DNA from: Nitrospinia bacterium
Lineage (GTDB): Bacteria; Nitrospinota; Nitrospinia; Nitrospinales; JAJDAT01
Assembly (NCBI GenBank): GCA_029261715.1
Contig: JAJDAT010000020.1
Span: 1 to 64,000, forward strand
Length of the DNA stretch: 64,000 bases
Reading direction: 5' to 3'
The notes below the pieces were generated by a model, which worked only from the letters and a program-made list of their open reading frames with translations, was not told the origin of the DNA and ran no database searches. Below are positions 1 to 64,000 of this stretch, one piece after another. Each line of letters opens with the position of its first letter. The first letter of the stretch is position 1. Position numbers and translations under genes: made by a program.

Positions 1-99
1 CATCAAATCGGCTGCTGCACGCGCTGTTACTTCTAATACAAAGTATTCTAGTAACTTCCGTTGCCTTTTATCGCTTAATCTACAATACTTTAGTCCCAT
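1..99 (-). CDS. IS1595-family transposase, N-terminal fragment
   Basis: The first 33 residues read leftwards from an ATG at 97-99 and run off the window edge. They contain the block RQRKLLEYFVLEVTARAAAD, which matches the N-terminal helix-turn-helix/zinc region of IS1595 (IS1016/ISXO2-like) transposases, whose consensus has a similar LLEYFV...TARTAA stretch. An in-frame stop at 118-120 and no other in-frame start support this ATG. The catalytic DDE-like core is outside the window, so activity cannot be judged. The family call rests on this short motif only. Confidence 0.6.
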   Translation of the reverse strand, partial: MGLKYCRLSDKRQRKLLEYFVLEVTARAAADLM

Positions 100-138
100 T
101 TCACTATCATAAATCTTTTAAAGATCTACGACAGCCCC
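1..138 (-). mobile_element. Right-hand end of an IS1595-type insertion sequence, cut by the window edge
   Basis: A minus-strand transposase start lies at 99. Upstream of it the minus strand from position 138 reads GGGGCTGTCGTAGATCTT, a terminus like the GGGGCTGTC ends seen in many insertion sequences, so 138 is the likely outer boundary. The other end, the full inverted repeat and any target duplication lie outside the window, so the boundary and whether the element is intact cannot be checked here. Nothing recognisable lies between 139 and 281. Confidence 0.5.
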
Positions 139-281
139 TAATTTTTTTAGTGATGAGGAAATTGAGCGAAGAGGATTTCTAATTATTACGGGGATGACTA
201 AATACTAGATATTAAGCGATCAAAACGTCTCTATCTCAAGCCTTGATCTAGGCTGATGCCGTTTATTTAAGTGTTGGGTTA

Positions 282-1235
282 TTAAGACTTAGTAGGCTCT
301 TTATTGAGATCTAATAATTGTTGAAAAAAATCGTCAAATCGATCAATTCTTATAATTCCTGGGGTTGTATGTGGCAAACCTTGACCGCCAGCAATTATAG
401 AAATTTCGTTGTCGAGTCTTTCTCTCAATTTGGCAATTAGTCTGCCTGCTTTTTGCGAGTCGTAATAACTTGAGACGCTTAAACATAAAAAATGACTTTT
501 TGTTTTTAGAACAGCTGAAATAATTTCTTCACAAGGGGTATTAGAACCCAAATAAACGATCCTATAGTTAGCGATCGCGGCTACTGTGGCGGCCATTTGT
601 AAACCAAAGCAATGGTTTTCTTCTGGCAGGGTTGCCATCAAAACTTTAGGTCCGTCATTTCTTTCGTTTAGCTGACGCCATTTTGACCCTAAAAAATCAT
701 ATAGTCGCTCGGATGCAAAATGTTCTTGGGAAATAGAAAGTTCTCCGTTTTCCCAACCTTTTCCGACTTTGGCTAAAAATGGAATGATGCATTGGCTTAT
801 AAACTCGACTCCACCTAGCTTTCCCCATTCTGCAAAAAAACCATTGTCTAGAGTTTGGTAAGAAAATTTATGGACAGCTTCAATCCAGCTCTCTACAACC
901 AATTCGCGGGAGTTTTCAGTTTGGGTTTCAGCAACATTAGAGTGGACTGGGGAAGAACCAGGTAATAGAGAGCTTATATTGAGTAAGCTTTCAATTTCGC
1001 TTAGAGAAGCTTTAGCGAGTTTTCTAGGACGGTGGCCTTTTTTCAGGGCCTTTGCGATTGCTCTTAAACGTGGAACCTCTTCTTTAGGGTACCGTCTGTG
1101 ACCTGAGGGAAGCCTAAAGGGTACAGGAGTTCCGTAGCGTTTTTCCCAAACTCTAAGAGTGTGGGTGCTGATCCCAGTTAATCGGGCGAGTTCGCCAATC
1201 GGTAACCCGTTATCATTTAATGCACTATCTAGCAT
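282..1235 (-). CDS. CarH-like MerR regulator with cobalamin-binding domain (probable B12 photoreceptor)
   Basis: 317 residues. Residues 10-75 are a MerR winged helix (GELARLTGISTHTLRVWEKR, then RYP) for DNA binding. Residues 110-190 match the helical cap domain and 195-315 the Rossmann-type B12-binding domain. Two diagnostic motifs are intact: W161-x9-E171-H172, the cap motif that contacts the adenosyl group in CarH, and E206-x-H208-x-x-G211, which supplies the lower-ligand histidine. In characterised CarH proteins, adenosylcobalamin holds a DNA-bound tetramer that light breaks, derepressing target genes. That this protein works the same way is inference from the motifs. The gene diverges from a CbiX-type chelatase across a 155-bp gap that would hold the operators. 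The ATG at 1235 places the helix-turn-helix at the usual distance from the N-terminus. Confidence 0.85.
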   Translation of the reverse strand: MLDSALNDNGLPIGELARLTGISTHTLRVWEKRYGTPVPFRLPSGHRRYPKEEVPRLRAIAKALKKGHRPRKLAKASLSEIESLLNISSLLPGSSPVHSNVAETQTENSRELVVESWIEAVHKFSYQTLDNGFFAEWGKLGGVEFISQCIIPFLAKVGKGWENGELSISQEHFASERLYDFLGSKWRQLNERNDGPKVLMATLPEENHCFGLQMAATVAAIANYRIVYLGSNTPCEEIISAVLKTKSHFLCLSVSSYYDSQKAGRLIAKLRERLDNEISIIAGGQGLPHTTPGIIRIDRFDDFFQQLLDLNKEPTKS

Positions 1236-1330
1236 AGGTTCTCTTTTCTAGAGGTAATATAGAAAACTTTGAACAAAAAAGCAAAAAAAGATCTATAGTT
1301 AGACAAAATAAATTTATTTAAAAAAAATAT

Positions 1331-1359
1331 TTGACAATAATGGCATTTATTTCTAAAAT
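1331..1359 (+). promoter_or_regulatory. Sigma-70-type promoter upstream of the CbiX-like gene
   Basis: TTGACA at 1331-1336 and TAAAAT at 1354-1359 are separated by exactly 17 bp, giving a near-consensus promoter about 30 bp before the ATG at 1391. It lies in the gap shared with the divergent CarH-like gene, the natural place for that repressor to act. GAGG at 1377-1380 is the likely ribosome-binding site. Confidence 0.7.
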
Positions 1360-1390
1360 TAAGGAATAATTGAATTGAGGATTAAAAATA

Positions 1391-1909
1391 ATGTCTAGTA
1401 TTGAATCGGTCATTTTAGTCGGGCATGGTGGGCTACCAGCAGATTGTCCGCCGGATATTGTATCAAAATTAAAGCGTTTAGAGATGGATAGGAGGCGTCG
1501 AGGCGTTCCAGCATCTGAAGAAGAAAAAGTGTTGGACAGAAAAGTCCGAGATTGGCCAAGAACTCCAGAATCTGATCCTTATAAGGTTGGTTTGGAAAAG
1601 CTTGCTAGTCATCTAGCCAGTAAGATGCCTGATTGTAAAATCGTTGCTGCTTACAATGAATTTTGCGCTCCTAGCATTGAAGAAGCGGTGGACAATTTAG
1701 TGGGTTCGGGGGTTAAAAGTATTTCTTTGATTTCATCAATGTTTACTCCTGGAGGATCTCATTCTGATAAGGAAATACCGGAGGATGTAGCAGAATTAAG
1801 AAAGAAATATCCAGATGTTGACTTTCAATACGCATGGCCTTTTGATTTAAATAAAATCGCTGAATTGATGGCTGGTCATTTAGAGGATTTCAATAATTCA
1901 AACTCATAA
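1391..1909 (+). CDS. CbiX/SirB-type sirohydrochlorin chelatase-like protein
   Basis: 172 residues. The N-terminal VGHGG (His12) and the later TPGGSHSDKEIP (His124) match the two metal-binding histidine regions of single-domain CbiX/SirB chelatases, which insert cobalt or iron into sirohydrochlorin on the way to cobalamin or siroheme. A charged segment at residues 22-62 between the first motif and the first helix is longer than in compact CbiX proteins and includes PRTPESDPY. This may mark a subfamily with a different substrate. It faces a CarH-like B12-sensing regulator, which supports a link to corrinoid or tetrapyrrole metabolism. No signal peptide. Which metal and tetrapyrrole are used is not decided by the sequence. 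Confidence 0.7.
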   Translation: MSSIESVILVGHGGLPADCPPDIVSKLKRLEMDRRRRGVPASEEEKVLDRKVRDWPRTPESDPYKVGLEKLASHLASKMPDCKIVAAYNEFCAPSIEEAVDNLVGSGVKSISLISSMFTPGGSHSDKEIPEDVAELRKKYPDVDFQYAWPFDLNKIAELMAGHLEDFNNSNS

Positions 1910-1941
1910 GTGCATCTTCTAACTTTGCCGAGATACTTATT

Positions 1942-2442
1942 ATGAAAAAATTAAGCTTCTTCACATTAAAGTTTTTTTTAATAGCTGTAATTTTTTTGGC
2001 CTCTCTGCTTTTTTCGACGAATGTTTTTAGTCTTGGCTGGGCGGATAAAGAATGGGTTTCCTCTGGATGTCCTTCAAAAATATTGGGCGTTTGGAAATCA
2101 AGAAGCAGTCCTGATAAAGCTCCGCACAAAATGCAAATAAAAAAAGGGATGATTTTATTAACGACAAGAGACGGTTCGGAAAAATTTTATTTTTATGGAG
2201 AATCAAAGTTCGTAAAGCAAGCTCGTTTTTTGCAAGTTAATTTGAAAGAAGGTAATCCGGAGTCTACAGATTCTATGGTTTGGAAAATCAGGCCTCATTT
2301 AAGATGGAAATCTTCAATAAAAAATTCTAATGCGGCTAAAAAAGCTGATTGTTTAATTAAAGTATTGCGGTTCAAAAATGAAAAACAAGCTCGTTTTGAT
2401 AAATATCAAACGTGGGACATATATGAGAATTTTTTAGATTAA
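1942..2442 (+). CDS. Secreted hypothetical protein
   Basis: 166 residues. Residues 1-30 form a clear signal peptide: MKK, a long hydrophobic stretch, then NVFS before the mature start LGWADKEW. The mature part is basic, with two cysteines (C43 in SGCPSKILGVWKS and C137), which may form a disulphide in the periplasm. GVWKS followed by a basic, beta-rich segment gives a lipocalin-like impression, but I do not recognise the family. It follows the CbiX-like gene by 32 bp and could be co-transcribed. No terminator is visible between them. Function unknown. Confidence 0.6.
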   Translation: MKKLSFFTLKFFLIAVIFLASLLFSTNVFSLGWADKEWVSSGCPSKILGVWKSRSSPDKAPHKMQIKKGMILLTTRDGSEKFYFYGESKFVKQARFLQVNLKEGNPESTDSMVWKIRPHLRWKSSIKNSNAAKKADCLIKVLRFKNEKQARFDKYQTWDIYENFLD

Positions 2443-2478
2443 ATCTATCTAATTTAAAAAACTTTAATTCGTTCCATG

Positions 2479-2569
2479 GAGTCCGGCGAAAAGCTCTGGG
2501 GGGCCTGCCAGTTATTTTGCTTAAAATGCTTCAGTCTGACTGCTGCGATTAAACTGGATAGCCGGATTC
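2479..2569. other. GC-richer, structured patch of unknown nature
   Basis: A run of about 90 bases is visibly richer in G and C than its surroundings. GAGTCCGGC at 2479-2487 pairs with GCCGGATTC at 2561-2569 (9 pairs, one G-U). Inside it, CCAGTT at 2508-2513 pairs with AACTGG at 2552-2557. A run of six G lies at 2498-2503. It could be a structured RNA leader of the zinc-finger gene that follows, or a remnant of a small mobile repeat. It matches no riboswitch class I can name. One reading frame is open through it and joins the downstream gene, but the composition argues against that being the real N-terminus. Confidence 0.3.
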
Positions 2570-2589
2570 AAGAAATGATCGGCAATATA

Positions 2590-2889
2590 ATGGTATATGA
2601 ATGCAAAATTTACGACAAACATGGAAACTTAAAGAAAGAAATCTCATCTGAAGAAATAACAAAAAATACAGATGCGGATTTTATTGATCAAAAATCTACA
2701 AAACTAGCTAGAAAGAGAATTGCTTCGTTCAAAGAAAAAAAGGAAATTTCTAAGTCGACAAAGTTTTACACAAACAAATGCGTTCAATGTGGTCAGGTTT
2801 TTCATCCAAGACAGCATTCAACAAAATACTGTTCGCATGAATGCCAAAAGAAATATTACTACGATAATAAAAGGAATAAAGAAGCTTAA
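2590..2889 (+). CDS. Small protein with C-terminal zinc finger
   Basis: About 99 residues from the ATG at 2590. The N-terminus (MVYECKIYDKHGNLKK) is followed by a charged helix. The C-terminus holds CVQCGQVF...YCSHECQKK, a CxxC...CxxxC treble-clef-type zinc site close to the end. The frame is open further upstream to 2476, but that stretch is the GC-rich patch and no convincing ribosome-binding site precedes any of the candidate starts (2476, 2575, 2590), so the N-terminus is uncertain. A strong terminator follows at 2967. The family is not recognised; nucleic-acid binding is a guess from the finger. Confidence 0.5.
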   Translation: MVYECKIYDKHGNLKKEISSEEITKNTDADFIDQKSTKLARKRIASFKEKKEISKSTKFYTNKCVQCGQVFHPRQHSTKYCSHECQKKYYYDNKRNKEA

Positions 2890-2966
2890 AACGTTTTTTT
2901 AGCTGAAAAATTTGATTGAATGATTTTGGACGCTTGGTCGAAAGGGGGATGGCCAGGTTGTTCAGC

Positions 2967-2988
2967 GGGGGATTCTTAGGAATCCCCC
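2967..2988 (+). terminator. Rho-independent terminator
   Basis: GGGGGATTC (2967-2975), loop TTAG, GAATCCCCC (2980-2988), then AAC and six T. A 9-bp perfect stem plus a T-tract makes this a strong terminator for the zinc-finger transcript. Confidence 0.85.
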
Positions 2989-3089
2989 AACTTTTTTAGG
3001 TTTATTTTTTTGGATTCTCTTATTATTTGATAAATTAAACGTGTAAGTCATAAAATCGTTTGAAACTAAAATTTGCTCGAATATTTGTT

Positions 3090-3584
3090 ATGGGACAATC
3101 CAAAAATAAAAGTTTAATCAAAGTTTTAAAAGCGCTGATTTTTTTTAGTATTTTTGCTTTTTCAACGTTAGCTTTCTGTGAAGATTGGGAGGAAGCGAGA
3201 GCAATGATCCAATCGGGAAAAGATTTTGAAAAATCGGGAAAATATGACCAAGCAACGAATGTTTATAAAAAAGCGATAAATCAATTTCCAGACTATCCTG
3301 ATGGTTATTTGCAACTAGGCTTTGGTTTACAAGCATTGAAGCAGTTCAATTCCGCAATTGACGCTTACAAAAAGGGTTTAAATTTAAGTCCCTATCATAA
3401 GTTTGCCGCCGAAGCTTATTACAATATGAGCGTTTCGGCAGACAAGATTGGAGAAGGTCCTGAAGCAATTGTTTATCTTAAAAAGGCGTTGCAGGCTTAT
3501 ACGGACAGGAATGATTATCCTGGCGTATTTCAGGCAGGATCTTACTTAGAAGTTTTGTCGAATAAATATCCTAAAGCCAAATAG
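3090..3584 (+). CDS. Secreted TPR protein
   Basis: About 164 residues from the ATG at 3090; a TTG at 3060 is also open but would put ten extra residues ahead of the signal peptide. The N-terminus is MGQSKNK followed by a hydrophobic segment ending STLAFC, so export with cleavage near AFC-E is likely. The mature protein carries about three tetratricopeptide repeats, for example GKDFEKSGKYDQATNVYKKA, then YPDGYLQLGFGLQALKQFNS and a helix pair ending PKAK. TPRs act as protein-binding scaffolds; the partner is unknown. It stands alone between a terminator and a 328-bp gap. Confidence 0.7.
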   Translation: MGQSKNKSLIKVLKALIFFSIFAFSTLAFCEDWEEARAMIQSGKDFEKSGKYDQATNVYKKAINQFPDYPDGYLQLGFGLQALKQFNSAIDAYKKGLNLSPYHKFAAEAYYNMSVSADKIGEGPEAIVYLKKALQAYTDRNDYPGVFQAGSYLEVLSNKYPKAK

Positions 3585-3912
3585 AAACTATAAAATCCTT
3601 TCCTAGCTAAAAAACCTCCATTTTTTGATTTCCTAACCCAGTTTTAATATTTTGGCTCTGTTAAAAATTAGTAAGCGCTATAATACGAGGCTTATTTTTT
3701 AAACACATGGCATTAGGTTGTATTAAAATCTACTTTTGCCACAATCTTTTATTTTCCTTCTTATAAGTTATTTGGAAATTAAATTATCCCATTTGCTTTG
3801 AAGCTATATGTTTTTTGAGATAATTTGATTTAAACAATATTTTGAAATAAAGGTTTTCAATTATATTGCGGATGATTTTGAGACTCTATTTTAGGTTATT
3901 TCGCTGGTTATC
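3585..3912 (+). other. 328-bp intergenic region upstream of the spermidine-synthase-like gene
   Basis: Strongly AT-rich with no open frame of note. A perfect TATAAT occurs at 3679-3684, but the nearest -35-like hexamer (TTGGCT, 3652-3657) is 21 bp away, so the promoter is doubtful. TTGAAA at 3842 and TATATT at 3862 are only 14 bp apart. I see no terminator or riboswitch. Confidence 0.4.
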
Positions 3913-6900
3913 ATGAATCGATCTCCATTAGTTTATTTTTTGTTTTTTTTATCTGGCATTTCGGGTTTGGTTTACGAGATTGTATGGACCCGAATGTTAA
4001 CGCTTACTTTTGGCCATACCGTTTTTTCTGCTTCGATTGTTTTGTGCGCATTTATGGCAGGCCTTGGGTTGGGAAGTTATTTGTGGGGACATTGGGCCGA
4101 TACAGAGCGTGATCCCTTGTTAGTTTATGGAAAGATTGAGGTTTTAATTGCGGTTATTGGTTCGGTTCTGTCGGTTGTCTTGGCAAACTTTGGACCTATC
4201 TATTCTTGGCTACATGTTTTTATTCCCGAAATTTCATTACTGCAAAATGTTGTAAAAGCGGTTTTAGCTTTTGCTATGGTGATGTTCCCCGCTATGTTGA
4301 TGGGAGCTACTTTGCCTATTGTTGCAAAGTATTACGTGGCAGACGATCAAAAAATAGGAACTCAAATTGGTCTTTTGTATGCGATTAATACTTTTGGCGC
4401 GGCTTTAGGATGTATTTTGACGGGTTTTATTTTAATTCCAACTTTGGGAGTTTTACAGGCGGTTTTATTTGCGGCATGTATAAACCTTTTAGTGGGACTT
4501 GGGGCCGTCCGAGTCTACCAAGAAACTAATCCAGAAATAAAGATAGACTTTAAATTGCCTTTACCTTCGATTCCAAAGCTAGAAACGGATAAAGACGCTA
4601 ATATTTGGTTAGTTGTAAGTTTTATTTCTGGTTTTACAGCTTTAGCGTTTCAAGTTCTTTGGACTCGCCTATTGGTTTTTAGTATTTCTAGCACTGTTTA
4701 CTCCTTCAGCATGATGTTGGCTGTTTTTCTGTTAGGAATCGTATTAGGTAGTTTTCTTGTAATTCCCGTTTTAAGACTTTTTCCTTCAACAAGAACAATT
4801 TTATCTATTTTGCAGGCTGGAGTTGGAGTGTATGCGATTTCTTCTTTGTTTTTTATGGAAGATATTCTATCGGCTCCATGGAACAGCTATAACCTCCAGA
4901 ACCCTGTTGCGGCATTCACAACGTATTTTAAGGATAGCGCGGCTCTTATTTTTATCCCTACTCTTTTACTAGGTATGAACTTTCCAATTCTCACTAGAAA
5001 TTTCGCTAAAAATAAATCTAACGTGGGAAAGGGTACGGGGCAAATATACGCCGCCAATACTTTGGGAGCGATACTTGGGTCTTTCATTGCTGGTTTTATT
5101 TTATTGCCCATGCTGGGAACTCAAAAAAGCGTGGCTCTAGTGGCTTCGCTTAATTTGTTCTGCGCTGTTTTTCTTTTTGGTTCAGGAAACCTAGTTCAAT
5201 CTTCATTAAAAAAACCTTTGATAGCTATTGGGGCGGTTTTAATTATTGTTTTAAATTTTTCTATCCCAAAAGATCTTATCGATAGGTTTTTTATGCGAGA
5301 TAGCGCGGGAAAACGAGATATCACTAAACTAATTTATTTTGACGAAGGGCTTACCGATACGGTCGCTATATTCAAAGATAATTATGGGATATTAGATCCT
5401 GAAGCAAAACGTCTGATAACAAATGGAATTTCGATGTCGGCTTCAAATATGACGGCTACGAAATACATGAAAATGTTTGCTCATGTACCTATTATTTTGC
5501 GCGATAACCCAAAAGACGTATTGGTTATTTGTTTTGGCACGGGGCAAACAGTAGGAGCGGCTGGAATTCACCCAACTGTTGAAAGAGTGGATGCTGTAGA
5601 TTTATCTCCTGGAGTGATTAATTCAGGAAAAGTGTTTGCAAAAGAAAATCACGATGCGCTAAATAATCCGAAAATAAATATTGTTTTCCAAGATGGAAGG
5701 AACTACTTGTTAACAACTGGAAGGCAGTACGATGTTATTACAGCTGAGCCTCCGCCTCCACGTACAGCTTTTACGGTTAACCTATATACCAGAGAATACT
5801 ACGAGTTGACGAAGAAGCGTCTTAAACCGGGGGGCATTGTGGCGCAATGGATTCCTTTACATAGCCAGAGCGAAGAAGAGGTCTACCGACATTTTAAAAC
5901 TTTTCGAGATGTTTTTCCTCACGCTATGGGATGGATGTCTGTCGCTAAGGAAATTTTGATCATAGGATCGGATCAACCTATAGAAATTGATTTTGAAAAG
6001 ATAAAAAGTCGTCTTTCTGATCCAAAACTAAGCCCAGCATTTAAAGAACTAGAAATAAGCAATCCCTATGCGTTTCTTAGTTCAATATGGTTATTTGAAA
6101 AGCAAATTGATCGGTTGTCTTTGGGGCGTCCAATCATAAGCGATAATCAGCCTAGTATCGAATTTTATCTAGATTTCCCAGACGTTATTGGACCTGAACA
6201 ATTAGAAAAAATTATATTTAATAGGGCTGGTTTGGAAGAAATTACTGAAAAGGTCAAAAATTTTTCCGCCAGTGATCGTTCAAAGTTTGAGTCTTATTAT
6301 CGGTCAATGGATTTATATCAAAGAGGTGTAATTTATAGTAATCCTAACTTACTTCTAGATGCGGTCAACTTGGTTCCGGAAAATGAATTATTTAGATTCC
6401 ATCTTCAAGCTAGTAGAGGGCAAATTGAAAGGCTTTTAGATTTAATAAAAAATGAACCAGATAATTCTGAGCATTTGTTGAATTTAGGTCATGCCTATTT
6501 TCAGTTAGGCGATTATGAAAATAGTATGGAATTATTTAGAAAAGCTAAACGTTTGGATTCAAGTCAGCATCTTGCCGATTTGTATATGGCCCATAATTTT
6601 TTGAAAATTGGCAAACTAAAAAAGGCAAAGATGTTTTTTGATCAGGTTGCCAAAAAAGATCCTCGATTTATAAGAAAAATTATGCAGGAAGTTGGATTGA
6701 TTGAACTTTTAACGGAATTAGGAAATGATTCGGATAATCAGGGATTGATGATTTCTACAGCGCAATATTATAACCTTCGAAATGATTTTAGGAAGGCTTT
6801 GACTTATTCGCTAAAAGTTTTGGAGAAAAATCCAGACAACGCAAATGCCTTGCAGAGCGCAATTATTAGTTATCGTGGTTTGGGAGAACCAAGGGATGCT

Positions 6901-7110
6901 CTTGCTCTTGGAGTTCGATATGAATCCGCAAAACCAGATGATATTCATGGGTTGTATGTCATTGCGGAACTATATATGAAAATTTTAGACTATCAGAAAG
7001 CCAAAGTGTACTTACAGAGAATTTTAAGAAAAAATGATTCTTATCAAAATGCCGAACAACTTTTAGAAGAATGTATTAGGGTTGAAGCAATAGAAAAAAG
7101 GGCGGCGTAG
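3913..7110 (+). CDS. Membrane-bound spermidine-synthase-like protein fused to C-terminal TPRs
   Basis: 1065 residues in three parts. Residues 1-450 hold many transmembrane helices in two similar halves: SGISGLVYEIVWTRML near the N-terminus and a second copy around FTALAFQVLWTRLL at 235. Residues about 470-740 are a spermidine-synthase fold with the SAM-binding region VICFGTGQTVGAAG (near 536) and DAVDLSPG. The TPR section runs from about 845 to 1050. In true aminopropyltransferases the segment after the DGR motif reads roughly YDVIxxDxxDP with a catalytic Asp. Here it is YDVITAEPPPP, so the acidic pair is altered and polyamine synthesis is doubtful. Such fused membrane SpeE-like proteins are widespread and uncharacterised. 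It ends 12 bp before a convergent gene. Confidence 0.8.
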   Translation: MNRSPLVYFLFFLSGISGLVYEIVWTRMLTLTFGHTVFSASIVLCAFMAGLGLGSYLWGHWADTERDPLLVYGKIEVLIAVIGSVLSVVLANFGPIYSWLHVFIPEISLLQNVVKAVLAFAMVMFPAMLMGATLPIVAKYYVADDQKIGTQIGLLYAINTFGAALGCILTGFILIPTLGVLQAVLFAACINLLVGLGAVRVYQETNPEIKIDFKLPLPSIPKLETDKDANIWLVVSFISGFTALAFQVLWTRLLVFSISSTVYSFSMMLAVFLLGIVLGSFLVIPVLRLFPSTRTILSILQAGVGVYAISSLFFMEDILSAPWNSYNLQNPVAAFTTYFKDSAALIFIPTLLLGMNFPILTRNFAKNKSNVGKGTGQIYAANTLGAILGSFIAGFILLPMLGTQKSVALVASLNLFCAVFLFGSGNLVQSSLKKPLIAIGAVLIIVLNFSIPKDLIDRFFMRDSAGKRDITKLIYFDEGLTDTVAIFKDNYGILDPEAKRLITNGISMSASNMTATKYMKMFAHVPIILRDNPKDVLVICFGTGQTVGAAGIHPTVERVDAVDLSPGVINSGKVFAKENHDALNNPKINIVFQDGRNYLLTTGRQYDVITAEPPPPRTAFTVNLYTREYYELTKKRLKPGGIVAQWIPLHSQSEEEVYRHFKTFRDVFPHAMGWMSVAKEILIIGSDQPIEIDFEKIKSRLSDPKLSPAFKELEISNPYAFLSSIWLFEKQIDRLSLGRPIISDNQPSIEFYLDFPDVIGPEQLEKIIFNRAGLEEITEKVKNFSASDRSKFESYYRSMDLYQRGVIYSNPNLLLDAVNLVPENELFRFHLQASRGQIERLLDLIKNEPDNSEHLLNLGHAYFQLGDYENSMELFRKAKRLDSSQHLADLYMAHNFLKIGKLKKAKMFFDQVAKKDPRFIRKIMQEVGLIELLTELGNDSDNQGLMISTAQYYNLRNDFRKALTYSLKVLEKNPDNANALQSAIISYRGLGEPRDALALGVRYESAKPDDIHGLYVIAELYMKILDYQKAKVYLQRILRKNDSYQNAEQLLEECIRVEAIEKRAA

Positions 7111-7122
7111 TTTTTAAGAATT

Positions 7123-8181
7123 CTAATCTGTATAAGCGTTAATGATACGAATCATTTCGTTTAAATTATCTCGAAATATATCTACAAGAACAGGATCGAA
7201 ATCGACTCCCTTTTTCTCTTCTATTAAGTCCATAGCCCCATTGCAGGATAGTTTTTGAGCGTATGGTCTATGGTGGATAAGAGAGTCAAATGTATCGCAT
7301 AGCGCGACGATTCTGCCTTCTAAGGGGATCTCTTCGCCTTCTAAACTATTGGGATATCCTGTGCCATCCCAACGCTCTTGATGGGTTAGAGCAATTTTTT
7401 CCGCTAGCTGAAGTAACTCAGAGTTGCTACCAGAAAGGATTTTAGCTCCTATTTCTGGATGCGACTTCATAATATTCCACTCCGCAGGTTCTAATTCTCC
7501 CGTTTTTAGGAGAATTTCGTCTGGTATCCCAATTTTTCCAACATCGTGCAATGGACTAGCGTTTTCAATTAGGTCGCATTCTCTTGGTTTCAATCCATAT
7601 GCTTGCGCTAAGCGCCTGCATAGTTTACCTATCCGAATAGAGTGAAGCCCTGATTTTCTATCGCGGTATTCTGAAGCGCGGCCTAGACGATGGATAATTT
7701 CTAATTGTGTTTTTTCCAGGTCTAGAGTTCGTTCTCTTACTACTTTTTCTAGGTTTATATTACTTCCTTTTAGTTTTTTATGCAGAATCCTGACTTCCAA
7801 AATATTCCGTGTTCTGCATAAAACCTCTAAGTAATCAAAAGGTTTGCCCAAAAAATCTCTAGCTCCACCTTCCAGAGCTCTTAATCGGTTGTCATAATCA
7901 GCTTGGGCGGTTAAAACTAAAATAGGCGCGTAGGAGTCTTTTTCTATCTCACTTAGCCTATCAATAACCTCGAAGCCATTAAGGTAAGGCATCATCAAAT
8001 CAAGAATCACTAGGTCTGGCTGGTGCTTTACATAAAGCTCCTGAGCCATGCGCGAATCTTTAGTCGATATAAGGCTTGAATAACCTTCTTGGGAAAGGAT
8101 TTGTTCAAGCAACTCAATATTATTGAGTTCATCGTCCACAATTAAAACAGTGGATTCGAATATTTCACGATCGGTCAACAT
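7123..8181 (-). CDS. HD-GYP response regulator (RpfG-like c-di-GMP phosphodiesterase)
   Basis: 352 residues. The receiver domain (1-125) has an intact acidic pair (VLIVDDE), phospho-acceptor aspartate (LVILDLMMP), switch threonine (LVLTAQ) and lysine (LGKPF). A helical linker leads to the HD-GYP domain (155-345), with HDVGKIGIPDEIL, HPEIGAKIL, HQERWDGTGYP and a typical LEGRIVALCDTFD. HD-GYP domains hydrolyse cyclic di-GMP using a bound metal pair, and all the expected motifs are present. It is the last gene of a minus-strand set, 16 bp behind the hybrid kinase, which is its likely phosphodonor. Output: lowering c-di-GMP on signal. Confidence 0.9.
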   Translation of the reverse strand: MLTDREIFESTVLIVDDELNNIELLEQILSQEGYSSLISTKDSRMAQELYVKHQPDLVILDLMMPYLNGFEVIDRLSEIEKDSYAPILVLTAQADYDNRLRALEGGARDFLGKPFDYLEVLCRTRNILEVRILHKKLKGSNINLEKVVRERTLDLEKTQLEIIHRLGRASEYRDRKSGLHSIRIGKLCRRLAQAYGLKPRECDLIENASPLHDVGKIGIPDEILLKTGELEPAEWNIMKSHPEIGAKILSGSNSELLQLAEKIALTHQERWDGTGYPNSLEGEEIPLEGRIVALCDTFDSLIHHRPYAQKLSCNGAMDLIEEKKGVDFDPVLVDIFRDNLNEMIRIINAYTD

Positions 8182-8197
8182 AAATCCGGCCTCTCGT

Positions 8198-10939
8198 TTA
8201 AACCGGCTGTAAATAAGGCTCTAAACGTTTTAAAAAATCTTTAACTCGAATCGGTTTTGTAATATAAGCGTCAAAGCCTTCGCCTAAAGCTCTTTGGATA
8301 TCCGATTCCATTGCGTTAGCGCTAATAGCTATTACTGGTATATTCCTAGTTTCCTCGAAGTTCTTTAAAAATTTAACGACTTCTATACCGCTGATACCTG
8401 GAAGATTTATATCTAAAAGGATTAAATCTGGGATATGCGCTTTTGCTAAGTCTAATCCTATTTTTCCATCTGGCGTTGATAAAATTTCAATATGAGCAAA
8501 TTCAGATAATATTTGTTTAACTAATTCCAAATTCGCAGAATTATCTTCCACATAAAGAATTGTAAATGATTTTTCTTTCATTTCAATATCCAAAAATTTT
8601 TGATTTTTTGGATTCGTTTCATTTGTTGTCGGAATAGGGGGATCTACAGCCGGAATTTCGATAAAAAATTGGCTCCCTTTTCCCAATTCGCTTTCGACAT
8701 TAATAGCGCCATTCATTAATTCTACTAATTTTTTGGTTATGGCAAGACCTATCCCAGTTCCTTCTATTTCAGACCGATCAGCTCCTAACCTATTAAAGGG
8801 CTTAAATAAGTCATCAAAGCTTTCATTTGGAATACCTATTCCAGTATCTGAAACTTCGATTACGACTTTATTATCAGGAATTTGTTTCACGTTTAAAGAA
8901 ACTTGTCCTGATGGGCGATTATATTTTATAGCGTTAGAAAGTAAATTCAAAATTGATTGTTTTAGTCGAGTTTTATCGCCTAATACAAATATATCTAAGT
9001 CGATTTCCGATAACCTTAATTGAACTTTTTCTTTTTCTGCCATCGGACAAACTAAATTTGATAAATCTTTTATCAATTTAGAGAGGTTTATAGGCTCGAG
9101 AGACAGTCTAATTTTTCCAGAATCAATTCTTGATAAGTCTAAAATGTCATTGATCAATTCTAGTAAATGTTGGCTTGCTTTTAAAATGTGATTTAAGTTC
9201 TTTTTTTGAGAAGAACTTAAAGGTTCTCTAGAGTTATAAAAAATAACCTCGGAAAAGCCAATAATAGCGTTTAGAGGGGTTCTCAATTCATGGCTCATTC
9301 TAGAAAGAAATTCTGATTTTGCTTGATTAGCTCTTTCGGCTTCTTCAGCGCGCATATATTGAGTTTGATCTCTAATTATTCCAGTAAAAATATGTTCGTT
9401 GTTCAATACTGTTTCGCTAATTGATATATCTATAGGAAACGCTGAGTTATCTTTTTTTACCGCTTCTAATTGCCTACCTAAACCAATCATTTTTGGAATT
9501 TTAGTTTCTAGATAATTTTTAATATAGTTATCGTGCAGGGACTTGTGAGGTTCAGGAGTAAGTATGTTTACATTTTTACCTATAATTTCTTTTCTGGAAT
9601 ACCCAAACATTTTTAGCGCTGCAGAGTTGAAACTTTTAATTATACCGTTTGAGTCAATTGTTATTATTCCTTCGATTAGGTTTTCCACTATAGTTTGCGC
9701 TCTAAATTCTGTAATGGATAGAGCCTTTTTTGCGGATTGTGCTTCTTGAAATTTTCTTTCTAATTGAAGATTTATTCCGGCGAGTTCATTTTTTACCTTT
9801 ATTTGATTATTCCTATAGTTGAAAGCGATGAGAGAAGCAATAACGAGAAGAATAAAGAATAAAAAGAAAATGATCAAAAGAGTTCTTAGAAGGGAGAAAG
9901 CTTCTTGGTATTCGATTTCTGTTCCAATTCCAAAGTCAAAATCAGTGATCCAAGCCCAGGCGCCAACAACTAAAACCCCTCTATAGTTTAGATAGCCTTC
10001 TACGTTATCTTTAGTTTCTCCTCGGAGTGCGCTTTCGGCTAGTAAAGTAAATCTATTATTCGTTATCGAAGGATTTTTTTTCGTAGATTCAGCTGGAACC
10101 TGGATTTTAACTTCTAAAATCGATCTACTATTATTATTGCTAGGAATAAGTTTTAAACGTTTTAATTGCGCGTTAAAGCGGCTATCGGTAAGCATCACTC
10201 CATTTTTATTAAATGCATATGTTTCCCCAGTTTTTCCGAAACGACTAACTTGCATTATTTTCGAAAAACTTTCTTCTGGGCGCATTCTGAAGGATAAAAC
10301 GCCGATTATTTTTCCAGTGGCGCTTTTTATTGGTGTTGAAACAAACATCGTAGGTTGGTTAGGAAGCCATTTGTTTTCCTTGTCAGGTAGATCAATTGTC
10401 GCAATAAAAGGATGAGACACTATGGTTTTGTCTTGCAATGGAAGTTTAAAAAAAGAAGATTGCTCAATCAGTCCTTTTTTTCCTATAGGATCTTGAAATA
10501 AAGCGGCAACCTGCAAACCTTTTTCATTTAATAGAACAAAGCCTAAAAAACCATGCAATTTACAAACGACGTCTAGGCGTTTTCTTAATAGTTTAAGTTC
10601 ATCAGATTCTTTTAATTTTTTTTCAATTTGAATGTCGGATAAGTTAGGTGTCTTTGGTATTTCCATAATGGAATAAATCGCTTGCAGTATTTGTGGTTCG
10701 CTTGCGATCGTTTCAGCATCCTGTTTTTTATCGTTAACCCAGGACTTTAAAGCAGTTAAGTTTGCCGAGAGATTTAATTGAAGTAGGTTTTTAATATTAT
10801 TCTTTGTTTCTCTTTTAACGACGTAATAACCAGCTAGACCTAAAATAATCAAAAAAATTGCGAAAATAGCCACAAAAGTAGCATAAAGCGATGATTTGCG
10901 ATTTAATTTTTTTTTTGCGGAAATCATCAAATTTTCCAT
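8198..10939 (-). CDS. Hybrid sensor histidine kinase (Cache-like sensor, PAS, kinase, receiver)
   Basis: 913 residues. A transmembrane helix at about 19-42 and another at about 353-375 bracket a large periplasmic sensor of double-Cache type (GFVLLNEKGLQVAALF, SATGKIIGVLSFRM). A PAS domain spans about 408-525 (EGIITIDSNGIIKSFN). HisKA carries SHELRTPLNAIIGFSE near 548, and HATPase has N, G1 (DTGIGIP) and G2 (GTGIGLAI) boxes. A receiver domain occupies 791-913 (ILYVEDNSANLELV, LILLDINLPG, ITKPI). No HPt domain is present, so relay must go through a separate protein or directly to the flanking HD-GYP regulators. It lies between two such regulators, arguing for one pathway controlling c-di-GMP. 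Confidence 0.9.
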   Translation of the reverse strand: MENLMISAKKKLNRKSSLYATFVAIFAIFLIILGLAGYYVVKRETKNNIKNLLQLNLSANLTALKSWVNDKKQDAETIASEPQILQAIYSIMEIPKTPNLSDIQIEKKLKESDELKLLRKRLDVVCKLHGFLGFVLLNEKGLQVAALFQDPIGKKGLIEQSSFFKLPLQDKTIVSHPFIATIDLPDKENKWLPNQPTMFVSTPIKSATGKIIGVLSFRMRPEESFSKIMQVSRFGKTGETYAFNKNGVMLTDSRFNAQLKRLKLIPSNNNSRSILEVKIQVPAESTKKNPSITNNRFTLLAESALRGETKDNVEGYLNYRGVLVVGAWAWITDFDFGIGTEIEYQEAFSLLRTLLIIFFLFFILLVIASLIAFNYRNNQIKVKNELAGINLQLERKFQEAQSAKKALSITEFRAQTIVENLIEGIITIDSNGIIKSFNSAALKMFGYSRKEIIGKNVNILTPEPHKSLHDNYIKNYLETKIPKMIGLGRQLEAVKKDNSAFPIDISISETVLNNEHIFTGIIRDQTQYMRAEEAERANQAKSEFLSRMSHELRTPLNAIIGFSEVIFYNSREPLSSSQKKNLNHILKASQHLLELINDILDLSRIDSGKIRLSLEPINLSKLIKDLSNLVCPMAEKEKVQLRLSEIDLDIFVLGDKTRLKQSILNLLSNAIKYNRPSGQVSLNVKQIPDNKVVIEVSDTGIGIPNESFDDLFKPFNRLGADRSEIEGTGIGLAITKKLVELMNGAINVESELGKGSQFFIEIPAVDPPIPTTNETNPKNQKFLDIEMKEKSFTILYVEDNSANLELVKQILSEFAHIEILSTPDGKIGLDLAKAHIPDLILLDINLPGISGIEVVKFLKNFEETRNIPVIAISANAMESDIQRALGEGFDAYITKPIRVKDFLKRLEPYLQPV

Positions 10940-11046
10940 TAAGCTAAAAGCGATTTTTTTGAAATTATTTATTCACTAACGCGTAAACCTTCAACAGTTT
11001 CGTATGTTTATTTTTAAATTTGTTCCAAGTTTTATATAAGTTGAAT

Positions 11047-12141
11047 CTAAGATTTATCCGAAAGCTTGTCAGTTTGCTCGTCAGCAAAATTGCGTATGAT
11101 ATTCACCATGTCTGTTAAGTTTTCTTTAAAAATATCGACTAATTTTGGATCGAAATCTATCCCACGATTTTTTTCAATAATTGCCATACTTTCTTCTACT
11201 GAGAAAGCCCTTTTATAAGGACGTTCGCTTGTTAAAGCGTCGAAAACATCGCATAAAGCGACAAGTCTACCTTCAATTGGGATTTCTTCCCCTTTTAATC
11301 CTTTAGGATAACCTGAACCATTCCATCTCTCTTGATGAGTTAGCGCTATTGATTCTGCTAATTTTAAGAGTTCAGATTTACTTCCCGAAAGAATTTCTGC
11401 TCCAATGTCAGGATGAGTTCTCATTATGTCCCATTCTTTTGGAGTTAGTTTTCCAGGCTTGAGGAGAATATTATCTGGAATTCCAATTTTACCAACGTCG
11501 TGCATAGGGCTTGCATTAAGTATTAATTCGCATTCTCTGTCGCTCATGCCCATGGCTTTTGCTAAATGAGCCGATAAACGACTCATTCGAATTATGTGCA
11601 TTCCCGTTTCGTTATCCCTAAATTCAGATGCCTGTCCAAGGCGGTAAATAACTTCTAAACGACAATCTTGTAACTGTTTTGTTCTTTCTTCTATACTTTT
11701 ATTTAATAGGTCGTTGCGAAGTCTCATTTCATTGTGCAACAGTCGCGCTTCAATAATATTTTCAGCTCTCCGTATTAGCTCGATTTCGTTAAATGGTTTG
11801 CGTAGCAAATCACGAGCGCCAGATTTTAGAGCTTTAAGTCGAAATTCTCTTTCTAAGGAGGTTGTAACTAAAATAGGAAGGTAGGAACTGGGTTCTATTT
11901 TTCTTAATTCTTCCATTAGACGGAACCCTTCTGAATTTTCTCCGACTAAATCTAGAATGACGATTTCTGGGTAAACTTGTCCGTAAAGGTTTAAAGCTTG
12001 TGAAAAATGAATAGCTAAAATGATATTTGAAAACCCCGCTTCTGAAAACATACGTTCAAGCGGTTTAGTATTTTTGTTTTCGAGATTAACAATCAGAATT
12101 TTGCCATTCTTGCATTGCCCATTTTTCATCTCTTTTTCCAT
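11047..12141 (-). CDS. HD-GYP response regulator with a degenerate receiver pocket
   Basis: 364 residues with the same architecture as the regulator at 7123-8181 and clearly related to it. The HD-GYP half is intact (HDVGKIGIPDNILLKPGKLT, HPDIGAEIL, HQERWNGSGYP, EGRLVALCDVFDALTSERPY). The receiver keeps the acceptor aspartate (IVILDLVGE), a switch threonine (LVTTS) and the lysine (LRKPF). However, the N-terminal acidic pair that binds Mg2+ is replaced by NLEN in KILIVNLENKNTK. Phosphorylation is therefore likely weak or absent, and the domain may act as a constitutive or dimerising module. It is the first gene of the block, 107 bp before the hybrid kinase. Confidence 0.85.
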   Translation of the reverse strand: MEKEMKNGQCKNGKILIVNLENKNTKPLERMFSEAGFSNIILAIHFSQALNLYGQVYPEIVILDLVGENSEGFRLMEELRKIEPSSYLPILVTTSLEREFRLKALKSGARDLLRKPFNEIELIRRAENIIEARLLHNEMRLRNDLLNKSIEERTKQLQDCRLEVIYRLGQASEFRDNETGMHIIRMSRLSAHLAKAMGMSDRECELILNASPMHDVGKIGIPDNILLKPGKLTPKEWDIMRTHPDIGAEILSGSKSELLKLAESIALTHQERWNGSGYPKGLKGEEIPIEGRLVALCDVFDALTSERPYKRAFSVEESMAIIEKNRGIDFDPKLVDIFKENLTDMVNIIRNFADEQTDKLSDKS

Positions 12142-12434
12142 TCCTAGAGAGTTTCTAGTAATCTGTGAGATCTTATTAATTACATCAAAAATCGAACAAA
12201 TTGATTATTTTTTGGTCAGTCGAGAAATAAGTTTGGCAAGCTAAAAATAAGTGTCAAGCCGAACTTTGGTTCGAATCAATGAAATAATTTTTTTTCGGAA
12301 TAACAATTACACCATAAAGATCAGGGTTTTTCAAGGTAAATATCGATAGTACGTATATTAATTTTTCGGAAATTTTTTGGAGTTTTTTTTGGGATTCAAA
12401 AACATGGAAGGTTTTGTTGGGCAATTTAGGCGGG

Positions 12435-13640
12435 TTAATTTTTTTTCATAAGGGTTTTATATACATTTTTAAGAAACTCATATATGGTTTTTTTGAAATA
12501 ATTCCATTTTAGAAATAATTCATTATGGGTTTCGAAAAGAAGAGTAGGGATTTGAAGATTTTCAGGACACCGAGGTAAACAATCGCCACATTTTGTGCAT
12601 TTGGATGCAAAGGCGCCTGGAAACCAATGGTCTTTTTCTTCTAACATGTTGTAGCGGTATTTCCCGTAAGCGATCATATCGTAGCTTTTTAGTAAATTCT
12701 TAAATCTTAATACTTCCGGAATGTTAATATTTTCTGGGCAGGGCAAGCATTGATCGCATAAGGTGCAACGCTCGGATAAAGTCTCTAAAGGGTTATCCAC
12801 TGCCTTTTTTACATTCAAATATTCATTATCTTTGGCGTAATTTTTACCAGTTAAAATTGAAATGTTTTGTTCGAATTGGTCAATTTCGTGAATACCCATG
12901 CTTAAAGTTGTTATTTGTGGATGGCTTAGACAAAATCTACCATTAAATTGAATGGGAGTTAGTGGGGCGCAAAGTTCGCGAACTTTTTTTGAAGGATTCC
13001 ATAGCATACCGCCCTTTTCGTTTGGAGAAATGATAAAGACTCCAATATCCTTTTTCTCAGCTAATTCCACAGCTGGTAGATGCCTTTGAAAAAAATAATA
13101 AAAATGTAAATTTACAAAACTAAATAAGTCGGTTTCTAACGCTTTTGTAATTAAATCTAAGGAACCGTGGGTTGAAAAACCAATATGACCTATGATTCCT
13201 TCTTCTTTTAGTTTGTGTAATTCTTCAACCGGTCCTCCTTTTTGAATAGCCGTTCGAAATCGTTCTTCATTGTTAATTCCATGCCAACCGTAGAAATCAA
13301 TTTTTTCTAATTTCAGCGCATTAAGTTGTTCTTCCACTAACTTTCTAGTTTCACCACCCGTCATCGGAGCCCCTTTAGTCATCATCTTGTAATTTTTTCG
13401 AGGAACACCAATTTCTTTTAAGACTTTGCCAAAAAGATGTTCACTTTTCATATAGCCGTAGGCTGTTTCAAAGTGATTAATTCCTAAATCAATAGCTTTT
13501 TGGACAATTTCAATACAGTTTTTTACCGATTCTGCAGGCAAATGGTTTCGTGGAAGATTCCAACCATGTTTAAAACGCATTCCGCCGAGAGTTATTACCG
13601 AAATATTTTCGTTAGTTTTTCCAAAGCGTCGATATTCCAT
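12435..13640 (-). CDS. Aldo/keto reductase with C-terminal 4Fe-4S domain
   Basis: 401 residues. An N-terminal TIM-barrel aldo/keto reductase (MEYRRFGKTNENISVITLGG; NHFETAYGYMKSEHLFGKVL carries the Asp/Tyr-type active-site region) is followed from about residue 290 by two cysteine clusters. These are CTLCDQCLPCPENINIPEVL and CTKCGDCLPRCPENLQIP, each of the CxxCxxCxxxCP ferredoxin type. This is the common COG1453-like Fe-S oxidoreductase architecture; substrates are not established. It stands as a single minus-strand gene and shares an upstream sequence element with the next gene (see repeats). Confidence 0.85.
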   Translation of the reverse strand: MEYRRFGKTNENISVITLGGMRFKHGWNLPRNHLPAESVKNCIEIVQKAIDLGINHFETAYGYMKSEHLFGKVLKEIGVPRKNYKMMTKGAPMTGGETRKLVEEQLNALKLEKIDFYGWHGINNEERFRTAIQKGGPVEELHKLKEEGIIGHIGFSTHGSLDLITKALETDLFSFVNLHFYYFFQRHLPAVELAEKKDIGVFIISPNEKGGMLWNPSKKVRELCAPLTPIQFNGRFCLSHPQITTLSMGIHEIDQFEQNISILTGKNYAKDNEYLNVKKAVDNPLETLSERCTLCDQCLPCPENINIPEVLRFKNLLKSYDMIAYGKYRYNMLEEKDHWFPGAFASKCTKCGDCLPRCPENLQIPTLLFETHNELFLKWNYFKKTIYEFLKNVYKTLMKKN

Positions 13641-13749
13641 TAGAAGAAGAGGTGCAGAATTGTGTATTTTAAAAAAGTGAGTAAATAATCTAGGGAACTA
13701 AAATCTGGTTAAAGGTTGTTTACCGATTAATTTTGCAATTTTTAACTAA

Positions 13750-13763
13750 GCCAAATTAGCATA
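13750..13763 (-). repeat. Shared 14-bp element, copy 1
   Basis: GCCAAATTAGCATA occurs here and, with one mismatch, at 15750-15763. Both copies sit upstream of a minus-strand gene (start codons at 13640 and 15579), so a common operator or promoter element is possible; chance is not excluded. Confidence 0.3.
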
Positions 13764-13785
13764 GATTTTATTGCTAAAATATAAA

Positions 13786-15579
13786 CTATTTTTGAATAGG
13801 TTTTAGATGAGAATCTAAACGGTTGAAGGCTTTTAACGCCTCCAGTGGCGGTTTTTGGGATTTCACTGCTTTTCTTAGTTTTTGGATGTATTCATTTCCT
13901 CCATATCTATTTAAAATGATTAGATCTTGGAATAGTAAGACTTCGTTAAAAAGAGAAACCAGTCTGCTTTGAGGCATTAACTCAAGCGTTTTTTTATTTG
14001 TTAGATCGGGAAAAGCTGGTGGATTTCTATTAATAATATTTTTTAAAATTTGGATCATTTCTTGCTCGGAGTAATGTTCTGAAGGTTGGGAGCCTTTTGA
14101 AAAAATACGTTTTTCTAGGACTTTAGGATCGGGAAATATTGTTCCTTTTTCGAATTCAATCACCGTTCCCCTAATTTTTTTTTGGTCAAAAACTTGTAAT
14201 GGAAAAATTCGACTTGTTTCAGATTTAAGAGTCAACCCATCAGGAGTTTCTTGATACTTTTTTATTTTTAGAAAAGTAATTCCATCTTTAGTTTCAAGAA
14301 TCTCTGTTTCATCTAAAAATCCGGATCTGGGCTTATAAAAGGATTTTTCCCTACTTAAAAACTGTCCATTGATATCCAAGGTAGTGATAGATAATAGTTG
14401 AGGCGCTCCCGTTTTTATGTCGTTAACTTTTATTTTTAGCGTGTATCCATCTTTTAATCTTTTTAAAGTCCATTGTTCGTTTTTTTGGTTAACTTCAGCG
14501 GTAAAGATTTCATCATGATTGTCAGGGATTTGCCTTTCTAAGTTTTTCAAAAGAGGATTGTCGTTCAATAATAAATTTGGACTTAACGCTTTATTTAAAA
14601 GAGCAAGTTTTGGGGATTCCTTTAAGAGTTTTAGTTTTTTATAAAGGGTTTGCGCCACAACTCGAGTTCCTTTTTCATTCAGATGACGATCCCATTCCGA
14701 ATAAATATAATCTTCATCATTTAGCCCGTAGAAACTCTCTTTAAATAGGTCAACGCAATTTATTTGTCTTGATAAACAAAATCCATTTAATTTTTCGAAG
14801 GCAGAATTTAAAGGATAGTTGTTATTAAGAGAAGTTATCATAGGAATTATTGTCATCATGAATGGAATGTTTTTTAATTGACTAGACATTAATAAAATAT
14901 CTAAATAAATTTTTTCCATTTCCCAGCCACGAGTTTGAAAAACCCGATTAATACAGTCCGGGTAGCTAGGTTTAAGGTTTAGTTTTTCCAAAAGGCGATT
15001 CAAACGGAATTTCAAAAATTGATATAATTTCAATGATTGAATTTGATTTTGGAATTTACCAAAACTTGGAAGTATCTCTCTGTCATCGCTATTGCATTTG
15101 AATAAAGCAGGTTTTGATATATCGTTTGGGTAAAACCCTAGTAAAATTAAATCAGGTTTGTAGCGAAATCCAAGTCGAAATAATTCGTTTAATTGAGTAT
15201 CTGTGTTCCAACCTGATATGGCCATATTTAAAACTTCAAACTTTATAAGGGAAGTGTCTTGATTTAATAAACTTTCTAATTTTTTTGGCCAGGTATCTTT
15301 TCTTTTTGGGATACCGTGACCAAATGTTTGCGAATCTCCTAAAACCAAAATCCGAAAAATATTGAATGGTTTTTCAAAGGTATGATCAACATCGCGAAAT
15401 CCTTGTTTATTAAATTTCACATTTTTTTGAGCCCAATCAAGAGGAATTCCTTTTTTGGATTCTGGACTAACTCTTAGAATAGCTTCTAATATTGATAAGC
15501 AAAGGATTAGGGAAATCGAACTTATTAATAGATTAGAAAAAAATCTAGATTTTTTATAGTTTTCAAAAACTATTTTCAT
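13786..15579 (-). CDS. Membrane-anchored SGNH/GDSL-type hydrolase
   Basis: 597 residues. One N-terminal transmembrane helix (about 15-32) leaves the rest outside the cytoplasm. The SGNH blocks are visible: ILVLGDSQTFGHG gives block I with the nucleophile serine, NMAISGWNTD the glycine block, LGFYPNDI the asparagine block, and DRHLNEKGTRV block V with Asp and His. Such proteins commonly de-acetylate or esterify cell-surface polysaccharides. Residues about 340-597 form a beta-rich unknown extension (VNQKNEQWTLKRLKDGYTLK) followed by a helical tail. The start at 15579 (MKIVFENYKKSRFF) gives a normal signal anchor. Single gene; substrate unknown. Confidence 0.75.
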   Translation of the reverse strand: MKIVFENYKKSRFFSNLLISSISLILCLSILEAILRVSPESKKGIPLDWAQKNVKFNKQGFRDVDHTFEKPFNIFRILVLGDSQTFGHGIPKRKDTWPKKLESLLNQDTSLIKFEVLNMAISGWNTDTQLNELFRLGFRYKPDLILLGFYPNDISKPALFKCNSDDREILPSFGKFQNQIQSLKLYQFLKFRLNRLLEKLNLKPSYPDCINRVFQTRGWEMEKIYLDILLMSSQLKNIPFMMTIIPMITSLNNNYPLNSAFEKLNGFCLSRQINCVDLFKESFYGLNDEDYIYSEWDRHLNEKGTRVVAQTLYKKLKLLKESPKLALLNKALSPNLLLNDNPLLKNLERQIPDNHDEIFTAEVNQKNEQWTLKRLKDGYTLKIKVNDIKTGAPQLLSITTLDINGQFLSREKSFYKPRSGFLDETEILETKDGITFLKIKKYQETPDGLTLKSETSRIFPLQVFDQKKIRGTVIEFEKGTIFPDPKVLEKRIFSKGSQPSEHYSEQEMIQILKNIINRNPPAFPDLTNKKTLELMPQSRLVSLFNEVLLFQDLIILNRYGGNEYIQKLRKAVKSQKPPLEALKAFNRLDSHLKPIQK

Positions 15580-15733
15580 TATTAGCTTTTAATAAAAAAC
15601 TTTAATTAATTTTTAGGTAAAATTTAATATGGTTGGTTCTGATAAAAGGAACGTTTATTTAAATGCCATTGATAGAAGAAATGATAGAGGTTAAATAAAA
15701 ATAACTAGGTTCAAATGATTGATTTAATTTATA

Positions 15734-15762
15734 TTGACTCTAAAACAAGGCCAAAGTAGCAT
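15734..15762 (+). promoter_or_regulatory. Possible promoter of the PspA cluster
   Basis: TTGACT (15734-15739), 17 bp, TAGCAT (15757-15762): a good -35 with a weak -10, about 100 bp before the first gene at 15862. It overlaps copy 2 (15750-15763) of the 14-bp element found at 13750, so both divergent genes may use it. Confidence 0.35.
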
Positions 15763-15861
15763 AATCTAGTCCCTAATTAGCCCAATTTGTGGTTTCTAAG
15801 TATTTTTATTATTTTTCCCTATTTCCTTTTCATTCTCGAAATTTCTAGTTTTTAATATTTT

Positions 15862-16404
15862 ATGATTGATGAAAATAACGTTTGGTTTAGCTTGTTTAAG
15901 GGAAACGTTCCTTCTCCCGTGAAAGTTTTTGAGAGATGTAATTGGGTTTTGGAGTCGGGAGTTGCTCTTACTGCTTGTATTATTGGTAAAAGCCATAGGA
16001 TTTGTTTTACATCAGGTTCTGATTGCTTAACTGAATTTATAGCCTATTCTATGGACAGTTTTTCAGTTGAACCGTTAGACCAGAGGTCTTTAAAGCTGGG
16101 AGATTCGCTTGATCGAGAGTTTATTCATCGATCGTTATATTATAAAGTTAAAGTAGAGGTTATTGGACAAGTTTACTTAAGTTTTGATGAATTCTTAAAA
16201 ACGATTCCGGATATTGAGTCGTATGAAACTATGTTTCGGGAATTTAAAAACCCATTATCAAACTCTGATAGCCAGCCTTTTACTGGAATCGTGATTGCCT
16301 CAAATAGGAATCAAATATTTACTGTTCATACCTATCCTGAAGTAAACTATTCGATCATTAGCGTTGTGGAGATTAATGTATTAGAGCCTGAATTTGCATC
16401 ATGA
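15862..16404 (+). CDS. Unknown protein heading the PspA/J-domain cluster
   Basis: 180 residues, no signal peptide or membrane helix. Visible features are an alternating beta-rich pattern (NVWFSLFKGNVPSPVKVFER, then ALTACIIGKSHRICFTSG) and a late segment GIVIASNRNQIFTVHTYPEV. I cannot assign a family. Its stop overlaps the start of the J-domain gene by ATGA at 16401-16404, so the two are translationally coupled and probably function together. The first ATG after an in-frame stop is used. Confidence 0.6.
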   Translation: MIDENNVWFSLFKGNVPSPVKVFERCNWVLESGVALTACIIGKSHRICFTSGSDCLTEFIAYSMDSFSVEPLDQRSLKLGDSLDREFIHRSLYYKVKVEVIGQVYLSFDEFLKTIPDIESYETMFREFKNPLSNSDSQPFTGIVIASNRNQIFTVHTYPEVNYSIISVVEINVLEPEFAS

Positions 16405-16763
16405 TAAAAAGACTTTTTCAAATTGCAAAATCCAATTTTGAATATTACTTAGATAAGAAAAACTCAGTTTTGGACGAACCTCCAATTATTGATCCGATTG
16501 GAAACTGGGATCAAGTCGATCCTGAAACGGAATATAAAAGCCCTGAGGATCCATTTGCTAAGTATTTTGCCAATTTAGAATTGCCAACAAACGCTAACAG
16601 GAAGGAAGTTAAGGCTTCATGGAAGCGATTAATGAAAAAGTATCATCCGGATTTACATTCAACTGACCCCGAAAAAAGAAAAGTTTCCACAGAACTATCA
16701 CAGGGGTTAACGGAAGCTTATAAAATTCTAGACAAAGAATTAACTAAAAGAGAAACTCTTTAA
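16401..16763 (+). CDS. Small J-domain protein
   Basis: 120 residues. The C-terminal half (50-115) is a J domain: helix II ANRKEVKASWKRLMKKYHPD contains the HPD tripeptide at 82-84 needed to stimulate DnaK ATPase. A further helix (LSQGLTEAYKILDKEL) completes the fold. The N-terminal 50 residues are acidic, proline-rich and probably disordered. No glycine/phenylalanine or zinc region is present, so this is a type III J-protein that would recruit DnaK to a specific client. Its coupling to the 180-residue protein and proximity to pspA suggest that client is part of the envelope-stress cluster (inference). Confidence 0.8.
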   Translation: MIKRLFQIAKSNFEYYLDKKNSVLDEPPIIDPIGNWDQVDPETEYKSPEDPFAKYFANLELPTNANRKEVKASWKRLMKKYHPDLHSTDPEKRKVSTELSQGLTEAYKILDKELTKRETL

Positions 16764-16876
16764 ATAATTAACTTAGTAGAATTTTTTTTAAAAAACATAT
16801 TTTATCTAAAACCTGAATTCCATTATATTGGAGACTTCTTAAATTTAATCGGACTCGACGCCGATAAGGAGGCAGA

Positions 16877-17269
16877 ATGTCGAATTTTGAAACAGTTAAG
16901 GGATACTTACTAGAGATGGGATTTTCGTTTGACGTTGAAAATTCCGAAGAAGAGTTAGTGGTGGTAAACGATCCTGATAGAGGTATAAAAGATTTAGTAA
17001 TAGACTGTGAAGATCCTATCGTTATATTAGAACAGGTCATTCTAGTTTTGGAAAAGGATTCTTCAGAAATTTATAAAAGAATTCTGCAAATGAATCGTTC
17101 TTTAGTTCATGGAGCTTTTTGTCTAAATGAGGAAGGTAATATTTTATTATTTCGCGATACCTTGCAGTTAACGAATCTTGATTTAAACGAACTAGAAGGC
17201 AGCATTGACGCGCTGAGTTTGGCAATGGCTGAAAATGGATCAGAACTTTTATCTTTTGTTGGAAAATAA
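16877..17269 (+). CDS. YjfI/DUF2170-like protein (YbjN-type fold)
   Basis: 130 residues, close to the 133-residue length of Escherichia coli YjfI. The hallmark late segment NRSLVHGAFCLNEEGNILLF, followed by RDTLQLTNLDLNELEGSIDA, fits the DUF2170/YbjN type III-chaperone-like fold. A strong ribosome-binding site, AAGGAGG at 16866-16872, precedes the ATG. In enterobacteria yjfI precedes yjfJ (a PspA homologue) and yjfK; here the next two genes are a PspA homologue and a DUF4178 protein. The matching order is the main support for the assignment. Molecular function unknown. Confidence 0.65.
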   Translation: MSNFETVKGYLLEMGFSFDVENSEEELVVVNDPDRGIKDLVIDCEDPIVILEQVILVLEKDSSEIYKRILQMNRSLVHGAFCLNEEGNILLFRDTLQLTNLDLNELEGSIDALSLAMAENGSELLSFVGK

Positions 17270-17363
17270 AGTATTTGAATAGAATTAGATCGCTTTATGA
17301 AAAAAAATAACAAGTAATATCATTAATATTAAAAAATCCTTTTTGTAAGAAAGGAACTTAGAA

Positions 17364-18077
17364 ATGGCTGGATTATTTTCTCGGATATTTCAATTAGGAA
17401 AAGCTGAAGCTCATTCTGTAGTCGACGCTATGGAAGATCCTATTAAAATGACTGAACAAGGTATTAGAGATTTGAAAAAGGATTTGCAAGAGTCAATGCA
17501 AAGTTTAGCCCAGGTTAAAGGGGTTACAATGCGCTTGCGCAATGATGCAGAAAATCAAAAGAAGATGTCTGTTTCAATGGAAAGAAAAGCAATGGCTTTG
17601 TTACAAAGCGCTCAGGAGGGAAAAGTAGAGCCGAGCGAAGCAGAACGATTAGCATCTGAAGCTTTGTCGCGAAAAGAAGATGCTAGCCAAAAGGCTTTAA
17701 GTCTTTCTAAAGATTTGCAGAGTCAAGAAGGTATGGCAAACCAACTTCAGAAAAATGTGGAAAAATTGCGATCTACGATTCAAAGATACGAAAACGATTT
17801 AATCACCCTTCGCGCCCGATCTAAAACAGCTAAAGCAACCCGTAAACTAAACGAACAAATTGCTAAGGTAGATTCTGGCGGTACAATTGCTATGCTTGAA
17901 AAAATGAAAGCAAAAGTAGAAGAAGATGAATCGCTTGCAAAAGCTTATGGAGAGATTGCCGATACGGGAGAAGACCTTGACGCCCAAATAGATAAGGCAT
18001 TACAAGGCGGTGGATCAGGTAGTCTTCCTCAATCAGATAGCCTTGCGGCTCTGAAAGCAAAAATGGGAATTTCCTGA
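17364..18077 (+). CDS. pspA: PspA/IM30/Vipp1-family membrane-stress protein
   Basis: 237 residues. It starts MAGLFSRIFQLGKAEAHSVV, the amphipathic membrane-binding helix of the family, followed by EDPIKMTEQGIRDLKKDL and a long coiled coil to about residue 200 with the family segment ENQKKMSVSMERKAMALLQ. PspA proteins are ESCRT-III-like polymers that coat and repair stressed inner membranes. A glycine/serine-rich linker (GGGSGSL) precedes a short C-terminal helix. GAAAGGA about 10 bp before the ATG is the ribosome-binding site. The gene ends one base before the DUF4178 gene, so the two are coupled. No PspF or PspBC homologue is nearby. Confidence 0.9.
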   Translation: MAGLFSRIFQLGKAEAHSVVDAMEDPIKMTEQGIRDLKKDLQESMQSLAQVKGVTMRLRNDAENQKKMSVSMERKAMALLQSAQEGKVEPSEAERLASEALSRKEDASQKALSLSKDLQSQEGMANQLQKNVEKLRSTIQRYENDLITLRARSKTAKATRKLNEQIAKVDSGGTIAMLEKMKAKVEEDESLAKAYGEIADTGEDLDAQIDKALQGGGSGSLPQSDSLAALKAKMGIS

Positions 18078-18078
18078 T

Positions 18079-18630
18079 ATGGCTTGGAACTTTTTTAAGA
18101 AAGATAAAGACAAAGAAGAGCCAGAACTGGATATTAATGATTTAGTTCTTTCCAAAATGAAGCCTGGGTTTCTTGTTGATTATGATATGAAAACATACCA
18201 GGTTATCGGAAAAAACCACTATCAGTGGGAAGAAGGGAATAAAACCCTTGAGTGGGAGTTAAAACAAGGTAGTGAAGTATTATATTTAGAACGAGAAGAG
18301 GAAGACGGGGAAGTTTCCTGGTCTCTTTCTAATAAACTAGCTATTGGAGCGCTCGAAGGAAATATTGCCGATTATATAATTGAAAATGAAGACCCACCAG
18401 AAAAAGTTGTGATGGACGGGGTTTCTTTTTATTTTGAGGAAGATGATATTGGAACCTATCATAAAGGAGATAGTCCTAGAGGACTCCAATTTGTGGTTTG
18501 GGACTATTCCGATGATCGTCAAGAAAAGTCTTTGTCAATTGAGCAATGGGGAGAAACCAAGTTTGACGTTACCGTTGGATTTGAGGTGGAAGAATATCAA
18601 TTTTCCAATATTTTGCCTGGAGCTAATTAA
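18079..18630 (+). CDS. DUF4178 (YjfK-like) protein
   Basis: 183 residues, soluble, acidic. The start of the domain, LVLSKMKPGFLVDYDMKTYQ, followed by WEEGNKTLEWELKQGSEVLYL and a second beta-rich half (GLQFVVWDYSDD...EQWG), matches the DUF4178 pattern, a beta-barrel-like domain found beside PspA genes. Its biochemical role is not known; comparative genomics links it to PspA membrane remodelling. It begins one base after pspA stops. A weak hairpin follows, marking the end of the operon. Confidence 0.75.
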   Translation: MAWNFFKKDKDKEEPELDINDLVLSKMKPGFLVDYDMKTYQVIGKNHYQWEEGNKTLEWELKQGSEVLYLEREEEDGEVSWSLSNKLAIGALEGNIADYIIENEDPPEKVVMDGVSFYFEEDDIGTYHKGDSPRGLQFVVWDYSDDRQEKSLSIEQWGETKFDVTVGFEVEEYQFSNILPGAN

Positions 18631-18631
18631 G

Positions 18632-18660
18632 ACATCTGATAGATGTATTGATTTGATTTT
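18632..18660 (+). terminator. Weak terminator after the PspA cluster
   Basis: ACATCT (18632-18637), loop GAT, AGATGT (18641-18646), then a T-rich tail. The 6-bp AT-rich stem is weak, but it lies in the right place between convergent genes. Confidence 0.4.
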
Positions 18661-18704
18661 TTAAACTAGATTTTGTCTAAAAGACACTGATTGTATTGAA
18701 AAGA

Positions 18705-20750
18705 CTAGTTTTGTTTCTCTCGGCTTTTTTCTAGGTTTTTCATTGCATTTATTGTATTTGGATGGTCGAAACCTAAGATATTTTGAAATGAATTTAAAGC
18801 CTTTTGTAGATATGTTTCGGCAAGAGGGTAGTTTTTCATTTTTAAGTAAAGAATCCCAAAATTGTTTATTGAGGAAGCAATTATTGGGTCTTGTTTTTCG
18901 AAGGTTTTCTCTCTAATTTTTAGAGCTTCGCTTAAAACAAATTCTGCTTCCTTAAAACGGTTTTGTTTGAGGTAAAGATCGGCTAAATTAGTTTTTGCTA
19001 CGGCAATTTCTGGATGTTCTTTTCCTAGGATATTCTCATGAATTTCTAGAGCGTCTGTAAAAAGAGATTCTGCATCTTCAAACCGTTCTTGAGTTTTATA
19101 TAAAAGCGCTAAATTGTTTAGTGAGTGCACTACATCCAGATGCTCATCTCCTAAAAACTTTTCGAATATTTCCAAAGCTTCTTTGTATACTTCTTCTGCT
19201 TTTTGGTATTGCCCAATTTCTCTATAAAAATTGCCTAGATTGTCTAAAGAAATTGCCACATCTGGATGGTCGCCAAAATATATTTTCTTCCATAGCTGGA
19301 TCGTTTCCTGATAAGTTTTTTCGGCTTTTTCATGTTGTTTTCTGACCTTATGATTCCAAGCAAGGTTGCTTAGAGTTGTTGCAACAAGGGAATGTTCTTC
19401 CCCATAACAATTACGCCGTATGGAATACGCTTTTTGAAAAAAAATTTCCGCTTCAGCATAGTCGCCTTGATGATTTAAGTAATAACCTACATCGTTACAT
19501 AAACGCGCTGTTTGAGGTATTTGTAGGCCGAATTTATTTATCCAATTTAGCATGGCCCGAGCGCAGGGAATTAATTCTTCGCAAATCGGCCATGAGGTAA
19601 AATCTGGATCTGGAAACGCGGTTTCAAGAGTTTTTAAGGCTTTTTCAGCCCATAGCCTTGGAGATTCTAACAGGTCTCTAATAGCTTGTTGAACTATGTT
19701 ACTCATCCTAAGGCTTTGTTGGTCTAAACTTTGGTTGAGGATTGAGTATCGGCAAGCAATATCGATTATTTTATCCCAATGTAGATTCCAGTCGGTTTTT
19801 TCTTCTAGATCGTTTTCTAATAAATCTATTTCTTCTTCAAGAAAAACTTCATGGGGAATTAAACGAGAATCAAGGAAAGAGCATAACCGGATCAATTCAA
19901 CGGCCATGGGGCATTTTTTTTGAATCTGTTCTAAAGATAAATTTATAGCTAGAGCTAGGAACTTTGGATAGTCTTGCCTTGTTGTATTCTGCGAAGAGAT
20001 TTCTTTATCTGCAGGCTTAAATAGTAGTAAATATTCTATAAGAGTGATTTTGGTTTCGCGAATATAAGAACCTACTATTTCAATGGCTGGATGAACTCCG
20101 TTTAGCAAATCGTAAATTTGACTCGCTGTATCGACAACCTCTTTTGAAGCTATACTGATACCATCTTTATCGCCAATAATGTTCGATTGCTTTAGAAGGT
20201 GTATAACTCCTTCATCTTTAATATTTCGAACTGAACTGGTAGAAAAAGGATTTTTATTTTTGGGCTTTTGGGAGGATTTTTGATTTATTAAACTTTTTGG
20301 CAGTGTTTGTTCGGTAAGAAAAGAGTAAAGGTTTTCGTAATCTGACTCTAAAAAGAATTGTTTGGATTTTTTGAAAACTGGAGGAATAAAGTTAGTGTCG
20401 GTTTCAGAAGTTAGTACGGGTATAAATTGCTTATTTTTTATCTGACCATGGACGATTTCTAGATCAAGTATCGCTCCCTTCCAATCTTGATTTAAATCTT
20501 CATCAGGTTTTGTGCTAGCAGAAAATTGTTTTAAATAGAATTCTGTAAAAATAATAAGAATAAAATGAGATTCTTTTATTTTTTTTTGCATCCATTGTGA
20601 CCAACCAATTTTGGGAACGTCACTTTCAAATTGATCGATCCAACAATCAATTCCATCGTAGCGCAGTTGATCCGATAAAGCCAAAACGCGGTTCTTATGG
20701 TCTTTTGAATCATGGCTATAGCTAATGAAGACTTTAACCGAGTTTGGCAT
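18705..20750 (-). CDS. SEFIR-TPR protein with remnant STAND core (possible defence protein)
   Basis: 681 residues. Residues 4-145 are a SEFIR domain (a TIR relative): KVFISYSHDSKDH, then DGIDCWIDQFE and GWSQWMQKKI. Residues 146-175 are a lysine/serine linker. Residues 180-345 resemble the C-terminal part of a STAND NTPase: LLNGVHPAIEIVGSYIRETK aligns with the GLPLAL...AGAYI region, followed by a winged-helix stretch (CPMAVELIRLCSFLDSRLIP). No P-loop, Walker B or other nucleotide motif is present, so the NTPase half is missing. Residues 400-675 hold kinesin-light-chain-type TPRs about 42 residues long, with repeated GxxHPDVAxxLNNL patterns. SEFIR/TIR-STAND-TPR proteins are known immune sensors; this one would have to work without ATP. 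Single gene; codon use looks like its neighbours. Confidence 0.75.
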   Translation of the reverse strand: MPNSVKVFISYSHDSKDHKNRVLALSDQLRYDGIDCWIDQFESDVPKIGWSQWMQKKIKESHFILIIFTEFYLKQFSASTKPDEDLNQDWKGAILDLEIVHGQIKNKQFIPVLTSETDTNFIPPVFKKSKQFFLESDYENLYSFLTEQTLPKSLINQKSSQKPKNKNPFSTSSVRNIKDEGVIHLLKQSNIIGDKDGISIASKEVVDTASQIYDLLNGVHPAIEIVGSYIRETKITLIEYLLLFKPADKEISSQNTTRQDYPKFLALAINLSLEQIQKKCPMAVELIRLCSFLDSRLIPHEVFLEEEIDLLENDLEEKTDWNLHWDKIIDIACRYSILNQSLDQQSLRMSNIVQQAIRDLLESPRLWAEKALKTLETAFPDPDFTSWPICEELIPCARAMLNWINKFGLQIPQTARLCNDVGYYLNHQGDYAEAEIFFQKAYSIRRNCYGEEHSLVATTLSNLAWNHKVRKQHEKAEKTYQETIQLWKKIYFGDHPDVAISLDNLGNFYREIGQYQKAEEVYKEALEIFEKFLGDEHLDVVHSLNNLALLYKTQERFEDAESLFTDALEIHENILGKEHPEIAVAKTNLADLYLKQNRFKEAEFVLSEALKIREKTFEKQDPIIASSINNFGILYLKMKNYPLAETYLQKALNSFQNILGFDHPNTINAMKNLEKSREKQN

Positions 20751-20992
20751 AAGGAGTTAGAAAAGCTTTTTAAAAGATACATCAAGATACGAAAACTCTT
20801 AAAATTAATCAACGTTAAATTGATACCGGGATATAAAATTGTGAAGCGTTGACGTTTTTATTTTAGTCAATAATTTAAACACACATTGACGAGTGAAAGT
20901 GTATATAGTTTTGAAAATGATTGAATTTTGGGTTAGTGGCTATTTTATTTTTAATAATTTGAAATTATTTAATATTGGATAAAGGATAAAAA

Positions 20993-21538
20993 ATGTCTAG
21001 ATTACCAATCATTAATCACGAAACAGCAAAAGGTAAAACTAAGGCTCTTTTGGATGAAGTTCAGGCAAACTTTGGAAAAGTCCCTAATATTTTTAGAGTA
21101 ATGGCTAATTCGTCCGCTGTGTTGGACGGTATGTTGAAGTTTAAGGGGGCTTTGGGAGGAGGGGTTTTATCAGAAAAATTAAGAGAACAGATTGCTTTGT
21201 GTGTTGGAGAAACAAATGGTTGTGAATATTGTCTTTCAGCTCATACAGCTATTGGACAAAGTGCCGGTTTGGGGGAAGAAGAAATATATCAGAATCGGAA
21301 AGGTGAATCGGCAGACAAAAAAACTCAAGTCGTATTAAGCTTTGTCCGTAAGGTCGTTGAAAAAAGAGGTTGGATTTCTGATGAAGAGTTAGAAGCTGTC
21401 AGGAGTGTAGGACATAGTGATGAAGAAATTACAGAGATAATAGCAAATATTGCTTTACACAATTTTACTAATTACTTTAATCATATCGCCCAGACTGAAA
21501 TAGATTTTCCTTTGGTTCCAAAATTAGGTTCTAATTGA
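20993..21538 (+). CDS. AhpD-like/carboxymuconolactone-decarboxylase-family protein
   Basis: 181 residues. The motif CEYCLSAH places Cys77, Cys80 and His84 in the CxxCxxxH redox site of AhpD-like peroxidase-related proteins, which reduce peroxides or peroxiredoxin partners. The N-terminal sequence (ETAKGKTKALLDEVQANFGK, VPNIFRVMANS) and C-terminal FTNYFNHIAQTEIDFP are typical of the uncharacterised peroxidase-related subfamily of about 180 residues. It is a single gene. Upstream, TTGAC at 20849 and GTCAA at 20866 form an inverted repeat that might be an operator. Confidence 0.85.
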   Translation: MSRLPIINHETAKGKTKALLDEVQANFGKVPNIFRVMANSSAVLDGMLKFKGALGGGVLSEKLREQIALCVGETNGCEYCLSAHTAIGQSAGLGEEEIYQNRKGESADKKTQVVLSFVRKVVEKRGWISDEELEAVRSVGHSDEEITEIIANIALHNFTNYFNHIAQTEIDFPLVPKLGSN

Positions 21539-21619
21539 GGAATCGAAGTTAGCTAGGTTTTTATAAGAAATATAAATTTTTATACGTTCTTATGATTCAA
21601 TTGAGTGACAAAGAAATTT

Positions 21620-22471
21620 TTATGCAGATTTTTTTGTTGTTTCGGTGTCAGGGTTGGCCATTTTTGCATAGAAATTGGTGCTTTCACGTCGAGAATGTCC
21701 CATGAGGTTTTGTACCGTTGGAACTTTTGCCCCATGTTGTAGAAGAAAAGCTGCAAATGAATGCCGCAACGAATGAGGGGTGGCGTTTTTTTCTACACCT
21801 GATACTTCTAAGGCTGCTTTAAAATATTTTGCGAAAGCTCGGGTAGTTAGTTTGCCGCCTCGTTCGCTTGGAAATAAATAGTCTCCAGGTTCTTTTTTAC
21901 CAATTTGGCGGAGAATCGCATCAGATAAACTTCTTGAAAAAATTGTAGTCCTTCCTTTCCTTCGTTCTCCTTGCCCCTTTACGAATAGATTGTTCGTCCT
22001 TAAGTTTATGTCTTTTACTAGGACTTCTACAAGTTCAGAAACTCGAAGCCCAGCGCTATAAGCTAATTCAATCATTAGTCTGTGTTTCAGATTTTCGGCA
22101 GATAAGGCTACTCTTCGAACTTCTTCAAGAGTTAATAGAACCGGAGTTCTTTCTTTCTTTTGAGGTCGTTCTAATTCGCTTATTGGAAATTTTTGTCCAA
22201 ATACTTCTACCCATAGAAAACGCAAAGCATTAATGGCTTGATCAATAGTGGACCTTGACTTTTTTGTAGAGTTTAGATGTCTTAGGTAATCTTCCAAGTC
22301 GCGATTAGAGGCTTCATGAGGATCCCGTGGCAAAATAAAAAAGAAAAAATTACGAAGTTGTCCTAAATAAGCTTTAACCGTTTGATCTCGGTATTTCCGA
22401 GTATTTAATCTTTCTTCGATAACCTCGTATGGTTTGGAGGCAAATTGGGGAAAAGGAAGCGATGCGTCCAT
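21620..22471 (-). CDS. Tyrosine recombinase (XerC/XerD-like)
   Basis: 283 residues. The N-terminal core-binding domain spans 14-95 and the catalytic domain 108-275. The catalytic residues are R143 (AGLRVSEL), K165 (beta-hairpin VKGQGERRKGR), H233 and R236 (HSLRH), H259 (LMGHS) and Y268 (NFYAKM); the set is complete. Length and motifs fit chromosomal XerC/XerD dimer-resolution recombinases. No att repeats, integron cassettes or phage genes flank it, so a housekeeping role is more likely than integrase. AGGAGAG precedes the ATG at 22471. Confidence 0.85.
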   Translation of the reverse strand: MDASLPFPQFASKPYEVIEERLNTRKYRDQTVKAYLGQLRNFFFFILPRDPHEASNRDLEDYLRHLNSTKKSRSTIDQAINALRFLWVEVFGQKFPISELERPQKKERTPVLLTLEEVRRVALSAENLKHRLMIELAYSAGLRVSELVEVLVKDINLRTNNLFVKGQGERRKGRTTIFSRSLSDAILRQIGKKEPGDYLFPSERGGKLTTRAFAKYFKAALEVSGVEKNATPHSLRHSFAAFLLQHGAKVPTVQNLMGHSRRESTNFYAKMANPDTETTKKSA

Positions 22472-22895
22472 GGAACTCTCCTGGATTAATGGCGAAAAGG
22501 ATAAATCTTAAAACGAGGCGGACCGTAGTTTTTATTTTGGAAATACTAAACGGGCCGTTTGAAAAGCGGATATTGAAATGAATTTTGCGCATATATAATC
22601 AGAAATATAAACGCGGTAATAAAGTCATTAAAATTTTAACAAATTTTATGAAATCGTCAAGGTTATTTATTACGAATAACAAAAAAATCTAAAAGATTTC
22701 AGTATATGCCTTGGTTATGCTGCTCACGATTTTTTAAACTTAAACAATCTTATTTAAAACGATTTATCTTAATATTGAGAAATAAATAACAAAAGACTAT
22801 AATGATCGGTTTTTTAATATTCATACCATTTAGTTCTTAGATTTCGAAAGTTTGAATTTTATTCAATCTATTAAGAAAGTTATTGGAAGCCGTAA
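22472..22895 (+). promoter_or_regulatory. Divergent intergenic region with a strong promoter for the ABC exporter
   Basis: 424 bp without genes. TTGAGA at 22775-22780 and TATAAT at 22798-22803 are 17 bp apart, a near-consensus sigma-70 promoter reading towards the exporter at 22896 and leaving a leader of about 85 bp. The rest is AT-rich; I see no riboswitch, terminator or repeat. Confidence 0.6.
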
Positions 22896-24638
22896 ATGAG
22901 ATATTTTGGAGAAGTTATAAAATACGCTAGGCCATATACAAAAATATTAGTTTTTTCGTTTTTTTGTCTGGTGTTGACTTCAATTATAAGTTTGATACTG
23001 CCTCTCATTGTCAAAAATATGGTTAATGCCGTATTTATTGAAAAAAATGGGGAAGTATTGAATAGTTTGACTGTGGATTTGGTTATTACTATTTTATTTC
23101 AAGTTATTTTCGCTGTTATCCATAATTACGTATTTGGTTATGTCGCTTACAGAGCAGTAACGGATTTTCGAGCGGAAGTGTTTTCACATATACAAAGTTT
23201 ATCGATAAGATTTTTTCAAAATCGTAGAGTTGGCGAAATTTTATCTCGGATGAGTTCCGATATATCGGTTATTCAAAGCGCTATGACAAGTATTCCTGTT
23301 GCCATATTGAGACAGACAATAACTCTTTTTGGAGGTTTAGCTATTATCCTTTATTTGAACTGGAAACTAACCGGTTTAATTATATTAGCTTTACTTCCGT
23401 TGATGGCTTTTGCTCGATTTTTTGGAAAACGTTTAAGAGGTCTTTCAGAAAATGTCCAAGATAAACTTGCCGAATCTTTAACGGTTTTAGAAGAAACTGT
23501 TTCTTCTATATTTACCGTTAAGTCGTATTGTCGTGAAGATTATGAAAATGGTCGATTTAAGAATCAGATCGAAAAGGCTTTTCACGCTTCGTTAGGAAAA
23601 GTTAAAATATCGTCTTTTTTTGGTCCGTTTATTTTGTTTTTGACTTTTTTAGTATCGGGCCTTTTGATTTGGTATGGAGGTCGGCAGGTGATGACTGGCT
23701 CTACAACTCCTGGTGAATTAGCGGCATTCTTTCTTTATGGAATTATTATGGCAGGACCTATTGGGACTGTAATTCGTATATATGCGCAATCGCAAGAAGC
23801 CGCTGGCGCTATGAAGCGTGTAAACGAAATATTGAATGAGAAACCGGACGTGAAAGTTTCTGAAAATCCTGTCTTGTTGCCCGATGCGCGAGGAGAAATT
23901 GAGTTTGAAAATGTTAATTTTAGTTACGATTCGGGCAAATTGATTTTAAATGATATTAGCTTCCGAGTTGCCCCTGGCGAAACTATTGCCCTAGTGGGTC
24001 CAAGTGGAGCGGGAAAATCTACAGTTACTTATCTTCTTCAAAGATTTTTTGATCCAGATTCCGGCAGAATACTTTTTGACGGTCATAATTTAGAAGACTT
24101 GGACCTTAAAAGTTTTTTAAGCCATATTGCTTATGTCCCTCAAGATCCTCAATTATTTAGTGGTACGATTCGTGACAATATACTTTATGGAAAATTAGAC
24201 GCTACTGAAAATGAGCTAATAGCAGCCTCTAAAGCCGCTAATGCTCATGATTTTATCGTTAAAATGGAAGATGGTTACGATAGCCTAGTTGGCGACAAAG
24301 GAATTAAGCTTTCAGGGGGGGAAAGACAAAGAGTTACTATTGCGAGAGCAATGTTGAAGAATCCCAAAGCTCTTATTTTGGATGAGGCAACTTCTTCGCT
24401 AGATAGTCGTTCAGAAAACCTTATTCAAACCGCGTTAGAAACTTTGATGGCTGATCGCACTACTCTAATAATTGCTCATAGGTTGAGCACAGTTCATAAC
24501 GCGGATAAAATTATTGTTTTGGATAAGGGGCGGATAGTCGAAATGGGTAGCCACTCAAGTTTGATGAAAGAGGAAAATCTTTACTACCGATTATATACCA
24601 TGGGAGTTTTAGAGGAATCTTCGCTGTCCGCCGACTAA
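22896..24638 (+). CDS. MsbA-type ABC exporter (fused membrane and ATPase domains)
   Basis: 580 residues, the usual length for a half-transporter that works as a homodimer. Six transmembrane helices fill residues 1-310, including the family pattern HIQSLSIRFFQNRRVGEILS. The ATPase has Walker A GPSGAGKST (near 368), signature LSGGERQR, Walker B ALILDEATSSLD and the switch histidine in IAHRLST. It resembles MsbA, which flips lipid A/core lipopolysaccharide, but no lipid A biosynthesis gene (lpxK, waaA) is adjacent, so a general lipid or drug exporter is also possible. Confidence 0.85.
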   Translation: MRYFGEVIKYARPYTKILVFSFFCLVLTSIISLILPLIVKNMVNAVFIEKNGEVLNSLTVDLVITILFQVIFAVIHNYVFGYVAYRAVTDFRAEVFSHIQSLSIRFFQNRRVGEILSRMSSDISVIQSAMTSIPVAILRQTITLFGGLAIILYLNWKLTGLIILALLPLMAFARFFGKRLRGLSENVQDKLAESLTVLEETVSSIFTVKSYCREDYENGRFKNQIEKAFHASLGKVKISSFFGPFILFLTFLVSGLLIWYGGRQVMTGSTTPGELAAFFLYGIIMAGPIGTVIRIYAQSQEAAGAMKRVNEILNEKPDVKVSENPVLLPDARGEIEFENVNFSYDSGKLILNDISFRVAPGETIALVGPSGAGKSTVTYLLQRFFDPDSGRILFDGHNLEDLDLKSFLSHIAYVPQDPQLFSGTIRDNILYGKLDATENELIAASKAANAHDFIVKMEDGYDSLVGDKGIKLSGGERQRVTIARAMLKNPKALILDEATSSLDSRSENLIQTALETLMADRTTLIIAHRLSTVHNADKIIVLDKGRIVEMGSHSSLMKEENLYYRLYTMGVLEESSLSAD

Positions 24639-24678
24639 GATTTATTTAAGAAAGGTTTATATTTTAAGGCTTAATAAA

Positions 24679-25110
24679 TCAATCTCCTGGATCTGCTCCC
24701 ATCAAAAAACCCTTTAAATGCGCAACTTTATCGGGATCTCCGTTATGATAAATTCGAATCAAAGTATCAACTAACTCTTTTAGATGTTGATCCCTGATAT
24801 TGAATTCCTTTGTTTGTAGAGTTTGGTTATCCTCATATACGTAAGAATGGTCCCCGCCGCCTGGATATTTTCGTTTTCGCATGGTACCCTTATTAATGAG
24901 TAACCAAATTATATCTAGATCAGTGTGTCTGTATAATTTTGCGATAGTGTCTGCAGAAGGCAGTGATTTGTTGTTTTCCAAATCAGAAAGGGAACCTTGG
25001 GAAATACTGATCAAATCAGCTAATTCGGCGATTTTGTAGTTTGAAGACTTTCTCCATTGCCGTAATCTTCCCCCAAGATTATGAGCTATGCCGATTTTCT
25101 TCTCTTGCAT
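24679..25110 (-). CDS. XRE-family (Cro/CI-type) transcriptional regulator
   Basis: About 143 residues from the ATG at 25110, preceded by GGGGA nine bases upstream. A TTG at 25128 is open but lacks a ribosome-binding site. The helix-turn-helix occupies residues 9-68, with the signature ISISQGSLSDLENNKSLPS and AKLYRHTDLDIIWLLINKG. The C-terminal 70 residues are a short acidic helical tail without the LexA-type peptidase of phage CI repressors. Ligand and targets unknown. It is convergent with the ABC exporter and has a 430-bp upstream gap. Confidence 0.75.
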   Translation of the reverse strand: MQEKKIGIAHNLGGRLRQWRKSSNYKIAELADLISISQGSLSDLENNKSLPSADTIAKLYRHTDLDIIWLLINKGTMRKRKYPGGGDHSYVYEDNQTLQTKEFNIRDQHLKELVDTLIRIYHNGDPDKVAHLKGFLMGADPGD

Positions 25111-25292
25111 TAGTAAATCCCCGCACAAGATAAGCCGTCTTAGATAAACGGGCTAGTTATTAAAATGGTAAAAAAGTTGGTATTACCTTTTTTTTGCCAC
25201 GAAAAATTCGTTTACAGATTCGACTCAGTTTAACTTTGTTCCGATTTGCTAAACCATCGGCAGTTTATTATGATTCTTAGAAACCCGCAAGC

Positions 25293-25320
25293 AAAAATAC
25301 CCAATTTTGGGGTATTTTTT
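25293..25320 (+). terminator. Terminator-like hairpin in the gap before the YdbL-like gene
   Basis: AAAAATACCC (25293-25302), loop of seven, GGGTATTTTT (25310-25319), running into T. It looks like an intrinsic terminator, yet the genes on both sides diverge from it, so it would end an unseen short transcript or act as an attenuator for the gene at 25543. The rest of the 25111-25542 gap is AT-rich with no other clear feature. Confidence 0.5.
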
Positions 25321-25542
25321 AAATAAAATAAAATTATCGGGTTTCTTAATTAACAATATTCGAGCGGAATTCTCTAATTTTATCAGATATAAAGCTTTAT
25401 AGACATCAATTATTTCCGAATGGATTACTTTTTTGTAAAAAATATCAAGTAACTTATAATAAGGTTTAGTCTAAACCGTAAGTTTATTTTCGTTAAAATG
25501 AAATTTATCGATCAACTCCTATAATTCTTCTTTGTACGAAAT

Positions 25543-26127
25543 ATGAAATCAATTCAAATAAAATTATCATTATCTTTTTTGATTGGGGCAATTTTATTAT
25601 TTTCAGCCTGCGGTAAGTTAGTCGACGTTAATGTTACTGTTATTGATCAAAAGACGGCTTTAGAAAACCAAATTTTGGGTAGTTATGAAGAACTTGGCAA
25701 TGAAATGGTTTTGTTAGCTTCCGTAAGATCGGTTGACGAAAATGGAAAACTTAAACCAGTTACTAAGACTCCTCCTGCAAAATTAAAAGCAATTAAAGCA
25801 ATGCAAAGAATGGAGTTTAATCGAGACGATATTCAAAGGTTTAAGGAGATGGGTATTGCAGGAGAAAAAAACGATGGTTTTCTGATTTTTTTTGAAACGG
25901 AAAAAACTCAAAAAGATTTACAACTTAAGGCATTTTCTCAAACTATTATTAATGAAGAAAATGAAGATAGGGAAACAACATTAAACAGAGTTATTGCTAC
26001 AAATATACGTTTTTCTCCCAAAGACTTACCTAAAGTTAAAAAGGTTTATGCAAATCTTAATAGAGATAATGCCCTTCCCGGCGAAAAAATACAGCTGGAA
26101 GATGGGGCTTGGACAGTAAAGAAATAG
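25543..26127 (+). CDS. Lipoprotein, probably DUF1318/YdbL-like
   Basis: 194 residues. Signal peptide with lipobox LFSAC (Cys23), so the mature protein is lipid-anchored. VNVTVIDQKTALENQILGSYEEL comes just after the anchor, and a later stretch holds an RFKEMGIAGEKNDGFL element like the G-x-GE-x-xDGxL motif of YdbL (DUF1318) proteins. In Escherichia coli ydbL sits with yhdP-related ydbH and ynbE; neither is seen here, so the role is unclear. The positions of the motifs make the DUF1318 call reasonable but not certain. Confidence 0.6.
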   Translation: MKSIQIKLSLSFLIGAILLFSACGKLVDVNVTVIDQKTALENQILGSYEELGNEMVLLASVRSVDENGKLKPVTKTPPAKLKAIKAMQRMEFNRDDIQRFKEMGIAGEKNDGFLIFFETEKTQKDLQLKAFSQTIINEENEDRETTLNRVIATNIRFSPKDLPKVKKVYANLNRDNALPGEKIQLEDGAWTVKK

Positions 26128-26155
26128 TTTTTTTATTTAACTTCAAGTAAATACC

Positions 26156-26410
26156 TTAACGATATGGCATTTCGTCGCCTGCAATCGTTTTTTGGTACTC
26201 TATTTCTTCCTGGTTCATTTCGCTTACAAATTTTTTTAGTTCTTGGGGTGTATTGAAAAAATAAGGGCGATTTTCTTTTTGGCCACAGATTTCATCTTCA
26301 CGTTCAACTATTAATTTACCTTCTGCCGTAATTTCTTTGAGAATAAATTTTTTTCTTGTTTTAAGCATACCAAAAAGGTCTCTAAAAGATTTTTCCAATT
26401 CTTCAGACAT
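26156..26410 (-). CDS. Small unknown cytoplasmic protein
   Basis: 84 residues, charged, no signal peptide. The central part alternates strands (KKFILKEITAEGKLIVERED, CGQKENRPYFF) and ends in an acidic helix (TPQELKKFVSEMNQEEIEYQ). An excellent ribosome-binding site (GGAGGA, seven bases before the ATG) shows it is translated. No family is recognised. It is convergent with the lipoprotein gene and divergent from the 482-residue gene. Confidence 0.6.
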   Translation of the reverse strand: MSEELEKSFRDLFGMLKTRKKFILKEITAEGKLIVEREDEICGQKENRPYFFNTPQELKKFVSEMNQEEIEYQKTIAGDEMPYR

Positions 26411-26726
26411 AGCTTCCTCCGTAAACTTTTATATATTGAAGTTAATATAATAAAACCATCTTTCTCTGATTTCAATATTTTACAAATTAAATCTGATTTT
26501 TAGATTAGGAGATTAATTATATTTGTATTTTTTTAGAAGTTTTTAAAAATCTAAATTAAGAACGTATTTGAGTTGTAGGTTTTAGGACATCAAGGTTTGG
26601 CAATAAGCATTTTAACCCAAATCGATACTATGTTATAGTTTTATGGGGTTTAAAGGGTTTTAAACATATTGTTTTAGCAAACAATAAACTTTGAATTATT
26701 TTAAAAAACAAAATCTATTTGAATAA
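26411..26726. other. 316-bp divergent intergenic region
   Basis: AT-rich spacer between a minus-strand small gene and the plus-strand unknown gene at 26727. TTGGCA occurs at 26597, but no well-spaced -10 follows. I see no repeat, RNA or terminator. Confidence 0.4.
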
Positions 26727-28175
26727 ATGGCTGGAAGATTAACTCTTAAAAAATTAGCTGATAATCTTATCAAAGAGGCTACAGCGCCTTTTTCTGCAGA
26801 TGATTTTTCCCGTATGATAAGAGACCATTGGCGGAGAAAAATTTCTTCAACCACTTTAGAAAGACTAACGGGTAAGTTAGCCGAGCATAAACATATCATT
26901 GGATTAGAATCAAACGACTTTTTACCATATCGGGCGGTATTGGATAAAATTGTTCATATTCCAATGGAAATTCCCATATCTTCTCTCGAATTAAATGAGA
27001 AAATCTTAATTCCAGGTTATAGATTAATACCTGTTATCTCTACAGATCTTGACGAAGAAAATATTACCTTACTAGACGCTAAAGGTAATGAAATTCCCAA
27101 AAAAAAGAAGAAGTTTTTGTTAGAGGAAATAATTGAGTTTTACCAGTACTCTAATGCAGGTCACTTCCCAGATCATATTAATATTAACGAACAGATTCCT
27201 GGTAAGAGTTCTCTTTCAGTTACTGTTTGGCAAATGGGAGAAGTTTTTAAAAGCTTTCAAACCAAACCTTACAGAAGCTTGCTAATTAAGCTGATTGATT
27301 ATGACCAAGGGATAATGCAGGTTCATCCGCACTGTAATATATCCCAAAACAAAAATAAGCTGAAAGCACGCAGTTTGAATATAGCATTGGAACAATCTTT
27401 ATTAGAGCACCTTAACCGGAGAGCGTCGCCTTCTGAAGATCTAGAAAAACAATTGTTACGCGCATTTTATAGTATTGATCCGAAGTTTTTGAGCGTCCCA
27501 TCTTTTTCTGTTAAGCATTTTTTGGAAAGCTCCCAGAAAATTTCTGTTGTTGGTTGTGAATGGGGACAGCCTAGATTTGTCTCTTCGACTAATTCTAACG
27601 ACTTAGCGTTTCATTTAGAAATTAGTCCCAAAAGATCATTGGGTCGTTCAGGTTCGCTTGACGAAATTTTTGAAGATTTAGGGCTTCCATTTAATTCCAT
27701 TGAATTTACCGCTATTCTCAGAGCTGTTTTAACCAGGAAAACTTGTAGTTTAGAAGTTTTAGTCGATATGCTTTTTAGTGGTAAAGGTGATTTATTCCAT
27801 AATGCAAAGCAAGAGGATCGCTTTTATCAGTTACTAAGAGAAATGATGATTCCTCTTTATAAGGAAATGGAAGAACCGGAACCTAAGACAATTGTAGAGC
27901 TAAGATCACAAGCCGTCTCTGTAAAATTGCGTCTGATTAAAGCGCTAAAATTTTTGGAATATAAGGAAATTGGTTTGGCTGATCTACCTTTTGAAATTTT
28001 AGATCAGATTATTGAGATGGATCAGTTTTGCGCAGAATCTCTTATTTTTTTCGAAGAATCGCCACATCCTATTCCTATTCAAAGAATTAAGGATATTCAA
28101 TTAGCTTTGAAAATAATTAGTCCAAAGCTTTCTATATTAGAAGAAGAAATATATAATGACTTAAGTGTTTTTTAG
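26727..28175 (+). CDS. Unknown 482-residue protein with N-terminal winged-helix-like region
   Basis: No signal peptide or membrane helix. Residues 1-65 (LKKLADNLIKEATAPFSADD, RDHWRRKISSTTLERLTGKL) look like a HARE/winged-helix DNA- or partner-binding module. The middle (80-210) is beta-rich, with a lysine cluster PKKKKKF at about 125 and QVHPHCNIS. The C-terminal half (230-480) is helical and acidic. I recognise no enzyme motif. It is monocistronic, with 24 bp to the convergent HDOD gene. A cytoplasmic regulatory or nucleic-acid-associated role is a guess from the N-terminus. Confidence 0.6.
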   Translation: MAGRLTLKKLADNLIKEATAPFSADDFSRMIRDHWRRKISSTTLERLTGKLAEHKHIIGLESNDFLPYRAVLDKIVHIPMEIPISSLELNEKILIPGYRLIPVISTDLDEENITLLDAKGNEIPKKKKKFLLEEIIEFYQYSNAGHFPDHININEQIPGKSSLSVTVWQMGEVFKSFQTKPYRSLLIKLIDYDQGIMQVHPHCNISQNKNKLKARSLNIALEQSLLEHLNRRASPSEDLEKQLLRAFYSIDPKFLSVPSFSVKHFLESSQKISVVGCEWGQPRFVSSTNSNDLAFHLEISPKRSLGRSGSLDEIFEDLGLPFNSIEFTAILRAVLTRKTCSLEVLVDMLFSGKGDLFHNAKQEDRFYQLLREMMIPLYKEMEEPEPKTIVELRSQAVSVKLRLIKALKFLEYKEIGLADLPFEILDQIIEMDQFCAESLIFFEESPHPIPIQRIKDIQLALKIISPKLSILEEEIYNDLSVF

Positions 28176-28199
28176 CTCAAGATTTAGATTGCTAGTTCT

Positions 28200-29033
28200 C
28201 TAAAGAAACAATTGAGCTGCCTCATCGAAATCACTCAATACCTTTTCTTTCACACCTTCCAAATGCTCTTTTGCAAACCCTATTTTTTTAGGCGTTTGAA
28301 TATCGAGCCGAGGAATGAGGCTTTCGCCGCTATTTCCTAAATCCCATTCATGCGACAAGATATCTGCCATGTGAACGATGCGAGTTTCATCGGTGTGCTT
28401 TTTAGCTCGTTTTGGTTCATGGTGGTACGCTGCAACCGCAACTAAACTTTCAGGTAGGTTCCAAGCTTTTAAAAGATGGCTTCCCACCTCCATGTGGTTA
28501 AATCCCAAGATTTTATTTTCCACTTTATAAAGGTATTCTTTTTTTGTTTCGCATAATTCTACAGCTTCCATAGCAGTTTCAGGCATCTTATTGAAAATAA
28601 CTAAACTGCCAATATCATGCAACATTCCTGCAATATAATATCTCTCTGGGTTTTCCATCTCGGTTAAAACCGCAATTTCTTTTGCGATCAATCCACAGCC
28701 AATACAATGTCTCCAAAATGATTTCCGATTGACTGTTTTCGCCATTCCGCCTTCGAATGAATTCATAATGGTAGTTGCTAAAGCTAGAAGTTGTAACTCT
28801 TTAGTGCCTGCAATCGATAGTGCGTGGCTAATTGTCTCAATTTTTTGAGGAAAACCATAAAAAGGACTATTTACAATTTTTAGCAATCGAGCGGTTAGTG
28901 AAGCGTCTGCGCTAATAATTGAAGCAATTTCTTCGAATGAGACGTCTTCTTCTAGAGCTTGATTGATTTGGAAGTAAATCGTGGGAAGAGAGGCTACATA
29001 ATCTTCTATTAAATCGAAAAACTTAGGTTCCAT
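28200..29033 (-). CDS. HDOD-domain signalling protein
   Basis: 277 residues. The HDOD fold covers about 5-205: LPTIYFQINQALEEDVSFEE, ADASLTARLLKIVNSPFYGF, then HALSIAGTKELQLLALATT and GMLHDIGSLVIF. It is related to HD phosphohydrolases but of the class usually lacking hydrolase activity and used as a signalling scaffold. HDIG (in MLHDIGS) and a later AAYHHEP are kept, so metal binding is conceivable. Single gene. It joins the many c-di-GMP/HD-type proteins of the window, but no partner is adjacent. Confidence 0.85.
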   Translation of the reverse strand: MEPKFFDLIEDYVASLPTIYFQINQALEEDVSFEEIASIISADASLTARLLKIVNSPFYGFPQKIETISHALSIAGTKELQLLALATTIMNSFEGGMAKTVNRKSFWRHCIGCGLIAKEIAVLTEMENPERYYIAGMLHDIGSLVIFNKMPETAMEAVELCETKKEYLYKVENKILGFNHMEVGSHLLKAWNLPESLVAVAAYHHEPKRAKKHTDETRIVHMADILSHEWDLGNSGESLIPRLDIQTPKKIGFAKEHLEGVKEKVLSDFDEAAQLFL

Positions 29034-29113
29034 TTAATAAAAGCTTAAAAGAATGGAGAATAAAATAAATTTGCAAAACATAGGAGAATTAAACATTTTG
29101 TAAAAGCAGTTAA

Positions 29114-29908
29114 TTAAGAAACTTTTTCGCCAATCCCATGTTGAACTGGAGTTGCGCCATACTTTTTTAATGCGTTTGGCAATAATTTGGTTAGGCGTTC
29201 TATTCTTGTTTCATCGGAAGGGTGGGTCGACATAAATTCTGGAGGTTGGTTTCCTTTGGAACTTTGAAATCGAGTCCAAAAATTAACCGCTTCATTGGGG
29301 TCATATCCTGCACGGGCCATATATACTATACCAATTTCATCAGCTTCAGATTCATTTCCTCTACTAAATGGGAGTTGAAAACCATATTTTGCGCCAACTC
29401 CCAGCGCCCCTAAAATAAGAGGTTTGTATTGGCTATTACTATAATTTAGAGAAGCAAAAGACATAGCCCTAGATATTAACATTTGTTGGGTCATTCGCTG
29501 AGCGCCGTGTCGAGCGATGGCATGGGCAATTTCGTGGCCCATAACAGTAGCAACTCCTGCCTCATTTTCACATATTTGCAAAATACCGGTATAAAATGCT
29601 ACTTTTCCACCGGGTAGAGCGAAAGCGTTTTGTTGTGGAGATTCAATTAGCTTAAATTCCCAATCTAAATCTGGCATATCGCTGACCGCAGCTAACCGTT
29701 TTCCAACTCGTTGAATCATTTTATTTAAACGAGTATTTTGAGAGACCTTTTCTTTAGAAAGAATTTCGCTATAAGATTGGGCGCCTAAAGAAAGCTCTTG
29801 GGAAAATGGAATTAATATTAGGGCGGATTTTTCGCTAACAGGAGTTGTTATGCATGCTGTGATGGTAATAAGTAAAGCGGCTAATATGAATTTCAATTTT
29901 TTTTGCAT
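29114..29908 (-). CDS. M48-family metallopeptidase lipoprotein
   Basis: 264 residues. Signal peptide with a lipobox-like ITAC near residue 19, so periplasmic and lipid-anchored. The zinc motif HEIAH (VMGHEIAHAIARHG) and the third ligand region ESEADEIGIVYMARAGYD are intact, followed by STHPSDETRIERL, the standard ending of BepA/LoiP-like peptidases. These degrade misfolded outer-membrane proteins. No TPR domain is present, unlike BepA, so LoiP-like is the better comparison. Single gene 100 bp upstream of the divergent rnhB. Confidence 0.85.
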   Translation of the reverse strand: MQKKLKFILAALLITITACITTPVSEKSALILIPFSQELSLGAQSYSEILSKEKVSQNTRLNKMIQRVGKRLAAVSDMPDLDWEFKLIESPQQNAFALPGGKVAFYTGILQICENEAGVATVMGHEIAHAIARHGAQRMTQQMLISRAMSFASLNYSNSQYKPLILGALGVGAKYGFQLPFSRGNESEADEIGIVYMARAGYDPNEAVNFWTRFQSSKGNQPPEFMSTHPSDETRIERLTKLLPNALKKYGATPVQHGIGEKVS

Positions 29909-30007
29909 GCAATGATTATAGAAATAGGTTCTATCTTTTTCAATATTTTTATTAATCTATTTTAAACATATATTTTTATTCTCATAATTCCAAAGACTTG
30001 AAGATCC

Positions 30008-30604
30008 ATGTTCCAGTTTGAAAAAGAAGCTAAAATTAAGGGTTTTGATTTTGTTGCGGGAGTCGATGAAGCTGGAAGAGGACCCTTAGCTGGTCCTGTT
30101 GTGGCCGCCGCCGTTGTTTTAAAAGATTTTACGCCGATTCCTGAACTCCGCGATTCAAAACAAATGTCTCCGAATCAAAGAGATAGAGTATTTGAGTTGA
30201 TCAAAAAATCTGCGCTGGGTTTTGGTATTGGAGTAGTGGACGTTTCCACCATTGACAAAATTAATATTTTACAAGCAACTTTACTAGCTATGCGAATAGC
30301 TACTGAAAAACTCCCTGCCCTACCAGACTTGATTCTGGTTGATGGTAATCGCACCTTTGATTTTCCTAAGGAGCAAAAAGCAATTGTGAAAGGAGATCAG
30401 TTAAGCCAATCAATTGCAGCTGCTTCTGTTCTAGCTAAAGTAACAAGGGATCGCATTATGGGTGAGTATCATAAAGATTATCCGCAGTATGGTTTTGATA
30501 GACATAAGGGATATGGAACTAAACTTCATAAAGAGAGGATTCGAGAGTGCAAACCTTGTCCCATTCATCGCAAGACGTTTAAGGGCGTTCGAGAGTTTTT
30601 ATAG
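30008..30604 (+). CDS. rnhB: Ribonuclease HII
   Basis: 198 residues, full length. GVDEAGRGPLAGPVVAAAVV carries the first two acidic metal ligands (D, E), LILVDGNRTF the third and KVTRDRIM the fourth, completing the DEDD site. The enzyme nicks RNA-DNA junctions to remove misincorporated ribonucleotides. C-terminal YPQYGFDRHKGYGTKLH is the family segment that recognises the junction. recJ follows after 152 bp, another DNA-maintenance gene. Confidence 0.95.
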   Translation: MFQFEKEAKIKGFDFVAGVDEAGRGPLAGPVVAAAVVLKDFTPIPELRDSKQMSPNQRDRVFELIKKSALGFGIGVVDVSTIDKINILQATLLAMRIATEKLPALPDLILVDGNRTFDFPKEQKAIVKGDQLSQSIAAASVLAKVTRDRIMGEYHKDYPQYGFDRHKGYGTKLHKERIRECKPCPIHRKTFKGVREFL

Positions 30605-30756
30605 CTTAATTATAAGTATTTAGGTAAGACTGTAAAAAGTTTTGATCAAATTTTTTAATACTTAATTAGCTTGTTTGAGCGCTTTGGTTTACGATATAGA
30701 TTAGCGATGTTTTTTTAGCTAAAATTTCGTCGTTTTGCACGAATAAAGAAAATAAT

Positions 30757-32493
30757 ATGCTTTCTCTAAACAAAAAAAAATGGTTTTTGGCTAACCCCTC
30801 ACCTGACGATTGCCTTCGGTTGATGGAAGAGGCCAGTGTTTCTCCTTTAGTTGCAAAACTATTAGTCAATCGTAAAGTGATGACGGGCGAGGACGCGAAA
30901 TATATTGTTGATGGCGATTTATCAAATCTACACGACCCTTTTCTGATGAAGGGAATGAGTATAGCGGTAGATAGGATTATGAAAGCTATCGAAGAAGAAG
31001 AGATTTTGACCGTATTTGCGGATTATGACGTTGATGGCGTTTCTTCTGCAGCTTTTTTGATTCATTTTTTTCGAGACTTGGGTATACCAATCCGTCATTA
31101 TCTCCCGAATAGAATGGTCGAAGGATATGGTTTGAGTGAAGATGCTTTAAATTCTATTAAAGAGACAGGAAGCACTTTAGTTATCACGGCAGATTGTGGA
31201 ATTACTGCGGTTAAGGAAGCTGCCATAGCTAAAGAAATGGGATTGGATCTTATCATTACTGATCATCATCAAGTTAGCGCTGAAGGTTTGCCGCAAGCAT
31301 TAGCAGTGTTAAACCCTCACCAACCAGATTGTCCTTACCCGTTCAGATTTTTATGCGGAGTTGGAATTGTGATGAAGTTATCCACTGCAATTCGAACCTC
31401 CCTCTATAAAGCTGGTTGGGAAAAAAGCCGATTACCTAACTTAAGACAATATCTTGACCTTTTTGCGTTAGGAACTATCGCGGATGTTGCCCCTTTAACA
31501 GGAGAAAACCACGTTTTAACTAAACATGGTTTAGAAGAGCTCACCACGACTCAAAAACCAGGTTTGATTGCGTTGAAGTCAGTTGCCGGGTTAAATGGCG
31601 CTGTTGATTCTCAATCCATTGGTTTTGGTTTAGGTCCTCGGCTCAACGCCGCTGGAAGGCTTGGTAAAGCTGATTCGGGGCTACATTTATTACTTTCCCA
31701 GGATCTTTCACAAGCCACTGATTTGGCTAATGGACTAGAGACAGTAAACCGTGAAAGGCAAGACGTTCAAAAATGGACTCAAAAGGAAGCGGAATATTTA
31801 ATTTCTAAAGAAGTTGATTTGGAAAATGATCGGGTTATTGTACTAGCTTCGGAAAATTTTCATCGTGGCGTTGTTGGAATTGTAGCTTCCCGAATGGTTG
31901 AGAGATTTTATAGGCCAGCGGTATTAATTGCTATAAAAGATGGTTTGGGTAATGGCTCGGGTCGAAGTATTCCTAAATATAATCTATTTAAAGGATTACA
32001 AGAGTGCTCAAATTATTTCCAACAATTTGGAGGTCATGCATTTGCTGCAGGTCTAACTTTAGAAGTTGGAAAGATTGATGAGTTTAAGAAGGCTTTTAAA
32101 GAGCTTGGACGTAAATTTTTGAGTCCAGACGATTTAATTCCAGAAGTTAATATAGATTGTGAGATAAAGCTTGCCGATGTCACTTTTGAATTAATTGACG
32201 AGATTAATAAGCTTAGCCCGTTTGGAGCGGTGAACCCAGTTCCTGTTTTTACAAGTCGAAATGTTATATTGCGCAATATTAAATTTCTTGGGAAAGAGGC
32301 TAATCATGTTCGTTTTAAGGTCTTACAAAAGAATGCGTTAAAAGACGTTATTGCTTTTAATATGAGACCAGCTTTTGAGAATAAACTAAAAGATGGAGAT
32401 CAAGTAGATATTGTTTACGAGGCTACTGTCAATGAATGGCATGGAAACGAAAACCTGCAGCTCAACCTAACAGATATAGCGCTTCCCGCTTAA
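30757..32493 (+). CDS. recJ: Single-stranded-DNA exonuclease RecJ
   Basis: 578 residues, the usual length. DHH-family motifs are present in order: TVFADYDVDGVSS (I), ITADCG (II), ITDHHQ (III), then GTIADVAPL (IV). DHHA1 follows with GLGPRLNAAGRLGKA and GSGRSIPKYN, and the C-terminal OB-fold ends at 575. RecJ degrades 5' ends of single-stranded DNA in recombinational and mismatch repair, using Mn2+. It ends 4 bp from the convergent permease gene. Confidence 0.95.
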   Translation: MLSLNKKKWFLANPSPDDCLRLMEEASVSPLVAKLLVNRKVMTGEDAKYIVDGDLSNLHDPFLMKGMSIAVDRIMKAIEEEEILTVFADYDVDGVSSAAFLIHFFRDLGIPIRHYLPNRMVEGYGLSEDALNSIKETGSTLVITADCGITAVKEAAIAKEMGLDLIITDHHQVSAEGLPQALAVLNPHQPDCPYPFRFLCGVGIVMKLSTAIRTSLYKAGWEKSRLPNLRQYLDLFALGTIADVAPLTGENHVLTKHGLEELTTTQKPGLIALKSVAGLNGAVDSQSIGFGLGPRLNAAGRLGKADSGLHLLLSQDLSQATDLANGLETVNRERQDVQKWTQKEAEYLISKEVDLENDRVIVLASENFHRGVVGIVASRMVERFYRPAVLIAIKDGLGNGSGRSIPKYNLFKGLQECSNYFQQFGGHAFAAGLTLEVGKIDEFKKAFKELGRKFLSPDDLIPEVNIDCEIKLADVTFELIDEINKLSPFGAVNPVPVFTSRNVILRNIKFLGKEANHVRFKVLQKNALKDVIAFNMRPAFENKLKDGDQVDIVYEATVNEWHGNENLQLNLTDIALPA

Positions 32494-32496
32494 GAG

Positions 32497-35079
32497 TTAT
32501 TCTGCTCGCACTGCATTCATAGCATTGAGATTAGCGGCTGTTCTGGATGGGTACCAACCCGCGATTACTGAAGCGGACCAAAAGGATACTATCATTATAA
32601 AAATGAAGGAAACTGGAAAGTGGACTTGAATAGTCCATCCAAATGATTGCTTATTAATTACATAAATAAGTAGATAGGAAACAACAATTCCAGCTGCCAA
32701 GCCTATCGTAGAGCCTATAAAACCTAAAATCCCCGCCTCTATCAAAACAATTTTTTTTATTTGCCGTTTAAACGCTCCAATAAACCTTAAAATACCTATT
32801 TCCCTTTGTCTTTCAAGGACAAGCGATAATAAAGTATTAAACAATCCTAAGACAGCCACTAAAATAGCCACGATTTCTAAAGAATATGTGATGGCAAATG
32901 TATTATCAAATATTCGCAGGACTTCTTTTTTTAATTCGCCGTTGGTCCGAACTATGATGTTTTGATCTTGTCCAATTCGTTTGACGATTTCTTTTCGTAC
33001 TTTTGGTAGATCGTTTTTGTCATTTAAATATACGACAATGCTGTTAATTGAAGAATCTTGGTAATAATTTAAAAATGTTGTTCGATCAATGACAACATAT
33101 CCCCTTTCCTGCGAGTAGTCATAATAAACCGCAACAATTTTTAATTTAAGAACCCCTTTTGGGGTATTTAAAGTAAGAGTATCTCCTACTTCAACTTCAT
33201 GTTTTAAAGAAAACGCTTCTGAAACAAGAGCTTGGTTTTGATTAACCATTGCGGAACCTAAGTCTTTAGATTTTATTCCAGATTTGATCACCAAATTTCC
33301 AAAACGAGATACTATAGAAAAATCTCCTGACGCTAGTATGATAGGGAGATTGTTATATGAATGGTTGATAGCGCGAAATAAATCAACAGCTGCAATTTCT
33401 GAAAGGTTTTTTAATTTTTCGGCTTTTTGAGCTGAAAAAGTATGTTGGTAATCAATGTTTTTTCCGGAGGCGGGGCGGATGAATAAATCTGCTTTTAGGG
33501 TTTGACCAATCCACACGACTACGGTTTGTCTGAAACTATGCACCATGATTGACATACTGATGATCATCATGAATGCGATGGCAAGTGAAGAAACGGCAAT
33601 TGAATTTCGTCCAACGTTTTGCGTTAAATTCAAACAGGCAAGAAGACCCTCGCCTCCAAAATAATGTTGGAGACGGGTTCGTAGCTTATTTCTAGCTAGT
33701 AGTAGTAGTGAAGGCGAAAACAAAGAACACCCAAGGATTAAGAGAAAAACTGAGAAAAACCCAAAAAATGGAAATTGGTCTATGGGTGGGAGGAAAGCAA
33801 AAAAAATGGCGCATGTTAAGATTATCGTGGCGGCGTAGTTTAGCCGTTTATTTCCGCGATATACCTTTAGATCGTAACTTCCACGTCGCATAACTTGAGT
33901 TGGCGAAGCGATTGCAGCTTCAATTGCGGGAAGTAAAGCGGAGAAAAAAGATAGCCCTACTCCCAGAAAAAAATAAGGAAGCGCCTCAGAGTAAAGAAAC
34001 TTTGCTTCTCCGGCATTATTTGAAACATAAAGCGCATTTATAGTCATTGAAACAGCATTTAAAGAAAATTCAGCGAGGTAATAGCCAAGGGCTATTCCTA
34101 AAACTGAACCAATCGCTCCAATAATTCCCGCTTCCAAAAAAAAGATTGTTGCAATTGATAAAGGGGAAGCGCCTAACGCTCGCAGGGTTCCAATTTCTAC
34201 TCTCCTTCGAACAACTGAAAGAGCTACCATATTGTAAATTAGATAAAGAGCTACTAATAGAGCGACAAAGCTTAGCGCCGTCAAATTGTATTGAAAAGCT
34301 CTAAGCATTTTTTCTACTTGCTGATTTTTTCTCTCAGGGCGGTCTACTCTTAAATAATCGGGAAGGATAGCCGAGATTTTATCGCGATAGAACTCGAAAC
34401 TTTTATCTCCAAGAAATTCAATATCTATTCGATCTAACTTGCCGATTTTTTCAAATACATTTTGAGCTGCGGCAATATCCATTAAGGCAAAGTTTCCGTT
34501 TAACGCTTTGGCAATACCCTTATTTTCAAGTACGGCTGTCACGTTTAAAAAAGTTTTTTTCCCGTTTATTGTGAAAGAGATTTTGTCGCCAGGTTCAAAC
34601 GAAGTTTCGGGAATAAACTTTTCAGGTAGTATGATTCCGGTCTGATCCAAAATTAAAGGGACAAGTCCGTTGAGATTTTTTTGAGTTGTTTTAAGGGAAA
34701 AATCTCGGATTCCGCTATCTTGCAAAAGATCGGTTCCTATAATCTCCACCACTTCTCCTGACTTTGTTTCTACAGCTTTTGCTTCTATGACGGGATATGG
34801 TTTGATTAATTTTCTTAAAGAGCCTAAAGACTTGAACGCCATTTCGTCGAAAGGCATTCCATCGGCATGTATTGTTGCGTCGGCTCGTCCAAGAACCAGA
34901 TCGACGCTTTCTTTAAAAGAATTTAATGTTTGGCGATTGGCTAGTTGTACGCTGAGGAAGACAGAGACGCCGATGGCTACGCCTAAAACTGTTACGCTGG
35001 TTCGAAATGGATCTTTATAAAGAGGTCGTATGACCAATGCTATAAATAAGTGTAAAAATGAATATAATTTATTTGTCAA
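32497..35079 (-). CDS. FtsX-type ABC transporter permease (large, duplicated)
   Basis: 860 residues. An N-terminal transmembrane helix (VTVLGVAIGVSVFLSVQLA) is followed by a periplasmic MacB-like domain. A first FtsX domain carries RRRVEIGTLRALGASPLSIA, then a second periplasmic domain and a second FtsX domain with RQREIGILRFIGAFKRQIKK. Such permeases (LolE, MacB, YbbP type) need a separate ATPase for lipoprotein or peptide extraction; none is in this window. It lies 16 bp behind uvrC on the same strand, a chance pairing or a weak operon. Confidence 0.85.
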   Translation of the reverse strand: MTNKLYSFLHLFIALVIRPLYKDPFRTSVTVLGVAIGVSVFLSVQLANRQTLNSFKESVDLVLGRADATIHADGMPFDEMAFKSLGSLRKLIKPYPVIEAKAVETKSGEVVEIIGTDLLQDSGIRDFSLKTTQKNLNGLVPLILDQTGIILPEKFIPETSFEPGDKISFTINGKKTFLNVTAVLENKGIAKALNGNFALMDIAAAQNVFEKIGKLDRIDIEFLGDKSFEFYRDKISAILPDYLRVDRPERKNQQVEKMLRAFQYNLTALSFVALLVALYLIYNMVALSVVRRRVEIGTLRALGASPLSIATIFFLEAGIIGAIGSVLGIALGYYLAEFSLNAVSMTINALYVSNNAGEAKFLYSEALPYFFLGVGLSFFSALLPAIEAAIASPTQVMRRGSYDLKVYRGNKRLNYAATIILTCAIFFAFLPPIDQFPFFGFFSVFLLILGCSLFSPSLLLLARNKLRTRLQHYFGGEGLLACLNLTQNVGRNSIAVSSLAIAFMMIISMSIMVHSFRQTVVVWIGQTLKADLFIRPASGKNIDYQHTFSAQKAEKLKNLSEIAAVDLFRAINHSYNNLPIILASGDFSIVSRFGNLVIKSGIKSKDLGSAMVNQNQALVSEAFSLKHEVEVGDTLTLNTPKGVLKLKIVAVYYDYSQERGYVVIDRTTFLNYYQDSSINSIVVYLNDKNDLPKVRKEIVKRIGQDQNIIVRTNGELKKEVLRIFDNTFAITYSLEIVAILVAVLGLFNTLLSLVLERQREIGILRFIGAFKRQIKKIVLIEAGILGFIGSTIGLAAGIVVSYLLIYVINKQSFGWTIQVHFPVSFIFIMIVSFWSASVIAGWYPSRTAANLNAMNAVRAE

Positions 35080-35094
35080 TTTTTGGCTCAGGGT

Positions 35095-36927
35095 TTAGGT
35101 CTTAATTTTCACAGCTTCTAATATGTTTTTGGCTAAAGATTCAGTTATTCCGGGTAACTTTGATAATTCATCAAGCGACGTGTTTCTTATATTTTCTAGA
35201 CTTCCAAAACTTTTTAACAAAGCTAACCTACGTTTTTTTCCTATTCCAGGAATAGATTCAAGAGGAGAGCTTAACGTTTTTGATCCTCTCAATTTTCTGT
35301 GGTAGGTGATGGCGAATCTGTGAGATTCATCGCGAACTCTTTGCAGAAGCAACCGAGCGGGCGAATGTTCTTTAAAAAATATTGTTTCTTTTCTTTGAGA
35401 TGAAAAAACTTCATCGGTTCTTAAATCGTTTCGTTTTTTCCCTTTAGCGATGCACGCTAAGTCGACTTTATCTTCTAAGCTTAAGTCGCGCAATACTTGT
35501 AATCCAGTATTTAAATGTCCCTTACCGCCGTCTATTAAAATTAAGTCTGGAAAAGGTTTCTCTTCTGCTATTAAACGGCCATATCTTCTAATCAAAACTT
35601 CGCGTAGCATTGCGTAATCGTCAATTCCTTTTACATCTTTAATTTTAAATCTACGATAGTTTGCTTTGTCGGCTTTTCCGTCGTTAAAGCAAACCATAGA
35701 ACCTACTGCATACGCCCCAGAAATATTTGAAATATCAAAACCTTCGATAATTTGCGGTAAACTTTTTAAAGAGAGTTGAGCTTGAAGTTCTTCAAGCATT
35801 AAAACGCGGGAGTCATCGTCATCTAGCTCGTTTTTTAGAGCTAATTTAGCGTTTGAAGCGGCCATCACGACTAAGTTTCGTTTTTTTCCTATTGTAGGGG
35901 ATTCTAAAATAACTCGGTTTCCTTTTTTTTCAGATAACCAATCGCTTAATAAACTCTGGTCTTCGACAGGATGAGGCAGAAGGATTTCTCTGGGGAGTAT
36001 CGGTTCGTCGGCGTAATATTGTTTCAGGAATGAAGTTAATAATTCATTATCTTCAAATTCACTTTGGCTTTTTAAACGTACATTTTTTTCTCCGATTAGT
36101 TTGCCGTCTCTAATAATTAATACCTGAACAAGTGCGGAGTCGCCTTCTCGGTAATATGCAATTGCATCATGGTTTTCTTGAGATGTAGAAACAACTTTTT
36201 GTTTGTCAAATATGGTTTTAACAGCGGCAATTTTATCTCTGTATACAGCGGCTTTTTCATATTCTGTTGTTTCGGAAGCGGAAAGCATTTTTGTTTTTAA
36301 GCTTTCCATTAGTTCTCCATTTTTTCCTTTAAGAAATAATTGAACATCCTTAACAATTTTAGAATAATCTTCTGGAGATACTTTTGCCGAACAAGGTGCA
36401 AGGCAACGACCAATTTGGTAATTTAAACAAGGACGGCGTTTTTCTGTTCCATCTAAATCGTCTTTGCTTTGTCTTAGAGGAAAAATTTTATAAATTAATC
36501 TAATAGTTTCACGCACTTCTTTGACCATGGTGTATGGACCAAAATATGCGGAAGAATCTTTTTTGATTTTTCGAACTATTTCCAATCGCGGATAAGTTTC
36601 TCCTAATGTTAAGCGTATATATGGGTAGTGTTTATCGTCTTTTAATAGGACGTTGTAACGTGGTTGATATTTTTTAACAAAATTACTTTCTAAGATCAGA
36701 GCTTCGCGTTCGGATTCGGTTGTTAGTATTTTAATATCTTTAATTTTTGCAATCATTGCCCTGGATCGGGGCATAAGATTACGTGAATCTTGAAAGTATG
36801 AACGAACTCGAGAAAATAAGGATTTTGCCTTTCCTATGTAAAGGACTTCTCCCTTTCCGTCCTTCATCATATAAATGCCGGGAAGTTTAGGGAGCGTATC
36901 AAGAATTTCGTTGATGCGTTCCGCCAT
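35095..36927 (-). CDS. uvrC: Excinuclease ABC subunit C
   Basis: 610 residues. The N-terminal GIY-YIG nuclease has LPGIYMM and VLYIGKAKSL, which makes the 3' incision. A UVR motif (TEYEKAAVYRDKIAAVK, near 220) binds UvrB. The RNase H-like C-terminal nuclease has GFDISNISG and LILIDGGKGHL. A pair of helix-hairpin-helix motifs (SIPGIGKKRRLALL, LPGITESLAKNIL) bind DNA. A cysteine trio (RPCLNYQIGRCLAPC) near 145-160 fits the Fe-S cluster reported for UvrC. All parts of nucleotide excision repair incision are intact. Confidence 0.95.
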   Translation of the reverse strand: MAERINEILDTLPKLPGIYMMKDGKGEVLYIGKAKSLFSRVRSYFQDSRNLMPRSRAMIAKIKDIKILTTESEREALILESNFVKKYQPRYNVLLKDDKHYPYIRLTLGETYPRLEIVRKIKKDSSAYFGPYTMVKEVRETIRLIYKIFPLRQSKDDLDGTEKRRPCLNYQIGRCLAPCSAKVSPEDYSKIVKDVQLFLKGKNGELMESLKTKMLSASETTEYEKAAVYRDKIAAVKTIFDKQKVVSTSQENHDAIAYYREGDSALVQVLIIRDGKLIGEKNVRLKSQSEFEDNELLTSFLKQYYADEPILPREILLPHPVEDQSLLSDWLSEKKGNRVILESPTIGKKRNLVVMAASNAKLALKNELDDDDSRVLMLEELQAQLSLKSLPQIIEGFDISNISGAYAVGSMVCFNDGKADKANYRRFKIKDVKGIDDYAMLREVLIRRYGRLIAEEKPFPDLILIDGGKGHLNTGLQVLRDLSLEDKVDLACIAKGKKRNDLRTDEVFSSQRKETIFFKEHSPARLLLQRVRDESHRFAITYHRKLRGSKTLSSPLESIPGIGKKRRLALLKSFGSLENIRNTSLDELSKLPGITESLAKNILEAVKIKT

Positions 36928-37093
36928 GGCTTTGTACTTTCCCTCAAAATAAAATTTTATGAATACGTCAAAAAAATTATGGTTAATTTTTTTGGAGCAT
37001 TTTATTGGTTGATATAAAAAAGAATTCTTTAATCGTATTTAGGTTTCTAAGTTGTTAGAACATATTTTTTTGATTAAATTCCTATTAGTCATT

Positions 37094-37411
37094 TTAAGAG
37101 AATGATTTTTTGGGACTCCAGCCTTTGTATCTCATGCAGCCTAAAAACGGCGCATGTTCGCCTCGAAATCCGTATTCTCTTCCTTGAATAATGCTACTGT
37201 ATTTTTCTTTTTCTTCTAGACACATTTCTAGATTTTTTTCAAAAACTTCTTCAGACTTAGATCCATCAACGCTTTTAAAGCTAGAATAATTCCAACTTGG
37301 TCCGCATCCTGAAAAAAAGATTAAAAAAATAAATAAAAACGAAATTTTCTTAAAGTTAATAAGTTTGTAGAAATGAGATGAAATGTTTTTCGAGTTTTTT
37401 TGAAGATGCAT
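37094..37411 (-). CDS. Small lipoprotein of unknown function
   Basis: 105 residues. After a basic N-terminus, a hydrophobic stretch ends in the lipobox FFSGC (Cys36), giving a mature peptide of about 70 residues. The mature part has two further cysteines (MCLEEKEKY and FLGCMRYKGW) that could form a disulphide; the pattern CMRxKGW near the end recurs in small secreted lipoproteins. No named family. Upstream is a 441-bp gap shared with cheA. Confidence 0.6.
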   Translation of the reverse strand: MHLQKNSKNISSHFYKLINFKKISFLFIFLIFFSGCGPSWNYSSFKSVDGSKSEEVFEKNLEMCLEEKEKYSSIIQGREYGFRGEHAPFLGCMRYKGWSPKKSFS

Positions 37412-37852
37412 CCTTTTTACCGATTAAAGTTCGTGAAAAATTATTGAATATTATAATCTAAATTAAGCTTTATGGGCCTTCTGCATTAAATAATAGGTGA
37501 TCAAGATTAAAGATTTGGTAAAGGCGAGTCCAATTAAATTTGTGATATTCCTTCTAGAGCAATTTTCACAAAATTTATAGGATTATTGTTTTAGATAATT
37601 TATTTTGAAAATTGAAGATTTAGAAATAAGTAATTATTACCTTCTATTTGGAAATTTTATTGAGTTTCTTTGTATTGAAGACCTAATTTGCTCGTATATA
37701 AGCTCTAAATAATGATTTTTGTCTATTTTTAATGGATTCTAATTCTTAAAAAGTAGTGAAAATTATATTTTCGAAGTATTTAAACAAATTTAAGAAACTA
37801 TTCCTTCCTTTTCTCATCTCGCTTATAATACTGAGGAAATGGAGGTTAATTA
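37412..37852 (+). promoter_or_regulatory. 441-bp intergenic region upstream of the CheA hybrid
   Basis: TTGAAG (37675-37680), 16 bp, TATAAG (37697-37702) is a fair promoter reading towards cheA. A second TATAAT at 37824-37829 lies only 12 bp before the ribosome-binding site and has no good -35, so it is less likely. GGAGG at 37841-37845 is a strong site eight bases before the GTG start of cheA. The rest is AT-rich with no other structure. Confidence 0.4.
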
Positions 37853-40177
37853 GTGGCATTTGACAAAGCAAAATACGCCAAGAAGTTTGCATCGGGCGAG
37901 GCAAAAGACCATATAATTGGTTTAAGTCAGGGCATTTTAGATTTAGAAAAAAATCCCTCGCATCCGGATACTCTGAAGCAAATTTTTCGTATTGCCCATA
38001 CCTTGAAGGGCTCTTCAAAGATGTTTGGTTTGACAGAGATGAGCGAATTAGCTCATCTTTTAGAGGATGCCTTAGAAGCTTTTTCGGATAAACGTGTTGT
38101 TCCTTCCAAACCTGTTTTTAATTTATTTTTACAATCAGTTGATTTTCTAACAGATCTTTCTGAGGTTGCGGCAAAAGGAGAGGTTTTTCAAGGTGAGTTA
38201 GAGCCTTTATTTAAACGTTTAGAGGATGTAGCAAAAGGTAAGCTGGAAGACCCTTCTGCCCATGCGCCTGATGTAAAAACCCCTGAAGTCGAATCTCAAG
38301 CTGAAGATTCTGAAGTTACTATTGAAAATGATGAGAAGCCGGAACCTCTTCCTGTCGTTCAAAAAATAGAAAAAATTGAAGAACCTCCAAAAGTATCTCC
38401 ACCCCCGGAAGTTACTGAGGTTGCTAAAAAACCTGGAGAAACTTCCAATTCCCGACTGAAAGAAAATGAGACCATTAGAATTCCCGCTAAAAAACTTGAT
38501 GTAGCTATTAAGCTTATGGGCGAGGTTTTATCTAACCAAGGTCAAATGAAACAGGATTTAGAATTACTTGAGGAATTGGAAACTCCAAATAGAAAACAAA
38601 AAGAGGTTATTTCTAAATTACAAAACCTTAACAATGGCATAGATCCGCAATTTAAAGCGGATATCTTGACTATTTTGCGAGAGTATCGGAGTAAAACCAG
38701 AAGTTTTATGGAGCGAGCAAGAGATAATCTCAGTGTTCAAGGTTTGTTGACTGACGATTTAAGAGATTATGTTTTAAGAATGAGAATGCTTCCCATTTCA
38801 ACGGTTTTTGATAGTCTTCCTAGGCTAGTGCGAGATATTTCTCATTCTTTGGATAAAGAAATTGAATTAGTTCTAAAAGGGGGAGAAACCGAGCTTGATA
38901 ATAAAATTATCGAGCAAATTGGTCCTTCTCTTGTTCATTTGATCCGTAATAGCCTTGATCATGGTATTGAATCTCCAGAAGAAAGAGTTCGAACAGGTAA
39001 GTCTGTTAAAGGGACCATAACAATCGAAGCTCGTTACGAAGGTGGAAATGTTGTGGTTGAAATTGAAGACGATGGTCGCGGTATTCAAGTTGAAAAAATA
39101 AAGGAAAAAGCCCTTAAGCAAAAAATAATGGATAAAGAAACTTTGCTTAGTATTTCGCGGTCCGAAATAGTTGATTTGATTTTTACTCCTAATTTTAGCA
39201 CCAGTTCTTTCATTACTGATGTCTCTGGAAGAGGTGTTGGAATGGACGTTGTTAAAGAAAATATTGTTGAAAGGTTTAATGGCTCGATAGCTATTGAAAC
39301 TTCCGAGGGAAAGGGAACTCGATTCATAGTTAAATTACCATTAACGCTAGCTATAGTGAGAGCTTTGGTGTTTTCTGGGTTTTCGGGTTTAAAGTTAGCC
39401 GTTCCTGTTTCTTCAATAGATGAAATTATTCGATTACCTCAAGAGCAGATTTTAGAAGTTGTTAATAAGAGAGCGGTTCGATTACGAGAACAACTCATTC
39501 CGATTTATTATTTGGAAAATTTTATTGGGCTTCCTGAAACAGAAGCTTCAGCCTCTTCTGAACCTGTAGTGCTTATTCTTTCTATGGGAAACGATAAGTT
39601 AGGATTAATGGTTGAGTCGATAGTTACGGAAGAGGATTTAGAAACTAAAACGTTACCAATCCACTTACGCAGCGTTGATTTTATAGCTGGAGCGGCAGCC
39701 ATTGGCAGAGATGACATAATTTCTCTTATCCACGTTCCAACTTTATTTGAACTACGAAAAGAAATTAAATACGGAAAATCTGGCGGTAAAGAAGACGCTG
39801 AATTGAAAAAAGACCTCCATATTTTAGTAGTAGACGATTCTCCTAGTACTCGAGAGATTGAAAAAAGTATTCTGGAATCATATGGATACAGAGTAGACGT
39901 TGCTTCTGATGGAATGGAAGGTTTGGAAAAAGCAAAAAACTTTCAATATAATTTGGTTGTTACTGATATTGAGATGCCAAAACTGGATGGTTTTTCATTA
40001 ACAGAAGCGCTAAGAAAAGAAGAGAAGCATTTTTTTACTCCCATAATTATTGTAAGTTCGAGAGATAGAGAGGAAGACAAAAAAAAGGGGATGCAAGTTG
40101 GCGCAGACGCATATATTATAAAAGGCGACTTTGAACAGTCTAATCTCTTGAGCACCATTAGAAGTCTTATAAAATAA
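37853..40177 (+). CDS. CheA-type histidine kinase with C-terminal receiver
   Basis: 774 residues, GTG start after GGAGG. The HPt domain carries the phospho-histidine at H49 (IAHTLKGSSKMFGL). A proline/glutamate-rich linker spans 140-205. Dimerisation and kinase domains follow, with NSLDHGIE (N box), DDGRGI (G1) and GRGVGMDVV (G2). Then come a CheW-like domain (LAVPVSSIDEIIRLP) and a receiver (650-774) with VVDDSP, VVTDIEMPKLDG, IVSS and IKG. CheA-receiver fusions occur in FrzE-like systems that control motility or development. No CheW, receptor, CheR or CheB gene is nearby; it pairs instead with the regulator 24 bp downstream. Confidence 0.9.
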   Translation: MAFDKAKYAKKFASGEAKDHIIGLSQGILDLEKNPSHPDTLKQIFRIAHTLKGSSKMFGLTEMSELAHLLEDALEAFSDKRVVPSKPVFNLFLQSVDFLTDLSEVAAKGEVFQGELEPLFKRLEDVAKGKLEDPSAHAPDVKTPEVESQAEDSEVTIENDEKPEPLPVVQKIEKIEEPPKVSPPPEVTEVAKKPGETSNSRLKENETIRIPAKKLDVAIKLMGEVLSNQGQMKQDLELLEELETPNRKQKEVISKLQNLNNGIDPQFKADILTILREYRSKTRSFMERARDNLSVQGLLTDDLRDYVLRMRMLPISTVFDSLPRLVRDISHSLDKEIELVLKGGETELDNKIIEQIGPSLVHLIRNSLDHGIESPEERVRTGKSVKGTITIEARYEGGNVVVEIEDDGRGIQVEKIKEKALKQKIMDKETLLSISRSEIVDLIFTPNFSTSSFITDVSGRGVGMDVVKENIVERFNGSIAIETSEGKGTRFIVKLPLTLAIVRALVFSGFSGLKLAVPVSSIDEIIRLPQEQILEVVNKRAVRLREQLIPIYYLENFIGLPETEASASSEPVVLILSMGNDKLGLMVESIVTEEDLETKTLPIHLRSVDFIAGAAAIGRDDIISLIHVPTLFELRKEIKYGKSGGKEDAELKKDLHILVVDDSPSTREIEKSILESYGYRVDVASDGMEGLEKAKNFQYNLVVTDIEMPKLDGFSLTEALRKEEKHFFTPIIIVSSRDREEDKKKGMQVGADAYIIKGDFEQSNLLSTIRSLIK

Positions 40178-40200
40178 ACTTTTCTTAAAAAATATTATTT

Positions 40201-42165
40201 ATGAAAAAAAGTAAATTGTTAATTGTCGACGATGAGTTCGGTATTCGTGAGATGTTATCCGATATTATGGTTGCAGGAGATTTTGAAGTTGAAACAGCTG
40301 AAAATGGAGCGAATGCTCTTGAAAAACTGGTTGAACATCCTGACATAGATCTCATTGTGTCTGATATGGATATGCCAAAGATGACAGGCGTTGAAATGAT
40401 TCAACATATTAGAGCCGCTGGAAATAATATTCCTGTCGTCATTCTTACCGCCAACAGTCAAATTCAAATTGCGTTAAATGCTTTAGAGCAAGGCGCAAGC
40501 GACTATTTGTTAAAAGATGAAAATATAGAAGATACTTTGATAATTGCGGTAAATAAAGTGTTGGATAAAATAAGGATTGTCCAACAAAATCAAAAATTAA
40601 TGGAGGACATTACCGCAGTAAATGAAGAGTTGGAAAAGATTGTAAAAAATATGACCGAAATCGGGACCGCTCTTTCAGCGGAAAGAAATCGGAGCGCGTT
40701 ATTAGAACTTGTCATTTCTCATGTTAGACAGTTAACTAAAGCCGATGCGGGAACTCTTTATATTTTTGAATCGAAGCGCCTTCATTTCCAAATAGTACAA
40801 AACGGTAGTTTGGGAATTACTATGGGAGGAGTATCGGGGAAGCCTATTACATTTCCTCCAGTAGAACTAACGGAATCTAATGTGTCTGCTTATGCTGCAA
40901 TTAAAGGCGTTCCTATTAATATTCCTGATGTTTATAATTCGGACTTATTTGATTTTACAGGTCCCAAAAAATTTGACGCTTCAACAGGGTATAGGTCTAA
41001 GTCTATGCTTGTTGTACCAATGAAAAACCACGAAGATGAAGTGGTAGGAGTTTTACAACTCTTAAATTCTATAGATTCAATAACTGGCGAAATTGTTCCT
41101 TTCTCAGATGCGACTCAAGAATTAGCCGTTTCAGTGGCTTCACAGGCGGCTGTTGCGATCTCAAACATGAATTTGGTAAAAAGCCTTGAAGGTTTATTTG
41201 AGGCGTTTGTTGATGTTATGGCTACAGCTATTGATGAGAAATCTCCGGTAACAGGGGGACATATTCGACGTGTCGCCCAAATGACTATGGAAATGGCGGT
41301 GGTAATCAACGAGCAAAAAGAAGGTAAATTTAAAGATAATTACTTTAATGAAGAGCAGATGTATGAACTAAAGCTTGCAGGTTATATGCACGATTTAGGT
41401 AAAGTCACGACACCAGTTGAAATAGTGGAAAAGGGAAAAAAGCTTGAGGCCATTTTTGATCGTATTCAGTTTGTTGATTTAAGATTAGCGCACGTAATTC
41501 AAGGGTTGAAATTAGAGGCTCTTAAAAAAGAATATGAATTGGTAGCCAAAAACGCATCGGATGACGTTATACAAGCTTTAAAAAGTGAAATGGAAAACAA
41601 AATAAATGAGTTTACTGAAATTCGGAGTTTTATAAATAAATGTAACGAGCCGGGAGAATTTTTAGAAGATGAGAAAGTTGAACGGTTACAAGAAGTTGCC
41701 AAAATAACCTATGTTGATGAAGATGGTAATGAACAAAATCTGTTAACCGAAAATGAGCTTTTAAATTTATCTATAAGGAGAGGAAGTATCACTGAGGCAG
41801 AAAGAAAACAAATGCAAAACCATGCCGCTGTGACTATAAAAATGTTAAATCAAATTCCTTTTACTAATAAATTATCGCGAATTCCTAACTTTGCTGGAGC
41901 CCATCATGAATGTATAAATGGAAAAGGTTATCCGCTAGGGTTAAAAGGAGATGAAATTCCTTTTGAAGGAAGGTTAATGGCCGTTACAGATATTGCCGAG
42001 GCTTTGACAGCGGCAGATAGACCTTACAAAAAAGCAATGCCTCTTGCTGTTGTTAATAAGATTTTGCGATCCATGGCTGAAAATAATGAATTAGATAAAG
42101 ATATGGTGGAATTGTTTATTGGTGAAAATGTGTATGGTCGATATAAAGAAAAATATGAAAATTAG
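40201..42165 (+). CDS. Response regulator with GAF and split HD-GYP domains
   Basis: 654 residues. The receiver (1-125) is intact (LIVDDE, VSDMDMPKMTG, ILTAN, LLKDE). A short coiled coil leads to a GAF domain (about 155-325; LTKADAGTLYIF, YRSKSMLVVPMK). The HD-GYP domain has HDLGKV near 398 and HHECINGKGYPLGLKGDEIP near 567. These are about 165 residues apart rather than about 60, so roughly 100 extra residues, mostly helical and charged, are inserted inside the phosphodiesterase. It would convert CheA signalling into c-di-GMP hydrolysis, if active. Coupled to the CheA gene. Confidence 0.85.
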   Translation: MKKSKLLIVDDEFGIREMLSDIMVAGDFEVETAENGANALEKLVEHPDIDLIVSDMDMPKMTGVEMIQHIRAAGNNIPVVILTANSQIQIALNALEQGASDYLLKDENIEDTLIIAVNKVLDKIRIVQQNQKLMEDITAVNEELEKIVKNMTEIGTALSAERNRSALLELVISHVRQLTKADAGTLYIFESKRLHFQIVQNGSLGITMGGVSGKPITFPPVELTESNVSAYAAIKGVPINIPDVYNSDLFDFTGPKKFDASTGYRSKSMLVVPMKNHEDEVVGVLQLLNSIDSITGEIVPFSDATQELAVSVASQAAVAISNMNLVKSLEGLFEAFVDVMATAIDEKSPVTGGHIRRVAQMTMEMAVVINEQKEGKFKDNYFNEEQMYELKLAGYMHDLGKVTTPVEIVEKGKKLEAIFDRIQFVDLRLAHVIQGLKLEALKKEYELVAKNASDDVIQALKSEMENKINEFTEIRSFINKCNEPGEFLEDEKVERLQEVAKITYVDEDGNEQNLLTENELLNLSIRRGSITEAERKQMQNHAAVTIKMLNQIPFTNKLSRIPNFAGAHHECINGKGYPLGLKGDEIPFEGRLMAVTDIAEALTAADRPYKKAMPLAVVNKILRSMAENNELDKDMVELFIGENVYGRYKEKYEN

Positions 42166-42277
42166 AAATTAAATTTGTTGACCAAATATGCTTTTTAAAC
42201 ATTTTTTGATTTGAAAAATATATAAAATACCCTCCTCTTTTTTTAACCAATAAGACTTTTCTCTCATAGGTTAAATT

Positions 42278-43120
42278 ATGGCATTAATTCCTCCTCATTT
42301 TTTTGACTGCGTCATAGCCATTGGGATTCGTGAGAGTAACGATCATATTAAATGGATCGGCACCGGTTCTTTAATTGGAAGACTATTCCGTAAAGTTTCT
42401 GAAGATAAGAACGAATACCATATTTATATAGTAACTAATCAGCATGTATTAAAGAATCATAAGACAGCTGTTGTTAGATTCAATCCGATGGGATCAGAAT
42501 CGGCTAAGGATTTTGATATCCCTTTATTTGATTCTAAAGGAATTCCTTATTGGTATCCTCATCCTAAAGCAGATTTAGCGGCGATAGGAATTGACGCTGA
42601 CTTTCTTAAGAATGAGAAGATCTCTTACAGTTTTTTTAAGTCGGATTTCCATAGCATGGTTTTATCGGAAATGTCTCAATGCGGAGTTTCCGAAGGAGAT
42701 TTTATTTATGTTTTAGGTTTTCCAATGGGGATTGTCGACCTTGATCGTCAATACGTAATCGCAAGATCTGGAATAATTGCTAGACTACGAGATGCGCAGG
42801 AAAAGCGTGGGTTGGAATATTTAATAGACGCTTCTGTGTTTCCTGGGAATAGTGGTGGCCCTGTTATTTATAAACCGGAGATTATTAGCGTTGAAGGCAC
42901 ACAATCGGTTGCAAAACCTTCGTTGATTGGTATTGTTTCAGGATACTTATCATTTAAAGATAACGCAGTTAGCCAGCAAACTGGAAAAACTAGAGTTGTT
43001 TTTGAAGAAAACTCCGGTTTGGCAACGGTTATACCGGTGGATTACGTATTGGAAACTATTGATTTATGTTTTCAAGCTAGAAATGGTAAAGACTTTACTA
43101 GTTCTCTTAGATTGCCATAG
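42278..43120 (+). CDS. Cytoplasmic trypsin-like serine protease
   Basis: 280 residues, no signal peptide. The trypsin-fold triad is visible: His in VTNQHVLKN, Asp in HPKADLAAIGID and Ser in VFPGNSGGPVI. No PDZ domain follows, unlike DegP/HtrA. Such stand-alone S1 proteases are sometimes found with effector or defence genes, but the neighbours here are unrelated. It is monocistronic and ends 9 bp before a convergent gene. Confidence 0.8.
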   Translation: MALIPPHFFDCVIAIGIRESNDHIKWIGTGSLIGRLFRKVSEDKNEYHIYIVTNQHVLKNHKTAVVRFNPMGSESAKDFDIPLFDSKGIPYWYPHPKADLAAIGIDADFLKNEKISYSFFKSDFHSMVLSEMSQCGVSEGDFIYVLGFPMGIVDLDRQYVIARSGIIARLRDAQEKRGLEYLIDASVFPGNSGGPVIYKPEIISVEGTQSVAKPSLIGIVSGYLSFKDNAVSQQTGKTRVVFEENSGLATVIPVDYVLETIDLCFQARNGKDFTSSLRLP

Positions 43121-43129
43121 AATAAATGA

Positions 43130-44005
43130 CTAGGACGAATAAGAATCTGCAATTTTTTTTACGGATGATAAATAAGAACTACCAAACAAATTAAGATGGT
43201 TTAGCAAATGATAAAGATTAAACAAATCTCGTCTTTCATTATATCCAGGATTTAAAGGAAAAGCTTCAAAGTAAGAATCAAAAAATGATTTTGGTGGGCT
43301 CCCAAAAAGTTCCATCATTGCTAAATCTGCTTCTCTAAATCCAAAATAGACTGCAGGATCAAAAAGACATGGTTCTCCATTAGGTCCTCCAAAATAGTTT
43401 CCAGACCACAAGTCTCCATGTAACAATGCTGGCTTCTCATTTTCTAGATAAAGCCAATCGCCCAGCTTTTTTTTTATCTTATCTATTTTATGATCAAGGT
43501 CTATTGGAAGAAGTCCATTTTTGCGGGCAAGGTTTTGTTGAAACCCAATACGATGATCTCTGAAGAAAATGATGCCGCTAGATTCTTGAGTATTGATTTG
43601 AAGAGTTTTACCTATAAAGTTATCGTGATCTAAACCAAAAAATTCATTCGAAACGCTATGGAGAGCGGCAAGTTTTTTTCCTAGGCTGGAGAAATAGTTT
43701 GTTTGAGTTTCTTCTAAAAATTCTAACAAGATGAATTTTGGGTTTTTTTCGGGGCTGAAGCCTAATACTTTAGGGATTCTTGGTCCTGCCGCTGCTGAGC
43801 GCAGTATTTCAAGCCCTTGAGCTTCCTTGTTGAAGAAACCCAAGGGAGGAGAAGAATTGCTTTTTACAAAAACTTTTTCTTGATTTGATAATTGAAGAAT
43901 TTGAGCTTCATTAATTGAACCGCCGCTACAATGAGTGGATTTTTCAATTGAAATTTTTGTTCCATAAACTTTGGATAAAACTTCAAAAATTTGTAGTTTC
44001 ATCAA
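43130..44005 (-). CDS. Fructosamine-kinase-family protein (likely ribulosamine kinase)
   Basis: 291 residues. The aminoglycoside-kinase-like fold is marked by LLHGDLWSGNYF (catalytic Asp and Asn) and CLFDPAVYFGFREADLAMMELFG (Mg-binding Asp and the ADLAM motif typical of fructosamine kinases). Bacterial members phosphorylate protein-bound ribulosamines or erythrulosamines so that the sugar falls off. The upstream gene, overlapping by 4 bp, is a low-molecular-weight phosphatase; homologues of that family dephosphorylate ribulosamine 5-phosphate, making a plausible two-step protein-deglycation operon. Confidence 0.85.
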   Translation of the reverse strand: MMKLQIFEVLSKVYGTKISIEKSTHCSGGSINEAQILQLSNQEKVFVKSNSSPPLGFFNKEAQGLEILRSAAAGPRIPKVLGFSPEKNPKFILLEFLEETQTNYFSSLGKKLAALHSVSNEFFGLDHDNFIGKTLQINTQESSGIIFFRDHRIGFQQNLARKNGLLPIDLDHKIDKIKKKLGDWLYLENEKPALLHGDLWSGNYFGGPNGEPCLFDPAVYFGFREADLAMMELFGSPPKSFFDSYFEAFPLNPGYNERRDLFNLYHLLNHLNLFGSSYLSSVKKIADSYSS

Positions 44006-44505
44006 GTATTTAGATAATTAGTTTTTATAAATTCAAGAATTTTAGGGGACGTTCGGTGAACAATGTTGAAAACATTATCGAAGCCTTCGTCTCCGCCGTA
44101 ATATGGGTCTGGCACGTCTAAGGGTTTTGCAGAAAGGTTTTCTGGATCAAAAGACCGAAATAATCGTAGTTTTTTTTCTGCTATAGAAGGGGGGCAAAGC
44201 GCTGATAGATCCATTAAATTTGCTTGATCCATAGCAATTACTAAATCGAATCTATCAAAATCCTCTGGTTGAAATTGACGGGCTCGTGAATTCATAGTAA
44301 CGCCATTTTTACCTGCTGTTGTTTGCATTCTTTTGTCAGGTGGTTTTCCCACGTGCCAATTTCCTGTTCCGGCAGATTCGATGTGAACCAAATCCTGGAA
44401 GTTTTCTTTTGTCATTAAAGTTTCAAAAACACCTTGGGCAAGAGGTGATCTGCAAATATTCCCAAGGCATACAAAACAGATTTTTACTGAATTAATCGAA
44501 GACAT
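44002..44505 (-). CDS. Low-molecular-weight protein-tyrosine-phosphatase-family protein
   Basis: 167 residues. The P-loop CLGNICRS (Cys13, Arg19) and the general acid loop VPDPYYGGDEGFDNVF are intact. Family members act on tyrosine phosphate or, in several organisms, on protein-bound sugar phosphates. The 4-bp overlap with the fructosamine-kinase-like gene favours the second role here. No capsule or tyrosine-kinase gene is nearby, which weakens a Wzb-type role. Confidence 0.85.
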   Translation of the reverse strand: MSSINSVKICFVCLGNICRSPLAQGVFETLMTKENFQDLVHIESAGTGNWHVGKPPDKRMQTTAGKNGVTMNSRARQFQPEDFDRFDLVIAMDQANLMDLSALCPPSIAEKKLRLFRSFDPENLSAKPLDVPDPYYGGDEGFDNVFNIVHRTSPKILEFIKTNYLNT

Positions 44506-44872
44506 AGTATGTAATTTGCAAACTGAATAAGATAAAAAGTTTTAACCTTATGGAGTTTGATTCTTTCACTTATAAAAAAGGACTTTTAAGGTTAGTTCCT
44601 TCGTTGATTTCAACAACTTTTCCGTTTAATATGGCTTTTCGCCAAATTTAGGAAATATATTAGAGCGTTATTTTATCTTGTTTGATTATAGCTCGCAATC
44701 CATTATAGAGAATTTCTAAGAAGTTATTGGAAGAGGCTTTTTGTTTAATCAGTAGTTTATATCCTAAAGTAAACCTCTTATAAAGTTATCAAGTTAGGAC
44801 CCTCTTGAATTTAAGAGGTAGTTTTTAATAGATCTAAGTTTTATTCATTAATTCAAACTAGGAGGTCGGGCT
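44506..44872 (+). promoter_or_regulatory. 367-bp gap upstream of purB with an attenuator-like hairpin
   Basis: CCTCTT (44801-44806), loop GAATTT, AAGAGG (44813-44818), followed by TAGTTTTTA, lies about 55 bp before purB. It could be a weak intrinsic terminator or leader hairpin. TATAAA at 44779-44784 could be a -10 but has no good -35. I looked for a purine riboswitch core and found none. AGGAGG (44860-44865) is the ribosome-binding site of purB. Confidence 0.4.
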
Positions 44873-46162
44873 TTGATTTCCCGTTACACTCTTCCTGAAA
44901 TGGGAGCCATTTGGGAACCTAAAAATAAATTTGATATTTGGCTTAAAATTGAAGTTGCCGCTTGTGAAGCATGGGCTGATTTGGGAGAAATCCCCAGGGA
45001 AGCTCTTGGAGAAATTCAGAAGAAAGCCGATTTCAATATTCAGCGAATTGATGAAATTGAAAAAGAAACGAGGCATGATGTCATTGCATTTACTACTTGT
45101 GTCTCAGAATATGTTGGCCCTGCCTCGCGTTATATACATTTAGGGTTGACGTCTTCGGATGTAGTTGACACTGCTTTTGGAGTTCAACTAAAACAAGCTT
45201 CTGGATTGATAATTAAAAAACTAGAAGGTTTTCGAGATATCTTAAAGAAGCAAGCTCATAATTATAAAGATACGGTGACTATTGGTCGTTCACATGGAAT
45301 TCACGGAGAACCGACAACTTTTGGATTAAAACTTGCGAATTGGTACTCGGAAGTATGCCGCAATTTACAAAGGATGAAACGAGCTAAAGATACCATTTCC
45401 ACTGGGCAAATTTCAGGGGCAGTAGGAACCTTTGCTAATATTCCACCGACAGTAGAGGCGTATGTTTGTAAAAAATTAGGATTAAAGCCAGCTGCGATTT
45501 CCAGCCAGATTATTCAAAGAGATCGTCACGCCGAGTTTTTTTCCACTCTTGCTATTATTGCAAGCTCTTTAGATAAGTTTGCGGTGGAGATTAGACATTT
45601 ACAAAGGACTGAAGTGTTGGAGGCTGAGGAATACTTTTCTGCGGGGCAAAAAGGTTCTTCTGCAATGCCTCATAAAAGAAACCCCGTCGTTTCAGAACAG
45701 ATGAGTGGTTTAGCTCGCATAATTAGGGGAAATGCGTCAGCTGCATTAGAAAATGTTCCTCTTTGGCACGAGCGCGATATTAGCCATTCTTCGGTAGAAA
45801 GAGTTATTGGACCTGATAGCTGTATTTTGGTTCATTATATGTTGACCAAAATGACTCAGTTGATAGAAAGATTAATTGTGTATCCAGAAAATATGCGAAA
45901 AAACCTCGAAAAAACAGGGGGATTGATATTTTCTCAATATATATTACTTGCCTTAACTCGCAAGGGAGTTTCTAGAGAAGAAGCTTATAAAATAGTACAG
46001 AAAAATGCTATGGCCACTTGGGAAAAAGGCGGTAGCTTTTTATCCAGGTTAAAAAAAGATAAAGATATTAAGAAGTATTTATCGGCTAAAGAATTAGAGA
46101 AATCTTTCAATTTAAATTATCACTTAAAAAATGTAGATACAATTTTTCAACGCGTTTTTTAA
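44873..46162 (+). CDS. purB: Adenylosuccinate lyase
   Basis: 429 residues. The start is TTG at 44873, seven bases after AGGAGG. Motifs are TSSDVVDTA, GRSHGIHGEPTTFGLKLANW (catalytic His) and the flexible signature loop GSSAMPHKRNP with the catalytic Ser. The enzyme acts twice in purine synthesis, splitting fumarate from SAICAR and from adenylosuccinate. purC follows 24 bp later, forming a purine pair whose product is purB's substrate. Confidence 0.95.
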   Translation: MISRYTLPEMGAIWEPKNKFDIWLKIEVAACEAWADLGEIPREALGEIQKKADFNIQRIDEIEKETRHDVIAFTTCVSEYVGPASRYIHLGLTSSDVVDTAFGVQLKQASGLIIKKLEGFRDILKKQAHNYKDTVTIGRSHGIHGEPTTFGLKLANWYSEVCRNLQRMKRAKDTISTGQISGAVGTFANIPPTVEAYVCKKLGLKPAAISSQIIQRDRHAEFFSTLAIIASSLDKFAVEIRHLQRTEVLEAEEYFSAGQKGSSAMPHKRNPVVSEQMSGLARIIRGNASAALENVPLWHERDISHSSVERVIGPDSCILVHYMLTKMTQLIERLIVYPENMRKNLEKTGGLIFSQYILLALTRKGVSREEAYKIVQKNAMATWEKGGSFLSRLKKDKDIKKYLSAKELEKSFNLNYHLKNVDTIFQRVF

Positions 46163-46186
46163 AAGCTCAAAATTAATGGAGGAAAG

Positions 46187-47089
46187 GTGAATAAAACACT
46201 AATTTATTCGGGTTCAGTAAAAGACGTTTATAAAGTTGAAGATGGGATTTGTGAATTTGATTTCACAGATAAAGTTTCAGTATTTGATAAACCCATTGGT
46301 AACGCCATTCCTGGAAAAGGCGAGACACTTTGTGATTTAGCGTGTTTTTGGTTCGACGTATTAAAAGATCTAAATATTGGCTGTCATTTTATTGAACGTA
46401 CAGGCCCCAAAACAATGCGCGTAAAAGAGGTTCAAATTATCCGAGATTATTCAAAAATCATTGACGGAAAAACAAACCATTTAATTCCGTTGGAATTTAT
46501 TCTTAGGCATTATGTTGTAGGTAGTTTTCATGATCGCATACTTAAAGGCAAAATAGAGCCTGAGAGCTTAGGCGTTTCTGAAGTTCCATATGGAATGGAG
46601 TTATTGGAGCCTTATTTTGAGACTAGCACCAAATTGGAGGCTCATGATAGATTGCTTTCAAATGGAGAAGCCCTAGAAATTGCTAGGATGGAACAAGATC
46701 GATTGGATGAAATTGAAGATATCTGCATTAGGATAGATGATGCTATGGAAGAGCGATTGGAATCTTCTAACCTAGTTCATGTGGATGGGAAAAAAGAGTT
46801 TGGATATGATACAGAAGGACAATTAATGATAGTTGATGTCTTTGGGACTCCTGATGAAGATAGGTATTGGGACAAAAAACGCTATTTAGAAAATGGGGAG
46901 CACATCGAGCTGAGTAAAGAAGCGGTAAGAACGCATTATCGTAAAACAGGTTACAAAGAAGAGTTGGAAGCTGCTCGCCAAGCAAAATCAGAAGAACCTC
47001 CAATCCCTGATATGCCCAATGACTTGGTCAATGAAGTTTCAGAGATTTATAAATCTATAGCTGGGGAAATCTTAAAAGCGACAAATTAA
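46187..47089 (+). CDS. purC: Phosphoribosylaminoimidazole-succinocarboxamide synthase
   Basis: 300 residues, GTG start. GGAGG lies four bases upstream, a short but usable spacing. Motifs are IYSGSVKDVYKVEDG (glycine-rich ATP loop), FSVFDKPIGNAIPGKG-like FTDKVSVFDKPIG, RTGPKTMRVKEV and a late KEFGYDTEGQLMIVDVFGTPDEDRY segment with the Mg-binding Asp. It makes SAICAR from CAIR and aspartate, the step before purB. A hairpin covers the stop codon. Confidence 0.95.
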   Translation: MNKTLIYSGSVKDVYKVEDGICEFDFTDKVSVFDKPIGNAIPGKGETLCDLACFWFDVLKDLNIGCHFIERTGPKTMRVKEVQIIRDYSKIIDGKTNHLIPLEFILRHYVVGSFHDRILKGKIEPESLGVSEVPYGMELLEPYFETSTKLEAHDRLLSNGEALEIARMEQDRLDEIEDICIRIDDAMEERLESSNLVHVDGKKEFGYDTEGQLMIVDVFGTPDEDRYWDKKRYLENGEHIELSKEAVRTHYRKTGYKEELEAARQAKSEEPPIPDMPNDLVNEVSEIYKSIAGEILKATN

Positions 47090-47102
47090 ACTTATTTGTC
47101 GC
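47078..47102 (+). terminator. Hairpin at the end of purC
   Basis: GCGACAAAT (47078-47086) and ATTTGTCGC (47094-47102) form a 9-bp stem that includes the last codons and stop of purC. No T-run follows directly. A second hairpin, AATCCCCC (47142-47149) with GGGGGATT (47170-47177), lies further on, between convergent genes. Together they probably end purC and the opposing kinase transcript. Confidence 0.55.
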
Positions 47103-47221
47103 TTAGGTTTTGCGCGCAACCGTTTTGCATAAGACTCCCATAATCCCCCAAATAATTTCACCGGTTAAGGGGGGATTGAGCGAGTTTTAGAAGATGCGTA
47201 GCTTTAATTTATTAATAGAAG

Positions 47222-48709
47222 CTAATCTTTTACAAATAGAGGTAGCCAGAGTTTTACTTTTGAACCTTCATTTTTCTTACTTGAAATTTCGACCCCCCCT
47301 TGATGTTGATTCATTATTTCTTTTACTATTGGTAATCCCAATCCAACGCCAAAGCTTTTCGTGCTGTATAGAGGAGTGAAAATATTATTAAATTCTTCTT
47401 CGGGGATTCCCAACGCAGTATCTATAAAAAAGATTTCTAATGTATTTGAATTTAAAATGGTGTTTACATTTAAGTTTAATCCGCTAATTGTTTCGCCTTT
47501 TTTGTCAGTTTGGGATTTTTTTTCAGAAAGCGCTTGAAGCGCATTTTCTATAACATTGATGATAGCTCTTCGAAGTCTTTCTTTATAAATTAAAACCGAA
47601 ACCCCCGAATTAAAGCTTTCCTTAACGGAAAAGTCACTATCAAGTTTTTGTTCATTAAGAATTTCATTTAAAAGCTTATCGATTTGAACCCATTCCTTTT
47701 TTGGCGAGTGGGGTCTAGCAAAGTCGAGTAGCTCTTCTATTATACTGTTGCAACGAACGATGTTTCGTTCAACCATTTCTAAAAGACTATGACTGTTTCC
47801 GTCGTTTTTAGGTATAGAGTAGGATATTGAAAATATAACGTTTCGGATTGTTCCTAAAGGATTTCTCAATTCATGAGCGACTTTTGCCGATAGTTCCCCT
47901 AATAAAGCTAATCTCTCTTTTTGAACTAGCTCTTTTTGAGCAGTTTTTAATTTCTCAGTTCGTTCTTCAACAAGTTGTTCTAAGTTATCGCGATATTGCC
48001 TAAGCTCTAGATTACCTTTTTGGATTTGGGAGAGCATATCGTTAAAACCGTCAAAAAGAGTCCCCAACTCGTCTTTACTGTCGCGATGAACTCGAATTGC
48101 GTAGTCCGATTTTGTTGCGACTAATTTTGCGGTATTAGTCAATGAAAGGATAGGATCTGAGATAACTCTTTGTACTCTTATTGAAAAAAAGAATGAAAAT
48201 AACAGGGCAATGAACATGACCAAACCAACAAAAACTAAATATTTATCTCTTTGTATTTGAAGATTTTTTAAATGAGAGTAAAGATATATGCTGCCAATTT
48301 TTTCTCCCTTTAAAGTAATTGGACGAAATATTTCAACGTGGTCGTCGGCGACGATATGGCCAATTTTTATTAATTCTAGACTTGGAAATGGTTCTTTTTT
48401 TATTCGAGAATAGGAGGCAAAGGGAGTTCCATGTTCGTCATAAAGAGCGACAAAAAGAATTTGAGGTTCTTCTTTGACATAGGACAAGGTGTTTTTTGCT
48501 GTGATTGGATCACCAAATTCTAATGCGGATCTGCTGTTTGCGCCGACAACTCCAGTCAATGTGCTGAGGTTGTTGACCAAATTTGTTTTGAATGTTTGGG
48601 TATCTTTTATAATGAAGAAAAAGCTTGAGAACAATAAAGTTAAAAATGTTGTTCCCAAAAGGATAATAGTAAGTTTGGCTCTAATTCGGAGATCTTTTAA
48701 AATTTGCAT
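47222..48709 (-). CDS. CHASE8-type sensor histidine kinase
   Basis: 495 residues. Transmembrane helix at 13-34, periplasmic domain 35-150, second helix about 158-177, HAMP 178-235, coiled coil, HisKA with His279 (VAHELRNPLGTIRN) and HATPase (DTALGIPEEEF, GVGLGLPIVKE). The periplasmic pattern (ANSRSALEFGDPITAKNTL, EPQILFVALYDEHGTPFASY) matches CHASE8, the domain found in the diguanylate cyclase YfiN. The gene upstream, 10 bp away, is a YfiR-like periplasmic protein, the known CHASE8 partner. No response regulator is adjacent. The output is a kinase where YfiN has a GGDEF domain. Confidence 0.8.
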   Translation of the reverse strand: MQILKDLRIRAKLTIILLGTTFLTLLFSSFFFIIKDTQTFKTNLVNNLSTLTGVVGANSRSALEFGDPITAKNTLSYVKEEPQILFVALYDEHGTPFASYSRIKKEPFPSLELIKIGHIVADDHVEIFRPITLKGEKIGSIYLYSHLKNLQIQRDKYLVFVGLVMFIALLFSFFFSIRVQRVISDPILSLTNTAKLVATKSDYAIRVHRDSKDELGTLFDGFNDMLSQIQKGNLELRQYRDNLEQLVEERTEKLKTAQKELVQKERLALLGELSAKVAHELRNPLGTIRNVIFSISYSIPKNDGNSHSLLEMVERNIVRCNSIIEELLDFARPHSPKKEWVQIDKLLNEILNEQKLDSDFSVKESFNSGVSVLIYKERLRRAIINVIENALQALSEKKSQTDKKGETISGLNLNVNTILNSNTLEIFFIDTALGIPEEEFNNIFTPLYSTKSFGVGLGLPIVKEIMNQHQGGVEISSKKNEGSKVKLWLPLFVKD

Positions 48710-48719
48710 ATTAATCTCC

Positions 48720-49319
48720 TCATTTGGGAATTCCCAATTTTAAAAGCTCAGAACTAATCCATAACCCTCCTTGTTCGACAGCTTTTCGGTTGATTTGAAA
48801 ACGAATTTTATTTTTTTTCTCTCCTCTTATAACAAAATTAATACCGGCGCCTTGGTATATCAAACCATCTTCTTCTGTTACGACTAGAATAGGGGTTCTA
48901 CCGATAATTCTTAATAGAGATTTAAGAAAACTTCCGTACGGTTTAGGTATGAATAAGATATGGCATTTTTGAAGACTGTCGCTTGGCGGATTTTCTTTAA
49001 TAACTAAATCCGCTCCTTTAAACTTTCTTTTTTTTGCTAAGTTATTAAGGATATTTCCAAAAGGATTTTCCCCAAAAAGACATAGATTAAATCTACCATT
49101 GTCTTTAATTTTTGATTTTTCTTCCGGCCAGTCGATAAATTTTGTGAAGCTATACAGAAAACCCGCCTTAACCACGTATTCATTAAAATCCTCATTTCTT
49201 GTTTCTGCCAGCGCCGAAACTGAGAGAATAAAGAAAAATATAGCTATCAATGCCACAACAAAGACATTTTTGACTTTGGTGTTGTAAAGGTAACGTATAT
49301 TTATTGGGTTTTGATCCAT
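48720..49319 (-). CDS. YfiR-like (DUF4154) periplasmic regulator
   Basis: 199 residues. Long basic N-terminus with a hydrophobic signal segment ending VSALAE. The mature protein begins YVVKAGFLYSFTKFIDWPEE, the YfiR/DUF4154 hallmark, then FNLCLFGENPFGNILN, CHILFIPKPYG and GAGINFVIRGEKKNKIRFQI. In Pseudomonas, YfiR binds the CHASE8 domain of YfiN and keeps it off until envelope or redox stress releases it. Here the neighbour 10 bp downstream is a CHASE8 histidine kinase, so YfiR likely controls that kinase. The exact start is uncertain, as no ribosome-binding site is clear. Confidence 0.8.
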   Translation of the reverse strand: MDQNPINIRYLYNTKVKNVFVVALIAIFFFILSVSALAETRNEDFNEYVVKAGFLYSFTKFIDWPEEKSKIKDNGRFNLCLFGENPFGNILNNLAKKRKFKGADLVIKENPPSDSLQKCHILFIPKPYGSFLKSLLRIIGRTPILVVTEEDGLIYQGAGINFVIRGEKKNKIRFQINRKAVEQGGLWISSELLKLGIPK

Positions 49320-50061
49320 TGAAAAAATTACGAAGATCGAAGAGAGTTAATTTTGTATTTCATTTAAACTAAAACTTTACTGAAATCTTGATAAGAAAAT
49401 TAACGCGAGTTCTGTTTACTTTCGGGTATTAAAATAATTTGCGTCTGGCGTATTTTGTAAGATAAAAAATTCTGGTTACAGATAATTTTTAGGATGGTAA
49501 CCTTTGTAAAATATTCTTTAACCGATTAATAGTTTAGTCTAATTTAGGCAAATTCTTTAGTAAATCTAACAAGTTCACTAAGCTATTTTAAGATTTTTTG
49601 TATTGAATTTTAATAGCTACTTCCTTGGTAGCTAGCTTTAAAAAATTAATAAAAAATTTTACTTTTACCGATTTTAGAGGAAGAGTTTCAAAGCGTAATT
49701 ATAAAAATAAAAGCTCTATGGTTCTTTAGATAATAAAATCGTCGAGGAAACTTAGGAAAACTAAAGCTATTAAATCATTGATAAAAAATGATTTGTCCTC
49801 TATGTAAAATAAAAGCTGAAGTTTTGCGAAGACTTTCGAAAATAAAACCCAAAGTTCTTGTTTGGTAAAGTTTTAACCTTTTTCATAATTATAACGGATA
49901 AGTTTAATTTGATTTTTCAAAGTGATCTAAAGGTTTTAAAATCAAATGGATAAAAATATTGATGGAGTTTTTAAAAGTTTGATTTCGTTACAAGAAATTT
50001 TTTTTTTGGAGAACTAATTGTTTTAAAAGAGATAAAATATCGGAGGGAGTGGGTTTTTTAG
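49320..50061. other. 742-bp intergenic region
   Basis: The longest gene-free stretch, very AT-rich. A 7-bp inverted repeat, TAGCTAC (49614-49620) and GTAGCTA (49628-49634), is the only clear hairpin; no T-run follows. A 26-codon frame at 49788-49868 (MICPLCKIKAEV) is too short to support. It separates two minus-strand operons, so it should hold the promoter for the YfiR gene and the end of the BatA-like gene. Confidence 0.4.
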
Positions 50062-52203
50062 TTATTCTCTTCGGAGAAGCAAACCTTCTAGGCAAAGAGC
50101 AAAAGCTGCCATTAATAATAATGGCATAGCTAAAGGAGTCGCGGCTGAATTAGTAGGTTGTTCTAGCTCATTGTAATTTTTAATCAAAACTAGGTTTGCC
50201 AAGGGTAATATTGTTTTGATTTCATTTTCGGTAATATTTTCCGATTGAGATTCTCGTGAGTCAATATTAACCGAGAAAGTTCCTACTAACTCCGCTTCAG
50301 GAGGGAGGTTGGGATAATTTATAGAATTTTTTTGTGGTAGATTAGTAGATTTAGGATTTGAGAAAATTCGATAAATTCCAGGCCGAAAAGTATTCGGAAA
50401 CCCATCTTCAGGGTTTTTAAAATAGTGTGTTTTATTATCAGGAGATTGTATCCAATAATTTTGATCTAGATTTCCCTTCCAGAAAAAAGGAGTTCCTGGT
50501 AAAAGATTCCCTTGAGAAAAAGTGTCGAGGCTATGGGCGGCATATTTAACCCACCTTTGAATCCAGGGCAAAAAAGTAGGTTGAATTGGAAAGTCATTCC
50601 AATCGCGATCTGCTGTTGAAACAAATAAAATCACTTTTCCTTTTCCGAATTGAGTTTCGACTGCGGCGGCAGTTCCATCTGAAAATCTAAGTGGAATTTT
50701 GAAATTTGCATCAATTCGTGGTTCTACTTTGAAAAATGAATTAAATTTTATGGCTTCCATTTCGCGTACTATTTTTTCTTCAAACCCTTTTAAAACAGGA
50801 TGGTCTGTTTTTTTGAAGGATAACTTGAATTGGTCTTTGGGATTTAGAGCTTGATTAATATTTTGGATTACTACTGGAAGCAAGTTTCCTAACTTTTCAT
50901 TATAAAACTTCGGTTCTACCTGATCTCCAAGGGAGATAAATAAGGAGCCTCCGGCGTTAACAAATTGTTCTAACTCAAATTCGTAACCAGGCGGCAGTTC
51001 CCGAACGTTACATAAAAAGATAACGGAGAAATTTTGTAAATCTCTTGAAGGTAATTCTTCTAAGGTAGAAACTGAAGGTTCGATGTCAGAATGCGAACCA
51101 TAAAATGGATTTAAAGCGCGCTCTAAATAAAATGTTTCACTTTGAGTGGCGACAGTTTTTGGATCTCCATCTACTGCTAATACTGGAATTTTTTGGTTTG
51201 ATCGATATGCAAAAAAATTTCGATTATCAGCTATTAAAGCATCGTCTTCTAATTCGACAAAACCAATGGAGGGCTCTATGCCAAATTGTGGAAATGAAAA
51301 TTCTTTAATTGCAGTTGAATTTGCATCTATATGAATTGAGCTTTCTGAAATAACTTTGCCGTTAACGTGTAATCCTACCGAAAGTTTTTCAATTGATTTT
51401 TTTTCTGATAAATTGACGATTTTTGTTTTTACTCTTACAAACTTAGAATTGGTCAAAAATTCTTGCCGGGTTTCTAAATTATTGATAGCGGCTTTGTTAA
51501 TGCCTTTCCTTAAAAAATTTAAATCAAATATTGTTGTTGTTACAGAATTCAACCTATCGTTAATATCTGAAAACTTTGAGTCATCCCAAGCATTTTTATC
51601 TCCATCAGTAATAACGTATATTCGTTTTTCTTTAAGTTTGGAAGATTCTAGAGCTTCCATAGCTGTGGAAAAGGATGAACCAATATCTGCATTTAAGAAT
51701 GAAGGTTGAGTAAACTTTAATTTCTTTAAAAGAGTTTTTGAATTATCCCCGCTTCCTTCTACAAGTTTATCAGGATCAGACGTAAGTATGAGATAAGTGG
51801 AACTTCCTTCTGCAAGTTGATCAATTATTTTAGAAGCTGCGTCTATAGCATACTTAAATACGTTACTTTTCTCTGATTTCCATCCCATACTATAGGAGTC
51901 GTCTATAATTATTGCGTTTGCTGAAGGAGTTGTGGGTAAGGAAGAGTTTGAAGTTCCTAAAGAATATAATGGATGAGCTAAACCTAGGCTAAGAAAAGCG
52001 ATGGCTAAACATCGCAATAAAAGAAGGAGGAGCTTATTGGGTTGTGATCTTTTTATTGAACGTTTTTGCGATTGCATTAGCAAATAAACGGCGGAAAACT
52101 TTATATGGGTTTGTTGACGTCGCGTTAGCAGGTGAATCAATACTGGGATGGAAGCGGCAAGTAGTCCAAATAAAAAAATAGGAGATGAAAAGTTAAGAGC
52201 CAT
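50062..52203 (-). CDS. BatA-like membrane protein with von Willebrand A-type domain
   Basis: 713 residues. N-terminal BatA region with two hydrophobic segments (MALNFSSPIFLFGLLAASIPVLIHLLTRR), a second helix near 60-80, a VWA-like domain beginning AIIIDDSYSMGW (MIDAS DxSxS), a long periplasmic part with a glutamine-amidotransferase-like section (DGDPKTVATQSETFYLERAL) and a C-terminal transmembrane helix. Such proteins accompany DUF58 and MoxR ATPases in aerotolerance-type operons. DUF58 is the upstream neighbour, but no MoxR gene is here. Confidence 0.75.
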   Translation of the reverse strand: MALNFSSPIFLFGLLAASIPVLIHLLTRRQQTHIKFSAVYLLMQSQKRSIKRSQPNKLLLLLLRCLAIAFLSLGLAHPLYSLGTSNSSLPTTPSANAIIIDDSYSMGWKSEKSNVFKYAIDAASKIIDQLAEGSSTYLILTSDPDKLVEGSGDNSKTLLKKLKFTQPSFLNADIGSSFSTAMEALESSKLKEKRIYVITDGDKNAWDDSKFSDINDRLNSVTTTIFDLNFLRKGINKAAINNLETRQEFLTNSKFVRVKTKIVNLSEKKSIEKLSVGLHVNGKVISESSIHIDANSTAIKEFSFPQFGIEPSIGFVELEDDALIADNRNFFAYRSNQKIPVLAVDGDPKTVATQSETFYLERALNPFYGSHSDIEPSVSTLEELPSRDLQNFSVIFLCNVRELPPGYEFELEQFVNAGGSLFISLGDQVEPKFYNEKLGNLLPVVIQNINQALNPKDQFKLSFKKTDHPVLKGFEEKIVREMEAIKFNSFFKVEPRIDANFKIPLRFSDGTAAAVETQFGKGKVILFVSTADRDWNDFPIQPTFLPWIQRWVKYAAHSLDTFSQGNLLPGTPFFWKGNLDQNYWIQSPDNKTHYFKNPEDGFPNTFRPGIYRIFSNPKSTNLPQKNSINYPNLPPEAELVGTFSVNIDSRESQSENITENEIKTILPLANLVLIKNYNELEQPTNSAATPLAMPLLLMAAFALCLEGLLLRRE

Positions 52204-52312
52204 GGCTTAGCCTCAAAAAAATTACTAACTTATGTATTTCCCATTTTTTATTTTTCATCTGAAGTTCCGGTAGTGGAATAAGCTGAGGAATATTTTGGAT
52301 AAAAACCTATTT

Positions 52313-53233
52313 TCAAGATCTCCATTTTTGGAGGCTTTTTCTTTTTAGCAAATAGTAATTTAAACCCTGATCGAGAGACTTGGAAGTATCCAAAAAAACG
52401 TAATCTATACCTAATGTTTGAAAACTATTTTTAAATGAATCAATTTTTTCTGCTATTAAATTTTGGTATGCCTCGCGTATATCATGTGGGTCTAAACCTA
52501 TAGGAAGATCGTCTTCTAAAGACTCAAACACCACATCGCCTTCAAATGGTAGATGTAGTTCGTCTGGATGTAGAATGTGAAATAAAATTGTTTCTAGTCC
52601 GCGAGATGACAGTAATTTTAGACTTTTGATCAAGTCGTCTTCTCTAGCAAAAAAATCCGAAATTACGATTGCCAATCCGCGTCCTGAGATTCTCTCTGAA
52701 AGTGAATCGATTACTTGACCAAATCGAGTAATTCCCGAAGGAATTAAATTCTCTAAATCGTGAATAATATGTTGGAAATGAGAAGGTTTTGATCGTGGAG
52801 GAATATGAGATATTGTTTTATCGTTAAATGTTGTTAATCCAACGGCGTCGAATTGGTTTAAAATTAAATATGATAAAGCTCCTGCCAGGGTTCGTGCGTA
52901 TTCCATTTTATTAATGGCTGGGTTCTTTTTGTATGGAGACTCATACGCCATAGAGCCACTACCATCTAGCATAATCGTACACTTTAGGTTCGTTGACTGT
53001 TCGAATTGCTTAACGTGGTATTTATCTGTCTTCCCAACAGCTTTCCAGTCTATGTGGCGAATATCATCGCCAGGAGAATAAGTTTTATATTCCGCAAACT
53101 CTACGCTTGATCCTTTATGTGGACTTTTGTGTTGTCCTGATAAAAATCCCTCAACTAATGTTCTCGCTCTAATTTTTAGAGACGATGTTTTGGAAAGAAT
53201 TTCAGGGTCCATACTGGGGCTTATATCGGCCAT
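52313..53233 (-). CDS. DUF58 family protein
   Basis: 306 residues, soluble. The DUF58 core is YSPGDDIRHIDWKAVGKTDK followed by KQFEQSTNLKCTIMLDGSGSM (a VWA-like MIDAS). DUF58 proteins work with MoxR AAA ATPases in assembling or activating other proteins and often sit with BatA/BatB genes, as here (next gene, 109 bp on). The MoxR partner is not in this window. It probably shares the minus-strand transcript of the Mla block, with 154 bp to the preceding TPR gene. Confidence 0.85.
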   Translation of the reverse strand: MADISPSMDPEILSKTSSLKIRARTLVEGFLSGQHKSPHKGSSVEFAEYKTYSPGDDIRHIDWKAVGKTDKYHVKQFEQSTNLKCTIMLDGSGSMAYESPYKKNPAINKMEYARTLAGALSYLILNQFDAVGLTTFNDKTISHIPPRSKPSHFQHIIHDLENLIPSGITRFGQVIDSLSERISGRGLAIVISDFFAREDDLIKSLKLLSSRGLETILFHILHPDELHLPFEGDVVFESLEDDLPIGLDPHDIREAYQNLIAEKIDSFKNSFQTLGIDYVFLDTSKSLDQGLNYYLLKRKSLQKWRS

Positions 53234-53387
53234 TCAAAAATTACTCTTAAGTTTTATGCTTGTGAAGTTAAATTTAATTATAACAAAGATTCTAGGAGAG
53301 TTTTTTACAGAGGTATTAGAAAATTTAAGAAACGAGGGGTTTTTGCAAAAACCTAACAAAGATTAGGAGAGAATTAAAAAAATAAAA

Positions 53388-54308
53388 TCATCGCTTTCGA
53401 GCGATGGTATTTTTTGTTTCAATAGCTTGGATAGAATCTTTTTCGCGCTTGCTTAACTTTTGATAAACTTCTAAGAGAGCTCTTTGTACTGAAGGGTTAT
53501 TCCGATCCAGATCTAAAGCTGTCCAAAACCGTATAGCGGCTTGATTGAAATAACCGTTTTCTTTATATAAATCTCCCAGTTGAACCCAAATTTCAGGTTG
53601 ATCTGGTTTCAATAAAGAAACCCTTTCATACAAAGCAATGGCTTCCATAGGGTTTTCTCGGCGCTTTTCTTCCTTTGCGAGTTCTTCTAAATAGGTCGGT
53701 TCTTTTGGATTTAGCTCCGCAGCACGCTTTAAATGAATTTGAGCTTTGTCAAAGGCATTTTGCTTAATAAAGAATTTTCCTAATCGATAGTGGGTTGGTC
53801 CGTGTTTTTCATCAATCTCTAAAGCTTTTTTATAGAATTTTTCAGATTCGGAAAGTTTACCTAAACGTTCTAAATATTCTCCCAAAACGCTTGATGGGTT
53901 TGGGTTATCACTATCGGCTTCTACCGCAATTCTTAGCTGGCTTAACGCTTCTTCTGTCTTTCCTTGGTTCATGTATATAGCGGCAAGATTAATTCTACTG
54001 CCTGCGTCCTCACGGACGGCTAAAACTTTTTTATACAACTCTTCCGCTTTGGAGGTTTTTCCTTGATCTTGATATGTGACAGCTAGGTTATATGACGCAA
54101 AATGATCTTCAGGATGGGATATTAATGCGAGTTTATACTGTTCTATTGCTTTGCCGTATTCTCCCTGATCGTAAAAATCAACGCCACGGTTAAAGTGGCT
54201 TTCAATCGGAGCGGGAACTACAACGCATGCAGAAATCCAAATACTGGTGAAAAGTAAAAATAATATTTGGAAAAAATTTATTTTATGGAATTTTCTACGT
54301 TCATACAT
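53388..54308 (-). CDS. TPR lipoprotein downstream of mlaD
   Basis: 306 residues. Signal peptide with lipobox WISAC (Cys28). The mature part is almost all TPR, seven or so repeats beginning HFNRGVDFYDQGEYGKAIEQ. It starts one base after mlaD stops, so the two are coupled. A periplasmic, probably outer-membrane-anchored TPR protein in an Mla operon could act as a scaffold or substitute for the periplasmic lipid carrier MlaC, which is absent here. That is inference from position. Confidence 0.8.
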   Translation of the reverse strand: MYERRKFHKINFFQILFLLFTSIWISACVVVPAPIESHFNRGVDFYDQGEYGKAIEQYKLALISHPEDHFASYNLAVTYQDQGKTSKAEELYKKVLAVREDAGSRINLAAIYMNQGKTEEALSQLRIAVEADSDNPNPSSVLGEYLERLGKLSESEKFYKKALEIDEKHGPTHYRLGKFFIKQNAFDKAQIHLKRAAELNPKEPTYLEELAKEEKRRENPMEAIALYERVSLLKPDQPEIWVQLGDLYKENGYFNQAAIRFWTALDLDRNNPSVQRALLEVYQKLSKREKDSIQAIETKNTIARKR

Positions 54309-54309
54309 C

Positions 54310-55434
54310 TTAGCGTTCCGGAATTTTATCTAATCTTTTCATTCGTAAGTTTTGAGTTAAGGTACCGGTATGCGCCTCATTTTCCTTGGTAACTGGAGCT
54401 TCATCGGATTTTCTAACCAGTTTCCAGGGATTTCGTTCCAAGTCAGCAGATAGGTACTTTAGACTTTCTGAAGTTTCCTTCAAGTTACGCACTAATAAAA
54501 GTAAGTTACGTCGATTCTCTACTATAAGCGAGTTTCCTTGGCGCAAAGTATCATCCATTTCTCCAGCGACTAAATCGATAGATGAAGTTACTTTTCGAGT
54601 CCCCTCGTCCATGTTGTCTACTAAAGATTTCACGCCTGGTTTAACCTCGGTTACTAAAATTTCCATATCTCTGGAAAAGCGTTGCATTTGGTCAATAATA
54701 TCAATGATTGTTCCAGATTTTTCTGTTAGCAACCTGTCAGCTTCGGCTGCGGCAGATGAAAAGTGGTACATACCACTATCGATATTTTTCCTGTTTTCCG
54801 ACAATATTTCAGTCATCTCGGTGGAAATACGAGATAAGTTTGTCAAGTTTGCAGTAACGCCGTTTTTATTTTCCGAGATAAGTTGATCTAAGCTTTCTAG
54901 TGAAGCTTGAGCTGTTTGTAGCGTATTTTTTGCAGAATCAACTAGGTTTTCGGTTAAATCGGTAAATCTATGCACTTCTCGTACGATATCAGCAACCATA
55001 TCGCCAACTTTAGCAAACTCAAAAGACTCTTGCCCCATAAGGTGGTCGTTAGTTTTTAATATGGAAGCTTCCTTGGAACCAGGTCGTATGTCTATATAAA
55101 ATCCTCCCATCAAACCTGAGGTTTTAATAGCAGCGGAGGAATCGGTTTTTATGTTTATATCTGGAGAGATTTCTGCCAAAACTGAAACGCGTTCTTTACC
55201 GCCGTCAGGTGAGTCAAGAAGTTTAATATGTTTGACTCTTCCGACTTCTAATCCGGCATACGTAACGGGAGCTCCAAGGTCTAGTCCACCGGCAAATCCA
55301 AAGAAGATTTTTAATTCTTTCTTGGGTTGAAAATAATCTTTAATGTCTCCCAGTACAAAAATAGAGAGAAACAGTCCCAGAAAGCCAAAGAAGATAAACA
55401 TCCCGGCTTTTATTTCCGAAGATTTATATTCCAT
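54310..55434 (-). CDS. mlaD: MCE-domain protein MlaD
   Basis: 374 residues. One transmembrane helix (about 10-28) and an MCE domain at 38-115 (FAGGLDLGAPVTYAGLEVGR, GGFYIDIRPGS). A long helical C-terminal extension (150-345) makes it much longer than the 183-residue Escherichia coli MlaD; such helices form a tunnel or needle in longer MCE proteins such as PqiB. It binds lipid and docks on MlaEF at the inner membrane. The order is mlaE-mlaF-mlaD. Confidence 0.9.
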   Translation of the reverse strand: MEYKSSEIKAGMFIFFGFLGLFLSIFVLGDIKDYFQPKKELKIFFGFAGGLDLGAPVTYAGLEVGRVKHIKLLDSPDGGKERVSVLAEISPDINIKTDSSAAIKTSGLMGGFYIDIRPGSKEASILKTNDHLMGQESFEFAKVGDMVADIVREVHRFTDLTENLVDSAKNTLQTAQASLESLDQLISENKNGVTANLTNLSRISTEMTEILSENRKNIDSGMYHFSSAAAEADRLLTEKSGTIIDIIDQMQRFSRDMEILVTEVKPGVKSLVDNMDEGTRKVTSSIDLVAGEMDDTLRQGNSLIVENRRNLLLLVRNLKETSESLKYLSADLERNPWKLVRKSDEAPVTKENEAHTGTLTQNLRMKRLDKIPER

Positions 55435-55495
55435 ATAAAATTATAATGTTTAGATCGGAGAATTTCTTAACCATAAAAAATATTTATTATAAGAA

Positions 55496-56305
55496 TTAAT
55501 TATAAAAAGTCATTTCTTTTAATTCCTCTCCGTAATCTCTTTGAGATTTACTAAAAGGAATTGGACCATCTGGGAGCCCGTTAATAAATTGAACTACTCG
55601 GGGGTCTTTGCTATTTTTTATTTCTTCGGGAGTTCCTGAAGATATAATTTCACCTTTAAATAACATAATTATTTTGTCAGCTATTCGAAAAGCGCTAGCT
55701 AGTTCATGAGTTACGACAATGGAGGTGATTCCCATTTTATTGCTAAGATCTTTTATTAATTGATCGATGACTCCTATTGAAATCGGATCCAATCCGGCGG
55801 ATGGTTCATCGTAAAATACGATTTTAGGATCAAGAGAAATAGCTCTGGCCAGAGAAATTCGTTTGAGCATACCTCCACTAATTTGAGAAGGTTTTAAATG
55901 TTCAGCCCCGCGTAGACCCACCATTTCAAGTTTCATTTTTACCATAATTTTAATGGTAGTTTCGTTCAGGTTTGTATGTTCACGTAATGGAAGCGCAACA
56001 TTTTCCTCGACGGTCATTGAATTAAAAAGCGCGCCGCTTTGAAACATAATTCCATATTTTTTGCGAACTTTATTCATTTGTTCGCGGTTCATGCCGACAA
56101 TATTTTCCCCATCTACTTTAATTTCACCTGAATCAGGTTGATAAACCCCTATCATGTGTTTTAAAACCGTACTCTTGCCACTTCCGCTTCCCCCTAAAAT
56201 ACAGGTGACTTTACCCTCTTCAAAGTCGGCGTTAAAATTATCAAGGACAATCATTTTTTTGTCCCCTTCGCCAAAAGTTTTCTTAAGATTTCTGATCGTT
56301 ATCAT
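55496..56305 (-). CDS. mlaF: ABC ATPase MlaF
   Basis: 269 residues. Walker A GGSGSGKST, signature SGGMLKRISLARA (the variant SGGM of the Mla group rather than SGGQ), Walker B IVFYDEPSAGLDP and switch VTHE are all intact. It powers phospholipid movement by the MlaFEDB complex. It overlaps mlaE by one base and precedes mlaD by 61 bp, in which no other gene is seen. Confidence 0.92.
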   Translation of the reverse strand: MITIRNLKKTFGEGDKKMIVLDNFNADFEEGKVTCILGGSGSGKSTVLKHMIGVYQPDSGEIKVDGENIVGMNREQMNKVRKKYGIMFQSGALFNSMTVEENVALPLREHTNLNETTIKIMVKMKLEMVGLRGAEHLKPSQISGGMLKRISLARAISLDPKIVFYDEPSAGLDPISIGVIDQLIKDLSNKMGITSIVVTHELASAFRIADKIIMLFKGEIISSGTPEEIKNSKDPRVVQFINGLPDGPIPFSKSQRDYGEELKEMTFYN

Positions 56306-57123
56306 TATTCAAGAAAGAAGAAAAAAGCGGTAAAGACCATATCTGAGATAATAATTAAAATCATTGAAGTAACTACTGCCGATCGGGTGTTTTGACCAAC
56401 CTTTTCGGCTCCTCCTTCGATAACAAAAGCAAGATAGCTTCCGATCATAACGATTATTAAGGCAAACATTCCGCTCTTAAATAATCCTGAAAAAACATCT
56501 TTAACTTGAAGTGCTTCAATTGATCGATCCATGTAAATGATGGGATCAATTCCTAGTGTTGTTACTCCAACTAAGAATCCTCCAAAAATACCCATTAAAT
56601 TGCCAAGAATTGTCAGGCAAGGCAGCATAACTATGAGAGCGAGGAAACGTGGAACTATTAAAAACTTTACAGGGTCGAGGGCCATGGTTTCTAAGGCGAG
56701 AATTTCGTCTGAAACTTTCATTGTTCCCAACTCGGCAGTGAAGGCTGCGCCTACCCGGCCAGCCATCACGAGCGCGGCCATAAGAGGCCCCAATTCTCTT
56801 GTTATTGCAACCCCTACTAAAGCTCCAACATATTCTATGGCGCCAAATTGCGACATTTGATAGGCCGTTTGGATCGCCAATATGACCCCGATTAGAAATA
56901 ATGTCAAAAATACTATTAGCGCTGATTTAACTCCAACTTCCTCCATCTGAATCCACATTGATCCCCATTTTATGGGTTTTCCTCTAAGCGGTTCTATAAA
57001 GGAACAATATAGAGTGTGGCGGGTTAGATGGTAAACGCCGCTAATTTCTTTGAATAAATCTGCAAAAGTGTCTTTTATTCGAAACGTCTTGCGTCCAATG
57101 TAACCAAAAAACTGAGCTGTCAT
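56305..57123 (-). CDS. mlaE: MlaE-type permease
   Basis: 272 residues. Five or six transmembrane helices and the family core GRVGAAFTAELGTMKVSDEI, followed by ALETMALDPVKFLIVPRFLA. The N-terminal 40 residues are an amphipathic, aromatic-rich region. It forms the membrane part of the Mla retrograde or anterograde phospholipid transporter that keeps the outer membrane asymmetric. The operon begins with it, 149 bp behind the partner-switch genes. Confidence 0.92.
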   Translation of the reverse strand: MTAQFFGYIGRKTFRIKDTFADLFKEISGVYHLTRHTLYCSFIEPLRGKPIKWGSMWIQMEEVGVKSALIVFLTLFLIGVILAIQTAYQMSQFGAIEYVGALVGVAITRELGPLMAALVMAGRVGAAFTAELGTMKVSDEILALETMALDPVKFLIVPRFLALIVMLPCLTILGNLMGIFGGFLVGVTTLGIDPIIYMDRSIEALQVKDVFSGLFKSGMFALIIVMIGSYLAFVIEGGAEKVGQNTRSAVVTSMILIIISDMVFTAFFFFLE

Positions 57124-57272
57124 GACTATCCAAGAGTGGACCTTAAGTTATTTCATTGTCTCGAAGAAACTACTCAAAGAAGCGCAAAGCTGTAATTATT
57201 TAGAAAGCTGCTTTTTTGAAACTATTTTTTGATGGACTGGATTTTTAAAACTAAATACGTGTCGCGTTTTTA

Positions 57273-57611
57273 TTAAATTCCTTCGAGAGCTTTTTCTCGA
57301 GAATCAAAAATATCGAACACGGTTGTAAGGCGGGCAATTTCGAAAATATCTTTAACGCAAGGGCTGAGACCAGCTAATCTAAATTTATTTTGCGTATTAT
57401 GGCTCCACTGCAATCCTTCAACAAATGTAGCTATGCCTGAGCTGTCAATATATGAAACCCCTGATAAATCGACTACGATTACTTTTTGATCATCGCGGAA
57501 AAGACCAAGTAATTGTTTTTGAAGTTCCGGAGAAGAGTCCATATCTACATCTCCCTTAACGGAAACAACAACAGCACTGCCCACCTCATCTGATTGAAAA
57601 TCTAATGCCAT
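57273..57611 (-). CDS. STAS-domain anti-sigma-factor antagonist (RsbV-like)
   Basis: 112 residues from ATG 57611, preceded by AAGGGA; an ATG at 57647 is open but would overlap the previous gene by 28 bp. The STAS fold has VDLSGVSYIDSSGIATFVEG, with the phospho-serine in DSSG. In partner switching the unphosphorylated STAS protein sequesters the kinase, and the phosphatase reactivates it. The neighbours supply both. An MlaB homologue is also a STAS protein, so this one could serve the Mla complex 149 bp downstream; the kinase and phosphatase next to it make RsbV-type more likely. Confidence 0.8.
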   Translation of the reverse strand: MALDFQSDEVGSAVVVSVKGDVDMDSSPELQKQLLGLFRDDQKVIVVDLSGVSYIDSSGIATFVEGLQWSHNTQNKFRLAGLSPCVKDIFEIARLTTVFDIFDSREKALEGI

Positions 57612-57619
57612 TTTTTCCC

Positions 57620-58057
57620 TTACGTATTTTGAGAAACGGGACTGCATTGGATGTCTAATTTTTTAGACATGGTCAGCAAGGTTCCCTTTTCTCGTTTAGT
57701 GCAGTAATCGACGTCATCCATTATTTGAAAAATGAAGAAAGTTCCTAAACCGCCAGGTCGTATTTCATCTAATGGACGGGGTTTAATTTTCTCTGAGTCG
57801 CATTGTTTTCCATAATCTCTAATTTTTGCTACAAATTGATTATCCTGAAAATCAAAACAGAGTTCAATGGGCTGCCCAGGGGAACCTTCGTAACTATATT
57901 TAATGACGTTAGAACAAGCCTCATCTACACAGAGGACTAGCTTACAAGATAACTCATCAGCAACTTTTTGGCATGCAAGGTACTGTTTTAAAGTTTCTCT
58001 AGCTAGCCGTAAATATTTAGATTCGCTTGGGATTGTTAATTTTATGGGCGCTTTCAT
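57620..58057 (-). CDS. Anti-sigma-factor serine kinase (RsbW-like)
   Basis: 145 residues. GHKL ATPase fold: VDEACSNVIKYSY (N box), AKIRDYGKQCD (G1 D-x-G) and RPGGLGTFFIFQIMDDV (G2). Such kinases bind a sigma factor or other target and phosphorylate the STAS antagonist. No sigma factor gene is in the window, so the true target is unknown. It overlaps the phosphatase gene by 4 bp and lies 8 bp from the STAS gene. Confidence 0.85.
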   Translation of the reverse strand: MKAPIKLTIPSESKYLRLARETLKQYLACQKVADELSCKLVLCVDEACSNVIKYSYEGSPGQPIELCFDFQDNQFVAKIRDYGKQCDSEKIKPRPLDEIRPGGLGTFFIFQIMDDVDYCTKREKGTLLTMSKKLDIQCSPVSQNT

Positions 58058-59352
58058 AAAACGTCAAAGGTCAATATAGTTAGATCGTCGAACTGAGATG
58101 CGTCTCCAACAAAATTATTAATTCTTTTGTGGATTAAGGCTATAAGATCTTCAAGTGAGCTTGTTTCAGTCAATAGGATATCACACAAACGTTCTAAACC
58201 GAACTGGTTGTTTTGATTATCTTTGGGTTCGATTGCCCCATCTGTGTATAGCAAGATTCTATCCCCTTGGTGGATAGTTACTTCTTCTTCGGGGTATTTT
58301 GCAGAGGGAAGAATCCCAAGAGGCGGTCCTCCTGCAGGGCATTTTTCTTCTAATTTTTTATCGGATGTTATGTAAATTAAGCTTGGGTGGCCAGCATTGG
58401 CGACTTTCAAAGTTTTTTTCTTAAAGTCTAATAAAAGGTAAACAGCGGTTGTGAACATGCCTCCCTTTGCATTCTCACATAAAACTTTATTTACTCCCTC
58501 CAATGTGGGACCAGGGTTAGGGTCTTTTTGCGATACGTATCTAAAATCGCTCATTAGTCGAGCCATTAATAATGCGGCAGGGACTCCTTTACCTGAAACG
58601 TCTCCAATGACTATTCCCAACATTTCTTGACCAAAAGGAATAAAATCAAAATAATCTCCCCCAACCTCTCTAGCTGGAAGAGTTTTCGCACCAAAAGCGA
58701 ATCCTGGGATTTTGGGAACTTCTGAAGGTAAGAAACTCTCTTGGACTGATCTAGAAAGTTCCATATCTCTTTCCATCCGCTTCATATTTACTATAGCTTG
58801 ATGTGAACGCGCATTTTGTACGGCCAATGCGGCACTCTCGCAAAACATTTGAAAAAGTGTTTTATCGCTTTCTGAAAATGCTTTTCCTGAGTCTCTGTGG
58901 TGAATAACTTGGCAAACTCCAATAGTTTCCCCTTTGACTAACAATGGCGAGCAAAGTATGGCGCCTGTTTTAAAGCCTGTTTCCTTATCGTAACTGGGAT
59001 TAAAGTTTGGATGTTGGTATGCGTCTTTTATTAGAATGGTTTTCCCAGTTTCAGCGACGGTTCCGGCTATTCCTTGACCAACTTTGATTTGACGAGTTTT
59101 TCCTACTTCTTTCAGTTTTTCGCCAACTGAGCTTAAAGCAATTTGGATATTCAACTCTCCAGTTTCGGGGTCTAACAACAAAAGCGAGCATGCATCAGCC
59201 TTAGCCACTTGTTTTGCGCTTTGCATTATTGTATCTAAGAGTTTATCCAGCTCTAACTGAGAGTTCAAAAGGGAATTAATTTGAAAACAAGTTTCCAATT
59301 GAGCAAGTCGCTCTTTACATTTTGGAAGGTTTTCTTGGTAGTTCGGAGGCAT
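58054..59352 (-). CDS. GAF-PP2C phosphatase (RsbU-like)
   Basis: 432 residues. GAF domain about 28-190 (LDKLLDTIMQSAKQVAKADA, GVCQVIHHRDSG) and PP2C/SpoIIE phosphatase 200-430, with GGDYFDF, GIVIGDVSGKGVPAALLMA, NAGHPSLIY and DRILLYTDGAIEP. These supply the acidic metal ligands. It would dephosphorylate the STAS protein two genes on, with the GAF domain sensing a small ligand or light. It is the first gene of the minus-strand partner-switch/Mla block. Confidence 0.9.
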   Translation of the reverse strand: MPPNYQENLPKCKERLAQLETCFQINSLLNSQLELDKLLDTIMQSAKQVAKADACSLLLLDPETGELNIQIALSSVGEKLKEVGKTRQIKVGQGIAGTVAETGKTILIKDAYQHPNFNPSYDKETGFKTGAILCSPLLVKGETIGVCQVIHHRDSGKAFSESDKTLFQMFCESAALAVQNARSHQAIVNMKRMERDMELSRSVQESFLPSEVPKIPGFAFGAKTLPAREVGGDYFDFIPFGQEMLGIVIGDVSGKGVPAALLMARLMSDFRYVSQKDPNPGPTLEGVNKVLCENAKGGMFTTAVYLLLDFKKKTLKVANAGHPSLIYITSDKKLEEKCPAGGPPLGILPSAKYPEEEVTIHQGDRILLYTDGAIEPKDNQNNQFGLERLCDILLTETSSLEDLIALIHKRINNFVGDASQFDDLTILTFDVL

Positions 59353-59574
59353 CTTTTGTTTCAGAAGAAAGTGGATGGATCAAATTGTTTAGTTGTTTTT
59401 TTATACCTCAGGAACCTACTTAATAAAACAGGTAATTTTTTTTCTTGTTTGATCGAGGGAAATTAAGGCTTTCCCTTGCTAAAAAACCTCGTTAAAATTA
59501 CCATATAAAGCTTCAAGCTAAATTAAGGATTTTTTATAGTCGAATAGTTTTGTGTTTTTATGGTTTTTATTTAA

Positions 59575-61848
59575 ATGGATTCAACTTTTTCTAAATTTTC
59601 TCACCGTCAACTTACAGAAAATAATATAAAGAATAGAAGATGGTCGCCAATCAAAGAAACTCTAAAAAATACTATACTGGAGATAGGGCGACCTCGGTCT
59701 CATATTTTAAATTGGTTGATTTTTCATTGGAATATCGCTGTAGGTCCGCAGTTAGGCGCTATTTCAAAGGTCGAAAAGTTTAAATCGAAACGGCTAGATA
59801 TTGTCGTTGCTAATGAAGAATGGGTTAATGCTATACGTCCTTTGGAAAAAAGAATTATAAGGCAAATCAATCAATCAGCTGGGGAAACTTTAATAGAAAG
59901 TTTAAAGTTTAAGGTAAAACCAAATTTAACTAAGCCTGAAAATAAAATTATGAAAGAAACTATTAAGCAAAATATTTTTGAAGAGAAACGTGAATTGAGC
60001 AATATGGAAACTAAAGAAGAAAGCGATCCAAATCCGATTGAAAAATTAGAACAACTAAAAAATAAGTTTAGATTTTTTTCGTTTGCCTTTTCTCTTAGCG
60101 CCTTAACTTTTTTGGCAAACTGCGCTTCAGTTCCTGAGACGGGTCCTGAAAAAATTGACCTAAGTAGTTCATATTCAACCAAAGAAGTTAACCAAATTCG
60201 CGCTAACAACCCTGATAAGGATTATAAAGATCCTCGTTCTTACTATCATTATTTGATGGCAGTGAGAGCTGAACGTGAGTGGAATTTTGAAGAAGCGGCT
60301 AAGAATTATGAAAAGGTTGTTAACCATGACCCTGCAAATCATGAGTTTAGATTGACCTTAGCGCGGCTTTATTTGAGATTAGGGAAGTTTGATGATGTAG
60401 AAAAGGTTTGCAAAGAGGCTTTGAAACGTTTTTCCAATGATGAGGTGTTTTCCATTATTTTAGCCGATACTTTGTCTAGTCGAGGGAGAGATGAAGAAGC
60501 TCTGTCATATTTAAAAAGTGGTTTAGAAAACTCCTCAAAGAAAAATAAGACTTATGCTTTAGCTGGGGCAATCTATTCTAAAAAAGGAGATTTAGAAAAA
60601 GCCCGGGAAATGTTTGACAAGCTTTCTTTAATAAGTCCAGGAAACCCATTAGGCCACCATTATTTAGGAACAACTTTGGCTCAGTTGAATCGATTTAACG
60701 AAGCTGAAAAATCTTTAAGAAAAGCCCTTGGTTTAAGACCCAGTTTCAAAAAATCAAGAGAGTTTCTTGCCTGGGTATTAGAAAAAAAAGGTTTGAGAGA
60801 GAAAGCTATCGCACAATACAACTTTTTATTGAAATTAGACCCAGACGACAAAACCGCTGAAGATCGATTGGAACGCTTAATTCTTGCCGATGAGAAAAAT
60901 GAAAAACTGATTTATGAAGGTTTCCCAATGCCTGAAGATTCAACCGTAAACTTGAAGCTTGGTATTATGTTTTACGAACAGGGAAGAGCGGGAAGAGCGT
61001 TAGAAGAGTTTCGTCTTTTGTTAGTTGAGAAAGAAAATAAAAATTTGCGACTATTGGTCGCTAAAATTTATGAAGACAAAGAAAGATATAAAGAGGCTTT
61101 AGCTGAATTAGACATGGTTCGTAAAATTGAACCTGATTCGGTAGGAGTACTGCTACAAATTGCGAGAATGCAAAACCTTAATGAAAATATTAAAGAATCG
61201 ATCAAAGTATTAGAAGAGGCCGTAAAGATTGAGCCAGAAGAGGATCAGCTCTATCATTCTCTGTCTTTAGCCTATATGTCTGAAAATAATTACCAAGTCG
61301 CAATCAAAAACATTCGAAAAGCGATTGAGATTGACAGCAAAAAAGATTCTTATTTTTTTGAGTTAGGAGCTCTTTTAGAGCGAACTGGAAATTATGAAGA
61401 GGCTATTAATTCTATGCAACAGGTTTTAGAAATTAACCCTATGCACTCTAATGCCCACAATTTTATTGGATATATGTACGCCCTGCAAGGCACAAAACTT
61501 GACTTAGCAATTGATCATTTGAAGAAGGCTTTAATGATCCAACCACAAAATGGTTACTTCTTAGATAGCTTGGGTTGGGTTTATTTTAAAAAAGGCGAGA
61601 ACGAGAAAGCATTGGCAGAAATTAAAAAAGCGCTGATTTATACCGATCCTGACCCTGTTTTATATGAACATTTGGGCGATATTCATTATTCCTTAAAAAA
61701 CTATTTTGAGGCAAATAAAGCTTGGAAAATTAGTCTTTCTTTAACAAATAAAAAAGTTGAGAAACCAGATGGCGGTGAGTTACCAGATTCTAGCGAATTG
61801 AAACGCAAAATTAGCGATGTTAGAGTTTTATTAAATAATAGTCTTTAA
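59575..61848 (+). CDS. DUF721 (DciA-like) domain fused to a lipobox and TPR array
   Basis: 757 residues in one unbroken frame. Residues 25-116 are a DUF721 domain (NWLIFHWNIAVGPQLGAISK, RLDIVVANEEWVNAIRPLEK), which in DciA loads replicative helicase in the cytoplasm. Residues 117-160 are a charged linker. Residues 163-183 look like a lipoprotein signal: KNKFRFF, a hydrophobic stretch and FLANC with Cys183. The rest (220-740) is about a dozen TPRs. A cytoplasmic domain ahead of an export signal is odd. Either a frame fusion of two genes, a transmembrane anchor, or an internal start (ATG 60004 or 59950, without clear ribosome-binding sites) may explain it. Confidence 0.75.
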   Translation: MDSTFSKFSHRQLTENNIKNRRWSPIKETLKNTILEIGRPRSHILNWLIFHWNIAVGPQLGAISKVEKFKSKRLDIVVANEEWVNAIRPLEKRIIRQINQSAGETLIESLKFKVKPNLTKPENKIMKETIKQNIFEEKRELSNMETKEESDPNPIEKLEQLKNKFRFFSFAFSLSALTFLANCASVPETGPEKIDLSSSYSTKEVNQIRANNPDKDYKDPRSYYHYLMAVRAEREWNFEEAAKNYEKVVNHDPANHEFRLTLARLYLRLGKFDDVEKVCKEALKRFSNDEVFSIILADTLSSRGRDEEALSYLKSGLENSSKKNKTYALAGAIYSKKGDLEKAREMFDKLSLISPGNPLGHHYLGTTLAQLNRFNEAEKSLRKALGLRPSFKKSREFLAWVLEKKGLREKAIAQYNFLLKLDPDDKTAEDRLERLILADEKNEKLIYEGFPMPEDSTVNLKLGIMFYEQGRAGRALEEFRLLLVEKENKNLRLLVAKIYEDKERYKEALAELDMVRKIEPDSVGVLLQIARMQNLNENIKESIKVLEEAVKIEPEEDQLYHSLSLAYMSENNYQVAIKNIRKAIEIDSKKDSYFFELGALLERTGNYEEAINSMQQVLEINPMHSNAHNFIGYMYALQGTKLDLAIDHLKKALMIQPQNGYFLDSLGWVYFKKGENEKALAEIKKALIYTDPDPVLYEHLGDIHYSLKNYFEANKAWKISLSLTNKKVEKPDGGELPDSSELKRKISDVRVLLNNSL

Positions 61849-61880
61849 ATCTATTGGAAGCTTACTTGAGCCAATACCTG

Positions 61881-62693
61881 ATGAAACTCTTTAAGTTAGT
61901 GTTTGTAAGACGTCATTTAAAAAAAGTTTTGCTAATTGGAGTTCTATTATCGGTTTCTTATTCTATTGGTTGTCAGACCCTTCCACAGAAAAAACCGCTT
62001 AACTTTATACAAAAAATAAATATTGGGTCCTTTTTATACAAAGCCTTGGTAGAACGGGGAAAAGATTTAAACGATTTTAAATCGTTTGCTCGAACCATAG
62101 TGAATAAAAATGATCGTAAACAATCACTTAGACAGGCTATTGTTATTCGTGGTGTCGATTCTATACGGATAGATGTTTTATCTTTATTTAATCAGCCATT
62201 AGGTGTTTTTATTCAAAAACCAAATCGAATTTTTCTTTTTGATCCTAGCGAAAATAAATATTATAAGGATAAAAAAGCTTTAAGCTTAATAGAGAAGCTT
62301 CTAGGAATGGAGCTTAACTTTGAGGAGTTTACCCCTCTTGTTTCTGGAAATATTCCTTTTATTTACGAATTGACTCCTATGGATTCATGGATTTCTGAAG
62401 ACGGTTCAACTTATAAATTATTCCTTCAGCCCGCAAGTTTGGAGTTTGATTTTACTGTGGAGATTGATGTTGAAACTCGAACTCCAAGAAAATTAACTAA
62501 ATCAGTGGAAAATAAAGAAGTTTATAGTATTACTTGGGGAAATTTCAAAACAGTGGATGGGTATGATTTACCTCACCGTTTGAAATGGTCTAATAGTTAT
62601 GGTAACGAAAGTTTAGTCGTAAAGCTTAATAAACCAGTTCCAAATACTGGGATAAAAGATTCTGCCTTTAATTTAAATATTCCACTAAATTGA
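61881..62693 (+). CDS. LolB-like/DUF4292-type outer-membrane lipoprotein
   Basis: 270 residues from ATG 61881; a TTG at 61854 is also open but lacks a ribosome-binding site. Signal peptide with lipobox YSIGC. The mature part (KALVERGKDLNDFKSFARTI...RQAIVIRGVDSIRIDVLS...GVFIQKPNRIFLFDPSENKY) has the LolB/LppX beta fold that receives lipoproteins or lipids at the outer membrane. It stands directly before ispE, overlapping it by four bases (TTGA); LolB-ispE is a common order in proteobacteria, which supports the assignment. Confidence 0.75.
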   Translation: MKLFKLVFVRRHLKKVLLIGVLLSVSYSIGCQTLPQKKPLNFIQKINIGSFLYKALVERGKDLNDFKSFARTIVNKNDRKQSLRQAIVIRGVDSIRIDVLSLFNQPLGVFIQKPNRIFLFDPSENKYYKDKKALSLIEKLLGMELNFEEFTPLVSGNIPFIYELTPMDSWISEDGSTYKLFLQPASLEFDFTVEIDVETRTPRKLTKSVENKEVYSITWGNFKTVDGYDLPHRLKWSNSYGNESLVVKLNKPVPNTGIKDSAFNLNIPLN

Positions 62694-63601
62694 TTCTAAA
62701 AACTCCAGCTAAAATTAATTTTGGGCTTCAAGTTTTACACAAACGCCCTGATGGATTCCATGAGCTTGAAACAATACTTCAAATGATTGATTTATTTGAT
62801 GAAATGGAGTTTCTTGCAGGTGATGGAGAAATAAAATTAATTTGTAACAAGCCAGAAATACCTGAAGATGAAAATAACTTGGTTTTTAAAGCGGCAAAGG
62901 TATTAAGAGAAAGGTTTCCTGAAAAGACAAAATCAGGTGTAAACATTCAATTAAAAAAGAATATTCCTGCGGGAGCCGGACTCGGAGGGGGAAGTGGAAA
63001 TGCTGCTTTAGCCCTCTTGGGCCTCAATAAATTTTGGGATCTTGGTTTGGGTTGTGAAGAGTTAATTCCATTTGCGGCTTCTTTAGGTTCTGATATACCG
63101 TTTTTTTTGGTTTCTCCTACAGCTTTAGGGACCGGGAGGGGAGATAAAATAGGTAAAATTGCGAGTCCTCGAAAAATTTCCGTTGTTATTGTTTTTCCAG
63201 GCTTTTCTATTTCAACCCCTTGGGTTTACCAAAACCTAAAATTAGAGTTGACAAAAAAGCAAAACAATATTAGCATTTTGCAAAAATTTTTATCCCAATC
63301 AGATATTTCGCAATTAGGGAATTCTCTTCAAAATCATTTGGAACCCGTTGTTTTTAATAAATATCCCGTTGTGAGGGAAATCAAGGACAGATTGTTAGAA
63401 ATAGGGGCTTGTGGGGCTTTGATGTCAGGTAGCGGCTCTGCAGTTTTTGGGGTTTTTGAAGACTCATTCAAAGCTAAGGAGGCATATGAAATGCTTCCAA
63501 AAGGTGAATGGTCTTCATATTTGACAGAAACGGTATCTAGTTTTGCTGAATTTTTGCCGGAATCTCTTATTGAATATTCCCAAAATATGAATTTAGGATA
63601 A
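62690..63601 (+). CDS. ispE: 4-diphosphocytidyl-2-C-methyl-D-erythritol kinase
   Basis: 303 residues, TTG start at 62690 overlapping the previous stop. GHMP-kinase motifs: PAKINFGLQVLHKRPDGFHE (catalytic Lys region), IPAGAGLGGGSGNAALAL (ATP loop), SDIPFF (Asp) and a late MSGSGSAVFGVF. It phosphorylates CDP-methylerythritol in the non-mevalonate isoprenoid pathway. Gene order ispE - tRNA-Gln - prs is widely conserved. Confidence 0.95.
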   Translation: MILKTPAKINFGLQVLHKRPDGFHELETILQMIDLFDEMEFLAGDGEIKLICNKPEIPEDENNLVFKAAKVLRERFPEKTKSGVNIQLKKNIPAGAGLGGGSGNAALALLGLNKFWDLGLGCEELIPFAASLGSDIPFFLVSPTALGTGRGDKIGKIASPRKISVVIVFPGFSISTPWVYQNLKLELTKKQNNISILQKFLSQSDISQLGNSLQNHLEPVVFNKYPVVREIKDRLLEIGACGALMSGSGSAVFGVFEDSFKAKEAYEMLPKGEWSSYLTETVSSFAEFLPESLIEYSQNMNLG

Positions 63602-63604
63602 AAG

Positions 63605-63760
63605 TCTCCCTTCGGTTTTGGCGTGGCCGGATATATCGGGAAAAAACATAAGCCGGTCGGGATAATAGGCATTCATTTCGCGCAGAGATTGGAAGTAGGC
63701 AAAACTGGAAAAAGCCTTAAGGCAGGCTAAGCTGAGCCATCCTCCCGATTTAAACGATTC
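63605..63760. other. GC-richer stretch between ispE and tRNA-Gln
   Basis: About 155 bases clearly richer in G and C than the surroundings. Possible pairing: GGCT with AGCC around GGCTAAGCTGAGCC, the palindrome GCCTTAAGGC, and TCCCGAT at the right end with ATCGGGA near 63635. Both strands show short open frames; none has a start with a ribosome-binding site. It may be a structured RNA, a small repeat or a decayed gene. I cannot decide. Confidence 0.3.
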
Positions 63761-63813
63761 AATTTAAACGCGAATATTTATAGCTTTTATTTTAAAAGCT
63801 TTTAACGAATTAT

Positions 63814-63885
63814 TGGGGCGTCGACAAGCGGTAAGTCACAGGATTTTGATTCCTGCATGCGGAGGTTCGAATCCTCCCGCCCCAG
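63814..63885 (+). tRNA. tRNA-Gln (anticodon UUG)
   Basis: Acceptor arms TGGGGCG and CGCCCCA pair fully, with discriminator G at 63885. The anticodon stem-loop CAGGA-TTTTGAT-TCCTG reads UUG (glutamine), and the T arm GGAGG-TTCGAAT-CCTCC carries the usual TTCGAAT. U1-A72 is typical of tRNA-Gln. The CCA tail is not encoded. Confidence 0.95.
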
Positions 63886-63903
63886 TCAACTTATTTTATA
63901 AAA

Positions 63904-64000
63904 ATGACTAGTCAAAACGGAAAAGTCCTTATTTTTTCAGGTAGGGCCAACCTAGAGCTTGCGGAAGAAATTAGCGGCTGCATGGGTGTTTCTCTTGGAA
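63904..64000 (+). CDS. prs: Ribose-phosphate pyrophosphokinase, N-terminal fragment
   Basis: 32 residues before the window ends. LIFSGRANLELAEEISGCMG matches the Prs N-terminus (KIFSGNANPELAEEI), which makes PRPP from ribose 5-phosphate and ATP. The position after ispE and tRNA-Gln agrees. Confidence 0.85.
   Translation, partial: MTSQNGKVLIFSGRANLELAEEISGCMGVSLG

Follow-up and report, generated by a model that had tools for sequence, protein, structure and literature searches.

A SEFIR-TPR protein lacking its NTPase domain in a Nitrospinia bacterium: probably a silent regulator or decoy from a presumed phage-defence receptor family, or a dying gene

In SEFIR-STAND-TPR proteins, the tetratricopeptide repeats (TPRs) are expected to bind a ligand, upon which nucleotide exchange, oligomerisation and activation of the effector follow. 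What becomes of such a protein when its nucleotide-binding domain is missing? In this study, we analyzed a gene of this kind at positions 18705-20750 on the minus strand of a 64,000-nucleotide stretch of Nitrospinia DNA (the window), where a single open frame runs from ATG to TAG and encodes 681 amino acids. A preliminary description had read it as a SEFIR-TPR protein with the STAND NTPase core deleted, and had proposed either a decayed sensor or a new subfamily that works without ATP. Our analyses suggested that the gene derives from a presumed phage-defence receptor and that it probably either silently regulates, or acts as a decoy for, the five intact paralogues encoded by its genome, or else is dying.

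The whole gene (18705..20750, minus strand, as are all features below) codes for a SEFIR domain, a linker, an HD1/winged-helix segment, a helical bridge and six TPRs, and the P-loop domain is absent. The SEFIR domain (residues 4-148; 20307..20741) has kept its fold, as indicated by a Pfam PF08357 match over residues 6-145 (E 1.2e-17; 65.0 bits against a curated cut-off of 23) and by a match to BcSEFIR (5y8e/5y8f). It is followed by a disordered linker (residues 149-172; 20235..20306), delimited by alignment to the paralogues and predicted by AlphaFold with pLDDT < 50 at residues 151-173. Profile match, AlphaFold and Foldseek together identified an HD1 or ARC1-type helical domain (residues 173-275; 19926..20234), and the adjoining DUF7779-like winged-helix domain with its helical bridge (residues 276-425; 19476..19925) was recognized from an Apaf-1/NRC2 fold and from a weak Pfam match to DUF7779 at residues 276-363, under the gathering score. 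The remainder is occupied by six 42-residue TPRs (residues 430-680; 18711..19463) detected by Pfam, fold match and AlphaFold; matches of the TPR_10/TPR_12 type are strong from about residue 430 (PF13424, E 9e-69), which confirmed the earlier assignment to the kinesin-light-chain (KLC) type. Over most of their length, the HD1/winged helix and the TPRs were predicted with pLDDT of ~90-98.

The P-loop, Walker B and sensor within an alpha/beta domain that characterize STAND/NB-ARC proteins were all lacking, in agreement with the earlier reading. No NB-ARC family was present among the 25 listed of 30 Pfam matches at E<=10, and a P-loop domain model built from the paralogues gave zero matches across the whole window at E<=1, ruling out an NTPase domain that lies concealed or in pieces at another site. 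Alignment with the five paralogues, all of which carry GLGG(I/V)GKT, LL(I/V)LDN and TTR, placed a gap of ~140 residues at the junction between residues 172 and 173 (20234..20235), and the missing block corresponds to the P-loop, Walker B and TTR sensor of the paralogues, so the proposed deletion of the NTPase core was borne out. In addition, remnants of conserved motifs were found in this alignment on both sides of the junction, including PKNKNPFST in the linker, which corresponds to PxxRNxFFT, the motif that precedes the NBD in the paralogues. Since such remnants flank the gap and all five same-genome paralogues possess a P-loop, the protein arose from a full-length ancestor by a clean, domain-bounded, in-frame loss.

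The host genome is a 5.33-Mb draft in 52 contigs, with the window on contig C20 (129 kb), and the five full-length SEFIR-NB-ARC-winged helix-TPR paralogues are located on contigs C48 (two in tandem), C2, C5 and C39. Identity between the window protein and these paralogues is 37-44% for the SEFIR domain and 34-41% for the C-terminal halves. The same domain order is displayed by the paralogues and by SEFIR-NB-ARC-winged helix-KLC-TPR proteins of Nitrospira, Methanosarcina, Methanoperedens and Bryobacterales, whereas the window protein is without the P-loop domain, the GLPL and MHD motifs and the SEFIR Glu. Its TPRs are also diverged (mean identity among repeats 33%), in contrast to the near-identical repeats of these full-length relatives (51-67%). 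Several further observations were made on the paralogues. Third-position GC is 0.36-0.40 in the five paralogues versus 0.28 in the window copy and 0.25-0.34 in window genes, which suggests a later acquisition or a different age of the paralogues. One tandem member, C48a (locus L009, 1080-3065, 661 aa), has a TPR array that ends early, and may be truncated since its match to the window protein runs beyond an in-frame TGA. Another, C5b (L011, 1887-5099), has nine or more TPR units of 42 residues, several of them nearly identical, which suggests that duplication of repeats renews its sensor array. Contig C5 also encodes a SEFIR domain joined to an unrelated P-loop STAND core with GKGGIGKS (L013, 2141-4132), and two similar TPR-like genes follow it (4147-5019 and 5075-5932).

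Whether the deletion defines a subfamily was addressed by looking for a second case. Relatives are encoded by 169 stretches of the GTDB contig collection, and the 79 loci analyzed from among them, together with loci from genome searches, yielded 33 distinct complete HD1/winged-helix homologues, the five paralogues included. The P-loop domain was present in all 33, and no individual match that covers the deleted architecture was observed elsewhere. Furthermore, no second NBD-deleted copy was found in the GTDB contig collection, in IMG/VR or by profile searches of ~1,680 genomes, comprising 77 from the window's phylum, 31 behind the loci and ~390 from each of four other phyla; in some of these searches a maximum of 4 candidates per genome were scored, so that copies in multi-copy genomes may escape. 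Any match at all was confined to 4 of the 77 genomes of the phylum; among these, the expansion of the family is limited to the host genome, and an orthologue of the window gene was not detected in the collections, whose nearest genomes share only the order. Because all 33 of these homologues keep the NTPase core and no second case was recovered, the gene, as judged by sequence comparison, is a single degenerate copy and not a member of a subfamily, and the earlier proposal of a new subfamily was not upheld.

The loss of the NTPase domain is accompanied by erosion at other sites. The preliminary description had considered the SEFIR domain intact, which holds for its fold but not for its putative active-site loop (residues 85-91; 20478..20498), where G85D, G87N and E91K were identified. 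At position 91, Glu is shared by every other SEFIR domain compared (110/110), and the window protein has Lys (codon AAG at 20480-20478); at position 87, Gly (108/110) has given way to Asn, and Gly85 of the same loop is replaced by Asp; thus, the Glu that opens helix alphaC in bacterial-type SEFIR domains and the GxG loop ahead of it are both gone. Helix alphaC is the most altered part of the domain, and AlphaFold confidence falls over residues 81-110 (means 56-72). Besides Asp39, Glu91 is the sole residue both invariant and chemically fit for catalysis. It is retained in the solved bacterial SEFIR (5y8e/5y8f), and in human Act1 SEFIR (9ot1) the residue aligned with it is Ile. As the position opens the helix after strand C and is invariant, we infer that Glu91 may correspond to the glutamate of TIR NADases, an equivalence that relies on position and invariance rather than superposition, the local alignments to TIR structures ending before Glu91. 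Its conservation makes this Glu a concrete catalytic candidate in bacterial SEFIR domains.

The segment between the junction and the TPRs had been assigned to the C-terminal half of the STAND core, and structure prediction supported this: residues 174-430 were predicted as HD1-winged helix (mean pLDDT 86.5), with Apaf-1, NRC2, CED-4 and ZAR1 as the best Foldseek matches (best E 1.5e-3, probability 1.00), and the HD1 and winged helix that follow an NTPase core were recovered by a profile that includes the window sequence (HMM E 7e-113). What had been overlooked is that the GLPL-type and MHD-type motifs of this half are lost as well. Both motifs contact the nucleotide in AP-ATPases such as Apaf-1 and plant NLRs. 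The GLPL-type motif (residues 217-228; 20067..20102) is eroded (NGVHPAIEIVGS versus GGLPVALEQAGA), the LPLALEQAGA that is near-universal among the homologues (n=33) reading VHPAIEIVGS, with changes at all three of the conserved residues Leu219 (32/33), Ala226 (33/33) and Ala228 (32/33). The MHD-type motif (residues 349-354; 19689..19706) reads MSNIVQ versus I/M-HRLVQ, Ser replacing a His350 found in 33/33 homologues, so that neither motif retains its STAND/NB-ARC form. In total, 8 of 28 positions conserved at >=95% were lost, all of them among the 10 in three functional motifs and none among the 18 structural ones; the hypergeometric probability of 8/8 losses falling in catalytic or nucleotide motifs is 1.4e-5, a value that is indicative, as the motifs were named after the alignment had been seen.

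These losses may belong to a protein retained in a non-catalytic role or may be stages in the death of the gene. According to the latter explanation, the window gene is a redundant member of an expanded defence family, its frame still open by chance, and the deletion and motif losses mark its decay; we regard this as the main rival reading, possible but less likely than not. The gene is a single copy without a deleted relative in the ~1,680 genomes, it has suffered three separate functional losses, it has no linked partner gene, and another family member, C48a, also appears to end early. The phylogeny is in line with decay, too: the window copy nests in the clade of its own genome, where its branch measures 1.02 changes per site versus 0.52 for the nearest paralogue (60% support), and this roughly twofold acceleration, which lies mostly in the HD1/winged helix (1.11 vs 0.42) and less in the SEFIR domain (0.93 vs 0.75), fits relaxed selection as well. 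However, when neutral mutation of a 681-codon gene was simulated, the probability that the frame remains open had fallen, by 0.05 amino-acid changes per site, to 0.08 in the absence of indels and to 0.012 with indels at 5%, and it was about 0 by 0.2 changes per site, well short of the divergence on the window branch. A decaying frame would thus shut beyond ~5% amino-acid divergence, which is too little for losses at 8 of 10 motif positions with 0 of 18 at structural ones; moreover, the folded domains are intact, and codon usage (0.110) resembles that of window genes (0.146 +/- 0.025) more closely than paralogue codon usage does (0.008-0.090). Such a pattern cannot arise in a neutral phase so brief that the frame survives; selection was therefore probably still acting on the protein when catalysis was lost. 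The earlier argument that the open frame speaks against simple decay was therefore supported by simulation, normal codon usage and motif-confined losses, although it falls short of proof.

With the nucleotide domain and the SEFIR Glu gone, ligand binding and passive association alone remain to the protein, which would be unable to hydrolyse ATP for assembly or to act as a SEFIR enzyme and may be retained for non-catalytic binding. We favor, at a confidence that is evenly balanced, a reading absent from the preliminary description, in which this regressed paralogue, dead in catalysis but still able to bind ligand, was kept as a decoy for the other family members or a modulator of them. Its TPRs most likely still bind the kind of ligand sensed by the paralogues, and by titrating that ligand the protein could act as a decoy or threshold-setter, that is, a dominant-negative modulator. 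Alternatively, it might titrate an inhibitor that phages direct against the active copies, or enter paralogue assemblies as a dead subunit. Animal SEFIR domains interact through helix alphaC (PMC4014126), and since this helix is altered in the window protein, the co-assembly version is weaker and the ligand decoy is favored. A narrower proposal, drawn by analogy with NRCX and NRG1C, is that the protein represents a bacterial "modulator NLR", a doubly dead family member kept to restrain or shield its active paralogues, which we put forward only tentatively and consider rather unlikely.

The remaining explanations retain a direct function for the protein or deny that the deletion is real. The preliminary description had suggested that the SEFIR effector is governed by the TPRs and winged helix with no need of ATP, such that ligand binding by the TPRs frees the SEFIR domain through the winged helix in an NTP-free sensor-effector. 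The SEFIR, winged helix and TPRs are indeed all present and foldable, and other P-loop-less SEFIR proteins exist, many of them of 250-460 aa, but the otherwise invariant Glu91 is Lys, the flanking glycine loop is gone and the architecture is unique, without relatives; with the invariant Glu lost, we judge such an effector improbable. Equally improbable in our estimation is a non-enzymatic adaptor, whose Glu-less SEFIR domain would link TPR-bound cargo to another protein instead of restraining paralogues. Human Act1 offers a precedent, since its SEFIR domain (with the Ile noted above) signals by SEFIR-SEFIR contacts (PMC4014126), and in IL-17 receptors the domain likewise serves as an interaction module; yet no partner was identified, and the helix that mediates such contacts is precisely the part most altered in the window protein. 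An assembly chimera was excluded by the only ~40% identity to the paralogues and by the independent motif losses. Similarly, a full-length gene whose core was dropped during assembly or binning is conceivable in a draft genome, but the Glu91, GLPL and MHD losses are independent and far from the junction and the gene is deep within its contig, which makes this artefact extremely improbable.

The genomic neighborhood consists of genes for a GDSL hydrolase, a DnaJ-domain protein, a CesT/YbjN-like protein, PspA, a DUF4178 protein, a carboxymuconolactone decarboxylase-family protein, a tyrosine recombinase and an ABC exporter, and a defence-island setting was rejected on the basis of these neighbors. 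No linkage of the gene to the paralogues or to a recognized defence gene was found. On one side, same-strand genes for the DnaJ-domain, CesT_Tir_1/YbjN-like, PspA/IM30 and DUF4178 proteins (16401-18630) form a membrane-stress-like cassette facing the SEFIR gene; a tyrosine recombinase (Phage_integrase with a SAM-like N-terminus; 21620-22471) lies one gene away from it. If the decoy or modulator reading is correct and the copy is maintained, bacteria, like plants, would evolve dead receptor paralogues that tune an NLR-like network, and the gene would offer a natural test of which SEFIR-STAND-TPR parts are sufficient for ligand binding. If it is merely decaying, it would be an ordinary by-product of defence-gene turnover.

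Several known systems resemble the window protein in part. The bSEFIR anti-phage family has the SEFIR domain in common with it, and the PADLOC model (PDLC03957) matches residues 5-305 (E 4.5e-29), only part of the model being covered; in contrast to that family, the window protein lacks the conserved SEFIR Glu and carries KLC-type TPRs, and phage protection by it is putative. Inactive STAND and effector domains are also observed in conflict systems (PMC7159879), where the NTPase fold is kept but inactive within a linked ternary system, whereas the window gene has no linked partners and its NTPase domain is missing altogether. The animal adaptor Act1 (TRAF3IP2) likewise has a SEFIR domain without the bacterial-type Glu and uses it in protein contacts, but it has neither TPRs nor a winged helix, and common descent of the Glu loss is not implied. 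Further parallels are the plant modulator NLRs NRCX and NRG1C, for which modulator function was demonstrated (PMC9851556). Like the window protein, they belong to an expanded NLR family and have regressed, their executor activity being lost; however, NRCX keeps its P-loop and MHD motif and NRG1C lacks the executor domain instead, and the modulation that was demonstrated for them would, in the window protein, be a role that we infer.
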